Of a DNA stretch of 40,990 nt, positions 1 to 40,990 are shown one piece after another. Each line of letters starts with the position of its first letter. Position 1 is the stretch's first letter. The notes under the pieces were generated by a model. That model made no database searches. It was given only the letters and a program-made list of their open reading frames with translations, and was not told where the DNA came from. Source of the DNA: Candidatus Aquicultor sp. (GTDB lineage: Bacteria; Actinomycetota; Aquicultoria; Aquicultorales; Aquicultoraceae); the NCBI GenBank assembly GCA_036504445.1, contig DASXVE010000008.1, forward strand, positions 1 to 40,990. Reading direction: 5' to 3'. The position numbers and the translations under genes are program-made.

Positions 1-2020
1 GGTCGACTTTGCCGATATCACGATAGGTTGCAATCGCCGCTTGAACAGGCTCGTCCGGATGATATTTCTGTGCCTGGTACCAGCTGATGACCTCATCCGC
101 TGTGGTATTGGCAAGGTTTTTGCTGAAGAGGCGATTGTACGCATCGACGTCCGGCTCGACACCTTCGCGCTGCATGGTTTCAAGCCAGAGTTTTGCTGTA
201 TTGTAATCGGGCGATTTTGCCACCATGAGGTTATAGGTTTCCTCGTTAGGCATAATCCCCTGCTTTTTCATCGAATCAAACCATGATTTTGCGGTGTCAT
301 AGTACGGAGCGTTGGAGATGAGCGCGTTGTAGCTCGCGATATCGGGCTTAATACCCTCTTCACGGATGGTTTCAAGATATGAGAAGACCGCGTCCATGGT
401 CTCCCTGATCAGCTTGCGCGCAACCGCAAGGTACGGGTAATCGAGAGCGATTTTAAGCGCCTGATCGATGTGGCCTGATTTCTGGTATGTGGATATTACG
501 ACCTGGATGGGGTCTTCCGAATCGATCCCATGCTCTTTATACCAAGCGAGGACTTCCTCAGCATTCTTGCCGGCCAGGTTTTTGCTAAACAGCCTGTTGA
601 ACGTGTCGATGTTTGGTTGGATGCCGTCACTCTTCATCGCATCGAACCAGGAATTTGCGGTTGCAAAGTCGACTGCTTTGGTAATCAAGCTGTTGTATGT
701 TATGACGTTTGTCCTGATGCCTTCTTCCTGCATCATCTGTATCAGTGCCGCCGCATTCTCATAATCGGGCGCTTTGGTCAGGAGCCTGTTAAATGCGATT
801 AGGCCAGGTTGGATGCCGTCGATAAGCATCGCGTCGAGCCAGAACTTCGCTTTTTCATAATCAAGCGCTTTGGATATAAGGGCGCTGTACGAGCTAAGGT
901 CCGGCTGGAAGCCGGCGTCCTGCATTGCGCTGAGCCAAGCTTTCGCAGTGTTGTAATCGGGTGCTCTCGCGACCAATATGCTATAGACCGGCGCGGCCGG
1001 TGCAATCCCCTGTTCTATCATGGCATCATGCAAGGTGAGCGCCGTAGTATAATCCGGTGCTTTTGCTACGAGCCCCGTGTAGGTTAGGGTATCGGCCTGG
1101 ATGCCGTCCTCAAGCATCATATCGAAAAGCGCTTTTGCATGGTCGTAATCAGGTGCTTTTGCGATAAGCGCACCGTAAGTTGTCGTGTTAGGTATGAGAC
1201 CGGCTTTCTTAACCGTGTCGAGCAGGTGAAGCCCGACCGGATACTCAAGCACGTGTGCGATTAAGTTATTTACGCGTGCAAGCGCATCGGCTGCAGGTTT
1301 TTCTTCTGCTTTACCCTGCGTTCCGGATGCCGTTACCATGCGCTTGGCAAGCTCGGTTGCCGCCACATCGGCCGCTTCTAAGTTGCCGATAGCTTTTAAT
1401 GTATAAACAAACGGCTCGGCGTTACTACTACTTGATATTGCAGCAGGGATTATGTCGCCGAGCACGTTCATTGCGAAGTCGTCAACGACCGCCGGCAAAT
1501 CGCTCCCAGTGCGAGCAGCTAGATTGGCGGGCGCCATATTAAATATTTGAGCGACATGCTTGGCAACAGCCTCGTCGACAAGCACCTCGTCCGCTTTGCA
1601 GTAATCGGTCAGAGCTGCCGCTTTGCCGGCGCTTTCGCCGACCCATTCTTTTTGGCCGCCCGGCAGCTCAATCAACCTGTCAGGGCTGCCAAAAAGCGCA
1701 ATTCGAAGTGAGGGAGTACGATCAGCCGCAATGCCGACCGTTTGTGTTAGCTCGCGTTTGAACGTGCGGGCGAGAATTGTCGCCAGACAACACAATAGGG
1801 GCACGCTTGCCCCCCTGTTCGTCATCAACAACCAATTACCAGCATATTTTAATGAAATATCTGTAAGTTCAAGCCCCTCCAGATGCATCTTAATTTGTTC
1901 GGCTACCAGTACATTCAAGCGAGTTTGTTTCGAAGTCGGCATTGCTGTGTTGCTTCGTACGGGTGTTTCCATGTCCACTGAAAGGCAGTAAACTAGAGGC
2001 AATTGTCTGTGGGATTCCAT
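1..2020 (-). CDS. Pentatricopeptide-like repeat protein, partial (runs off left edge)
   Basis: An open frame on the minus strand from ATG at 2020 to the window edge, 673 codons, with no stop. An AAAGGAAG site lies 12-13 nt upstream of the ATG. Residues about 25-165 resemble a degenerate class III nucleotidyl cyclase homology domain: a hydrophobic strand, then RIALFGSPDRL, and ADEVLVDEAV as in the usual cyclase end motif. I see no metal-binding aspartate pair, so it is probably non-catalytic. From about residue 280 it consists of repeats of about 32 residues of the form YxxLIxKAPDYxxAKxWLDAMxxxGIxPD, which look like PPR repeats shortened by three residues (usual length 35). Two longer units (starting NRLFSKNLA) recur about 190 residues apart, a second-order duplication. 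PPR proteins generally bind RNA, but no RNA target is visible here. The repeat assignment is fairly sure, the function is not. Confidence 0.75.
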   Translation of the reverse strand, partial: MESHRQLPLVYCLSVDMETPVRSNTAMPTSKQTRLNVLVAEQIKMHLEGLELTDISLKYAGNWLLMTNRGASVPLLCCLATILARTFKRELTQTVGIAADRTPSLRIALFGSPDRLIELPGGQKEWVGESAGKAAALTDYCKADEVLVDEAVAKHVAQIFNMAPANLAARTGSDLPAVVDDFAMNVLGDIIPAAISSSSNAEPFVYTLKAIGNLEAADVAATELAKRMVTASGTQGKAEEKPAADALARVNNLIAHVLEYPVGLHLLDTVKKAGLIPNTTTYGALIAKAPDYDHAKALFDMMLEDGIQADTLTYTGLVAKAPDYTTALTLHDAMIEQGIAPAAPVYSILVARAPDYNTAKAWLSAMQDAGFQPDLSSYSALISKALDYEKAKFWLDAMLIDGIQPGLIAFNRLLTKAPDYENAAALIQMMQEEGIRTNVITYNSLITKAVDFATANSWFDAMKSDGIQPNIDTFNRLFSKNLAGKNAEEVLAWYKEHGIDSEDPIQVVISTYQKSGHIDQALKIALDYPYLAVARKLIRETMDAVFSYLETIREEGIKPDIASYNALISNAPYYDTAKSWFDSMKKQGIMPNEETYNLMVAKSPDYNTAKLWLETMQREGVEPDVDAYNRLFSKNLANTTADEVISWYQAQKYHPDEPVQAAIATYRDIGKVD

Positions 2021-2335
2021 CTACGTCTCACGCTTCCTTTCTTTGCTACTTAAAGTCTTGAATCTTACAGCATCTTTGGGCAGAACTCTTCACCATATTA
2101 CCATAGGCTCGGAGGCCGCCCAATACTCAATTACATGGCAGAACGCATGCGCTGACGGAAAAACGCCTGTAATATTACACTAAAGGCGCTTGCAAGAAAT
2201 TCGCTTTTTTAATTGCTGCCTTGTGTTTTACGGGTATGGTCGCGGATAGAAAATTAGCCCTAAATCGGCGGGAATATTTTCAGTTAATTTCTTAATATTA
2301 TTTTCCTAGTAAACGCATGAACCGCTACTGCTTAA
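2021..2335. other. Intergenic region between two minus-strand genes
   Basis: About 315 nt without a supportable gene. It should hold the promoter of the PPR-like gene (start 2020) and the 3' end of the HAD phosphatase transcript. I see no strong terminator hairpin, riboswitch or repeat. Confidence 0.5.
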
Positions 2336-3061
2336 TCAGCTACCTACCGCTCTCGCTTTACCGGCATTGCGCAGATCGTTGATAATATCAAATGCCTCAT
2401 AAATATCTTCAGCGACAATATTGGCGACCGCTTTGACTTCATCCGGCGATTCTTCAAACGTCATCGAATAGCCTGCTGTGCGCAACATCGGCACATCGTT
2501 AAATGAGTCCCCAACCGCAATTACCTCGCGTGCCAGGAACCCAAGGCTGTTCAAGTACCGGATAAAGACGCTTTTATCGAGCCCGACCGGCAGCACATCA
2601 ACCGCGTCCCAATGCGGAAGCACGTAAACATCGGTAAGATGCTGGGTCTGTACGAACTTCTCGACCGCATCATATACAACCGAAACCGGTAAAATCGGTT
2701 TCACGAAAGCAGTCACACTGCTGCTGTTCGGTGAGAACCATATGTTATCGCGAAAGCGGTGCCACAAAAAGCTCTTTGCGTAATCAAGACTCCGCCTCGT
2801 CTCGGGTGAAACGTCGTAGATAATCTCGACCTTCTCTTGCGGCCGAAAAATCACCCCTCCATTTTCACCACCGACTAATGGATCAGGAATACCGATTCCA
2901 TCGGCGATACCGTGCAGGTAAATAGCATCTTTGCCCGATACAAGGGATACACGCATCCCATAGCCGACAAGCTCATGCATTTTTTCAATTACGCCGATTT
3001 CTACCGGCTTATCAGGTACTCTGAGCGTCCCGTCTAAATCAAACACGACAACTTTATACAT
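2336..3061 (-). CDS. HAD-superfamily (type IIB) phosphatase
   Basis: A 241-residue soluble protein with all four HAD motifs: FDLDGT with the nucleophile Asp8 and Asp10, Ser42 in SLVSGKD (motif II), Lys163 in GLDKS (motif III) and GDSFND with Asp185 and Asp189 (motif IV). The large cap between motifs II and III marks the Cof/sucrose-phosphatase-like IIB class. These enzymes dephosphorylate small phosphorylated metabolites, often sugar phosphates or phosphoglycolate; the substrate cannot be read from the sequence. Length is normal for the family. It stands alone and diverges from the SLH gene at 3297, so the 235 nt between them should carry both promoters. Confidence 0.85.
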   Translation of the reverse strand: MYKVVVFDLDGTLRVPDKPVEIGVIEKMHELVGYGMRVSLVSGKDAIYLHGIADGIGIPDPLVGGENGGVIFRPQEKVEIIYDVSPETRRSLDYAKSFLWHRFRDNIWFSPNSSSVTAFVKPILPVSVVYDAVEKFVQTQHLTDVYVLPHWDAVDVLPVGLDKSVFIRYLNSLGFLAREVIAVGDSFNDVPMLRTAGYSMTFEESPDEVKAVANIVAEDIYEAFDIINDLRNAGKARAVGS

Positions 3062-3296
3062 ACTCCATATGGCTCCTTGCGCTCGCCACCAAGCTGGTCA
3101 TTACTAATATATGTTCAATACCGAAACTTTTTAGGCATGATGCACAATAGCTAGTGCCGACGTAAGCTAATAGCATGACCTTGCGGTATATGTGCTTACC
3201 TCCCGACTTGCGATTGTTTGCATCCGGTGTTAGCATCTCAATGAACTGCAATTAAGCTATTATGTACGAACCATACGTGAGAAGCAGGTAGGTGGC

Positions 3297-4964
3297 ATGA
3301 AAAGAGTTTTTATCACATTTCTTTTATTTGCGCTATTCGTGTTTATCGCAAGTATGCCCGTTCTGGCGGCACCGCACGCATCGTTTTGCGACGTAAATAG
3401 CTCGTACTGGGCCCATACACCGATCTATTCTCTAGCTAATTACGGCGTAATAAATGGAGGGGCCGACAACCGTTTCCGGCCCACCGACGGCCTAACCCGC
3501 TGTGAGCTTGCCAAGCTCTTGACGCTTGGATTTGTTATACAAAACGAGCCTGTTTCGTTAAGCTATGCTGATTTAAGTGAAAGCCATTGGGCACGCCAAT
3601 TCGTCGCAAAAACCGTAAGCGCCGGTTGGATGAACGGTTTTCCTGATAAGACATTTAGACCGAGCAACAAGGCAACGCGGGCACAAGTTGCAAAAATTTT
3701 GGTTGCCGCCGCCGGCTATCCGGTAGAGGATAATGCTTCGCAAGATTTTAAGGATGTCGGCAGCGGCCATTGGGCATACACATATATCGCTACCGCCGCC
3801 AAGAACGGCTTGATAAGCGGCTATCCCGACGGTACGTTTCGCCCTAATGCACAGCTGACACGCGCCGAGGCCGCAACATTGATTTACAGAACGCTTAAGA
3901 ATAAGGATTACTTAATCGATCATGCTGCCGTAAGCGGAATACGGTTTGAGCGCTACCGTCGTTTTACCAGCCAGGGACCGCTCAATATAAACGTGCTCAA
4001 TATACCTAAAACATCGCCAACAGCATTTAAGCTGGGTCTCGCTCATAGTATAGTTGCCTCGCGAGAAGCACTCAGTTCGATGGCTCAGCGCACTGGGGCT
4101 ATAGCCGGCATCAATGCAGATTTCTTCTCATTTAATCCGGGAGGGCCGAGTGGTCTTATGGTGGATGGGCAGATTATCTCATCGCCGATTAACAACCGCT
4201 CGTACTTCGGCATATTGCCTGATAAAACCTGTATTATCGATAAAACATCTCTGACCGCATCAATTACGCCGTCGGCAACGCAAAGAAGCGGTATTATCGC
4301 ATGGGTCAACAAGCTGCGTGATGCTTCATCCAGCACAATTATTACCTATACGCCGCTTTTCGGCTCTTCAACGCTTACCGATAACGGCGGTATCGAGGTT
4401 GTCGTCAGGGTAAGTGGCGCTGTTGCCCCGGGCAGCGAGCTCGAAGGCACGGTCGTTGATGTGCGTGACGGCGCAGGCAATACGGCGATTCCGGCGGATT
4501 GTGTTGTGCTCTCAGCCCCAAACGGGGCCGGCAGAGACTATCTTGTCGCCAACATGGTTCTTGGCGATACGGTCAAGCTCGCGTTCTCTCTTGGTTCAAA
4601 TTGGCAGGATAGCATGAGCGCTGTAGGCGGCGGCCCCAGGCTCATCCGGGATGGGAATACCGGCGTCGAGAACGAAGCGTTTGAATCATCCCAGGTTAAG
4701 GGCAGAAGCCCCAGAACCGGAATCGGCATCGATACGGATGGCGATCTGATCATTGAAGTCGTTGACGGGCGAGCGGATAATTTCAGCATCGGTATGACGT
4801 TATCGGAACTCGCGGCGGATTTGGCTGACAGGGGCGCTATCAACGCAATGAGTTTCGATAGCGGTGGTTCCTCGGAGCTCTACTTTAACGGCGCCGTCCG
4901 TAATTATCCGAGCGACGGTAGCGAACGTCCGATTGCAAATGCGCTCCTTTTCGTGCCGAACTAA
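3297..4964 (+). CDS. Secreted SLH-domain phosphodiester glycosidase-like protein
   Basis: 555 residues with a signal peptide (Lys-Arg, a hydrophobic stretch to about residue 23, then VLAAP). Three S-layer homology domains follow at about 28-72, 88-132 and 148-195 (motifs FRPTDGLTRCELAKLL, FRPSNKATRAQVAKIL, FRPNAQLTRAEAATLI), which anchor proteins non-covalently to cell-wall polymers. The C-terminal half, about 240-555, matches the phosphodiester glycosidase (NAGPA, DUF2233) family: GINADFF, GGGPRLI, and SFDSGGSSELYFNG near the end. The family hydrolyses GlcNAc-phosphodiester bonds in eukaryotes, and bacterial members are thought to act on cell-envelope glycans. The role here is inferred as cell-surface glycan processing. 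An AGGTAGGTGG sequence precedes the ATG. Confidence 0.9.
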   Translation: MKRVFITFLLFALFVFIASMPVLAAPHASFCDVNSSYWAHTPIYSLANYGVINGGADNRFRPTDGLTRCELAKLLTLGFVIQNEPVSLSYADLSESHWARQFVAKTVSAGWMNGFPDKTFRPSNKATRAQVAKILVAAAGYPVEDNASQDFKDVGSGHWAYTYIATAAKNGLISGYPDGTFRPNAQLTRAEAATLIYRTLKNKDYLIDHAAVSGIRFERYRRFTSQGPLNINVLNIPKTSPTAFKLGLAHSIVASREALSSMAQRTGAIAGINADFFSFNPGGPSGLMVDGQIISSPINNRSYFGILPDKTCIIDKTSLTASITPSATQRSGIIAWVNKLRDASSSTIITYTPLFGSSTLTDNGGIEVVVRVSGAVAPGSELEGTVVDVRDGAGNTAIPADCVVLSAPNGAGRDYLVANMVLGDTVKLAFSLGSNWQDSMSAVGGGPRLIRDGNTGVENEAFESSQVKGRSPRTGIGIDTDGDLIIEVVDGRADNFSIGMTLSELAADLADRGAINAMSFDSGGSSELYFNGAVRNYPSDGSERPIANALLFVPN

Positions 4965-4970
4965 GTTGTT

Positions 4971-7211
4971 CTAAGGTGTGCGCTCGCTAAAAGATACCGC
5001 AAGAATTGCCATATCATCCGAGAACTCGCCGCCGGTAAAGTCGATAACGCTATCAAAAATCGCACTGGGGATTTCACTAACGGCATATGATATTGTTTCA
5101 CGCATAAGTTCCTCCAGGCGCTGCTCACCATAGAACTCACCCTGCTTACGCGCTTCGACAACCCCATCGGTATAAACAACGAGAATGTCGCCGGCCTCGA
5201 GGCTGATGGTGGCTTCGGAGTATGGAACATCGGCAAACGCACCGATGATCGGCGACATTTCATCTAAAGCCTCGATACTCGATCCTGCCCGGCGTACAAG
5301 CGCAGGCGGCTGCCCGGCACTGCAATAGGTAAGCTCGCCCGTCTCCAGTGACAGGATCCCAAAAAATGCTGTTACAAATAATGAAGGCTCCAACAACTTG
5401 ACGGTAACCTCGTTAGCCTTTGCTATAATTGCAGCCGGTGAATCATTATCATATGCGTAAGCTTTAATAATGTTTTTTATCATAGATGTGATGGTTGATG
5501 CCTCGAGTCCTTTACCCGAGACATCCCCAACGATTATACCGATACGCTTGTGTCCGAGCGCAAACAGGTCATAGAAATCGCCCCCCACACGAGCCACCTC
5601 GGTAGCGGATTTGTAAAGACTCTTAAATTCTATGCCTTCAAGTTTTGCCGGCAAAGTCAAGAGCGATTCCTGCAAAATATCGGCAATATTTCGCTCGATC
5701 TCATAAAGCCGGGCGTTTTCAAGTGCAAGAGATACGGCGGTTGCAAGCTTTGTAGCAAAATCCAACTGGATTTCAGAGAGAGCTATTAAGGAGCTCATGG
5801 TTATAAAGTGTACAACTCCTACTACGTCCCCTTTTACGATAAGCGGTATAACAAGTTTTGACCGGAACCCATGCTTTTTAGAGAGCTCTCGGTTGCACCG
5901 ATCATCGTACTCGACGTCGCCAATAAACACAAGCTCTTTCGTTTGTGCTACCAATGTCGATGTCTTTGCCTCGTCCATAGTCAGATAAGGCCCGACATGT
6001 CCATCAGGAAACCCATAGAGATACCGTACGACCCACTGATTGCCGCAACGTAAAAGAATCATGCCGGCTTCAAACCCTAAAGACTGAGCGGCATCAACAA
6101 GCACGCGCTCGATGATCTTGTCAAAATCAAGCATCGAGTTGATTGTGGTATTAATATTGCTCAAAGCCCTGCTAAGCTCATCGCGACGTTTTAGATTCAA
6201 CCGCGCTTTATCAAGCGATAACGCCAGCTCTTCAAGCTCATCACCAGTTTTCACGGTAATGGGCGCAGTAAAATATCCCTCACCAACGACCTTTGCCCCA
6301 TCCACAAGAGTCGATATGCTCCCGGTAATACGGCGTGCAAAACATGTGCTGATGAAAAAAGCAACAAACAGGGCTAAAAGGGCAAATACGGCTGAGGACT
6401 CAACGCTCGTGCGAATTGGCGCCAGCGCACTATCAACAGTTATGTCAGATCCGGCCGCCCATCCGATCCCCGGAATGGGTACCTCAGAGACTAGATCTTC
6501 CTTGCCCTTGAGCGGGTCTATAAAGTCAGCACGAAATACCTCCCGCCCGTACAACGCATCCCTTACAAAGCTATATTTGTTCCAAAGTGGCTTGGTGAGC
6601 GGGTAGTTTGCGTTTGTACTTAAGAAAACCAGGCGTCCGTTGGAATCAACGATGTGCGTTTCGCCGTCCTCTACCAATACCGGTAACGTGTCGTGCAGCT
6701 TCGCCAGATTTACAAATGAAGTTACCGTTAGGATGAGTTCGCCCGTGCTGTCCCGTAGCGCCCGTGAAATATGAAAACCGGCCGGGTAGCCACCAAGCTC
6801 GACCGGTTCTATGCTATTTAACTCCCCGCTCGCGCGCAGCTTTGTAAATACAGCATCATGCGAGAAATCTTGGCCGATGAGTTGTGAATTTGTCGAAGCT
6901 GTAACGGTACCGGTCGCATCTGTTACCAGGGCATAATCAACCGGATAGTTATCGGTGAGCTGCTGGAGGGCGAGCTTGACAGCAGGCGAGAATTTGTGGT
7001 CGCTCAGAATATCATCGCCAACCAGCTTCATAGCCATGCCAAGTTCTCTTGTAAAAGAAGCAAAGCTCATAGCGGTGAGATGCGCGATTTCATGCCGCTC
7101 CTGCAGTGTGCTCTGCAAACCTGCGTTGTACCAATTTACATGCGTAAGCCAGGCGATCGCAATAAGCGGGAGCGCGACAATTAAATAAATGGCTGCTAAT
7201 TTCTTGCTAAT
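4971..7211 (-). CDS. Membrane sensor PP2C/SpoIIE serine phosphatase (CACHE-HAMP-GAF-SpoIIE)
   Basis: The frame ends at 4971 and is open up to a stop at 7218-7220. The first conventional start is TTG at 7118 (715 residues). The 31 codons upstream of it encode an obvious membrane helix (SKKLAAIYLIVALPLIAIAW), so the protein must start further up, most plausibly at ATT 7211. Order: N-terminal helix, extracellular CACHE-like sensor (about 45-190 from the TTG), second helix (SSAVFALLALFVAFFIS), HAMP (about 265-315), GAF (about 345-480, FEAGMILLR to ALENARLYE), and SpoIIE phosphatase with GGDFYD, GDVSGKGLEAS, YTDGVVEA and DDMAIL, the metal-binding motifs. Such enzymes dephosphorylate anti-sigma-factor antagonists in stress-response switches. 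No partner gene is adjacent. It converges with the SLH gene, leaving 6 nt between the two stops. Confidence 0.85.
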   Translation of the reverse strand: MSKKLAAIYLIVALPLIAIAWLTHVNWYNAGLQSTLQERHEIAHLTAMSFASFTRELGMAMKLVGDDILSDHKFSPAVKLALQQLTDNYPVDYALVTDATGTVTASTNSQLIGQDFSHDAVFTKLRASGELNSIEPVELGGYPAGFHISRALRDSTGELILTVTSFVNLAKLHDTLPVLVEDGETHIVDSNGRLVFLSTNANYPLTKPLWNKYSFVRDALYGREVFRADFIDPLKGKEDLVSEVPIPGIGWAAGSDITVDSALAPIRTSVESSAVFALLALFVAFFISTCFARRITGSISTLVDGAKVVGEGYFTAPITVKTGDELEELALSLDKARLNLKRRDELSRALSNINTTINSMLDFDKIIERVLVDAAQSLGFEAGMILLRCGNQWVVRYLYGFPDGHVGPYLTMDEAKTSTLVAQTKELVFIGDVEYDDRCNRELSKKHGFRSKLVIPLIVKGDVVGVVHFITMSSLIALSEIQLDFATKLATAVSLALENARLYEIERNIADILQESLLTLPAKLEGIEFKSLYKSATEVARVGGDFYDLFALGHKRIGIIVGDVSGKGLEASTITSMIKNIIKAYAYDNDSPAAIIAKANEVTVKLLEPSLFVTAFFGILSLETGELTYCSAGQPPALVRRAGSSIEALDEMSPIIGAFADVPYSEATISLEAGDILVVYTDGVVEARKQGEFYGEQRLEELMRETISYAVSEIPSAIFDSVIDFTGGEFSDDMAILAVSFSERTP

Positions 7212-7365
7212 ACCCGATCACTTCTTCACCTGTAGGTCCCTTCTCACGGTGTGTCCTGGCAAATATGATGATACAGCTGGGCATTCTTTGGTGCGCCGGG
7301 GCATTAAAGCAGTCAAATGTTAACAATATATTGCTAAGCATACCATTAATATGTATTCCATAAAA

Positions 7366-7383
7366 GTTGTTATATGTAACAAC
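7366..7383. promoter_or_regulatory. Inverted repeat, candidate operator upstream of the SpoIIE phosphatase
   Basis: GTTGTTA, four bases, TAACAAC: a perfect 7-bp inverted repeat in an AT-rich gap, about 155 nt upstream of the phosphatase start. It is too AT-rich and short for a terminator and looks more like a dimeric repressor site. The assignment is inference only. Confidence 0.3.
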
Positions 7384-7417
7384 GCCAATCGTTGGAGATC
7401 GGACCTGGCCGTGCAAG

Positions 7418-8290
7418 CTATCGTTGCTGGCTTTCAAGCGTCAATGCTACAATCTCCGGACGGTCGAAAACCCGCAACTTAAAAATACTATTGCCAAGGC
7501 CCCTGCTTACAACCATCGAGGACTTAGCGAGGCGGTACATACCTGTCGTATATTTGGGGAATAGCCCTTGGCCCGGTGCATATAAACCACCTATAAACGG
7601 TAGGCGGATTTGCCCGCCATGCGCATGCCCACAAAATGTAAGATCGATACCATGCCGGGCATACACCGAGAAGAACTGGGGTTGGTGAGAAAGCAGAATT
7701 GTAAAAGTATTGGGGCTTGTGCCGGCAAGCGCCCGATCGAGTTTTGTTGAGAGGATGGCTTCATGATAGTCGTCAGCAAAAAGCTGATCGCCCTTATGCG
7801 TGCCTTTTGTGATGTCATCAAGGCCTGCTAAGATAATATACTCGGCGCCGCGCCGGATAACCGCATGCTCATCATGCAGTACATGTATGCCTGCAGCCCT
7901 GAGCTTCGGTTCGAGTGAGTAAAACCTATCCGATTGCCATTCATGGTTACCGGTTATGAAATAGACGGGCGCTATACGTACCGCCCTGCGCATAAACTCC
8001 AACCCTTCCGCCTCGCCATAGGGGCGGTCGTACACTAAATCGCCGGTAACCACAATAATATCGGCGTTAGCGGCCCGAATGCGCGCCAGGATTGCGCTTT
8101 GGTGCTCGCCGAATCGTATGTTGTGCAAATCGGATATCTGCACTATCTTATATCCGTTAAAAGAGGCAGGTAGAGTATGCGAGCAAAGCTGCAAATTGGT
8201 CTCCACGAGGCTATTGTTCTCAAAATATGCAAAGGTACTTGCCAATAAACCAAGAACCAACGCCAACAAAATATAGCTTAGTTTTTTCAT
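7418..8290 (-). CDS. Membrane-anchored metallophosphoesterase (YaeI-like)
   Basis: 290 residues starting at ATG 8290, chosen because GGAG lies 9 nt upstream and the product begins MKKLSYILLALVLGLLAS, a clear N-terminal signal anchor; an in-frame upstream start at 8332 lacks such a site. The calcineurin-like metal motifs are complete: SDLHN, TGDLVYD, TGNHEW, LSHQP and CGHAHGGQ. Proteins of this architecture (YaeI/YkuE type) are dinuclear metal phosphodiesterases or pyrophosphatases, often facing the cell exterior; some act on lipid-linked substrates. The substrate here is unknown. The gene is separated from the upstream repressor by a palindrome, so it is probably transcribed on its own. Confidence 0.88.
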   Translation of the reverse strand: MKKLSYILLALVLGLLASTFAYFENNSLVETNLQLCSHTLPASFNGYKIVQISDLHNIRFGEHQSAILARIRAANADIIVVTGDLVYDRPYGEAEGLEFMRRAVRIAPVYFITGNHEWQSDRFYSLEPKLRAAGIHVLHDEHAVIRRGAEYIILAGLDDITKGTHKGDQLFADDYHEAILSTKLDRALAGTSPNTFTILLSHQPQFFSVYARHGIDLTFCGHAHGGQIRLPFIGGLYAPGQGLFPKYTTGMYRLAKSSMVVSRGLGNSIFKLRVFDRPEIVALTLESQQR

Positions 8291-8346
8291 GCAATTTTTC
8301 TCCGGCAACCATCTTACGCAGCTTAATAACACCGGCGCTAGAATCC

Positions 8347-8390
8347 GATATAACAGAGCCCTGCTTAATTAAGCAGGGCTCTGTTATATC
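8347..8390. terminator. Perfect 44-bp palindrome between blaI-like gene and metallophosphoesterase
   Basis: Two 22-bp arms are exactly complementary, with the G+C-rich core AGCCCTGC around a TTAATTAA centre. It lies 14 nt past the stop of the repressor gene and 56 nt before the next start, as expected for a terminator of the repressor transcript. The T-rich flank (TGTTATAT) is weak, so a protein-binding role is possible. Confidence 0.6.
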
Positions 8391-8404
8391 CAGCTGCAGT
8401 GCCA

Positions 8405-8815
8405 TTAATTGCTCTGGTTGAGCTCGTCCTTTAATTTGAGTATTTTCTCGATGTCTTCTTCCTTAGGCATATCCAGCAGATACGAGAGGATCGGGGTCGA
8501 CACACCGCCGAGCACCCTATTGACTACGGTCTCCACTATCGACTCTGCCATAGCATCACGCGATATGGCAGCCGAATACAGATAAGCTTTGCTGTTACGG
8601 TTTTGTCGCAGCAGGCCTTTTTGTGCCATATTATTCATGGTTGCCATGACTGTAGTGTACGGAATATAGCCTTGTGATAGGATGACCTCATGGATATCTC
8701 GTACTGTTATCGTGTCATTTTCCCAGACAATGTTCATAATATCGGCTTCAAGTGCGCTTAGCCCGTTTACGCCGATTTTAGGCACCCGCTTACTGGCTTT
8801 GATCTCCTTTTTCAC
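8405..8815 (-). CDS. BlaI/MecI/CopY-family transcriptional repressor
   Basis: 136 residues from a GTG start with GGAGGT 9 nt upstream. It has the winged-helix of the penicillinase-repressor family: LSALEADIMNIVWE, then ITVRDIHEVIL and the recognition region YTTVMATMNNMAQKGLL, followed by a C-terminal dimerisation segment (about 90-136). Members bind dyad operators and are usually released when a BlaR1-type protease cleaves them or when metal binds. No BlaR-like sensor or beta-lactamase gene lies in this window, so the target is unknown; self-regulation is likely. Charged, lysine-rich N-terminus. Family assignment is firm. Confidence 0.88.
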   Translation of the reverse strand: MKKEIKASKRVPKIGVNGLSALEADIMNIVWENDTITVRDIHEVILSQGYIPYTTVMATMNNMAQKGLLRQNRNSKAYLYSAAISRDAMAESIVETVVNRVLGGVSTPILSYLLDMPKEEDIEKILKLKDELNQSN

Positions 8816-8837
8816 GTATCTTCTACCTCCAATGTAA

Positions 8838-8848
8838 TGTGTAACACA
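8838..8848. promoter_or_regulatory. Short dyad upstream of the BlaI-type repressor, candidate autoregulatory operator
   Basis: TGTGTAACACA, a dyad with a one-base centre, sits 23 nt before the GTG start of the repressor. BlaI-family operators are dyads containing ACA/TGT, so the position and the TGT/ACA content fit. Only one copy is seen. Confidence 0.3.
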
Positions 8849-8951
8849 ATAAACGACTGGGCGTTAAACTAGGATAATACTATAACTATACACAAGTTTA
8901 GCGAAACACAAACCCTCAGTGAAGTAGGGCTTTATCAACCACAACTCAAAC

Positions 8952-9269
8952 CTATGTTTGTTGCTCTCCCGGAAGCTTAACGATTCCAAGAAGTACTCGG
9001 TATGGGCCCGGCATGCCATGCGGTAGGAGAGTAATGCGATCACCCGGTTTTACGCGGGCTTCTGGCGGCGGCATTGCATGATGATTAACGAAGACCGCTT
9101 CGATTTTTTCAAGCGGGATCGCAAGTGCCTCGGCCAATTCAATTGCGGAGCATTCGCGGTCAAGCGCATATGGCAGTGGAAAGGGCCACCCTCTTTGGTT
9201 GGATATTTCTCGTAAAACACCAAAGCAGCGTACTTCTACATCGGTGTTATTAGGCGTGTGATTTTGCAT
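8952..9269 (-). CDS. MoaD/ThiS-like (Mut7-C type) ubiquitin-fold protein
   Basis: 105 residues, ATG at 9269 with AGGTGA close upstream. The order of conserved elements fits the beta-grasp Ub-Mut7C family: VEVRCFGVLREI, then AIELAEALAIPLEKIEAVFVN, then VKPGDRITLLPHGMPGPYRVLLGIV. Beta-grasp proteins of this class often act as sulfur carriers, but the tail ends GEQQT rather than Gly-Gly, so thiocarboxylation at the C-terminus is not supported. No molybdopterin or thiamine genes are adjacent. A role linked to RNA (as in Mut7-C fusions) or to tungsten/molybdenum enzymes is possible but not shown. Confidence 0.7.
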   Translation of the reverse strand: MQNHTPNNTDVEVRCFGVLREISNQRGWPFPLPYALDRECSAIELAEALAIPLEKIEAVFVNHHAMPPPEARVKPGDRITLLPHGMPGPYRVLLGIVKLPGEQQT

Positions 9270-9336
9270 AACTCACCTACAGAAAAAGTCGTACCTCTTC
9301 AGGCGGCTCTCAATAAACTAATGCCTTCAAGCAAAA

Positions 9337-9669
9337 TTAAATACTAGTCTTTGCCAAATATTTTTCTTGCCATTGATCAATTTCAGTGCAGATTTCTTTT
9401 TCTAGACCAACCCGGTTATCTTCATCGACGTATACGATCGGCTCTTCGTCCTTCAAAGCTAAAACCACTTGTACGGGGTAGAGCTCCAATACGTCCCCTT
9501 CGCACTTCAGAAGCACATACACCTCGGATTCGTATGATCCGTCTCCATAGACTCTCTCAATATTTGAAGCGAGTACCAGGCCGTTCCCTAGAAATGCATG
9601 CTTTCTATTGTTGATGATTGACGCGATAAGCTGCGTAATTAAGTCCTCGGATTTGTTCACTCGATCCAT
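9337..9669 (-). CDS. Hypothetical protein
   Basis: About 110 residues; I do not recognise the family. The start at ATG 9669 is preferred over ATG 9675 because AAAGGG then has usable spacing. The product is soluble and acidic, with a predicted beta-rich middle (ESEVYVLLKCEGDVLELYPVQVVLALKDEEPIVYV would form strands; see positions about 45-85) and helical ends. It is in the same direction as the MoaD-like gene, with a 67-nt gap. Coding is supported by sensible composition and the AAAGGG site, not by homology. Confidence 0.5.
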   Translation of the reverse strand: MDRVNKSEDLITQLIASIINNRKHAFLGNGLVLASNIERVYGDGSYESEVYVLLKCEGDVLELYPVQVVLALKDEEPIVYVDEDNRVGLEKEICTEIDQWQEKYLAKTSI

Positions 9670-9940
9670 AACCATCCCTTTACTTAATCGACAAAACGTT
9701 CATCATACCGGCTGCACACACTCGTGCTGTGAATCTGACGTAATTATTGGTGTCGATAAGCCGATTCCATAATTATACGGCGACATGACAGAATTTTATA
9801 GTCGACCGCGCAAATTGAAACGGTTTTCGCAGTTGACGCAACCAAGCGGCCCGGATACTGACCGGTATTGCGTTAGAGATTGTCTATACCTTTATTTCCC
9901 AATTTAATGCTAATTAATTACGTCATACATAGAAGGGTGT

Positions 9941-10366
9941 TTAGGCTTTATTGTCGGGCATACAAATGTGATCTTCTTGTCGAACGGAGAGAACATTATC
10001 GTTCGGGAGGCTCGTAAAGACGACTTCAAAAAACGGGGTGATTTGATTGAAAACAGGCTTGTTGACCGTTATAAAATCCTGCCACTCCCGTCCGTCGATG
10101 AGCGACGCGACGTATTCGTTTACATACACGGATAAGATCAGCGGGTAGCGTTTATCGTACTGGTCTGCCTTATCGTTGAGGTAGACTGAGGTAAGCTCAA
10201 CACCAACCCGATAACTCGAATGCGTATCCTTAAGGAAATAATCCGGCTTATCACGTCTCGCAACAATCTCGAGCTCACGACCGTGCGGCAATTTGCGGTA
10301 CGCATCGATAAATACATGTATTTCGAAGTCTTCTCTTGATTCCCTATTTGGCCAGTAAGATTCCAT
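9941..10366 (-). CDS. Hypothetical protein, possible PD-(D/E)xK-like fold
   Basis: 141 residues from ATG 10366, chosen because AAGGAG lies just upstream; the longer frame to 10438 lacks a site. A segment at about residues 40-70 has PDYFLKD followed by YRVGVELTSVY, spaced like the PD...ExT/ExK core of restriction-nuclease-like folds, but a catalytic lysine is not evident. No other domain is visible. It diverges from the Fe-S protein gene at 10491. Function unknown; the nuclease idea is tentative. Confidence 0.55.
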   Translation of the reverse strand: MESYWPNRESREDFEIHVFIDAYRKLPHGRELEIVARRDKPDYFLKDTHSSYRVGVELTSVYLNDKADQYDKRYPLILSVYVNEYVASLIDGREWQDFITVNKPVFNQITPFFEVVFTSLPNDNVLSVRQEDHICMPDNKA

Positions 10367-10490
10367 AAAGCTCCTTCGAGCCCAATTGTAAGACATAACC
10401 GCGCCCAGAGGGAATAGAGAACACCGTGGGGAAAACAATACTGTAATGATATTTTAAGCAAAACCTGTTGACTGGAAGAACAATCGCTTC

Positions 10491-11402
10491 ATGAAGAAGC
10501 TCACCTATGCCGTGTTACTATTGATAGCCATTATATTCTTCTCATGGTTGAAAATGGAACGGCGGATTTTGCCGAGGCGCTCGACCAGGGAATACTGGTC
10601 TCTCTCACCAATGCCGGTCCCAAAAAAATTTGAGGGATATATCTACGGCGCGGCAACTCATCTTTATTTGAAACCGGCTACCTGGACGTGGCTTGCGCGA
10701 AGAGTTCGGGGGGCTGAGTCTGCCGATACATACCACGGTAAAATCATGACCAACGAAGATGCGACCAAGCTGATTACGGTAAACGGGCCTATCGAGCTCA
10801 CCGGCATCGAGCATGTCATCCCCCATCCGGTCGCTCGTGATATTATTTTGCAGAGCGGCGAGCAACGCATCGCTGTTCTAGATTGTCCCTGCCGCGCGCA
10901 GAAAGAAAAGGCGTGCGAGCCGCGTGATGTCTGCCTCGTTGTCGGAGAACCTTTTGCCGGCTTTGTCATCGATCACCAACCCTCAAAAACACGGTATGTT
11001 TCACGCACCGAAGCCCTGTCGATACTCGATGCAGAAAACGAGCGCGGCCACATACATACCGCGTGGTTCAAAGACGTCATGCACGGGCGCTTCTACGCCA
11101 TCTGCAATTGCTGCTCGTGCTGTTGCTTGGGAATGCAATCGTTCTTACGGGGCGTTCCTAGAATTGCACACTCTGGATACCTTCCGGTTGTCGATGCATC
11201 AAAATGCAGAACCTGCGGTGCGTGCAAATCGATATGCCCTTTTAGCGCGATTGAAGCTACTGAGAAAACCGTAAAGATTACGGAAAATGTGTGTATGGGG
11301 TGCGGTGTTTGCGCGACACACTGCCGGCACAAAGCGATTACACTGCAGCTTGCCCCCGGTCGGGGTGTACCGCTTGCGATCGACATATTGGTCGCAGAAT
11401 AG
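10491..11402 (+). CDS. Membrane-anchored iron-sulfur protein with two [4Fe-4S] motifs
   Basis: 303 residues, ATG with GGAAGAA upstream. Residues 4-20 form an N-terminal membrane anchor. Near the C-terminus are two classical ferredoxin motifs: Cys239-x2-242-x2-245-x3-Cys249-Pro and Cys268-x2-271-x2-274-x3-Cys278. Upstream are two extra cysteine groups: Cys132, 134, 142 and 148 (DCPCR...C...DVC), and the dense CNCCSCCC at 205-212, which could bind another cluster. This architecture is seen in uncharacterised Fe-S proteins of anaerobes. It probably passes electrons at the membrane; the partner is unknown since no reductase is adjacent. Confidence 0.85.
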   Translation: MKKLTYAVLLLIAIIFFSWLKMERRILPRRSTREYWSLSPMPVPKKFEGYIYGAATHLYLKPATWTWLARRVRGAESADTYHGKIMTNEDATKLITVNGPIELTGIEHVIPHPVARDIILQSGEQRIAVLDCPCRAQKEKACEPRDVCLVVGEPFAGFVIDHQPSKTRYVSRTEALSILDAENERGHIHTAWFKDVMHGRFYAICNCCSCCCLGMQSFLRGVPRIAHSGYLPVVDASKCRTCGACKSICPFSAIEATEKTVKITENVCMGCGVCATHCRHKAITLQLAPGRGVPLAIDILVAE

Positions 11403-11458
11403 AAGGGTGAAACGATGCCAAAGCGCATGCCGCCCTCGCCCGCTGATTATACTGGATG

Positions 11459-11947
11459 CTACCTGTTAAGCTGCCATATGTAGTAGTTGAGCACTGAAGC
11501 AAAGCTCACCCACAGGATATATGGTATGAGAAGGATTGCCGCCACTGCGGAGATCGGAAAGAACATGATAATAGCTGCGAGAATGCTCGCCCATAAGAAC
11601 CCGATTTCAGCCAACGCGTAGCGCGGCGATTTCAAACCGAAGAAAAGAAACGACCAGAGGGTGTTAAGACCGAGTTGTATGCCGAAGATCGTGATTGCCC
11701 GGTTGATTTGCGGCTTCATCTCGGGAGCCTCATCGCCTCTTCGCCAAACGAGATACAAAGCGACCCCCATAAGCGTATAAAGGATGGTCCACACGGGACC
11801 AAATATCCAGTTTGGTGGATTAAACGGGGGTTTTCGTTGCGTTGGATACCATGTCGTAATGGCAGGCGCGGTTACAAGGCCGCCGATAGCACCTGCCGCC
11901 TGCGCTATGAAGATGCTGGCGGTAAGTTTAACAATAGTCTTGATCAT
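11459..11947 (-). CDS. tspO: TspO/MBR family membrane protein
   Basis: 162 residues from ATG 11947, selected for the GGAGGGGGAG site just upstream. Five transmembrane segments and the family signatures are visible: PAITTWYPTQRKPPFNPPNW, FGPVWTILYTLMGVALYLVW, QLGLNTLWSFLFFGLKSP and the final WVSFASVLNYYIWQLN. TspO proteins bind porphyrins and other lipophilic ligands and modulate stress or tetrapyrrole responses. Length is normal. It converges with the Fe-S protein gene and has its own upstream region. Confidence 0.92.
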   Translation of the reverse strand: MIKTIVKLTASIFIAQAAGAIGGLVTAPAITTWYPTQRKPPFNPPNWIFGPVWTILYTLMGVALYLVWRRGDEAPEMKPQINRAITIFGIQLGLNTLWSFLFFGLKSPRYALAEIGFLWASILAAIIMFFPISAVAAILLIPYILWVSFASVLNYYIWQLNR

Positions 11948-12076
11948 AAGCACTCCCCCTCCAACAACATGGTTACTTATACTTATCCAGAATATCGATT
12001 CTGTAAACAATTCCCTTTATATTCCGAGACTGCATCCGGGAAAGATGGGTAGAACTAAATAAAGGAGGTGGAAATA

Positions 12077-12373
12077 GTGAAATTTGTCATGCTCAGCAAG
12101 TTAACGGATGAAGGTATGGAAACTCTTAAGAAAAACCCTAATAGACTCAAAGAAGTGAATCAAGAAGTCGCCGAGAAGTTCGGGGTTAAGATTGTTGATC
12201 AGTATGCGCTTATGGGGACGTATGATTTTGTAAATATTCTCGACGCGCCCGACAACGATACGATGGTAAAAATGGCTACCGAGCTTGGGTCGCGGGGAAC
12301 AATACGAACACTAACGATGCCTGCCATCGAGATAGACAGGTTCATTCAGGATATTGGGAGTCTAGCGGCATAG
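12077..12373 (+). CDS. GYD-domain protein
   Basis: 98 residues. The start is GTG 12077, because AAAGGAGGT at 12061-12069 is correctly spaced for it and overlaps the earlier in-frame GTG at 12068. The sequence fits the GYD family: KFVMLSKLTDEGMETLK, then VKIVDQYALMGTYDFVNILDAPD, and RGTIRTLTMPAIEID. The family folds as a dimeric ferredoxin-like alpha/beta barrel; its biochemical role is unknown. It is followed by a bidirectional terminator shared with the cupredoxin gene. Confidence 0.85.
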   Translation: MKFVMLSKLTDEGMETLKKNPNRLKEVNQEVAEKFGVKIVDQYALMGTYDFVNILDAPDNDTMVKMATELGSRGTIRTLTMPAIEIDRFIQDIGSLAA

Positions 12374-12406
12374 CTTAATCCCCTGCTACCAGTATTAATA
12401 CACAAT

Positions 12407-12433
12407 TTAAGACCCTGCCCGGCAGGGTCTTAA
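12407..12433. terminator. Bidirectional hairpin terminator
   Basis: Thirteen-base arms, TTAAGACCCTGCC and its exact complement, separated by one base, with A- and T-rich flanks. It lies between the convergent ends of the GYD gene and the cupredoxin gene and can serve both. Confidence 0.85.
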
Positions 12434-12435
12434 TA

Positions 12436-12699
12436 TTACTCGACGACGATCTCTCCATGCGAGTGGAGATGAATCTCACAGTGGTACCTAAATATACCCT
12501 TATTCTGAAACCTATGGCTAAAGACTACATTCGCATTAATAACACCTGAATCAAAAGAGCCATCGTCGGCGGTTACCGTGTGAGGTGTTAAATCATTATT
12601 GACCCAAATCACTTCGGTCCCCGGGGCAACCTTGATAACCGGCGACTGAAAAGAATTGTTGGTAATCTGAATATCAGCGGACGGTATGCCTTCTCCCAC
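12436..12699 (-). CDS. Small cupredoxin-like protein lacking the usual axial methionine
   Basis: 87 residues, GTG start with GAGGTGA 5 nt upstream. It has the plastocyanin-type beta-sandwich signature: VIKVAPGTEVIWVNND, TPHTVTADDG with ligand His40, and FRYHCEIH with Cys74 and His77. In the usual C-x2-H-x2-M pattern the last position here is Ser80 (HLHSHGE), with His79 and His81 beside it. No signal peptide or membrane anchor precedes the domain, which is unusual for a copper protein of this type. It probably binds copper with altered axial ligation, or has lost electron-transfer function. Fold assignment is firm. Confidence 0.85.
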   Translation of the reverse strand: MGEGIPSADIQITNNSFQSPVIKVAPGTEVIWVNNDLTPHTVTADDGSFDSGVINANVVFSHRFQNKGIFRYHCEIHLHSHGEIVVE

Positions 12700-12848
12700 A
12701 AGTTCACCTCAAGGTAATTGATTGTGTCGACGTCATTACAAACCTATTTCCCCGATTGCTGTTAGCCCAACCATCATGCAGGCATTACTTTGATGATGTC
12801 AGACACGAAAGAAGCTTGCTATTTTTTCCCCGAATGTCCGGGCAGCCA

Positions 12849-13532
12849 TTATTGGGAAGGTTGTTCGACGTAGATTTTGTTTACCGTATCGTAGGCTTTG
12901 ATTTTGTCCAAGATGTCTAGACCTTCGACAACTTGACCAAAAATCGTAGTTTTACCATCGAGCACCGGCATAGGTGAAAGGATAATATAGAACTGGCTGC
13001 CGGCAGTGTCCGGGCCATTCCCGCGTACCATACCGATGGCTCCTCTGATATTTTTGACGTCGCTGAATTCTGCTTTAATCGTATACCCAGGGCCACCGCT
13101 GCCATCATTGTCAAGCTTCTTATCTTTTGTTAATGGATCGCCGCCTAGAATTATCTTTCCAGGTACAACCATATGCCACTTAGTGCCGTTGTAAAATCCT
13201 TTATTGGCCAGCTTCACAAAGTTCTGGACCGTTTTCGGGGCTTTTCCGGGAAGCATTTCCAAGACAATCTTGCCTTTATTTGTCTCGATTATTACGCGGC
13301 CGATATCGGCAAGAGCCGCGGTTTCTGCCCAAGAAGCACCCGCTACCGCCTCGCCCCTTGCTTCTCTCGTTGCCTGTTCTCCGGCTTTTTGCGCGATGGT
13401 GTCAAGCTCTTTCTGTTCCATACCTTGGTTATATACGGGGAGTTTCTGCTTCTTAGCGGTTTCCTTAGGAATACAGCCAGCTATCGCAAGCGCACACACT
13501 ATTGCTAAACAGCACACAAAGAAACGTCTCAA
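12849..13532 (-). CDS. Cyclophilin-type peptidyl-prolyl isomerase, lipoprotein
   Basis: 227 residues from TTG 13532 (AAAGGAG 6 nt upstream), which places RRFFVCCLAIVCALAIAGC as a lipoprotein signal with a lipobox cysteine at about residue 19. After a charged linker, residues about 75-225 form a cyclophilin domain: IETNKGKIVLEMLPGKAPKT, FVKLANKGFYNGTKWHMV, NIRGAIGMVRGNGPDTAGSQ, FYIILSPMPVLDGKTTIFG. The active-site Arg of the FHR motif is replaced by Val (HMV), so catalytic activity may be reduced. It would assist folding of exported proteins at the membrane surface. It stands alone. Confidence 0.87.
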   Translation of the reverse strand: MRRFFVCCLAIVCALAIAGCIPKETAKKQKLPVYNQGMEQKELDTIAQKAGEQATREARGEAVAGASWAETAALADIGRVIIETNKGKIVLEMLPGKAPKTVQNFVKLANKGFYNGTKWHMVVPGKIILGGDPLTKDKKLDNDGSGGPGYTIKAEFSDVKNIRGAIGMVRGNGPDTAGSQFYIILSPMPVLDGKTTIFGQVVEGLDILDKIKAYDTVNKIYVEQPSQ

Positions 13533-13907
13533 AACTATCTCCTTTGACTGTCCCGTCAACTACTTACACTTGTAGAGTGTATTCCTATACTATTTTATCA
13601 CAGAAAGCCTGTTGAGAGGACGAAGCAGGTTGTGGCTTTTATGGTTGCACGAAACATACTCGGTAGACGCAACAATGTTGCCCTTTGGTCTGCCGGTAGA
13701 GCGAGGCGCATAATATTCGTCACTTGGGGTTTTATAAACTTCTCGCAGATATTTTAGCTTTTTTAGTATCGCGAGGTAGCGATGACGCGCGTTGGGAATA
13801 ATCCACCTAAAGCCTCGTATTACGGCAAGCTGACAACCTGAGGTACACAACACGCTATGCGAGCTTGCTATACGCCGGGCCAAAGCTATGCATATTCGGG
13901 AGGTTTT
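13533..13907. other. Divergent intergenic region, no convincing gene
   Basis: About 375 nt between the divergent cyclophilin and cytochrome genes, so it should hold both promoters. A minus-strand frame at 13590-13883 has no ribosome binding site, atypical composition and overlaps the cytochrome leader, so I do not call it. I see no tRNA, terminator or riboswitch structure. Confidence 0.5.
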
Positions 13908-14423
13908 ATGAAACGATTAAACACAACGGTATTCGCGTTAATTGCCATCTGCGTCTTAAGCTTGCTTGCGGCAGGTTGCCCTTCAACCTCGACCACATCG
14001 AGAAGCCGAGCGCGAGCAACAACAACTACGGTCGCAGGCCAGACTACAACCACAAGCTCAGGCGGCACTGTGACTTCAGCAAGTAGCAGCTCAACCACAT
14101 CATCCGGTGCAACGGGATCTGTAAGCAACGGTAGAGACATCTTTGTTAACGGGAAAAGTTCGCACGATAAAATCACGTTTACCGGAGGCAAAGCTAGAAG
14201 CTCTGGTGCGTGCGCTAATTGCCACGGCGCCAACGGAAAAGGCGGCATCGGCCCCAACATCACGTATGGTGCATTAAAAGAGAGCGGCTTTACCGATGCC
14301 CGTATCAAACGAGCGATAACAAGTGGTTTAGACGAAAAGGGAGATCCCTTGCAAGGCATGCCGCATTATAAAATGTCTAACCAGGACCTAAACGATCTTA
14401 TAGCATATTTGAAAACACTGTAA
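13908..14423 (+). CDS. Monoheme cytochrome c lipoprotein
   Basis: 171 residues, ATG preceded by GGGAGGTTTT. The N-terminus is a lipoprotein signal (KRLNTTVFALIAICVLSLLAAGC), so the protein is tethered outside the membrane. A Ser/Thr-rich flexible linker follows (about 25-85). The C-terminal domain binds one haem c through CANCH near residue 120, with a likely axial Met in GMPHYKMS; the end LNDLIAYLKTL is the typical closing helix of class I cytochromes c. It would shuttle electrons on the outer face of the membrane. No oxidase or reductase gene is adjacent. The next small gene follows by 31 nt. Confidence 0.9.
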   Translation: MKRLNTTVFALIAICVLSLLAAGCPSTSTTSRSRARATTTTVAGQTTTTSSGGTVTSASSSSTTSSGATGSVSNGRDIFVNGKSSHDKITFTGGKARSSGACANCHGANGKGGIGPNITYGALKESGFTDARIKRAITSGLDEKGDPLQGMPHYKMSNQDLNDLIAYLKTL

Positions 14424-14454
14424 CCAAGCAATTCGTAACTAGGGAGTGATTGTA

Positions 14455-14712
14455 TTGGCGCCTGAACATTATGACCTGAGAAACATGCAGTACGGCCCCG
14501 ACCCTGAAGCTTTTTTTGAGAACACATTTGATAAGATTTCCGACGAGCTTGGAGAAGGCCAGGAGGCAACCGTTATTGTCAACCCGGAGCGCATGAACGA
14601 GCCGGTCGAGCAGATGGCAGGACTTGCGGAAGACAGCGGCCTTTCAGTAATATCGACCAGGGCAACAGCAAGCGACATGGCGGTTATCGAGGTAAAGAAA
14701 CGCTCGGCATAA
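14455..14712 (+). CDS. Small hypothetical protein, possible TusA-like fold
   Basis: 85 residues from TTG 14455; GGGAG at 14442-14446 gives 8-nt spacing and rules out the earlier GTG it overlaps. Soluble and acidic. The second half (ATVIVNPERMNEPVEQMAG, then LAEDSGLSVISTRATASD, then MAVIEVKKRSA) has the beta-alpha-beta-beta rhythm of the TusA/DUF2249 sulfur-carrier fold, but the catalytic Cys-Pro motif is absent. It follows the cytochrome gene by 31 nt in the same direction and shares a terminator downstream, so the two may be co-transcribed. Function unknown. Confidence 0.6.
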   Translation: MAPEHYDLRNMQYGPDPEAFFENTFDKISDELGEGQEATVIVNPERMNEPVEQMAGLAEDSGLSVISTRATASDMAVIEVKKRSA

Positions 14713-14767
14713 CGTGTCAAACAATGGCTCGTCACTAATAACGAGCCCCGCTGTGAGCCATGTGGCA

Positions 14768-14802
14768 GAAAAAGCCTTCATAAATTAGGTGAGGGCTTTT
14801 TC
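14768..14802 (+). terminator. Hairpin terminator after the cytochrome/small-protein unit
   Basis: GAAAAAGCC and GGCTTTTTC arms around a 17-base loop; the T-run after the GGC gives a rho-independent terminator on the plus strand, 55 nt past the gene end. Confidence 0.75.
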
Positions 14803-15049
14803 GCATAATTTATTTTGCCGGTCTAAAGACCTATCTTATCAACCACCAGCCATTTTGATATGCGTCCCACCGTTAACCACCGATTCGCGCATATATGACA
14901 GCAAAGGTCTAGCCACAAAGAACTTTACAAAAATAAGAATATCGGTCATACTTAACCAAGCTAAGACGTGAATTCGTAAATGGGAGTTCGTTATTAGATG
15001 AGCTCTTATTTTTTTGGTCTATGTCGTGAACTTTTATGCAGCGCACTAG

Positions 15050-15085
15050 CCTAGCGTCGTAAGCTTAAAGTCTTAAGACGCTAGG
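15050..15085 (+). promoter_or_regulatory. Leader hairpin overlapping the cold-shock gene ribosome binding site
   Basis: CCTAGCGTC (15050-15058) pairs exactly with GACGCTAGG (15077-15085); the right arm includes the first three bases of the AGGAGGT site (15083-15089). Such pairing could restrict ribosome access and be remodelled by temperature, as known for cold-shock mRNAs of enterics, but function here is inferred. Confidence 0.5.
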
Positions 15086-15096
15086 AGGTGAATGTA

Positions 15097-15303
15097 TTGT
15101 CAGCAGGTACTGTAAAGTGGTTTGATGACAGCAAAGGCTTTGGTTTTATTAGCCAGGAAAATGGTGGACCAGACGTTTTTGTGCATCACTCAGCAATCAA
15201 TGGCGATGGGTTTAAGACTCTTGCCGAAGGCGCGAAAGTTGAGTTTGAAGTCCAGATGGAGGCTAAAGGCGCTCGCGCGTCCAACGTCACTGTTGTTGGA
15301 TAA
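15097..15303 (+). CDS. csp: Cold-shock domain protein
   Basis: 68 residues from TTG 15097; AGGAGGT is spaced 7 nt upstream, while the earlier GTG overlaps it. The protein is a single OB-fold cold-shock domain with RNP1 (KGFGFI) and RNP2 (VFVHH) motifs and the usual [11 protein letters not shown] start. Members bind single-stranded RNA, melt structure and act as RNA chaperones. The long leader (about 290 nt after the previous terminator) with a hairpin at the ribosome binding site fits post-transcriptional control. A strong terminator follows. Confidence 0.96.
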
Positions 15304-15323
15304 TCTAAATATATTTTCAGCGT

Positions 15324-15352
15324 AAAAACCTGCTGGTAACAGCAGGTTTTTT
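15324..15352 (+). terminator. Rho-independent terminator of the cold-shock gene
   Basis: AAAAACCTGCTG, a four-base loop and CAGCAGGTTTTTT: a twelve-base arm with a T-tract, 20 nt after the stop codon. Confidence 0.92.
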
Positions 15353-15397
15353 ATTTTCAGGTTACTTACTGTGTTTCAGCTGGAAAAGCCACAAATG

Positions 15398-15406
15398 TGG
15401 TATAAT
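15398..15406 (+). promoter_or_regulatory. Extended -10 promoter of the 55-residue protein gene
   Basis: TGGTATAAT, a perfect TATAAT with the TGn extension; no good -35 hexamer is seen, which an extended -10 can tolerate. Transcription would start near 15413, giving a leader of about 93 nt that ends in a run of eight T before the gene. Confidence 0.6.
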
Positions 15407-15505
15407 AGTGATATAGATGCTTCGTTAGTAAGCTGAGAAGGATATGGGGCTCTTAAAGAACAGAGTGAACATGTCTTTTTTTTATTTTATGGAAAGGAGC
15501 GACGG

Positions 15506-15673
15506 ATGAGAATCACGCTAGAGAGTAACGGCAAAAAGTACCGCGCGTATAGCCCCGAGGAGTTCTTTAAATCCCCCGAAAACCCGCAAACAATCTTCAA
15601 TTTGACCAAGCCTTCACGCAAGAATCACAGGGCAAATGATTTATTTGACAAGCCGCGTCAGGAACAAAGCTAG
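15506..15673 (+). CDS. Small hypothetical protein (55 residues)
   Basis: ATG 15506 with AAAGGAG 6 nt upstream, 55 codons to TAG at 15671. The product is basic and hydrophilic: MRITLESNGKKYRAYSPEEF, later PQTIFNLTKPSRKNHRAND. No membrane segment, signal or cysteine. Its own extended -10 promoter upstream and a strong terminator 17 nt downstream argue that it is a real, independently transcribed gene. Family not recognised; a role as an RNA- or protein-binding adaptor would be a guess. Confidence 0.7.
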   Translation: MRITLESNGKKYRAYSPEEFFKSPENPQTIFNLTKPSRKNHRANDLFDKPRQEQS

Positions 15674-15689
15674 ACGAGTATAATGCTAC

Positions 15690-15726
15690 AAAATAAGGCC
15701 CTGTTTATTTAGCGGGGCCTTATTTT
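15690..15726. terminator. Bidirectional hairpin terminator
   Basis: AAAATAAGGCCC pairs with GGGCCTTATTTT around a 13-base loop; A-rich on the left and T-rich on the right, so it can end both the small gene and the convergent gatD transcript. Confidence 0.9.
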
Positions 15727-15777
15727 GGCTAAGCAACCAGCCGAGGAAGTATTTATGGTAGATGGCGTATTTAAGTT

Positions 15778-16551
15778 CTAGCGATACGTTCTATTTATGG
15801 CCACCGAATGAGCTGCATTCTCAATTGTGTCATCGAGAACTTTTAGCTCGTGTTCTGTCCCATAACGATGTTGGAGGGCCATAGCGATTAAATAATCGGT
15901 GAACCACGGGTTTTTTGGCAGTAGCGGTCCATGAAGATAGGTTCCGAAAGCGCGCAGGTACCGGCAACCCTCAAGATGGCCGGTATCATCATTGCCATAA
16001 CCCCGAATAACATGCCCCAGGTAACCGCATCGTTCACCAAGGTATGTTTTACCGCTATGGTTTTCGAAGCCCACTAGGACGACGCCCGCTTCACCCAATT
16101 GGCTAAAACTGCTGGTGCTCGGCCAACTCAAGCTTGTTTGCCGACAATCAACCGAAATATTGCCGATCATTCGTTTATTGGAAGAAATAGTTATAGCATC
16201 ATAAACACCGATTCCGGGAATTTCGGTCCCCTCGCCCGTCTTAAAATACTTGCCGAAAAGCTGATATCCACCGCAGATGGTAAGAGCTACTACGTCCGAT
16301 TCAATGGCATCTGTTATTGCCGGTCCCTTAGCAATCAAGTCTCTTGAAGCTAAAACCTGGCTTCTATCTTGACCGCCACCGAAGAATATAATATCAACAT
16401 CATTGAAATCGGCACTGTCGCCGAGATTGACGTTAACAACCTCTACTTTGATATCTCGCCACTGGCATCGTTTGGCGATAGATATGATGTTGCCACGGTC
16501 CCCGTAAAGGTTCATGGCATCCGGATAAAGGTGGCATATCCTGATTTTCAT
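15778..16551 (-). CDS. gatD: Lipid II isoglutaminyl synthase, glutaminase subunit GatD
   Basis: 257 residues of the class I glutamine amidotransferase (CobB/CobQ-like) fold. The nucleophile is Cys93 in TICGGYQLFG and the catalytic histidine is His207 in GTYLHGP; FFGGGQDRSQ is the typical oxyanion region. GatD hydrolyses glutamine and channels ammonia to MurT, which amidates D-glutamate of the stem peptide in lipid II. The start ATG overlaps the murT stop by four bases (ATGA), so the pair is translationally coupled. This is a Gram-positive-type cell-wall modification. Confidence 0.95.
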   Translation of the reverse strand: MKIRICHLYPDAMNLYGDRGNIISIAKRCQWRDIKVEVVNVNLGDSADFNDVDIIFFGGGQDRSQVLASRDLIAKGPAITDAIESDVVALTICGGYQLFGKYFKTGEGTEIPGIGVYDAITISSNKRMIGNISVDCRQTSLSWPSTSSFSQLGEAGVVLVGFENHSGKTYLGERCGYLGHVIRGYGNDDTGHLEGCRYLRAFGTYLHGPLLPKNPWFTDYLIAMALQHRYGTEHELKVLDDTIENAAHSVAINRTYR

Positions 16552-17972
16552 AACTTCATCTCCCAGAAACCGGCAACTATGCCGGCTCTCGTTAAATAAT
16601 TGCGAATCTCCAACATCGCCGTGTACGTTGGTAGAACATAGAGGGTTTCATGTTCATTGAGCCCTTCGACCGCTTTCTCAAAGGCGGGCACGATTTCCTG
16701 TATAACCTCGATTTTCCCAACATCAAGACCGGCATACTTTAGGCGAAGTGCCATATCGTAAGCTCTACTACCCGAGCAGAAAATCGTCTTGAAATCTTTA
16801 TCCAAGGCTTCGATATCGGCATCCCATATCCACGAGATATCAGTACCATCGGCAAGGTTGTCGTTCAAACAGAATAGAAAGTTTTTCGCTTCCTTATCTG
16901 TTGCTAAGATTTCGATTAACTGAGTTAAGCCAACGGGGTTTTTGGTAAGAAGAAGACAGGCTGTTCTTCCTTTAAATTGCAGCTTCTCCATTCGCCCAAA
17001 AGCAGCCGTCGTCATTTCCAGGGATTGTTTAATGAGCTCATCTGCAATCCCCAAGGCTTTTGCAATGCTATAAGCACCTAGAGCATTGTAAATGTTGAAA
17101 ATTCCGGCGAGATTTAAACTAATGGCTATAGAGTTGTCTTTATCAGAAAAGCTGCTGGTAGATTTTGTGATGCCTTGCAGGATGGTTTCTGAAGCAACAT
17201 ACAACGGTTCCGGCCGTAAGAAATTGCAGTGAGGGCATTTGTAGTCACCCATCTGAGCAAAATAGCGTTTCTTATAGCTAAGCTCATGGCCACACAAAAC
17301 ACACTCACTGCTCTCTAGCGAAACCCCTGACGATGAAAATTGCTCGTTATCTTCCAAACCAAAGTAAACGGTTTTAATATTGCTCGATACGTCCTTAGCA
17401 AGCGAAGCTACAAGTGGATCATCGGCATTCAAGATTACTGTTGCCTCTTTCAAATACTTGAAGGAGCCGGCAATCGTACCGGCGGTTTTATCGAGTTCTC
17501 CGTAACGGTCCAGTTGATCCCTAAAAAGGTTTGTCACCAAAACAAACGTTGGATTAATCGCCGGCACTACTTCCGGCATTGTAGCTTCATCGACCTCAAA
17601 CAAACCAATATCACCTTTAGGCCACCCCCAAATAGAAGATTGTTCAATAAGCGTAGCTGCTATACCGCGAGCCAAGTTGGAACCACTACGGTTGGTAATT
17701 ACCCGAAGGTTCGATCGCTCTAATATCTCCGATAAAAACTTGGCTGTGGTTGTTTTACCATTAGTTCCGGTTACAACTATTGCTCCTCCAGGTAATCTTC
17801 TTGATATCCCGGCGATGAGATTAGGATCTATTATTAAAGCGACCAAACCAGAACAAGCCGAACCACCGCCTCTTTTTAAGAGGCGGCTTAAAAATATGAT
17901 CAGTTTGCCTATAGAGACAGCTAATAATCTGCGCATGGTTACTTGTGTAATACCTCTTACCAAGAGAGTCAT
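16548..17972 (-). CDS. murT: Lipid II isoglutaminyl synthase, Mur-ligase subunit MurT
   Basis: 474 residues. The central Mur-ligase domain carries the P-loop GTNGKTTT (69-76) and the family ATPase motifs; a Cys4 zinc ribbon (Cys224, 227, 246, 249: CVLCG...CPHC), inserted in the middle domain, is diagnostic of MurT. The C-terminal domain (DUF1727) follows from about 340. MurT activates the alpha-carboxyl of D-Glu with ATP and receives ammonia from GatD. ATG 17972 has AGGTG about 9 nt upstream; a second in-frame ATG at 17936 also exists but is less well placed. A decayed uppP fragment lies just upstream. Confidence 0.95.
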   Translation of the reverse strand: MTLLVRGITQVTMRRLLAVSIGKLIIFLSRLLKRGGGSACSGLVALIIDPNLIAGISRRLPGGAIVVTGTNGKTTTAKFLSEILERSNLRVITNRSGSNLARGIAATLIEQSSIWGWPKGDIGLFEVDEATMPEVVPAINPTFVLVTNLFRDQLDRYGELDKTAGTIAGSFKYLKEATVILNADDPLVASLAKDVSSNIKTVYFGLEDNEQFSSSGVSLESSECVLCGHELSYKKRYFAQMGDYKCPHCNFLRPEPLYVASETILQGITKSTSSFSDKDNSIAISLNLAGIFNIYNALGAYSIAKALGIADELIKQSLEMTTAAFGRMEKLQFKGRTACLLLTKNPVGLTQLIEILATDKEAKNFLFCLNDNLADGTDISWIWDADIEALDKDFKTIFCSGSRAYDMALRLKYAGLDVGKIEVIQEIVPAFEKAVEGLNEHETLYVLPTYTAMLEIRNYLTRAGIVAGFWEMKL

Positions 17973-18045
17973 TATCCCAACACCTATCCACTCAATTGTA
18001 CTCAGGAATGATGAAGCTACGATGAAAACGAAAAGTGCTCTTTAA

Positions 18046-18219
18046 CTATTGCCGTATACCTGCAATAACGAGCGCTACTATGATGACAGCGAGTACTAGA
18101 CGATATGCCGTAAGCACAGCAAAGCTTTTCTCTTGTAGATATTTGATCAAATACTTAATGCTTAAGTAACCAACGATCGCTGAAGCTATAACCCCGACAA
18201 AGAAAGCAACGATGAGAGT
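18046..18219 (-). pseudogene. uppP: 3' remnant of an undecaprenyl-diphosphatase (UppP/BacA) gene
   Basis: A minus-strand frame of 57 codons ends at TAG 18046-18048 and is cut off by TGA at 18220-18222. Its translation reads FFVGVIASAIVGYLSIKYLI, then QEKSFAVLTAYRLVLAVIIV, which matches the last two membrane helices of UppP (G..A...GY..IK.L..YL.......YR). The upstream four-fifths of the roughly 260-residue protein are missing. UppP recycles the lipid carrier of peptidoglycan synthesis; a functional copy presumably exists elsewhere. It lies next to murT-gatD and the two-component promoter. Confidence 0.75.
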
Positions 18220-18236
18220 TCAGAAACTATTTTTAT

Positions 18237-18255
18237 ATTCTCATTGAATTCTCAT
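18237..18255 (+). promoter_or_regulatory. Direct repeat ATTCTCAT, candidate binding site for the response regulator
   Basis: ATTCTCAT occurs at 18237-18244 and 18248-18255, exactly 11 bp apart (one helical turn), about 50 nt before the response-regulator start. OmpR/PhoB-type regulators bind such direct repeats, so autoregulation is likely but inferred. Confidence 0.5.
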
Positions 18256-18301
18256 CAAAGGGAGAACATACTACACATGAAAACATATCATTGGGAGACA
18301 A

Positions 18302-18976
18302 ATGCGTATTCTCGTTGTCGAAGATCAACTAAAGATGGCCCGCTCTATCTGCAGAGGGTTGGAACGCGAAAGCTATGCTGTTGATGTGGCCGCGGATGGC
18401 AACGACGCGCTATTCTGGGCACTTGAGAGAGAGTACGATGCCATTGTGCTCGATATTATGCTGCCAGGTCAGGATGGTTTTTCAATTTGCGAAGAACTTC
18501 GCGAGAAAGGCTGTTGGACGCCAGTTCTCATGTTGACGGCCAGAAATGCGGTTGAAGATCGCATTAAAGGCCTCGATGTCGGCGCTGATGATTATTTGGT
18601 AAAACCGTTTGCTTTCGGAGAACTGCTTGCACGCTTGAGAGCACTTCTTAGGCGGGGTCCACAAGAACGGCCAGCCGTTCTAACCTTTGCCGATATTGTC
18701 CTAAACCCGGCCGCGCACTCGGTATCGCGGGCCGGCCGGATGATCGAGCTTTCATCGCGTGAATTTGCTTTACTGGAGTTTCTCATGCGCCGCCCCGATG
18801 AGGTTGTTACGCGTACACAAATCCTTGACCATGTCTGGGATTATAACTACGACGGTTTATCGAATGTGGTCGATGTATACATAGGCTACCTGCGGAAAAA
18901 ACTAGAAAAACCGTTCGACACCCCGTTTATTCGCGCCGTACGCGGTGTGGGCTACATTTTGGAGTCGTCAGTTTGA
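18302..18976 (+). CDS. OmpR/PhoB-family response regulator
   Basis: 224 residues. The receiver domain (1-118) has the acidic pair (VVED), the phosphoacceptor Asp51 in VLDIMLPGQDG, Thr79 and Lys101 in DYLVKPF. The C-terminal winged helix (about 128-222) shows ELSSREFALLEFLMRRPDEV and DVYIGYLRKKLEKP...IRAVRGVGYILE. It is a DNA-binding transcription factor activated by the kinase gene that overlaps its stop by four bases. The environmental signal is unknown. The start is the first ATG after GGGAGACA. Confidence 0.96.
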   Translation: MRILVVEDQLKMARSICRGLERESYAVDVAADGNDALFWALEREYDAIVLDIMLPGQDGFSICEELREKGCWTPVLMLTARNAVEDRIKGLDVGADDYLVKPFAFGELLARLRALLRRGPQERPAVLTFADIVLNPAAHSVSRAGRMIELSSREFALLEFLMRRPDEVVTRTQILDHVWDYNYDGLSNVVDVYIGYLRKKLEKPFDTPFIRAVRGVGYILESSV

Positions 18977-20397
18977 GCCTTCCCATAAAATCAAGGCTAA
19001 CAATATGGTATGTAATCTTACTAGCGGTAATCCTAGCTGCTTGGAGCATCTTTCTGCTGACAAGGCTGCAGAGCGGTCTTTATGCGAGCATCGATCAAGC
19101 ACTGGTTTCAAGGACCGCCCAAATCTCACTTGGCCTCAGCGGACAGGGCGCGGGTGAGTTTCTAGATGTAAACGCGCCTTCGCTAATCCTCAAATCAAAG
19201 GGTGAGTTTGCCGCACAGTTGCTCTCATTAGATGGAACTGTTCTTGAATCTTCCAGCGATGCCGCAACTATACGCCCCATGATATCCAAGAGCGAACTAG
19301 CTCTTGCGCTGACCGGGCACCGAATTCTTCGAACTACATTGCTCGGAAAGGACCGGGAGAAATTTCGAATTCTTGCTGTAAAAATCCCCTTGCAAGCGGA
19401 CTCAAGGGTGATCGTCGTCGGGACTTCAACCGAGAGCGCCGACAATTCAATCCACCGTCTTCTCATCCTGCTGCTCATATCAGGTCCGGCGGCTCTTGTG
19501 GCAGCCGGTATCGGAGGCTGGCTACTGGCACGAAAGGCGCTTTTGCCGGTGCTTCAGATAACGTCGAAGGCTGCGGAAATCGGCGTAAATCAGCTCGATG
19601 AGCGAATTGAAACACCGGTAAAAACTGATGAGCTCGGTACGCTTGCCGCCACACTTAACAGTATGCTCGATAGATTGCAGCACGGCGTTGAAGAAAGGCG
19701 ACGCTTTATAGCCGATGCTTCCCACGAACTGCGCACACCGCTTGCGATCATGCGGTCGGAGATCGACATAAGCCTGGGCTCAGAAGGGCTTCAATCCGAA
19801 GCTGTGGAGACATTAGAGAGCGCCCGCGAAGAGGTCGATAGGATGTCACGAATAGTGGAGAACCTCTTAACGCTGGCCCGGATTGACGAGGGTAAATTGC
19901 AGCTCCTACAAAAACCGGTAGATATTAAAGGGCTTTCCGAAACAGTTTCGTACAGTATGGGGTTTCTGGCGGAAACAAAAAATATCAGTATCCAGGTAAC
20001 CGGAGACCGCACTATGGTGGTGGCTGATTCTGAGTATTTAGAACAAGTCATCACAAATCTGGTCGAAAATGCTGTGAAGTACTCGCACCCGGGTGGCTCG
20101 GTTTTGATTTCGACGTGGCAAGCCGGCAACGAAGCCGGGCTTACCGTGCAAGATAGCGGACCTGGGATTCCCGCAGAGCTCTTAACCAGGATATTTGATA
20201 GGTTCTTCCGTGTTGATACATCGCGCTCGCGCAACGAAGGCGGAAGTGGGCTTGGCTTATCTATTAGCCGGGAAATCATAGAAGCCCACAACGGACGCAT
20301 TTGGGCGATGAGCGACATTGGTAAAGGAAGCACCTTCTCGATTGCCCTTTCCGGCGATTCCTTCAGCCGGCAGCTTCAACCTTCCCCGTTCTCGTAG
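18973..20397 (+). CDS. Membrane sensor histidine kinase
   Basis: 474 residues from TTG 18973, overlapping the regulator stop by four bases (TTGA). Two membrane helices (about 12-30 and 162-186) flank an extracytoplasmic sensor of about 130 residues. A HAMP domain (187-240) leads to the phosphoacceptor His251 in FIADASHELRTPL, then the ATP-binding domain with LVENAVKYSH (N box), DSGPGIP (G1), FDRFFRVDTSRSR (F) and GGSGLGLSI (G2). It phosphorylates the partner regulator. Architecture matches MprB/BaeS-like envelope-stress kinases; the specific signal is not deducible. Confidence 0.95.
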   Translation: MSLPIKSRLTIWYVILLAVILAAWSIFLLTRLQSGLYASIDQALVSRTAQISLGLSGQGAGEFLDVNAPSLILKSKGEFAAQLLSLDGTVLESSSDAATIRPMISKSELALALTGHRILRTTLLGKDREKFRILAVKIPLQADSRVIVVGTSTESADNSIHRLLILLLISGPAALVAAGIGGWLLARKALLPVLQITSKAAEIGVNQLDERIETPVKTDELGTLAATLNSMLDRLQHGVEERRRFIADASHELRTPLAIMRSEIDISLGSEGLQSEAVETLESAREEVDRMSRIVENLLTLARIDEGKLQLLQKPVDIKGLSETVSYSMGFLAETKNISIQVTGDRTMVVADSEYLEQVITNLVENAVKYSHPGGSVLISTWQAGNEAGLTVQDSGPGIPAELLTRIFDRFFRVDTSRSRNEGGSGLGLSISREIIEAHNGRIWAMSDIGKGSTFSIALSGDSFSRQLQPSPFS

Positions 20398-21134
20398 AGT
20401 AACATGAGCGATACGCGATTATTAATACCGAGCTTCTTATAAATATTGCGGCTATGGTTTTTAACCGTGCACTCAGCAATGAATAACTCCTTGGCTATGT
20501 CCTTGGCTGCTATCCCCCGACAGAGGAATCTGGCAATTTCTTTTTCACGCGGTGTTAGCAACGCGTCGCACCGCAGCTCATCGGAAAGCATACGAATTTC
20601 CATAGCTGAAGCTCGCGCCTGTCCAGCCATCTGGCCAGCTTCTTCCGCCTGGCGTATGATCGACGCCGGATAGCCGAAAAAGAACGATACCAAGAAAAAG
20701 GCAATATAATTACCGATCAAGGTATCCATATTATTGCGGGCTATCATTGCTACGATTGAGCCAGCCTTCAGGAGGCCCGCCGTGAAGAGCAACGCAAACC
20801 ATACTGTAATCAGGAAGCTGGTGCACAGCTTTGAAAACGAACCCACTACCATGAGGCTGGTGAACACATACGGAAAATATGGGCTATTCGACGTGCTACC
20901 GCTTAACCACAGTGCGATAGCCGAAACAAACACGTCGCTTAAGATAAACCAAATACCCGGTTGGAACGAATCCTTTTTTGAATTCCAGACGAGAAATAGC
21001 AACACATTATAAAGAATAATCAGCACGAAAAGGTACACGGGACCCGGTTTCGTGCCGAAAATCGCGATGATTAAGACGTTGATAAGGCAAATGGCACGAA
21101 TACCAAAGATAGTTGCAATAAGAGTATTACCCAT
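20376..21134 (-). CDS. Membrane-anchored LuxR-type transcriptional regulator (second of a tandem pair)
   Basis: 252 residues from ATG 21134, preceded by GGTGAAG. The start lies inside the last codons of the upstream gene (8-nt overlap), implying translational coupling. The first about 165 residues form five or six membrane helices (TLIATIFGIRAICLINVLII and following). A short coiled linker (QAEEAGQMAGQARASAMEIR) leads to a LuxR helix-turn-helix at about 187-250: LLTPREKEIARFLCRGIAAKDIAKEL, TVKNHSRNIYKKLGINNR (see 20-residue parts). No receiver or kinase domain is present. It would be a one-component regulator sensing at the membrane. Its stop overlaps the convergent kinase gene by 22 nt. Confidence 0.85.
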   Translation of the reverse strand: MGNTLIATIFGIRAICLINVLIIAIFGTKPGPVYLFVLIILYNVLLFLVWNSKKDSFQPGIWFILSDVFVSAIALWLSGSTSNSPYFPYVFTSLMVVGSFSKLCTSFLITVWFALLFTAGLLKAGSIVAMIARNNMDTLIGNYIAFFLVSFFFGYPASIIRQAEEAGQMAGQARASAMEIRMLSDELRCDALLTPREKEIARFLCRGIAAKDIAKELFIAECTVKNHSRNIYKKLGINNRVSLMLLYENGEG

Positions 21135-21918
21135 CCGCTTCACCGGTACTGAGTATTCTTGCCAGCGCTTTATGTTTTGATGCCACTCCAAGCTTTTCGT
21201 AAATTCGCCTCATATATGTTCGTACCGTCGCCGGGGAAAGCTCGAGAAGTTGCGCGATTTGTTGGGTGTCTTTGCTGTCGGCGAGGTGTATTAGAACCTC
21301 TGCCTCGCGCTGCGATAGCCCATGCATTCTTGCACGCACCAAGAGATTGCTAATAGCATTATTTAATTCTTCCGCTGCCAACTCGCGCGCTTGTTTCGAT
21401 CGCCTAAGCTTTTCAACGGCATCCGCAAGATAAGCTACCGAAAGCGCAGTTGCTATATAGAAGAAATAATTGGATATAGGCTGGTCACCTATAGCCTGAA
21501 TGTTTGGGATGGTATGTCCATTTAGGTGAAGAGATACGGCAAATAGCAGGGGTTGCGCGATTGCAAGACAAACAGCAATTGCATAATCACCTAGAAACGC
21601 TCCCACCAGAAGCGGCGAGAAACTGTAAAAGTAAAAAGGGCTTTTGTACCCTCCTGTTGCCGTAAGAAATACGAACGCCACTGCGATATCTACAAGCATA
21701 AAAATCGTGGTCTTGGTCTGCGTGCTGAGAAGCCAGCGATATGCAACGACAACTAACGCCACATAGCATCCGGAAATAATAAGTATGCTGATTTTGGTTG
21801 GCTGAACCGACGAGACAGATAGCAGCACAACCAGCGCATACGTAATAATCCGAAACCGCAGAAAATACCGCAGTACGTCGCTCGTTGGCGCTTCTGGTGT
21901 GTACGGGCTAAATTGCAT
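21127..21918 (-). CDS. Membrane-anchored LuxR-type transcriptional regulator (first of a tandem pair)
   Basis: 263 residues from ATG 21918 with GGAAAGG upstream. Six membrane helices fill residues about 18-172, ending in FFYIATALSVAYLADAVEKL. A helical linker follows, then a LuxR HTH at about 200-262: LSQREAEVLIHLADSKDTQQ and ATVRTYMRRIYEKLGVASKH. The architecture matches the six-helix input module often found on histidine kinases, with the kinase replaced directly by a DNA-binding domain. Same build as the downstream gene but diverged, so an old duplication. Target and ligand unknown. Confidence 0.85.
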   Translation of the reverse strand: MQFSPYTPEAPTSDVLRYFLRFRIITYALVVLLSVSSVQPTKISILIISGCYVALVVVAYRWLLSTQTKTTIFMLVDIAVAFVFLTATGGYKSPFYFYSFSPLLVGAFLGDYAIAVCLAIAQPLLFAVSLHLNGHTIPNIQAIGDQPISNYFFYIATALSVAYLADAVEKLRRSKQARELAAEELNNAISNLLVRARMHGLSQREAEVLIHLADSKDTQQIAQLLELSPATVRTYMRRIYEKLGVASKHKALARILSTGEADG

Positions 21919-22051
21919 AAGACCTTTCCTGTCTTACAGAACAAGTTAACGATAATATAATAATACCAATGCAGTATTACGTAAGCAATTATGCTATTTA
22001 TTTGAGAACAGCCTTCAAGGCTTTCTGTGTGCGCTCATTCAAATAAGCAAG

Positions 22052-22470
22052 TCAATATATAAATCTGCGGACGGTGAAAAACAGATTTTAGCCTTATACG
22101 ATAAGGTGCTATCGGGGTGGCCTGTGCCGAATAAGCGCATCGTAGTTCCTGCGCGATACGTTTATTGTCGCCAGCGGTGATACGGCGGCACAGGATTGGG
22201 CTTCTACATGGCAGCGGCTCAAATTCCGCTACGTGGGCTCAACGTGCAAACCGCCATTATAGGTGGAATATCTCTTGGCGCGTGGGCTGCTTTAAAATAT
22301 GCAACTTATAATCCTGGTCGAATCGACAGGGCTGTTCTGATTTGTCCTTCGAGCGTTGTACCGCCCCGGCTGTATTTTGCAGCACGCGCTATCACCTATA
22401 CCCTGCTCGGCGAATGGGGGTCAAACCGGATGAAGCGCCTGGTTTTCCGGGGTGCCACGGTCGCGAAAAA
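22052..22470 (+). pseudogene. Decayed alpha/beta hydrolase
   Basis: Three translated pieces in different frames together resemble one alpha/beta hydrolase. First IYKSADGEKQILALYDKVLS, ending at TGA after RYVYCRQR. A +1-frame piece reads FIVASGDTAAQDW. Third is VQTAIIGGISLGAWAALKYA, with the nucleophile elbow GISLG, then AVLICPSSVVPP and YTLLGEWGSNRMKRLVF. The family's HG oxyanion motif and the region between are missing, and the C-terminal histidine part is absent, so there are frameshifts and at least one deletion. The remnant of 22196-22525 that stays open is not a functional gene. Confidence 0.75.
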
Positions 22471-22497
22471 CCGCTTAACTGTAGAAGTTAAGCGGTT
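22469..22497. terminator. Hairpin terminator left of the DUF347 gene
   Basis: AACCGCTTAAC (22469-22479) and its exact complement (22487-22497), just past the DUF347 stop, flanked by A-rich sequence on the left that becomes a T-tract on the minus strand. Confidence 0.8.
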
Positions 22498-22510
22498 GAT
22501 AAAGGTTGCC

Positions 22511-23284
22511 CTATGCGGTCTCTGAAACAACCGCATCTTTTCTCGTGAAGGCCAGATAAGTAACCAAGCTCAAAATTGCGACGAGAAAGAGCTCGCTGGT
22601 CACTGTTGTCCCCAGAGCAAGACCACCGTTACCGCGAGTCTGCGACAAATAGTCGCCGATAGAGGCGCCGAGCGGCCGGGTCAAGATATAGGCAATCCAG
22701 AAGGCCACGACCGCGTTCAGCCTGAAGCGAAAGTAGGCAATAGCAACTACCGCGATGAGGGAAGCGAACAGGATCACCGAGTTTAAGTACCCGAGGCTGA
22801 ACCGTTCAGCAACAAGATCACCTGCTGCAGTCCCTAAAGCAAAGGTGAATAGGATGGCTAGCCAGTAGAAGGCTTCACGCCGGGTCGTGAAGATGGTGTG
22901 GATGGACAAGGTTTTCTCGCTCGCATACCACACTGCGAAAGTCACCGCTAACGCGACGGCAAAGATGCCGGTAGTCGTCGTAAGGGCTATCCCAAAGTTG
23001 TCCGTCAGGTTATCAGTGATCAGCGTGCTAACGACACTGATCAGAACGACTGCAAGCCAGTAGCTCCATGGAATGTACTTCCTGGCCATGAGCTGGAGAG
23101 ACAACACTATGAGCAACAGCGTGCCCATGACGTAGGTCGTATTGGTCAACCCTAAATGCAGGTTCGTGTTTAGGAAGTCTGCAGCAGTCTCGCCCACTGT
23201 GGTGCATAAGATCTTGATAATCCAGAAGAAAAGCGTGACTTCTGGAACCTTGTTCAACATCTGTCTGAATCGCGAATTGTCCAT
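22511..23284 (-). CDS. Multi-pass membrane protein of the COG4705/DUF347 family
   Basis: 257 residues with about eight membrane helices. Four DUF347-type repeats are visible, each with a small-residue/acid motif: CTTVGETAADFL, LITDNLTDNFG, LGTAAGDLVAERF and RPLGASIGDYLSQ. The N-terminal KVPEVTLFFWIIKILCTTVGE is characteristic of the family. The conserved acids inside membrane helices suggest ion or metal transport, but the substrate is not established from this sequence. It starts at ATG 23284 with AGGAGC upstream and appears monocistronic. Confidence 0.85.
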   Translation of the reverse strand: MDNSRFRQMLNKVPEVTLFFWIIKILCTTVGETAADFLNTNLHLGLTNTTYVMGTLLLIVLSLQLMARKYIPWSYWLAVVLISVVSTLITDNLTDNFGIALTTTTGIFAVALAVTFAVWYASEKTLSIHTIFTTRREAFYWLAILFTFALGTAAGDLVAERFSLGYLNSVILFASLIAVVAIAYFRFRLNAVVAFWIAYILTRPLGASIGDYLSQTRGNGGLALGTTVTSELFLVAILSLVTYLAFTRKDAVVSETA

Positions 23285-23443
23285 ACTTTTGTGCTCCTTT
23301 AGGTTATTCGTCCGAATGGACGTTTACATGATTAGAAAGCATACAACCAATAGCATGAAAAAATGATGAGAGCTTTCAAAATATTTCGTGTACTTTTTCG
23401 TGAGGCAATTCGTGTCATTGCAATTTACAATTATGGTAACGGT

Positions 23444-23520
23444 GTCCTGAGTGGACACTGCTATTTGAACCTTGAATTGCTGGAGAAACTAGCGAAATAT
23501 ATCTTTAAAGTTCACCCCGA
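23444..23520 (+). repeat. Diverged copy of the VLSG element (homologue of 39909-39989)
   Basis: TGTCCTGAGTGGAC is shared exactly with 39916-39929, and the translation VLSGHCYLNLELLEKLAKYI aligns with VLSGRYSNYELLENLATYI there, with one codon inserted. It merges directly into the degenerate left repeat of the CRISPR array. Probably the remnant of a mobile or repeated gene end; family unknown. Confidence 0.5.
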
Positions 23521-23524
23521 AGAT

Positions 23525-23552
23525 AGCAAGTTCCCGCGCATGCGGGGAACTT
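23525..23552 (-). repeat. Degenerate CRISPR repeat, trailer end
   Basis: Exactly 61 nt before the first perfect repeat and followed by a 33-nt spacer-like stretch. The right half (GCGGGGAACTT) is intact; the left half has changed. In the transcript direction its 3' half is mutated, the usual decay pattern of the oldest, leader-distal repeat. Confidence 0.8.
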
Positions 23553-23585
23553 CTTGAAACAGCGGAAGAACGCATGCCTTACATC

Positions 23586-26179
23586 GGTTCATCCCCGCAC
23601 CCGCGGGGAACTTATTTCCGAACCCATCTTCTGGGAATATTGGCTCGGTTCATCCCCGCACCCGCGGGGAACTTCTGCCAGCGTTAAGTATCGCCTCGAC
23701 CGTAGCCGGTTCATCCCCGCACCCGCGGGGAACTTTCAGGCAATCCAGAGACGCTATGGGCGTGAGTTCGGTTCATCCCCGCACCCGCGGGGAACTTGCT
23801 GAATAGTAAGGCGTTAGATTTCGAGACACCGGTTCATCCCCGCACCCGCGGGGAACTTATCCTTACCGCGCGCTCAACTTCCAGCGCGTCCGGTTCATCC
23901 CCGCACCCGCGGGGAACTTTTTACAAAATCACCGTGGGGGAGTTTTTTAGCCGGTTCATCCCCGCACCCGCGGGGAACTTACCTCGTCTGTCTTTGATAA
24001 CAGAAAGAAGCTCGGTTCATCCCCGCACCCGCGGGGAACTTTTAGGTAAAGTTAACATAATGCCTATTATAGTACGGTTCATCCCCGCACCCGCGGGGAA
24101 CTTACATCAGCGTATAACGGCAGGTTAATACTGCGCGGTTCATCCCCGCACCCGCGGGGAACTTCGCCGGGCAGAGAAGCGGCTACTGCACGTTTGTGGT
24201 TCATCCCCGCACCCGCGGGGAACTTAGCATCCGGCCATCTGATAATTTTGTGCTATGCGGTTCATCCCCGCACCCGCGGGGAACTTGCGGGCTATGCGGA
24301 TGATGTGTGGGGGTATTAGCGGTTCATCCCCGCACCCGCGGGGAACTTCTCCATGTTGACGTTCGCCCACACGACCGGTACGGTTCATCCCCGCACCCGC
24401 GGGGAACTTCTGGTCGCTCGCGTGTTTGCCCGAATAATAACCGGTTCATCCCCGCACCCGCGGGGAACTTTCTCCCCTTCGGGGACAGCTCTAACCCTTC
24501 ATCGGTTCATCCCCGCACCCGCGGGGAACTTTTCGGCCCGATGGTTTTAACCTCAAAATCTGACGGTTCATCCCCGCACCCGCGGGGAACTTCTATCTGT
24601 CGCCTATATTCAGGACGAACAAAACGGTTCATCCCCGCACCCGCGGGGAACTTGCAGATAGGTTAGCTGCATCAGGCCAGTATTGCGGTTCATCCCCGCA
24701 CCCGCGGGGAACTTTCTCCCCTTCGGGGACAGCTCTAACCCTTCATCGGTTCATCCCCGCACCCGCGGGGAACTTCCTAACTCTTCGCTTCATGCCGGCG
24801 TGATAGACGGTTCATCCCCGCACCCGCGGGGAACTTTTGGCGGGGCGACCGGCTTCGCTAGCATGAAGCGGTTCATCCCCGCACCCGCGGGGAACTTTCG
24901 ATGAGGCTCATAGCGGTCGACTCGTGGACCGGTTCATCCCCGCACCCGCGGGGAACTTATGTTCGCTGTGTATCTCATCTGTCTCACCACCGGTTCATCC
25001 CCGCACCCGCGGGGAACTTATTGCCGCCGAGCGCGGCGTTGCGTATCTCATCGGTTCATCCCCGCACCCGCGGGGAACTTACCGTGGCTGCTGCTCCATT
25101 GCGGTCTTAAGGCGGTTCATCCCCGCACCCGCGGGGAACTTTATATCGCAAACAACACCGTTGAATGTACTGCCGGTTCATCCCCGCACCCGCGGGGAAC
25201 TTTATATCTGCAAGCATCAAAAGCCCTATATAAACGGTTCATCCCCGCACCCGCGGGGAACTTAAGTCCCATTCTGGCAGCAAACTCGTGAAGCTCGGTT
25301 CATCCCCGCACCCGCGGGGAACTTGCCAACCATAAATAAAGGCTTGCGCTTGACAACGGTTCATCCCCGCACCCGCGGGGAACTTCTCATTGGAGTCGGC
25401 GAAGATCTTCTCAAGCGCGGTTCATCCCCGCACCCGCGGGGAACTTGTGGTGCGCTAATGCCCGAAAAAACCCACGACCGGTTCATCCCCGCACCCGCGG
25501 GGAACTTACTCGACCGGGCAGGCTTCGCGAATCATGCAGCGGTTCATCCCCGCACCCGCGGGGAACTTTTTTTCAGTCTCGATGAAATGAGCGATGAGTT
25601 GCGGTTCATCCCCGCACCCGCGGGGAACTTGGTAAACACGCCCTTGATGAGCTAGCCAAGCTCGGTTCATCCCCGCACCCGCGGGGAACTTTCGACCTCG
25701 TAGTGATCGGCATATTGCTCGGTCGGTTCATCCCCGCACCCGCGGGGAACTTTTCATGTTATCCCCTATCCCAACATCATAAAGCGGTTCATCCCCGCAC
25801 CCGCGGGGAACTTTACCGGCGACATAGCAACGTCGATTACGGCGACGGTTCATCCCCGCACCCGCGGGGAACTTGCCGTGCCCGGTCGCAGCGAGCTTGT
25901 TTCGTGTGGTTCATCCCCGCACCCGCGGGGAACTTGTGATGGTGATGGATTGGAAATAAAGATCAATCGGTTCATCCCCGCACCCGCGGGGAACTTATAT
26001 CGCCGGCCTCGTCATTACGATCGACGACCGGTTCATCCCCGCACCCGCGGGGAACTTTGATTGCCCGTGATCGCGGTCGAGCCGGTTCGCGGTTCATCCC
26101 CGCACCCGCGGGGAACTTGTTGCGGGATCGAGCGGGGTAACGGTAATTTTCGGTTCATCCCCGCACCCGCGGGGAACTT
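23586..26179 (-). CRISPR. Type I-E CRISPR array: 43 perfect repeats, 42 spacers
   Basis: The 28-nt repeat on the plus strand starts GGTTCATCCCCGCAC and ends GCGGGGAACTT; a C precedes 41 of 43 copies, so the working unit is 29 nt. Repeats start every 61 nt (62 nt after four of them), giving spacers of 32-33 nt once the 29th base is assigned. The transcript is on the minus strand (AAGTTCCCC...GATGAACCG), as in Escherichia coli type I-E repeats, and the internal palindrome CCCCGC...GCGGGG is the Cas6e hairpin. The leader therefore lies at the right end next to cas2. All 43 repeats between the ends appear identical. One spacer occurs twice (24471-24503 and 24715-24747). Confidence 0.98.
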
Positions 26180-26306
26180 AGCAAACGTACGTTCGCTCGC
26201 TTGCCTTACAGCGGCTCATCCGCGCACTACCTCTGCTTCCTCAAAATCATTGTCTAATTTGGGAGATTAGATATCTACCGTGCACAATGCCATAAAACCG
26301 CTTTCT
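26180..26306 (-). promoter_or_regulatory. CRISPR leader region between cas2 and the array
   Basis: 127 nt, AT-rich near cas2 (ATTTGGGAGATTAGATATCT), expected to hold the array promoter and the signals for Cas1-Cas2 integration. It contains a half-repeat at 26213-26240. Confidence 0.7.
26213..26240 (-). repeat. Degenerate CRISPR repeat inside the leader
   Basis: Starts exactly 61 nt after the last perfect repeat (26152). GGCTCATCCGCGCAC matches the first 15 bases of the repeat with two changes; the remaining part is unrelated. In the transcript direction only its 3' half survives, so its 5' half and the adjoining original leader were replaced or lost. Confidence 0.75.
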
Positions 26307-27522
<1,216 letters not shown>

Positions 27523-27801
27523 GTCGTCATCACCTCTTCTCTTCTTCTCAGTGCACTACGTTCTCCTTATTTCTTTTTGCGAAACTCAAGAATCCGCAGC
27601 CCGATTGCACGACAGGCTACCATCATAGGTAAATTGACAGCACAAGCTGTTGACTTGCGCGCCTCATGCAACAGACCACTGCTGCCGGCTAAGGCGGGCG
27701 CCTTAGCCGTCGACCCATTTCATGACTGTTGGCTTATCTAAATTGCCGTGCCTTTCTTCCCTATGATTATGATTCCCTCGACGACTCGAGGAGGCCGTGG
27801 T
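27523..27801 (-). other. Non-coding gap inside the cas operon (cas6e to cas1)
   Basis: 279 nt without a gene. It contains a perfect hairpin at 27688-27709 (GGCTAAGGCG arms, two-base loop), a second dyad CCTCGAG/CGAGG near 27776-27793, and at the cas6e end a 12-base exact match to one end of the CRISPR repeat (27799-27810). No T-tract follows the hairpin. A promoter for cas1-cas2, an attenuator or a crRNA-like regulatory RNA are the possible roles. Confidence 0.5.
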
Positions 27802-27810
27802 TCATCCCCG
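27799..27810 (-). repeat. 12-nt exact half of the CRISPR repeat at the end of cas6e
   Basis: GGTTCATCCCCG is identical to the first 12 bases of the array repeat (plus strand) and overlaps the cas6e stop codon. In transcript direction it is the repeat's 3' end, CGGGGATGAACC. Could be chance, since the codons belong to cas6e, but the position at the edge of the only large gap in the operon is notable. Confidence 0.5.
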
Positions 27811-28470
27811 TCTCACCAGCATAAGCCCGCAACCGAAGCCTTTAGCCGGGCCGATGCCGGTGTAGAGTGCTTCGAGAAAAAGGCTAGGGTCTATAACTGT
27901 CAATAGGCCATTGAACTCCAAAGTGCTGATGCTTACCTGCTTATTGCCCTTTCCTTTTAAAAAGCGGTGTTGCTGGTAGCCATCCACACGGATGTGCTCC
28001 GGTTTAATCTGAAACCCACATCTCTCCGCACGGGACAAAAGCCACTTGCTACCCTCATCCTGTATCAGGACGGGAAGAGGAGTTTGCTCATCATTCCCCC
28101 GCAACCGAGCCTTGGCCTCCATGACCACATCATGCCGATGCTGTTTATTTTCTTCATCCCTTTTGGCGCGGATAGGATTGGCGCGCAGCGTGAAAGCTAA
28201 GCGCTGTCCAGCACTGAGTTTCGGGCGGTATTCCTTGCTTTTAACTTCCCAGCTTCCACAGACAACACTTGGTTTCCGCACCGAAACGGTGTAGAACGTC
28301 GGCCGATTATCGACTGTTTCCTGACGATAGAGAAAATCTCGACGCCGATCAGGGCTGTCGGCGAACAGATTCCAGATGAGACGATGCACCTGGTAGCTGT
28401 CCCCTTTGGTTAGGTCAAATACATTGCGGGGTGACATATTCCTACCAAGTTTTATCACACTTAAAAACAT
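27802..28470 (-). CDS. cas6e: CRISPR pre-crRNA endoribonuclease Cas6e (CasE)
   Basis: 222 residues from ATG 28470, chosen for GGGGGAG just upstream and the Cas6e start MFLSVIKLGRN; the longer frame to 28605 lies inside cas5. The fold has two ferredoxin-like domains; the start (YQVHRLIWNLF with the conserved histidine) and the glycine-rich end GIGPAKGFGCGLMLVRRG are family signatures. Cas6e cuts the repeat hairpin and stays bound to the crRNA 3' handle in Cascade. It follows cas5 with a 2-nt gap. Confidence 0.95.
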   Translation of the reverse strand: MFLSVIKLGRNMSPRNVFDLTKGDSYQVHRLIWNLFADSPDRRRDFLYRQETVDNRPTFYTVSVRKPSVVCGSWEVKSKEYRPKLSAGQRLAFTLRANPIRAKRDEENKQHRHDVVMEAKARLRGNDEQTPLPVLIQDEGSKWLLSRAERCGFQIKPEHIRVDGYQQHRFLKGKGNKQVSISTLEFNGLLTVIDPSLFLEALYTGIGPAKGFGCGLMLVRRG

Positions 28471-28472
28471 GT

Positions 28473-29189
28473 CTACTCCCCCTTTCGTATAGTGCAATGA
28501 TTCTCGCGCCGCTCTCCGAATTGCCAACGTGTACGGGAAAGCGGTGTATCTCGACGAGTGATCACACGTTCGTATTCGAACCCGCTGACCTGATCTTCCT
28601 CCCAATAGATAGAGACATGGGAGTCTTGGGCGACCCCGGGCAATTCGTCATCATCTAAAGTCACGGTTGCTAATGCTTCCTTAAGCGTTGCAAAACTGTC
28701 GACGCGTGGTTGGAGCGGCAATGCCAAAGGACACGATTTTCGTCCGAGATAGAGGGTAAATATCGGTTTTAGTAATGCGTCAGCAAGTTGCTGAGCAGTG
28801 TACTCCGCTCCAGCACGAACTTTGATTGCTACGGTATAGGCTGCATCACACCGATAATCACGACTGGAAAGAATCGTGCTGAGATCGCCAGCGGCAAGTT
28901 CAGAACGACGTGTATAGTGGGTAACTCCCTTCTTTGCCGACGGGACTTGGCTGGTGTGGTAGTCTCGGAGAAGCGTTCCTATCGCGTCCACTCGTACAGC
29001 GAAGGAGCAGGCTGTAGCTAACTTCTTCTGCTGTTCCACGTTATCTCTATGGATACCAAGTGCTGCCGCAAGCAAACCGACAACAGCCGATTTCGACGGA
29101 TGGGCGAAACTGGGTCTGTATTCTCCCACGGCAATATCACCCCATGCTGCCAATGGACCATACAGGCAAAAGATAAGATATTTTTCCAT
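28473..29189 (-). CDS. cas5: Cascade subunit Cas5e (CasD)
   Basis: 238 residues. N-terminal YLIFCLYGPLAAWGDIAVGE and RPSFAHPSKSAVVGLLAAAL are typical of Cas5e, and the C-terminal part ends with RVITRRDTPLSRTRWQFGER. Cas5e caps the 5' handle of the crRNA in Cascade and contacts Cas7 and Cas8e. The start is four nt after the cas7 stop, with GGAG inside the cas7 end as its ribosome site. No anomalies. Confidence 0.95.
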   Translation of the reverse strand: MEKYLIFCLYGPLAAWGDIAVGEYRPSFAHPSKSAVVGLLAAALGIHRDNVEQQKKLATACSFAVRVDAIGTLLRDYHTSQVPSAKKGVTHYTRRSELAAGDLSTILSSRDYRCDAAYTVAIKVRAGAEYTAQQLADALLKPIFTLYLGRKSCPLALPLQPRVDSFATLKEALATVTLDDDELPGVAQDSHVSIYWEEDQVSGFEYERVITRRDTPLSRTRWQFGERRENHCTIRKGE

Positions 29190-29193
29190 GAGA

Positions 29194-30261
29194 TTACTCC
29201 GTCACGAAAGTGGCAATGTCGTTCAGGCTGCCCTCGCCAGTTTCAGCGTTCATAATCATGGGATCGCCTGCAGCACATAGACCATAGACCTTTTCCATAT
29301 TTGCGCGCTTAGCCTCCAGTTCTGCAATCGCCTTATTCATGATATCCTCACCACGCACCGGCTTAAGGAAGGCTACGGAAAGGGAACGGGGTTGTTGTTC
29401 CCCTTTCTCGGCCATGATGTACGATGCATAGGCACGCGAGGCGAAGCTGTTCTGTTTACCGTTGGGGGCGACTTTCGCAGCAGACTCGACCAGCGCCGTT
29501 AGGGCTTTCTTTGCAAGTGCCTTATCTCCGCCAAGGTTTTCTTCGAGCAAATCTCGATTAATGCATAGATAGAGATAGAATGCACCGGAAGCGAACTCGG
29601 TTTCGCCGATGTGTGCAGCACCTGCGTCTTCTTCTCCGTTGTTCAGGTCATCGACGGCGGTAAAGTAATCGTCTTCCACGGCTACCTCGTGCACGGTGAC
29701 TGCATGGGCCACCTGCACGGCGGCTTCGGTGTTCTTGGTGACCTTGACAACTTCTTTGCCAGTCAGCATCCTGCCGAACATGGCAACATCTATATCGTAT
29801 CTTTTCGCAACCAGCTTCTTAAGATCATCAGTATCTACTTTCGCATCTTTGGCAATTTTCTCTGTCAAGTCACTGAGTGCAAGCATTTCTGACTGGTTGA
29901 AATGAATGAGTTGTGACGATTCAAGCTCTTTAAGAGGTTTGTTCTTTACTGCATTTTCAGTTGCGCCAAAAAATCCTACGACTTCAATTGCCAACTCTTT
30001 GGCTTTATTCTCAGCGACTCCTTTTGCGCAAAGCATTTTATATACTTCTAAACCCATTTTCTTAGTACGTTTACCAATATGACCATCTAATGCAGACTCA
30101 AACAACGCTGATGTTCTCCAAGCCCGCTTGAGACTTTGTGATGACACCCTCAGTCTGGTCTTGCCGCCCATGACGGCAGTCTTGGGTCGCCCTAAGTCAT
30201 CCCGATTTAGATTGGATGGCGGATACGAGGTCAACAGATGCAACTGGACAAATGTACTCAT
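29194..30261 (-). CDS. cas7: Cascade backbone subunit Cas7e (CasC/Cse4)
   Basis: 355 residues from ATG 30261; GGAGGAG 10 nt upstream makes the TTG at 30279 unlikely. The start FVQLHLLTSYPPSNLNRDDL and GRPKTAVMGGKTRLRVSSQS are highly typical of Cas7e, followed by LKRAWR. Six copies form the helical backbone that holds the crRNA spacer. Later motifs include AHAVTVHEVAVEDDYFTAVD and GETEFASGAFYLY. Full length, no frameshift. Confidence 0.97.
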   Translation of the reverse strand: MSTFVQLHLLTSYPPSNLNRDDLGRPKTAVMGGKTRLRVSSQSLKRAWRTSALFESALDGHIGKRTKKMGLEVYKMLCAKGVAENKAKELAIEVVGFFGATENAVKNKPLKELESSQLIHFNQSEMLALSDLTEKIAKDAKVDTDDLKKLVAKRYDIDVAMFGRMLTGKEVVKVTKNTEAAVQVAHAVTVHEVAVEDDYFTAVDDLNNGEEDAGAAHIGETEFASGAFYLYLCINRDLLEENLGGDKALAKKALTALVESAAKVAPNGKQNSFASRAYASYIMAEKGEQQPRSLSVAFLKPVRGEDIMNKAIAELEAKRANMEKVYGLCAAGDPMIMNAETGEGSLNDIATFVTE

Positions 30262-30315
30262 ATTTTTAGTCTCCTCCAATTATAAGAAATTTAGTTGGAT
30301 CAGCTTTAGAAGCTA

Positions 30316-30822
30316 TTACGCTTCCTCGGGTGCCCTTGAGTAATAATCGAACGCCCACTGCTTACGGGTCGTATCGTTCCAGAAGTAAACGCTCTGGGCA
30401 AGGCTCTGAAGGTTTGTCGTGCCGCCCAGCAGAGCTATGATTCGAGCCATGCTGGTAAATAAGTCGTCCTTTTCCTGCACTTTTAACAGCCGCCGAAAAC
30501 GTAACCCGCTGACCCTGGCAGAGCCGTAGCCGTCTGCCTTGCCGGTTGCCATTTGCTCAGCAATAGAGCTTCCCTCACTATTTGACTTGATGCGGGCTGC
30601 AAGTCCGACAATAAGGGCCAAACGGTCATCGTCAATCGAACCGAAACGGCTGACGGCCCATCGTAAACGATGATACGCCGGTGAAAATACAACATCAGCA
30701 AGGCTGCGACAGCGCCGAAGCACAGCCCGATCGCCACGGCTATCTTCCAACCCCCTCCACCAATCTGTTAGTGCCTTGAGTTCAGGCGAATCTTTGTCAA
30801 ACCGCAGATACGAGGAACTCAT
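30316..30822 (-). CDS. cse2: Cascade small subunit Cse2 (CasB)
   Basis: 168 residues from ATG 30822 with AAAGGAGGT upstream. All-helical protein with LTDWWRGLEDSRGDRAVLRR near the start, then SARVSGLRFRRLLKVQEKDD and SLAQSVYFWNDTTRKQWAFD at the end, as in Cse2. Two copies run along the inside of Cascade and stabilise the displaced DNA strand. It lies 60 nt after cas8e and 54 nt before cas7. Confidence 0.93.
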   Translation of the reverse strand: MSSSYLRFDKDSPELKALTDWWRGLEDSRGDRAVLRRCRSLADVVFSPAYHRLRWAVSRFGSIDDDRLALIVGLAARIKSNSEGSSIAEQMATGKADGYGSARVSGLRFRRLLKVQEKDDLFTSMARIIALLGGTTNLQSLAQSVYFWNDTTRKQWAFDYYSRAPEEA

Positions 30823-30882
30823 GCTACCTCCTTTCGCCTTGTGCAAATCCTAACCTCAACTTTAACCATGTTTATCATATTA

Positions 30883-32493
30883 CTAACCGCTTTTCTCCTT
30901 CGCTTTGCCTGCTGGCTGCTGTTCAACCGGCAATCCCAGAAGCTCCTTAATTGTTTTACTTCTATTGAAATACTCCAGTTTGCGGCGTGCTATAACAATT
31001 CTTTTTGGATCTGCATCTTCGATGGGACCTTCCAGGGCATAGATATCAAAGAGTCGCAATGCCTCTTTACAGAGGCTTGCGTGCCATGCTTTACGAGCCT
31101 CCATGCCATCGGCAGCAGATGCAAGAGCTGTTTTCAGGTTATGCAGCGTCTCGTAAAATGCTGGTTCAGTGTTCTGCCAGAAACTATTACTTATAAACGA
31201 AGTGTCACCCTTCACTTCGCCCGGCCGCTTGAACCAAGCCTTTTTTACGGCAATCTGCACATTCCTTGCAATTTCTGCAGCTGACTTGACCATGCCTGCC
31301 ACAGTGTGCTCGTACTCGTCTCGCAAAGACATCTCCATGTAAAGCAGAGGCATCTTTGCTTCGTACCAACAACGAGCCGTCATGTCTTCCATATCAAATC
31401 CAAAAGCCCACAAGCGAAATTGCCAATCTTTAAGGTTTTGTTGTCGGTTCTCCTGAAATTCGTGAACAATACGGGCAGGCACTCGACGTTCTTCCGCATT
31501 TTCTTGTACAAAACCAAGCCAGTATCGGTAGCTAACACCGCCACGCTGTCCTTTGGCAGATATGGGTAAGCCGTCTTTGTAACTGTACGGAGAAAGAGGA
31601 TGCAGCCAAGCACCTGTGAAATTCATGCCATAATTCTTGTCTTGATATGCTTGAATTAAATGGCCAAATGATCCGCACACATCACACATACCCGCCTTCA
31701 ACGAATCTAGATTCAACCTAATTCGACGTGGCATTCCCCAGAACACCATCGCAGGGTGGACGTCTTCAGGAGTAGTATCTATTCCATTCTTGTTTTCGCT
31801 GGTCCTGGTTTTTCCAAGCCAAGGAAATATATCACTCTCAGCTATCGGTGCCGTGTTTCCATGGGTCCGCAGAAATATGTTACTCTCTAGTACATTAAGC
31901 CAGATTAAGTGCCAAAGCGTGCTGTGACCTTGATCACCAAGGACAAGAGTCGTTAATGGACCTCCACCACGTAATGATGTCCTAAAACCAGGACCACCCT
32001 TAGGCGCATTGGTCTGCATTGTAAATAAGGCCATCGCACAACATGATGAGCAAAGTGCTTTTACTGTATTACGCTTTACGAAGTGATCCTTGTTTTCCTT
32101 GCAGGTGTTTTCGCCCGGCATGTCTATCAATAAACGATCGATGCTTCTCTCTTTAGCCTCCAGTCTATCCTGATCTTGCATGAACCTTGCTCCATCCCCA
32201 CCAAGCTCAAAGGCATGTCGAACAGTTGAAAACTTTGCCTGCAATTCTTCGGGCGCAGATGGCTCTGTAAGCGCCTTCTTCCATTCGATTCTATTAGCGG
32301 GCGCAGCCACGGTTTGCATGAGTCCGATAAGGAACTGGATAAGGGCGCCGTTAAAATCTGGCCGCGGGGCATTAAGGGCAACAACAGGGTTGACATCAAA
32401 ATCGGAAGTTATCTGCCAGGGTGCGATCATCATTTCTGTTCCATCCCGTCGTTTAACCGGAATCCACTTTTCATCTATGAGATTGAACTGCAT
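30883..32493 (-). CDS. cas8e: Cascade large subunit Cas8e (Cse1/CasA)
   Basis: 536 residues, starting MQFNLIDEKWIPVKRRDGTE, the family hallmark. KGGPGFRTSLRGGGPLTTLV is the conserved central motif, and a C-terminal four-helix bundle follows from about residue 380. Cse1 recognises the PAM and recruits Cas3. A cluster CSSCC (about 150) and CDVCG (about 275) are possible zinc ligands. The ATG directly follows the cas3 stop, with GAGGAGGT inside the cas3 end as the ribosome site. Confidence 0.96.
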   Translation of the reverse strand: MQFNLIDEKWIPVKRRDGTEMMIAPWQITSDFDVNPVVALNAPRPDFNGALIQFLIGLMQTVAAPANRIEWKKALTEPSAPEELQAKFSTVRHAFELGGDGARFMQDQDRLEAKERSIDRLLIDMPGENTCKENKDHFVKRNTVKALCSSCCAMALFTMQTNAPKGGPGFRTSLRGGGPLTTLVLGDQGHSTLWHLIWLNVLESNIFLRTHGNTAPIAESDIFPWLGKTRTSENKNGIDTTPEDVHPAMVFWGMPRRIRLNLDSLKAGMCDVCGSFGHLIQAYQDKNYGMNFTGAWLHPLSPYSYKDGLPISAKGQRGGVSYRYWLGFVQENAEERRVPARIVHEFQENRQQNLKDWQFRLWAFGFDMEDMTARCWYEAKMPLLYMEMSLRDEYEHTVAGMVKSAAEIARNVQIAVKKAWFKRPGEVKGDTSFISNSFWQNTEPAFYETLHNLKTALASAADGMEARKAWHASLCKEALRLFDIYALEGPIEDADPKRIVIARRKLEYFNRSKTIKELLGLPVEQQPAGKAKEKSG

Positions 32494-35265
32494 TTAAACC
32501 TCCTCTTCATTAACAATGATCCCCGTTGCATGGTTGTAGGATAGAATCACTTCGACACCTTTCTTGTTCAGCGCCTTGCCCCGCCATATTCCATCCTTAC
32601 CAATGGACAGCGGAACGAGGATGCTCCATTTACCTCTGTCTGGTAAACGGGCTTTCAATTGCTCAATCTCAGACCTGAGCACAGGATCATCATGCTCAGC
32701 TTCAGCATTTACCAAGACACTCCGCAGACTCACTTGGCTCATATCCCAAGGGAAATCACCTTTCGCATACCATGGAGATAGGACTTTGCCGTCCCAGCGA
32801 ACAAGACGAACCGTGGTCTCCATGTCACCCAGCCGTGTCGGAGTCTGCGTATCCTCAAGCCATTGGTTAGGCGTGGCGACGTAACCTTCCTCAAGTGTCA
32901 GCGCATTGATTCGCGCAAGCGACCTATCGGCCTGCCATTGCGCCTCAGCCTGCAAATCGCGTTGCTGGAGCGATGCGGGTATTAAATCGACGCCCTCGTC
33001 GGTGTAGGCGGCTTCAATCAGTATTCTCGCATCATCAGGCATACGAAGAACGCCCTTTTCCTGCAATAATCGCGCAGTCAACCATAAACAACCATGGCTT
33101 GGATAAACGAATGCACCTTTCGGAAAAACGTTCTCGTACCAGTCTCTGCCGGCAGAATCGATCGGCAAAGGCCCGTGAATAATAAAGCGGGGTAGCTCAC
33201 GCCGGTCACGCCCTGCACTAGCTTGCAACAGGTTCCCCCGTTCGTCGCGCAGATGACGGTGCAGTCTTCCGGCACGCTGAATCAACAAATCCATGGGCGC
33301 AAGATCAGAGATAAGCAGATCGAAGTCCAGGTCAAGAGATTGTTCTGCCACCTGCGTTGCTATCAAAACTTTCCCACTCCGTTCTTTCTCGCCGCTCTCC
33401 TTGCCAAAGGTAGCACAAACAGCCTTCTCAATATCCAGACGGTCCCCCATGGCGAAGCGAGCATGAAAAAGCATAACGCGATCTGTTTCGAACTCCGCCC
33501 GAAGGGCCTCATACGCAGCCATAGCATCATGCACAGTGTTCCGTATCCAGCAGACGCACTTTCCCTTGTGCGCAGCCTCTACTATCAGGCGCTTTACTTC
33601 GTCACTCTCCGCAACGATCTTCACGATAACGCTGCTCCTACGCTGCGAGAAGGCTTCCAGCGGATATTCGGCAAGTGTCTCGCGGGATACATGAGTTGCT
33701 AGCGGATAGGCAGCGCATTTGACGTGCGGGGAAACTTGCGTAGTAAGCCCTTGGACAAAACTGTCAACCAATCCCTGCCGCACCTTCATCGGCAGGGTAG
33801 CAGACAGCAAAATCGCACTCCCGCCTAAAGCCGCATGGAATGTTAGCAAAGTTTTCAGGAGCATATTCATATACGGGTCGTAGGCATGCACCTCATCGAT
33901 GATTAGAATATGTTCGACAAGACCCAGGAGCCTCAGCGACTGGAAACGGGATGGAAGAATTGCCAGCAGTGCCTGGTCAAGAGTTCCTACCCCCACATCG
34001 GCTAGCAGGGCCTTCTTCCGGCGATCAGCCAGCCAACTTACACACTGGGCTCCAGCGGTTTCATCATTATTTCCATATTCCTGGTGAATCTTATAGGAAG
34101 CCGTTATAGAACGAAGAAAGGATTCGGAAAGATGTCGTGCACCATGGGTCAAAACAAGCGAGGGGGAGGATTCTTCAGTAAAGAATTTTTCATACACCGT
34201 GGCTATCCGCTCATACATCGCATTCGATGTCGCCATGGTAGGTAACGCGATAAAGATGCCATTTCCCGCTCCGCCTGCCATTAGGCGTTGCGCTAGAGAT
34301 AATGCCGCCTCAGTTTTGCCGGAACCAGTAACGTCTTCGAGAATAAAAAGCTGTGGAGCAGCTGCAATCGGGCATTCCGTAACGTGCTGCTGCAACGGGG
34401 TCGGTTTACTGATCGCTGGGAATAGGCCCATGAATGTGTTGTCGTATTGGCGTGGCAATGCTGCACTAAGACCTGTCTCGCGAATTGCTCGTTCTGCCTG
34501 CGGTAAGGCATATTGGCGCCAATATTCGGCAAGCGACATTTGATTATCACAAAGAGGAAACCATTTGCTGTTCGATCCTATCCAGTCGCAGAGCACTGCA
34601 AAACCAGCCATGAGCCAAGAAGCTATTGGCATTTGCTCATAAATGATCGTGGGAGACTGTGTATTGGAGACTGTTCCATACTCGTGAAGTAGAAGAGTAT
34701 GAAAGTCCACAAAAAAGTCTACTGCAGCATTTATATCATCACGGTCAAAAAAACTTGATAAGGCGAGGGGTAAGCCGTTCGGCCCTTTCATGCGTGGCGG
34801 CTCCCCGTGATGACCAGTATGTGCCTTAGCGATAAAAGCAAAAATCTCTTGCCAATATTCTGAAAACGCTTCAAAATCAGGCAGATCAGAGAAAGCCCTC
34901 GCACGTGATTGCCGCAAACCATAAGTCCAGAGCAGATTCCCAAGACTGTCATGGCGGACAGGATAAGACCTGTTGCTAACCTTTCCTTGCATCTGCTCAA
35001 ATAAATCAGGTCTCAAATTCTGAAAGCTTTCAGAAAACTTGCCGAGATCGTGTAAACCTAAAAACAGCACTAGCCAATGCGAGCATAGCGCGGCGTTGAG
35101 ACCTGTTATAGTGCTGATCCTTTGCTGTACGCCATCACGCTGCTTCAGCAATATATGCCCCACTGCGGCCACATCGAGGCAATGGTATGCCAGGCGATGA
35201 TAAGCGGCTCCATCCCTCTCTGCCTTGCCCCAATAGCGGAAGTAAGTTTGCACTGAGTTATTCAT
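32494..35265 (-). CDS. cas3: CRISPR-associated nuclease-helicase Cas3 (HD-DExH)
   Basis: 923 residues. The N-terminal HD nuclease has metal ligands in AYHCLDVAAVG (His28, Asp31) and GLHDLGKFSESF (His72, Asp73), then KAHTGHHGEPP. The SF2 helicase core follows: VTGSGKTEAALSLAQRL (Walker A), IIDEVHAYD (DEVH box), LLSATLP, and QRAGRLHRH (motif VI). It is recruited by Cascade and degrades the target. It is the first gene of the operon; only a weak AAGAG precedes its ATG, and the promoter should be in the 35.27-35.5 kb region. Confidence 0.97.
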   Translation of the reverse strand: MNNSVQTYFRYWGKAERDGAAYHRLAYHCLDVAAVGHILLKQRDGVQQRISTITGLNAALCSHWLVLFLGLHDLGKFSESFQNLRPDLFEQMQGKVSNRSYPVRHDSLGNLLWTYGLRQSRARAFSDLPDFEAFSEYWQEIFAFIAKAHTGHHGEPPRMKGPNGLPLALSSFFDRDDINAAVDFFVDFHTLLLHEYGTVSNTQSPTIIYEQMPIASWLMAGFAVLCDWIGSNSKWFPLCDNQMSLAEYWRQYALPQAERAIRETGLSAALPRQYDNTFMGLFPAISKPTPLQQHVTECPIAAAPQLFILEDVTGSGKTEAALSLAQRLMAGGAGNGIFIALPTMATSNAMYERIATVYEKFFTEESSPSLVLTHGARHLSESFLRSITASYKIHQEYGNNDETAGAQCVSWLADRRKKALLADVGVGTLDQALLAILPSRFQSLRLLGLVEHILIIDEVHAYDPYMNMLLKTLLTFHAALGGSAILLSATLPMKVRQGLVDSFVQGLTTQVSPHVKCAAYPLATHVSRETLAEYPLEAFSQRRSSVIVKIVAESDEVKRLIVEAAHKGKCVCWIRNTVHDAMAAYEALRAEFETDRVMLFHARFAMGDRLDIEKAVCATFGKESGEKERSGKVLIATQVAEQSLDLDFDLLISDLAPMDLLIQRAGRLHRHLRDERGNLLQASAGRDRRELPRFIIHGPLPIDSAGRDWYENVFPKGAFVYPSHGCLWLTARLLQEKGVLRMPDDARILIEAAYTDEGVDLIPASLQQRDLQAEAQWQADRSLARINALTLEEGYVATPNQWLEDTQTPTRLGDMETTVRLVRWDGKVLSPWYAKGDFPWDMSQVSLRSVLVNAEAEHDDPVLRSEIEQLKARLPDRGKWSILVPLSIGKDGIWRGKALNKKGVEVILSYNHATGIIVNEEEV

Positions 35266-36063
35266 CTCTTAATCGTGGCACATTCTCGTGTCACTCAATC
35301 CTTCCTCAAATCCGCCTCACGCTCTTCAACCGTCGATAGCTCGCCGTGTAGTTCCTATTTATAATCGCCAGTTGTATGCTGTCGTCGTTTGCCATGACTC
35401 AATTTTGCTGAGATATGCGATATTTTTCCTACAACCATTCATTTTCGATTCGATTCTTTTCTTCTGACAAATACTTTCAGGGTCTCGGGCGTCAACTTAT
35501 TCGGTATCTTGTTAACACCCTTGCTTCAATCACGGTATTTTGGTGAGAAATAAGAGTAGACCTTGTCCTTACCGCTTCTTTCATGCTTTGCGAAGGCTCT
35601 TCAAAACCCCGGAGAAGGGTTTTCAAGGCTGTCGAGCATGATCTTGTACCACTTAAGTACGCCTGTGTATGCGTTATATGACCACATCATATTTTACTAC
35701 TATGATTATGCCTTTTGTGATGAAAAAGCGCAAGGCAGTTCCTTCGCTTTCCGCTTCCAATGACGCCGATTCGTTTCTCGTAGACCAGCCCCTCGTTTTT
35801 CGCCGACATAAAGCATGGTTTTCATCTCCTATTTGGTTACACCCATACTCGTGCAACCATTCTCGAATCACCGAAAGCACCGTGCAGCTGCGCTACTTCA
35901 ACTTGTTGCCTGGATAAATGCGAGCACACAACTTCTAGGCTGCGATTACTCCGCGTGTGGCAAAGGATAAGCGTGCTGCCGGCTATTTTAGCGCGGGCTA
36001 ATCAATAAATGTGCATTTGTGAAGTTCGAGTTCTTAGAGGTTCAAATTTTGTGCAAAAAGAAA
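35266..36063. other. Gene-poor region upstream of cas3
   Basis: About 800 nt. It should contain the cas3 promoter. On the minus strand just upstream (about 35299-35358) a short frame reads ELHGELSTVEEREADLRKD and stop, which looks like a protein end cut off from its gene. Small frames further right (35563-35920) lack ribosome sites and known motifs. I see no tRNA or repeat array. Confidence 0.5.
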
Positions 36064-36272
36064 ATGGCATTTTCTCTGCCCGCTGAAACTGCTAATAAAA
36101 TCGAGGCTTTTGCCAAAAAGGGCAACGCTCTGAAAGCGATCTATTGTGCGAAATGGTTCTCGTGTATGAAACGCGGGAGTCCGACGCAGCGTGGCAGAAT
36201 TTGTTTGCATACGGCAACACGACAGCTAAGCGTTATGGGATAAAGGACGAAGAAGAGTTATTCGATTGGTAA
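36064..36272 (+). pseudogene. Frameshifted antitoxin-like gene
   Basis: Starting at ATG 36064 the frame reads MAFSLPAETANKIEAFAKKG, then NALKA. The reading must shift there to continue IDLLCEMVLVYETRESDAAW, then QNLFAYGNTTAKRYGIKDEE, ending at TAA 36270-36272. Restoring four bases (a duplicated GATC at about 36142) rejoins the two parts into one 70-residue protein. The build resembles antitoxins of PIN-type toxin pairs. No toxin gene follows. Family identity is tentative, the frameshift is clear. Confidence 0.6.
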
Positions 36273-36316
36273 ATTTGTGACGCCCCGCTTTACCGTTCCG
36301 CCATATGTTGGGCATT

Positions 36317-36572
36317 TCATGTTTGCTCACCTTTCCACAATTTGCCTGGGTCTCTACTAACATGAATCAGACCTAAAATCACGATGCGGGATTTCTCGAT
36401 GTGGTAGATGAATCGGTAGCCTCTTTTTGGAAAATTCGGCAAGCGTTTTGCTTACACCTAGTATCTCTTGAATAAGGGAGGTGGCATATGCAGCAGAATC
36501 CCTTGCGATATAGTCAGCAAGCAATTCAAGATCGGTAACAGCTTCTGTAGACCAGACTACTTTTCGAGCCAT
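36317..36572 (-). pseudogene. Broken ParE/RelE-type toxin gene
   Basis: Starts at ATG 36572 with MARKVVWSTEAVTDLELLAD, then YIARDSAAYATSLIQEILGV and TLAEFSKK, typical of ParE toxins. Past about 36430 the homology continues one frame over (GYRFIYHIEKSRIVILGLIH, then VSRDPGKLW) to TGA 36317-36319. About 18 residues usually present between the two parts (the GRxVPE...R segment) are missing, so there is an internal deletion as well as a frameshift. The start overlaps the intact antitoxin gene by 16 nt. Not expected to be active. Confidence 0.8.
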
Positions 36573-36745
36573 TTTGTCATCCGTGCTTCGACTTCTTGCT
36601 GTGAATTGATACGTCCTTCTTCTGCGTCGTTAAGACCGCGCTCTACTTTTTGTAGAACATAAAGATGATATTGGATATCTTCAATAGTGCAGTCGTCCGG
36701 CAAGCGGGATAAAAGATCACTAACTTCCTTTTTAACTGCGCTCAT
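36557..36745 (-). CDS. Antitoxin of a ParE-type module
   Basis: 62 residues, ATG 36745 with AGAAGGA upstream. It reads EVSDLLSRLPDDCTIEDIQY, then HLYVLQKVERGLNDAEEGRI and VEARMTKWLEK, the form of small antitoxins paired with ParE/RelE toxins. The N-terminal part contacts DNA and the C-terminal helix wraps the toxin. The frame is intact while its toxin, which overlaps by 16 nt, is broken, so it is an orphan antitoxin that may persist by chance or by neutralising other toxins. Confidence 0.8.
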   Translation of the reverse strand: MSAVKKEVSDLLSRLPDDCTIEDIQYHLYVLQKVERGLNDAEEGRINSQQEVEARMTKWLEK

Positions 36746-36897
36746 AATTTATCCTTCTCTTAAGTACGAATTATACCATATTAAAAGGCAAGCTATTGAT
36801 ATTAACATAACGATTATTATAATAACGCTAGGTTGCACCATGGGGCGCTAAAACGATCTAGTTCGAATCCTTGGAGCCCTCTAATTTAAGGCAAAAA

Positions 36898-36923
36898 GAA
36901 AATGGCTTGTCAAAGCCATTTTC
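36898..36923. terminator. Hairpin terminator
   Basis: GAAAATGGCTT and its complement AAGCCATTTTC with a short loop, A-rich before and T-rich after. It lies downstream of the minus-strand hypothetical gene at 37009. Confidence 0.75.
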
Positions 36924-36939
36924 AAGGGGTTAAGATTTT

Positions 36940-36971
36940 GCTGGGGCTAGTAAACAATCTCCGAACCTGGA
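36940..36971 (-). repeat. Repeated gene-tail element, copy D (NPGSEIVY tail)
   Basis: Diverged copy of the 28-nt element at 37792 and 38556. Read on the minus strand it ends NPGSEIVY and TAG. Most base differences from the 38556 copy fall at third codon positions, which suggests it was once coding. Confidence 0.5.
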
Positions 36972-37008
36972 TTAGCATACGCAAAGACGATCCATGCTTT
37001 TAAATCAT

Positions 37009-37491
37009 CTATCGTTCGTGGGCGCTTTGGATGGTCTCCAGAATATTAATTATCCGCTCCGTATTTTTTATGAACTCAGGATTGGCACCCGTTTGCTTTT
37101 GTAGCTCTAACTTTTTGTTCCAATCTGCTATAAAATCGACCGGAGTATCGGGGCCCGGTATATTCACTGTTTTTCCTTGGGCTTTCATTGCAGCACTTAT
37201 TCTGGCCATCTGTTCGGTGTTTAGGCTTATTTGAAAGGATAATAAGGCGTGTTCCTTAAGCGAAATTAATCCTGCATCATAGAGTTCTCGACTCATGTTC
37301 GCCATCTGCCTCGGCGAAATGTTTCTCACATCATACTTCACAGCAATCGCGCGTAAAGCGCTGCTTTCATCGGATAGCTCCACGGAGTCTTTCTGTTCTG
37401 GTATTTCTGGGTTGCCCTTAGTCTTTACTGCATAACTGCTGGGCTGATTACTGTAGACTGTTGCATCGTTTAGTACATCACTTATCCTCAT
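37009..37491 (-). CDS. Hypothetical protein
   Basis: 160 residues, ATG 37491 with GGGAG 8-9 nt upstream. Soluble and helical. The middle contains VKYDVRNISPRQMANMSREL, then YDAGLISLKEHALLSFQ, a segment with the look of a conserved surface or flagellum-associated domain, but I cannot name the family. The N-terminus is Ser/Asn-rich and lacks a signal peptide. Past its TAG the third frame stays open for about 30 codons (TIDDLKAWIVFAYANPGSEI...), which may be its displaced original end. Confidence 0.65.
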   Translation of the reverse strand: MRISDVLNDATVYSNQPSSYAVKTKGNPEIPEQKDSVELSDESSALRAIAVKYDVRNISPRQMANMSRELYDAGLISLKEHALLSFQISLNTEQMARISAAMKAQGKTVNIPGPDTPVDFIADWNKKLELQKQTGANPEFIKNTERIINILETIQSAHER

Positions 37492-37761
37492 CTACCTGCT
37501 CCCTTGGGAATAATTAACTATAAAACCAGTCTGGGTAATTGCCTGCGATGTTCCTCCCGTAACAAGCTATTTCTACATTAGCACCTTATGGGTAATATTA
37601 TAAAGCTATCCCCATAAACTCGATAGCCTATCGAGGGCTATAGCTACTCAACCGCAGAAATAAGCATTTCAGGTACCAAATTTATTAAGGCGAGAAAACA
37701 TCTATCCAATTCTACGCGTGAGACAAGAAGCCCGCTCCACCTGTCGCAGTACCAACAAAAA

Positions 37762-37780
37762 AGCCCGCTAAAAGCGGGCT
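37762..37780. terminator. Hairpin terminator
   Basis: AGCCCGCT, three bases, AGCGGGCT, preceded by six A. On the minus strand the A-run becomes a T-tract, so it terminates minus-strand transcription coming from repeat copy C. Confidence 0.8.
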
Positions 37781-37791
37781 CTAACCTTATG

Positions 37792-37819
37792 GCTGGGGTT
37801 ACTGGACGATCTTCGAACC
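37792..37819 (-). repeat. Repeated gene-tail element, copy C
   Basis: 28 nt identical to 38556-38583 (GCTGGGGTTACTGG...CGAACC). On the minus strand it ends GSKIVQ and TAA, preceded by CAHEE in the same frame. Confidence 0.8.
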
Positions 37820-37924
37820 TTCTTCATGCGCACAGAGTGCGCTTCGCAGGCATCCTAGGCTCGGCTATAGTAGGTAATAAGCGTAATTAATAAAAAGGAG
37901 CATTGCTTACATGCATGATGAAAT

Positions 37925-38494
37925 GTGCTAGCAGCACTACTGCAATACCCAAACACATCACTGAGCATAACAGCGATTCTTTGGCTTTTTCCTATAGCAT
38001 TCTTGTTGCATGACTCAGAAGAGATCGCGATGGTTGAACGATTCATGCGAAAAAACAAAGGCAGAATCACCTCCAAGCTGCCTCGCAAGATGAACGCCTT
38101 GTTGGAAACAACATTTAACGTGAGTTCGTCTCAGTTCGCCATAGCGGTTGGATTCCTATTAATTATTATTATTGGGGCAACTTACCTTGGAGTTCAATCT
38201 GTTAAGAGCGGTAGCATTTCGATCTTTTTTCTTGCAGTGCTGTTGGCTACTCTTGCGCACGTATTTATTCACGTCGGCCAGACTATCATCTTGCGCACAT
38301 ATACGCTCGGCGTTGTTTCTGCGATTATGATTACCCTTCCGTATTCAATATATGCACTGTTCCGGTTGTCTCAAGAGAACTTATTAAGCTGGCATCTGGT
38401 CTATATAAGCATTCCACTGGGTCTTGCAATGTTGCCGTTAGCACTGCTTGCACTCAGTATAGGCAAGGCTTTATCGCCACGGCGAGACAAATAA
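37925..38494 (+). CDS. HXXEE-domain membrane protein
   Basis: 189 residues, four or five membrane helices. The name-giving motif is present near the start (FLLHDSEEIAMVERF) and again a histidine pair in HVFIHVGQTI, a pattern suggesting a metal site in the membrane. Function of the family is unknown. GTG 37925 is the first start after an in-frame TGA and has no good ribosome site; the AAAGGAG at 37895-37901 suits an ATG at 37913 instead, which is in another frame and soon stops. So the 5' end may carry a frameshift or an unusual start. Confidence 0.8.
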   Translation: MLAALLQYPNTSLSITAILWLFPIAFLLHDSEEIAMVERFMRKNKGRITSKLPRKMNALLETTFNVSSSQFAIAVGFLLIIIIGATYLGVQSVKSGSISIFFLAVLLATLAHVFIHVGQTIILRTYTLGVVSAIMITLPYSIYALFRLSQENLLSWHLVYISIPLGLAMLPLALLALSIGKALSPRRDK

Positions 38495-38515
38495 TAGGCC
38501 CCGCTTTTAGATATA

Positions 38516-38559
38516 AAAAGCCCCGGTATCTCTACCAGGGCTTCAAAAGCATTTGCTGG
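38516..38559 (+). repeat. 44-nt repeat with hairpin, copy A
   Basis: Matches 39875-39918 at 42 of 44 positions. It contains the hairpin AAGCCCCGGTA-TCTC-TACCAGGGCTT, with one C/A mismatch, serving as a terminator after the HXXEE gene. The two differences from copy B are both in the stem, so each copy has a mismatch at a different place. Confidence 0.85.
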
Positions 38560-38583
38560 GGTTACTGGACGATCTTCGAACCC
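38556..38583 (-). repeat. Repeated gene-tail element, copy A (NPGSKIVQ tail)
   Basis: Read on the minus strand it ends SGNPGSKIVQ and TAA (38563-38565), and the frame is open back through HEVGHCLNPSDLTII up to the YCF48-like gene's stop region. 28 nt are identical to copy C. Confidence 0.75.
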
Positions 38584-38629
38584 GGATTGCCGCTGATGAT
38601 GGTTAAGTCAGATGGGTTGAGGCAGTGCC

Positions 38630-39601
38630 CTACTTCATGGTGGCAGCTGCACCCTTGGTCGTATCCCGGTACTTAAGAATGATGCCGCCCATTCCCACTG
38701 CCCAACCAGTATTAGCGTTGACGAAATCGGTGGAAAGGAGATCTTTAGTTGTGCCGCTAGCCTGCTTCGTCCAAGTAGCCCCGCCATTGATAGTATGGAT
38801 AATTGCGCCGTTACTCCCAGCCGCCCAGCCGGTATTGGTGTTGACGAAATGAACTGAGAGGAGAAAGCTTGGCGTTCCGCTTGACTGCGCTGTCCAGGTT
38901 GTTGTCCCGCCATTCGTGGTGTGACGGATCGTACCACCATTTCCTGCCACCCAACCATTGTTTGTGTCGGTAAAGTAGGAACCGTAGATGCCCACGGTCG
39001 TTCCCAGATTCTGCGCTGTCCAGGTCGTTCCACCGTTCGTAGTGTGCCGTGCATTCCCGGCCCCGCCAACAGCCCAGCCAGTATTGGCGTTGACGAATTG
39101 AACGGTCTTGAAAAAATCGTTAGTTCCGCTTGACTGCGCTGTCCAGGTCTTACCGCCGTTCGCAGTGTGAAGGATTGTGCCTGCATTGCCTGCCGCCCAT
39201 CCGGTTTTGGCGTTAATAAAGTAGACCGAGTATAGAGCATTACTTGTTCCGCTCGTTTGTGGCGGTGTCCAGGTTGCGCCTGCGTTCGCAGTTTTTAAGA
39301 CGGTGCCGTTATCACCCACTACCCATCCGGTTTTGGCGTTAATAAAGTAGACGGACCACAGATCATTAGTAGTGCCACTGGTCTGCTTCTTCCAGGTCGC
39401 ACCGCCGTTGGTAGTGTGCAGAATAGCTCCTCCTGCCCCTACTGCCCAGCCGTTACTGGTGTTGACGAAACGAACCCCGTGTAAGTCGTTTTTGGTTCCG
39501 CTGGTCTGCTTCGTCCAGGTGCCAGCTGCGTTGACCTGAGTCGACATAGCGAATACGAGCACGAAAAGCAGTACGACGACAAGAACCATTTTTCGTTTCA
39601 A
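38630..39601 (-). CDS. Secreted YCF48/BNR-like beta-propeller protein
   Basis: 323 residues from TTG 39601 (AAGGGGGCG upstream). A signal peptide (KRKMVLVVVLLFVLVFAMST, cleaved near VNAAG) is followed by seven repeats of about 42 residues, each of the form GTTxxLxSVYFINAKTGWAVGxxGTILHTTNGGxTW. These form a seven-bladed propeller of the YCF48 (photosystem II assembly factor-like) family, common in secreted proteins of unknown role. One copy has a TTTW insertion. It probably binds a surface ligand or assists assembly outside the cell. It stands alone. Confidence 0.88.
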   Translation of the reverse strand: MKRKMVLVVVLLFVLVFAMSTQVNAAGTWTKQTSGTKNDLHGVRFVNTSNGWAVGAGGAILHTTNGGATWKKQTSGTTNDLWSVYFINAKTGWVVGDNGTVLKTANAGATWTPPQTSGTSNALYSVYFINAKTGWAAGNAGTILHTANGGKTWTAQSSGTNDFFKTVQFVNANTGWAVGGAGNARHTTNGGTTWTAQNLGTTVGIYGSYFTDTNNGWVAGNGGTIRHTTNGGTTTWTAQSSGTPSFLLSVHFVNTNTGWAAGSNGAIIHTINGGATWTKQASGTTKDLLSTDFVNANTGWAVGMGGIILKYRDTTKGAAATMK

Positions 39602-39863
39602 TATTTACGCCCCCTTCTAAACTTATGCGGCAACTGTTAAAGACAGCTGGACTTGGTAATCCAGTTGTCGTATAAGCTGCTTCAGGCTCCGAAGCTCGAC
39701 GTCTAGCGTACCCAACACCATATCATGTTAAACGATGTGAGTAGTCACGCACGATCGGCTAAATGTTGTTTGGGTCGAGTAATTATGATTTCAAAGCAAT
39801 AACTAAAAATTGCTATTATGTGAAGATGCTCAACAATAGTCTTTGAGTATGAGGATATTTGCG
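39602..39863. other. Intergenic region upstream of the YCF48-like gene
   Basis: About 260 nt with the YCF48-like gene promoter, AT-rich around 39780-39840. No gene or clear hairpin. Confidence 0.5.
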
Positions 39864-39989
39864 ATGAATAAAACAAAAAGCCCTGGTATCTCTACCAGAG
39901 CTTCAAAAGCATTTGCTGTCCTGAGTGGACGCTATTCAAACTACGAGTTGTTGGAAAATTTGGCTACATATATCTCTGAGCTGCAGTAA
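39864..39989 (+). CDS. Possible 41-residue protein overlapping repeat copy B
   Basis: ATG 39864 with GAGGAT 9 nt upstream, open to TAA 39987-39989. It reads MNKTKSPGISTRASKAFAVL, then SGRYSNYELLENLATYISEL. The first half is the translated terminator-like repeat; the second half aligns with the fragment at 23444-23520 (VLSGxxYxNxELLExLAxYI). Either a tiny gene or a gene end fused to a repeat. No known domain. Confidence 0.35.
   Translation: MNKTKSPGISTRASKAFAVLSGRYSNYELLENLATYISELQ
39875..39918 (+). repeat. 44-nt repeat with hairpin, copy B
   Basis: 42 of 44 positions equal 38516-38559; contains the hairpin AAGCCCTGGTA-TCTC-TACCAGAGCTT. It is followed directly by the VLSG element shared with 23444. 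Confidence 0.85.
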
Positions 39990-40193
39990 TAGAATAGCAA
40001 AATCCTTATGGAGAGCAAGGGCAATCATTGAGCGCTACTAGGCTCCCCGGATTGTCACTTATTCCAACTATTAACAGATATTGCCAGTTTGATTGCTTAG
40101 CCGCAATAGGCTGCTCTTTAAAACCTTAGAAAGTAGCTAGATAGGTTGGAAGGATATTCTTGAAAGCTAAGATAAGTCTATAAACAAAACTTT

Positions 40194-40227
40194 AAAACTA
40201 GGGGGCTAGCATTAACCCCCTAGTTTT
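40194..40227. terminator. Bidirectional terminator
   Basis: AAAACTAGGGGG and CCCCCTAGTTTT around a 10-base loop; follows the stop of the minus-strand gene at 40245. Confidence 0.9.
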
Positions 40228-40244
40228 ACGCTTAAAATCTATGT

Positions 40245-40847
40245 CTATTTTTGAAGTTCTGCGGCAAAATCTTGTTCACTCATTGTTTTGAAGGCATCCT
40301 GTGTTCCTTTATTGTTTGTATCAACCTGAGCCTTCCCGCCAGTAAGTTTAAACTTAAATGGCTCACCGCCAAACATGTACTTACCAGATACATTGTTCAA
40401 GAATAGGACATACTTTGCCCCGATTTGCATTGGTGTTCTATCTTGTGTATTTTCCTGCGTCACAACAATTGTGCTTGCGCCACTTCCTTTTATATATTTG
40501 TCAACGCACACCTCGTAATCTGTGCCCATAACAGGAAACTCAGTATTCTCCTTTGTAGGATCTTGAACATCTCGCGAAAGGTTGTAGGTCCTTATCTGTT
40601 TTAGCACAGTACCCTGGATAACGGCTTCCGCATGGCTTTTTAGATCTTGCATAGAAGCATAAGCAGGCCGATCCGCGGATACAGCCCGTTTAACTGGTGC
40701 ATTTACACTAACCTGGGAACGGCCGAGTAATTTTGTTTGTCCTTTATCAATAGGCTTTAACCCTATAGAACTATAATATTTAACACCTGCACATGCCAAA
40801 GCAATTAGGATAATGCCAGTTACAATCCTAAAAGATGATCTTTTCAT
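40245..40847 (-). CDS. Hypothetical exported or membrane-anchored protein
   Basis: 200 residues, ATG 40847 with AGGAGG 6 nt upstream. The N-terminus (KRSSFRIVTGIILIALACAG) is a signal anchor; the rest (about 28-200) is extracytoplasmic. Residues 65-195 contain HAEAVIQGTVLKQIRTYNLS, YEVCVDKYIKGSGASTIVVT and PMQIGAKYVLFLNN, a pattern of beta strands seen in many small secreted Gram-positive proteins that monitor or inhibit other enzymes, but I cannot assign a function. Followed by a strong terminator. Confidence 0.75.
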   Translation of the reverse strand: MKRSSFRIVTGIILIALACAGVKYYSSIGLKPIDKGQTKLLGRSQVSVNAPVKRAVSADRPAYASMQDLKSHAEAVIQGTVLKQIRTYNLSRDVQDPTKENTEFPVMGTDYEVCVDKYIKGSGASTIVVTQENTQDRTPMQIGAKYVLFLNNVSGKYMFGGEPFKFKLTGGKAQVDTNNKGTQDAFKTMSEQDFAAELQK

Positions 40848-40887
40848 AAATCCTCCTATGAAAGAAATCTACTCCAACTTACATTTT

Positions 40888-40990
40888 TATGTCGATCTCA
40901 GCACAAAGTTGCTGAAATCCTCAAAGACCCACTTGTTCTTCAGGGTCTGGTAGATGATGCCAAGCAACTTTTTTGCCGTAGCAATAATGG
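40888..40990 (-). mobile_element. 3' end of an IS110-family transposase gene, cut by window edge
   Basis: A minus-strand frame from the edge to TAA 40888-40890 reads IIATAKKLLGIIYQTLKNKW, then VFEDFSNFVLRST. This matches the end of IS110 (IS116/IS902) transposases, which act as DEDD recombinases. Only about 33 residues are in the window, so completeness cannot be judged. No terminal inverted repeat is expected in this family. Confidence 0.65.

Follow-up and report, generated by a model that had tools for sequence, protein, structure and literature searches.

A 32-residue pentatricopeptide repeat protein with an N-terminal cyclase-fold domain in Candidatus Aquicultor and rare bacterial and archaeal relatives

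A gene at one end of a contig from Candidatus Aquicultor sp. encodes what is, by profile and predicted fold, a member of the pentatricopeptide repeat (PPR) superfamily, in which repeat units of 32 residues follow an N-terminal domain with the fold of class III nucleotidyl cyclases. We consider it likely that this is a modular, solitary and sequence-specific binder of single-stranded RNA (ssRNA) whose shortened units follow the ordinary PPR code. Its binding to RNA is an inference, as there are no binding data. The window, which is the whole stretch of 40,990 nucleotides analysed, is the entire contig C8 of a genome of 2.57 Mb. The cyclase-fold/PPR fusion gene occupies 2..2020 on the minus strand, where the reading frame (2020 to 2) is open as the window begins; 673 codons are present, and the lost 3' end continues in contig C10.

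The identity of the repeat was examined with profile searches. Pfam PPR models (PF13041, PF13812, PF12854, PF17177 and PF01535) and the NCBIfam repeat model TIGR00756 all matched the window protein above cut-off, the best matches being PPR_2 (2e-39) and PPR_3 (8e-38), with TIGR00756 at 4e-19. Since a search of 14 control genomes returned no PPR match, these values exclude a chance origin of the repeat match. In a phmmer search of the PDB, designer PPR proteins topped the list (5i9d, 1e-57). An identity as TPR or SEL1 repeats was rejected because PPR models and PPR structures dominate over the array; TPR models match just the C-terminal tail of relatives.

Comparison of the window protein with itself gave sharp peaks at 32 and 64 residues, and a profile scan resolved 11 units, all on the minus strand. 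PPR block 1 (residues 247-470, window 611..1282) holds seven 32-residue units by profiles and model, the first of them divergent (starting at residue 247) and the others canonical (starting at residues 279, 311, 343, 375, 407 and 439). It is followed by a capping unit with the motif NRLFSKNLA (residues 471-502) and a 58-residue helical spacer (503-560), together at 341..610. Block 2 (residues 561-624, window 149..340) adds two canonical units starting at residues 561 and 593, and a second NRLFSKNLA capping unit (residues 625-673, window 2..148) is truncated by the contig end. The profile scan showed a 90-residue step after every capping unit in the window protein and in its relatives, which have up to 18 units with a spacing of exactly 32 residues nearly throughout. 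Divided by its capping units, the window protein has two blocks of repeats, and the relatives have three.

These computed results bear on an earlier note made from the sequence alone. Its assignment to PPR held, as did its count of at least nine tandem units and its 32-residue period, which is exact. The span that it gave, 1-1190, is right for residues 279-673 and misses the N-terminal domain at about 1451-2020 of the window. Its estimate that the NRLFSKNLA units lie about 190 residues apart failed, the distance being 154. It had also placed the loss of three residues in the stretch between the helices, and this nearly held. When aligned with designer PPRs, the three-residue gap falls after 'LID' and before 'KAP', opposite their 'GLC', and the missing residues map to the end of helix A, ahead of the turn.

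The fold of the protein is a prediction, and no structure has been solved. An AlphaFold model of the window protein (mean pLDDT 86) shows one pair of helices, about 10 and 13 residues long, for every 32 residues, stacked in a continuous superhelix. The two antiparallel helices per unit and the superhelical stacking that mark a PPR protein are thus present in the prediction, and helix pairs of this kind are what the earlier note had named as support for its reading. Foldseek ranked cPPR-Telo1 and PPR10 first for this model. A model of a relative, L047 (the simplest of the full-length members, with 549 residues in the frame used), fits cPPR-NRE (4pjr) locally with a TM-score of 0.77, an rmsd of 2.6 A and 42% identity; given this local fit, we take the low TM-scores over the whole length to be an effect of a flexible superhelix.

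The window protein differs from the classes of PPR protein with which it was compared. It resembles P-class proteins (PPR10 and designer cPPR/dPPR) in sequence profile, in its superhelix of helix pairs and in pairs such as ND, NN and SN at the fifth and last positions. However, its period of 32 fails the P-class length of 35, with the gap where helix A ends, and it differs further in being prokaryotic, in its fusion to a cyclase fold and in an array broken by capping units. The short S motifs of PLS-class plant editing factors (31-32 residues; PMC13041630) are similar in length. In S motifs the missing residues come from the helix B/loop end, whereas the units of the window protein keep a 'GIxPD/N' end and are shortened where helix A ends. 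They are moreover uniformly short, without P-L-S alternation and without a DYW match. PRORP, which joins PPRs to an NYN nuclease, is resembled in that the PPR_long model matches the window protein, but the general PPR models match it better than this one and no NYN nuclease match was found in the 673 residues present. Full-length relatives terminate in a TPR-like tail, not in a nuclease.

The truncation coincides with a repeat in the assembly. A stretch of 109 bases at the contig end (1..109, minus strand) is identical to the first bases of contig C10, which carries the last 94 residues and a stop. Simply joining the two contigs would give a protein of about 766 residues with two super-repeats, whereas complete relatives have 988-1051 residues (frames read) and three. 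Because the second and third capping units of the relatives are 249-250 residues apart, we propose that a piece of about 750 bases, expected to hold a third super-repeat, may be missing between two identical 109-base copies; this is an inference, and a possible explanation of the break. Elsewhere in the window, a type I-E-like CRISPR-Cas system is represented by its Cse1 and Cas3 genes (30883-35265, minus strand).

The base bound by a unit of a plant or designer PPR protein depends on its fifth and last residues: ND specifies U, NS specifies C, SN specifies A, TD specifies G, and NN specifies C or U (PMC4837458, PMC13041630). Code-type pairs, mostly NN, ND and SN, were computed in about 82% of 111 non-capping units, and orthologs have slot codes such as SN, ND and NN in common. 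The earlier note had suggested that the short repeat might have a ligand code of its own; this was not supported, as these positions carry ordinary PPR-code residues. The codes of block 1 drift between genera, and those of block 3 in the compared orthologs are SN, NT/NN/NS, SN/GN, ND and NN, for which a target of roughly A-Y-A-U-Y is predicted. When the 32 positions were ranked by slot-specific conservation between the orthologs of different genera, position 5 ranked first and the last position third, and none of 1000 trials with shuffled slot labels reached the observed values. This shuffling test also responds to ordinary descent. A bootstrap over slots widened the ranks (median 2 for position 5 and 5 for the last position), and position 27, which is not a code position, ranked second. 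For these reasons we regard the signal as good and not decisive, and as not one of code alone; packing or the shared descent of each repeat could contribute part of it. Over all units, the association of S, T or G at position 5 with N at the last position was not significant (p = 0.10).

Further evidence on the code positions came from L047, which has four tandem, near-identical units of 96 bases with only five differing codons. Codons 5 and 32 change jointly from S..N to N..D, giving the pairs SN, SN, ND and ND. In the published code this change is from A to U (PMC4837458), and the predicted reading is A, A, U, U. The array was copied recently and differs at code positions. By composition, slot conservation and this paired change, the expectation that a PPR protein carries code residues at its fifth and last positions is met. 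Among close relatives dN/dS is 0.13-0.21, with the repeats below the N-terminus, and on these values the gene is under purifying selection.

It is conceivable that the repeats serve instead as a protein-protein scaffold, with short units acting on a protein partner as TPRs do and PPR-like residues inherited without an RNA function. The TPR-like C-terminal tail, the slot conservation of position 27 and a shorter helix A that could alter the groove speak for this alternative. Against it, PPR-code residues predominate at positions 5 and last and are conserved by slot, and both positions change jointly in the near-identical repeats of L047. We consider a protein scaffold unlikely.

We propose that in the ssRNA-binding protein that we favor, each 32-residue unit (with about 10 residues in helix A and 13 in helix B) would stack on the next in the superhelix, its fifth and last residues would face the bases, and one nucleotide would be read per unit by the ordinary PPR code. 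The protein is inferred to read from its N- to its C-terminus along RNA from 5' to 3'. Its most likely role would be after transcription, where, by holding a particular RNA, it may shield that RNA, keep it open or make it inaccessible. RNA binding, reading direction and regulatory role are all inferences from sequence, and no RNA-binding data exist.

The N-terminal domain (residues 1-190, window 1451..2020, minus strand) is joined to the repeats by a linker that is helical in the structure model (residues 191-246, window 1283..1450, minus strand). No Pfam cyclase model reached an E-value of 5 against this domain. A profile of nine members searched against the PDB placed nucleotide cyclases first, with weak matches (E 0.013-0.075) in which the GD and vGD..R motifs nevertheless line up. 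The structural evidence comes from L047 and not from the window protein; in Foldseek, the L047 model resembles bacterial, mycobacterial and eukaryotic cyclase domains with TM-scores to the target of 0.59-0.78. Profile and L047 structure together assign the domain to the class III cyclase fold. To our knowledge, no class III cyclase carrying PPRs is known. A plant PPR protein is reported to have adenylyl cyclase activity in vitro, and a review cites it as a case of a moonlighting protein with an AC motif (PMC12237933).

The catalytic residues were compared using roles (metal Asp, Lys, Asn, Arg) that we take to be those of class III cyclases in general. All 12 members read outside Aquicultoraceae have both metal Asp residues, the Lys and the Arg, as well as the Asp on the adenine side that precedes the vG motif, but all 12 have Arg at the position of the transition-state Asn. 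Within Aquicultoraceae, at least one metal position is lost in each of the six N-termini read, the window protein included. A complete class III catalytic set is therefore absent from the members read both inside and outside the family. Since at least one metal position is lost, the domain in Aquicultoraceae is likely a cyclase fold without activity, a judgement on catalysis that is inferred from residues. Elsewhere, the domain could retain the ability to bind a nucleotide or to convert one, and this activity too is an inference. In our favored reading the domain would most likely serve in dimerization or nucleotide binding.

A second reading that we regard as possible, though not likely, is that of an RNA-sensing cyclase, in which the PPR array recognizes an RNA and switches the cyclase-fold domain; an ancestor would have made a cyclic nucleotide from an RNA signal, and the Aquicultoraceae copies would have kept the architecture and lost catalysis. 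It is supported by the class III fold seen by profile and structure and by the residues retained in 12 of 12 members outside Aquicultoraceae. The Arg at the Asn position in the same 12, the metal positions lost in six of six Aquicultoraceae N-termini and the failure of Pfam cyclase models count against it.

As for genomic context, in four genomes from three genera the PPR gene is followed on the same strand, at a distance of about 55-216 bases, by the RNase P RNA gene (rnpB; L034:610-924, L036:10294-10610, L041:2334-2634 and L035:5007-5326). Neither the class A nor the class B Rfam model gives this RNA a strong score, and it is best read as class B (88-101 bits vs a cut-off of 97); it is single-copy wherever found. 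Such a neighbor raises the alternative that the PPR protein binds or assembles the adjacent class B-like RNase P RNA, or that, like the PPR domain of PRORP, it binds pre-tRNA substrates. We consider this very unlikely. In a fourth genus (g4) both genes are present and apart. Genome G007 has rnpB without the PPR gene, yet with the same upstream neighbor as G009, where that neighbor is separated from rnpB by the PPR gene and a cold-shock-like sequence. By eye, rnpB is preceded by a promoter-like box of its own; the AYAUY motif predicted for block 3 is found in rnpB alike with and without the PPR gene; relatives outside Aquicultoraceae have no rnpB nearby; and the protein lacks an NYN nuclease domain. 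The adjacency is more likely local synteny at a site of gain and loss than evidence of function.

Two open reading frames face rnpB from its 3' side, one that reads like a tyrosine integrase (L034:1093-2241) and a shorter homolog (L036:10732-11205), and in these two genomes they hint at an insertion site beside rnpB. No conserved partner gene near the PPR gene indicates a pathway. A role in defense was rejected for want of a weighty PADLOC match or conserved defense neighbors; PADLOC HORMA matches near 1e-6 fall on the PPR helices.

The computed distribution of the gene is narrow, and the rarity in bacteria that the earlier note had stated held in genome samplings of several phyla. The gene is present in 8 of 11 Aquicultoraceae genomes, the window genome counted, and no PPR match at 1e-6 was found outside this family in 296 Actinomycetota sampled. 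Relatives are also rare in Armatimonadota, Chloroflexota and archaeal metagenome-assembled genomes (MAGs), with one in 350 genomes in the phylum of L047, 10 in 291 in that of L048 and L052, and three in 295 in that of L051, which is archaeal; those bearing names are Candidatus Aquicultor and its kin. Copy number is mostly one in the genomes read. It is possible that some matches on short contigs are binning errors; the contigs of L048 and L051 are long, at 285 kb and 219 kb. A tree built on the N-terminal domain alone separates one Aquicultoraceae clade from one clade of all others. In the latter, two archaeal-phylum sequences group with those of Dehalococcoidia and CSMAG; horizontal transfer of the cyclase-PPR gene is likely. 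An origin from a phage or plasmid was rejected, as there was no phage match, no confirmed relative on viral contigs, and a sole plasmid match that resembles a plant gene. The latter, from a Rahnella plasmid record (L063:5047-7257), is a 35-residue PPR gene, plant-like with a targeting peptide, and may be sample contamination.

The 32-residue period is kept in every cyclase-PPR relative examined, in bacteria and archaea, and this supports the suggestion of the earlier note that the short repeat marks a separate class. Other prokaryotic PPR proteins differ. One (L112:797-3739, plus strand; 981 residues) has an AAA/STAND-like NTPase region followed by PPR units of 31-32 residues; it would be unusual for PPRs to act as the sensor in an NTPase of this type. 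Another (L135:792-5288, minus strand; 1499 residues) has 35-residue PPR-like units and, by eye, a histidine-kinase-like ATPase at its C-terminus, making it a second prokaryotic PPR architecture, of canonical period. Bacterial proteins with PPR matches have been noted in Legionella longbeachae, Ralstonia and Rhodobacter (PMC2824747), and no description of a prokaryotic PPR family such as this one was found in the open-licence literature searched.

PPR proteins are regarded as a eukaryotic and mostly organellar invention, with few bacterial cases. A bolder reading, which we put forward only as a possibility, is that of a prokaryote-specific class of 32-residue PPR proteins, thinly spread in bacteria and archaea, in which recognition of a particular RNA by the PPR code would lead to a nucleotide signal where the cyclase site is more intact. 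A conserved bacterial and archaeal family with code residues makes the origin of PPRs a testable question, and likewise whether prokaryotes own modular, code-based readers of RNA. With 32 residues per unit, it also offers a smaller natural scaffold for direct comparison with designer PPRs.
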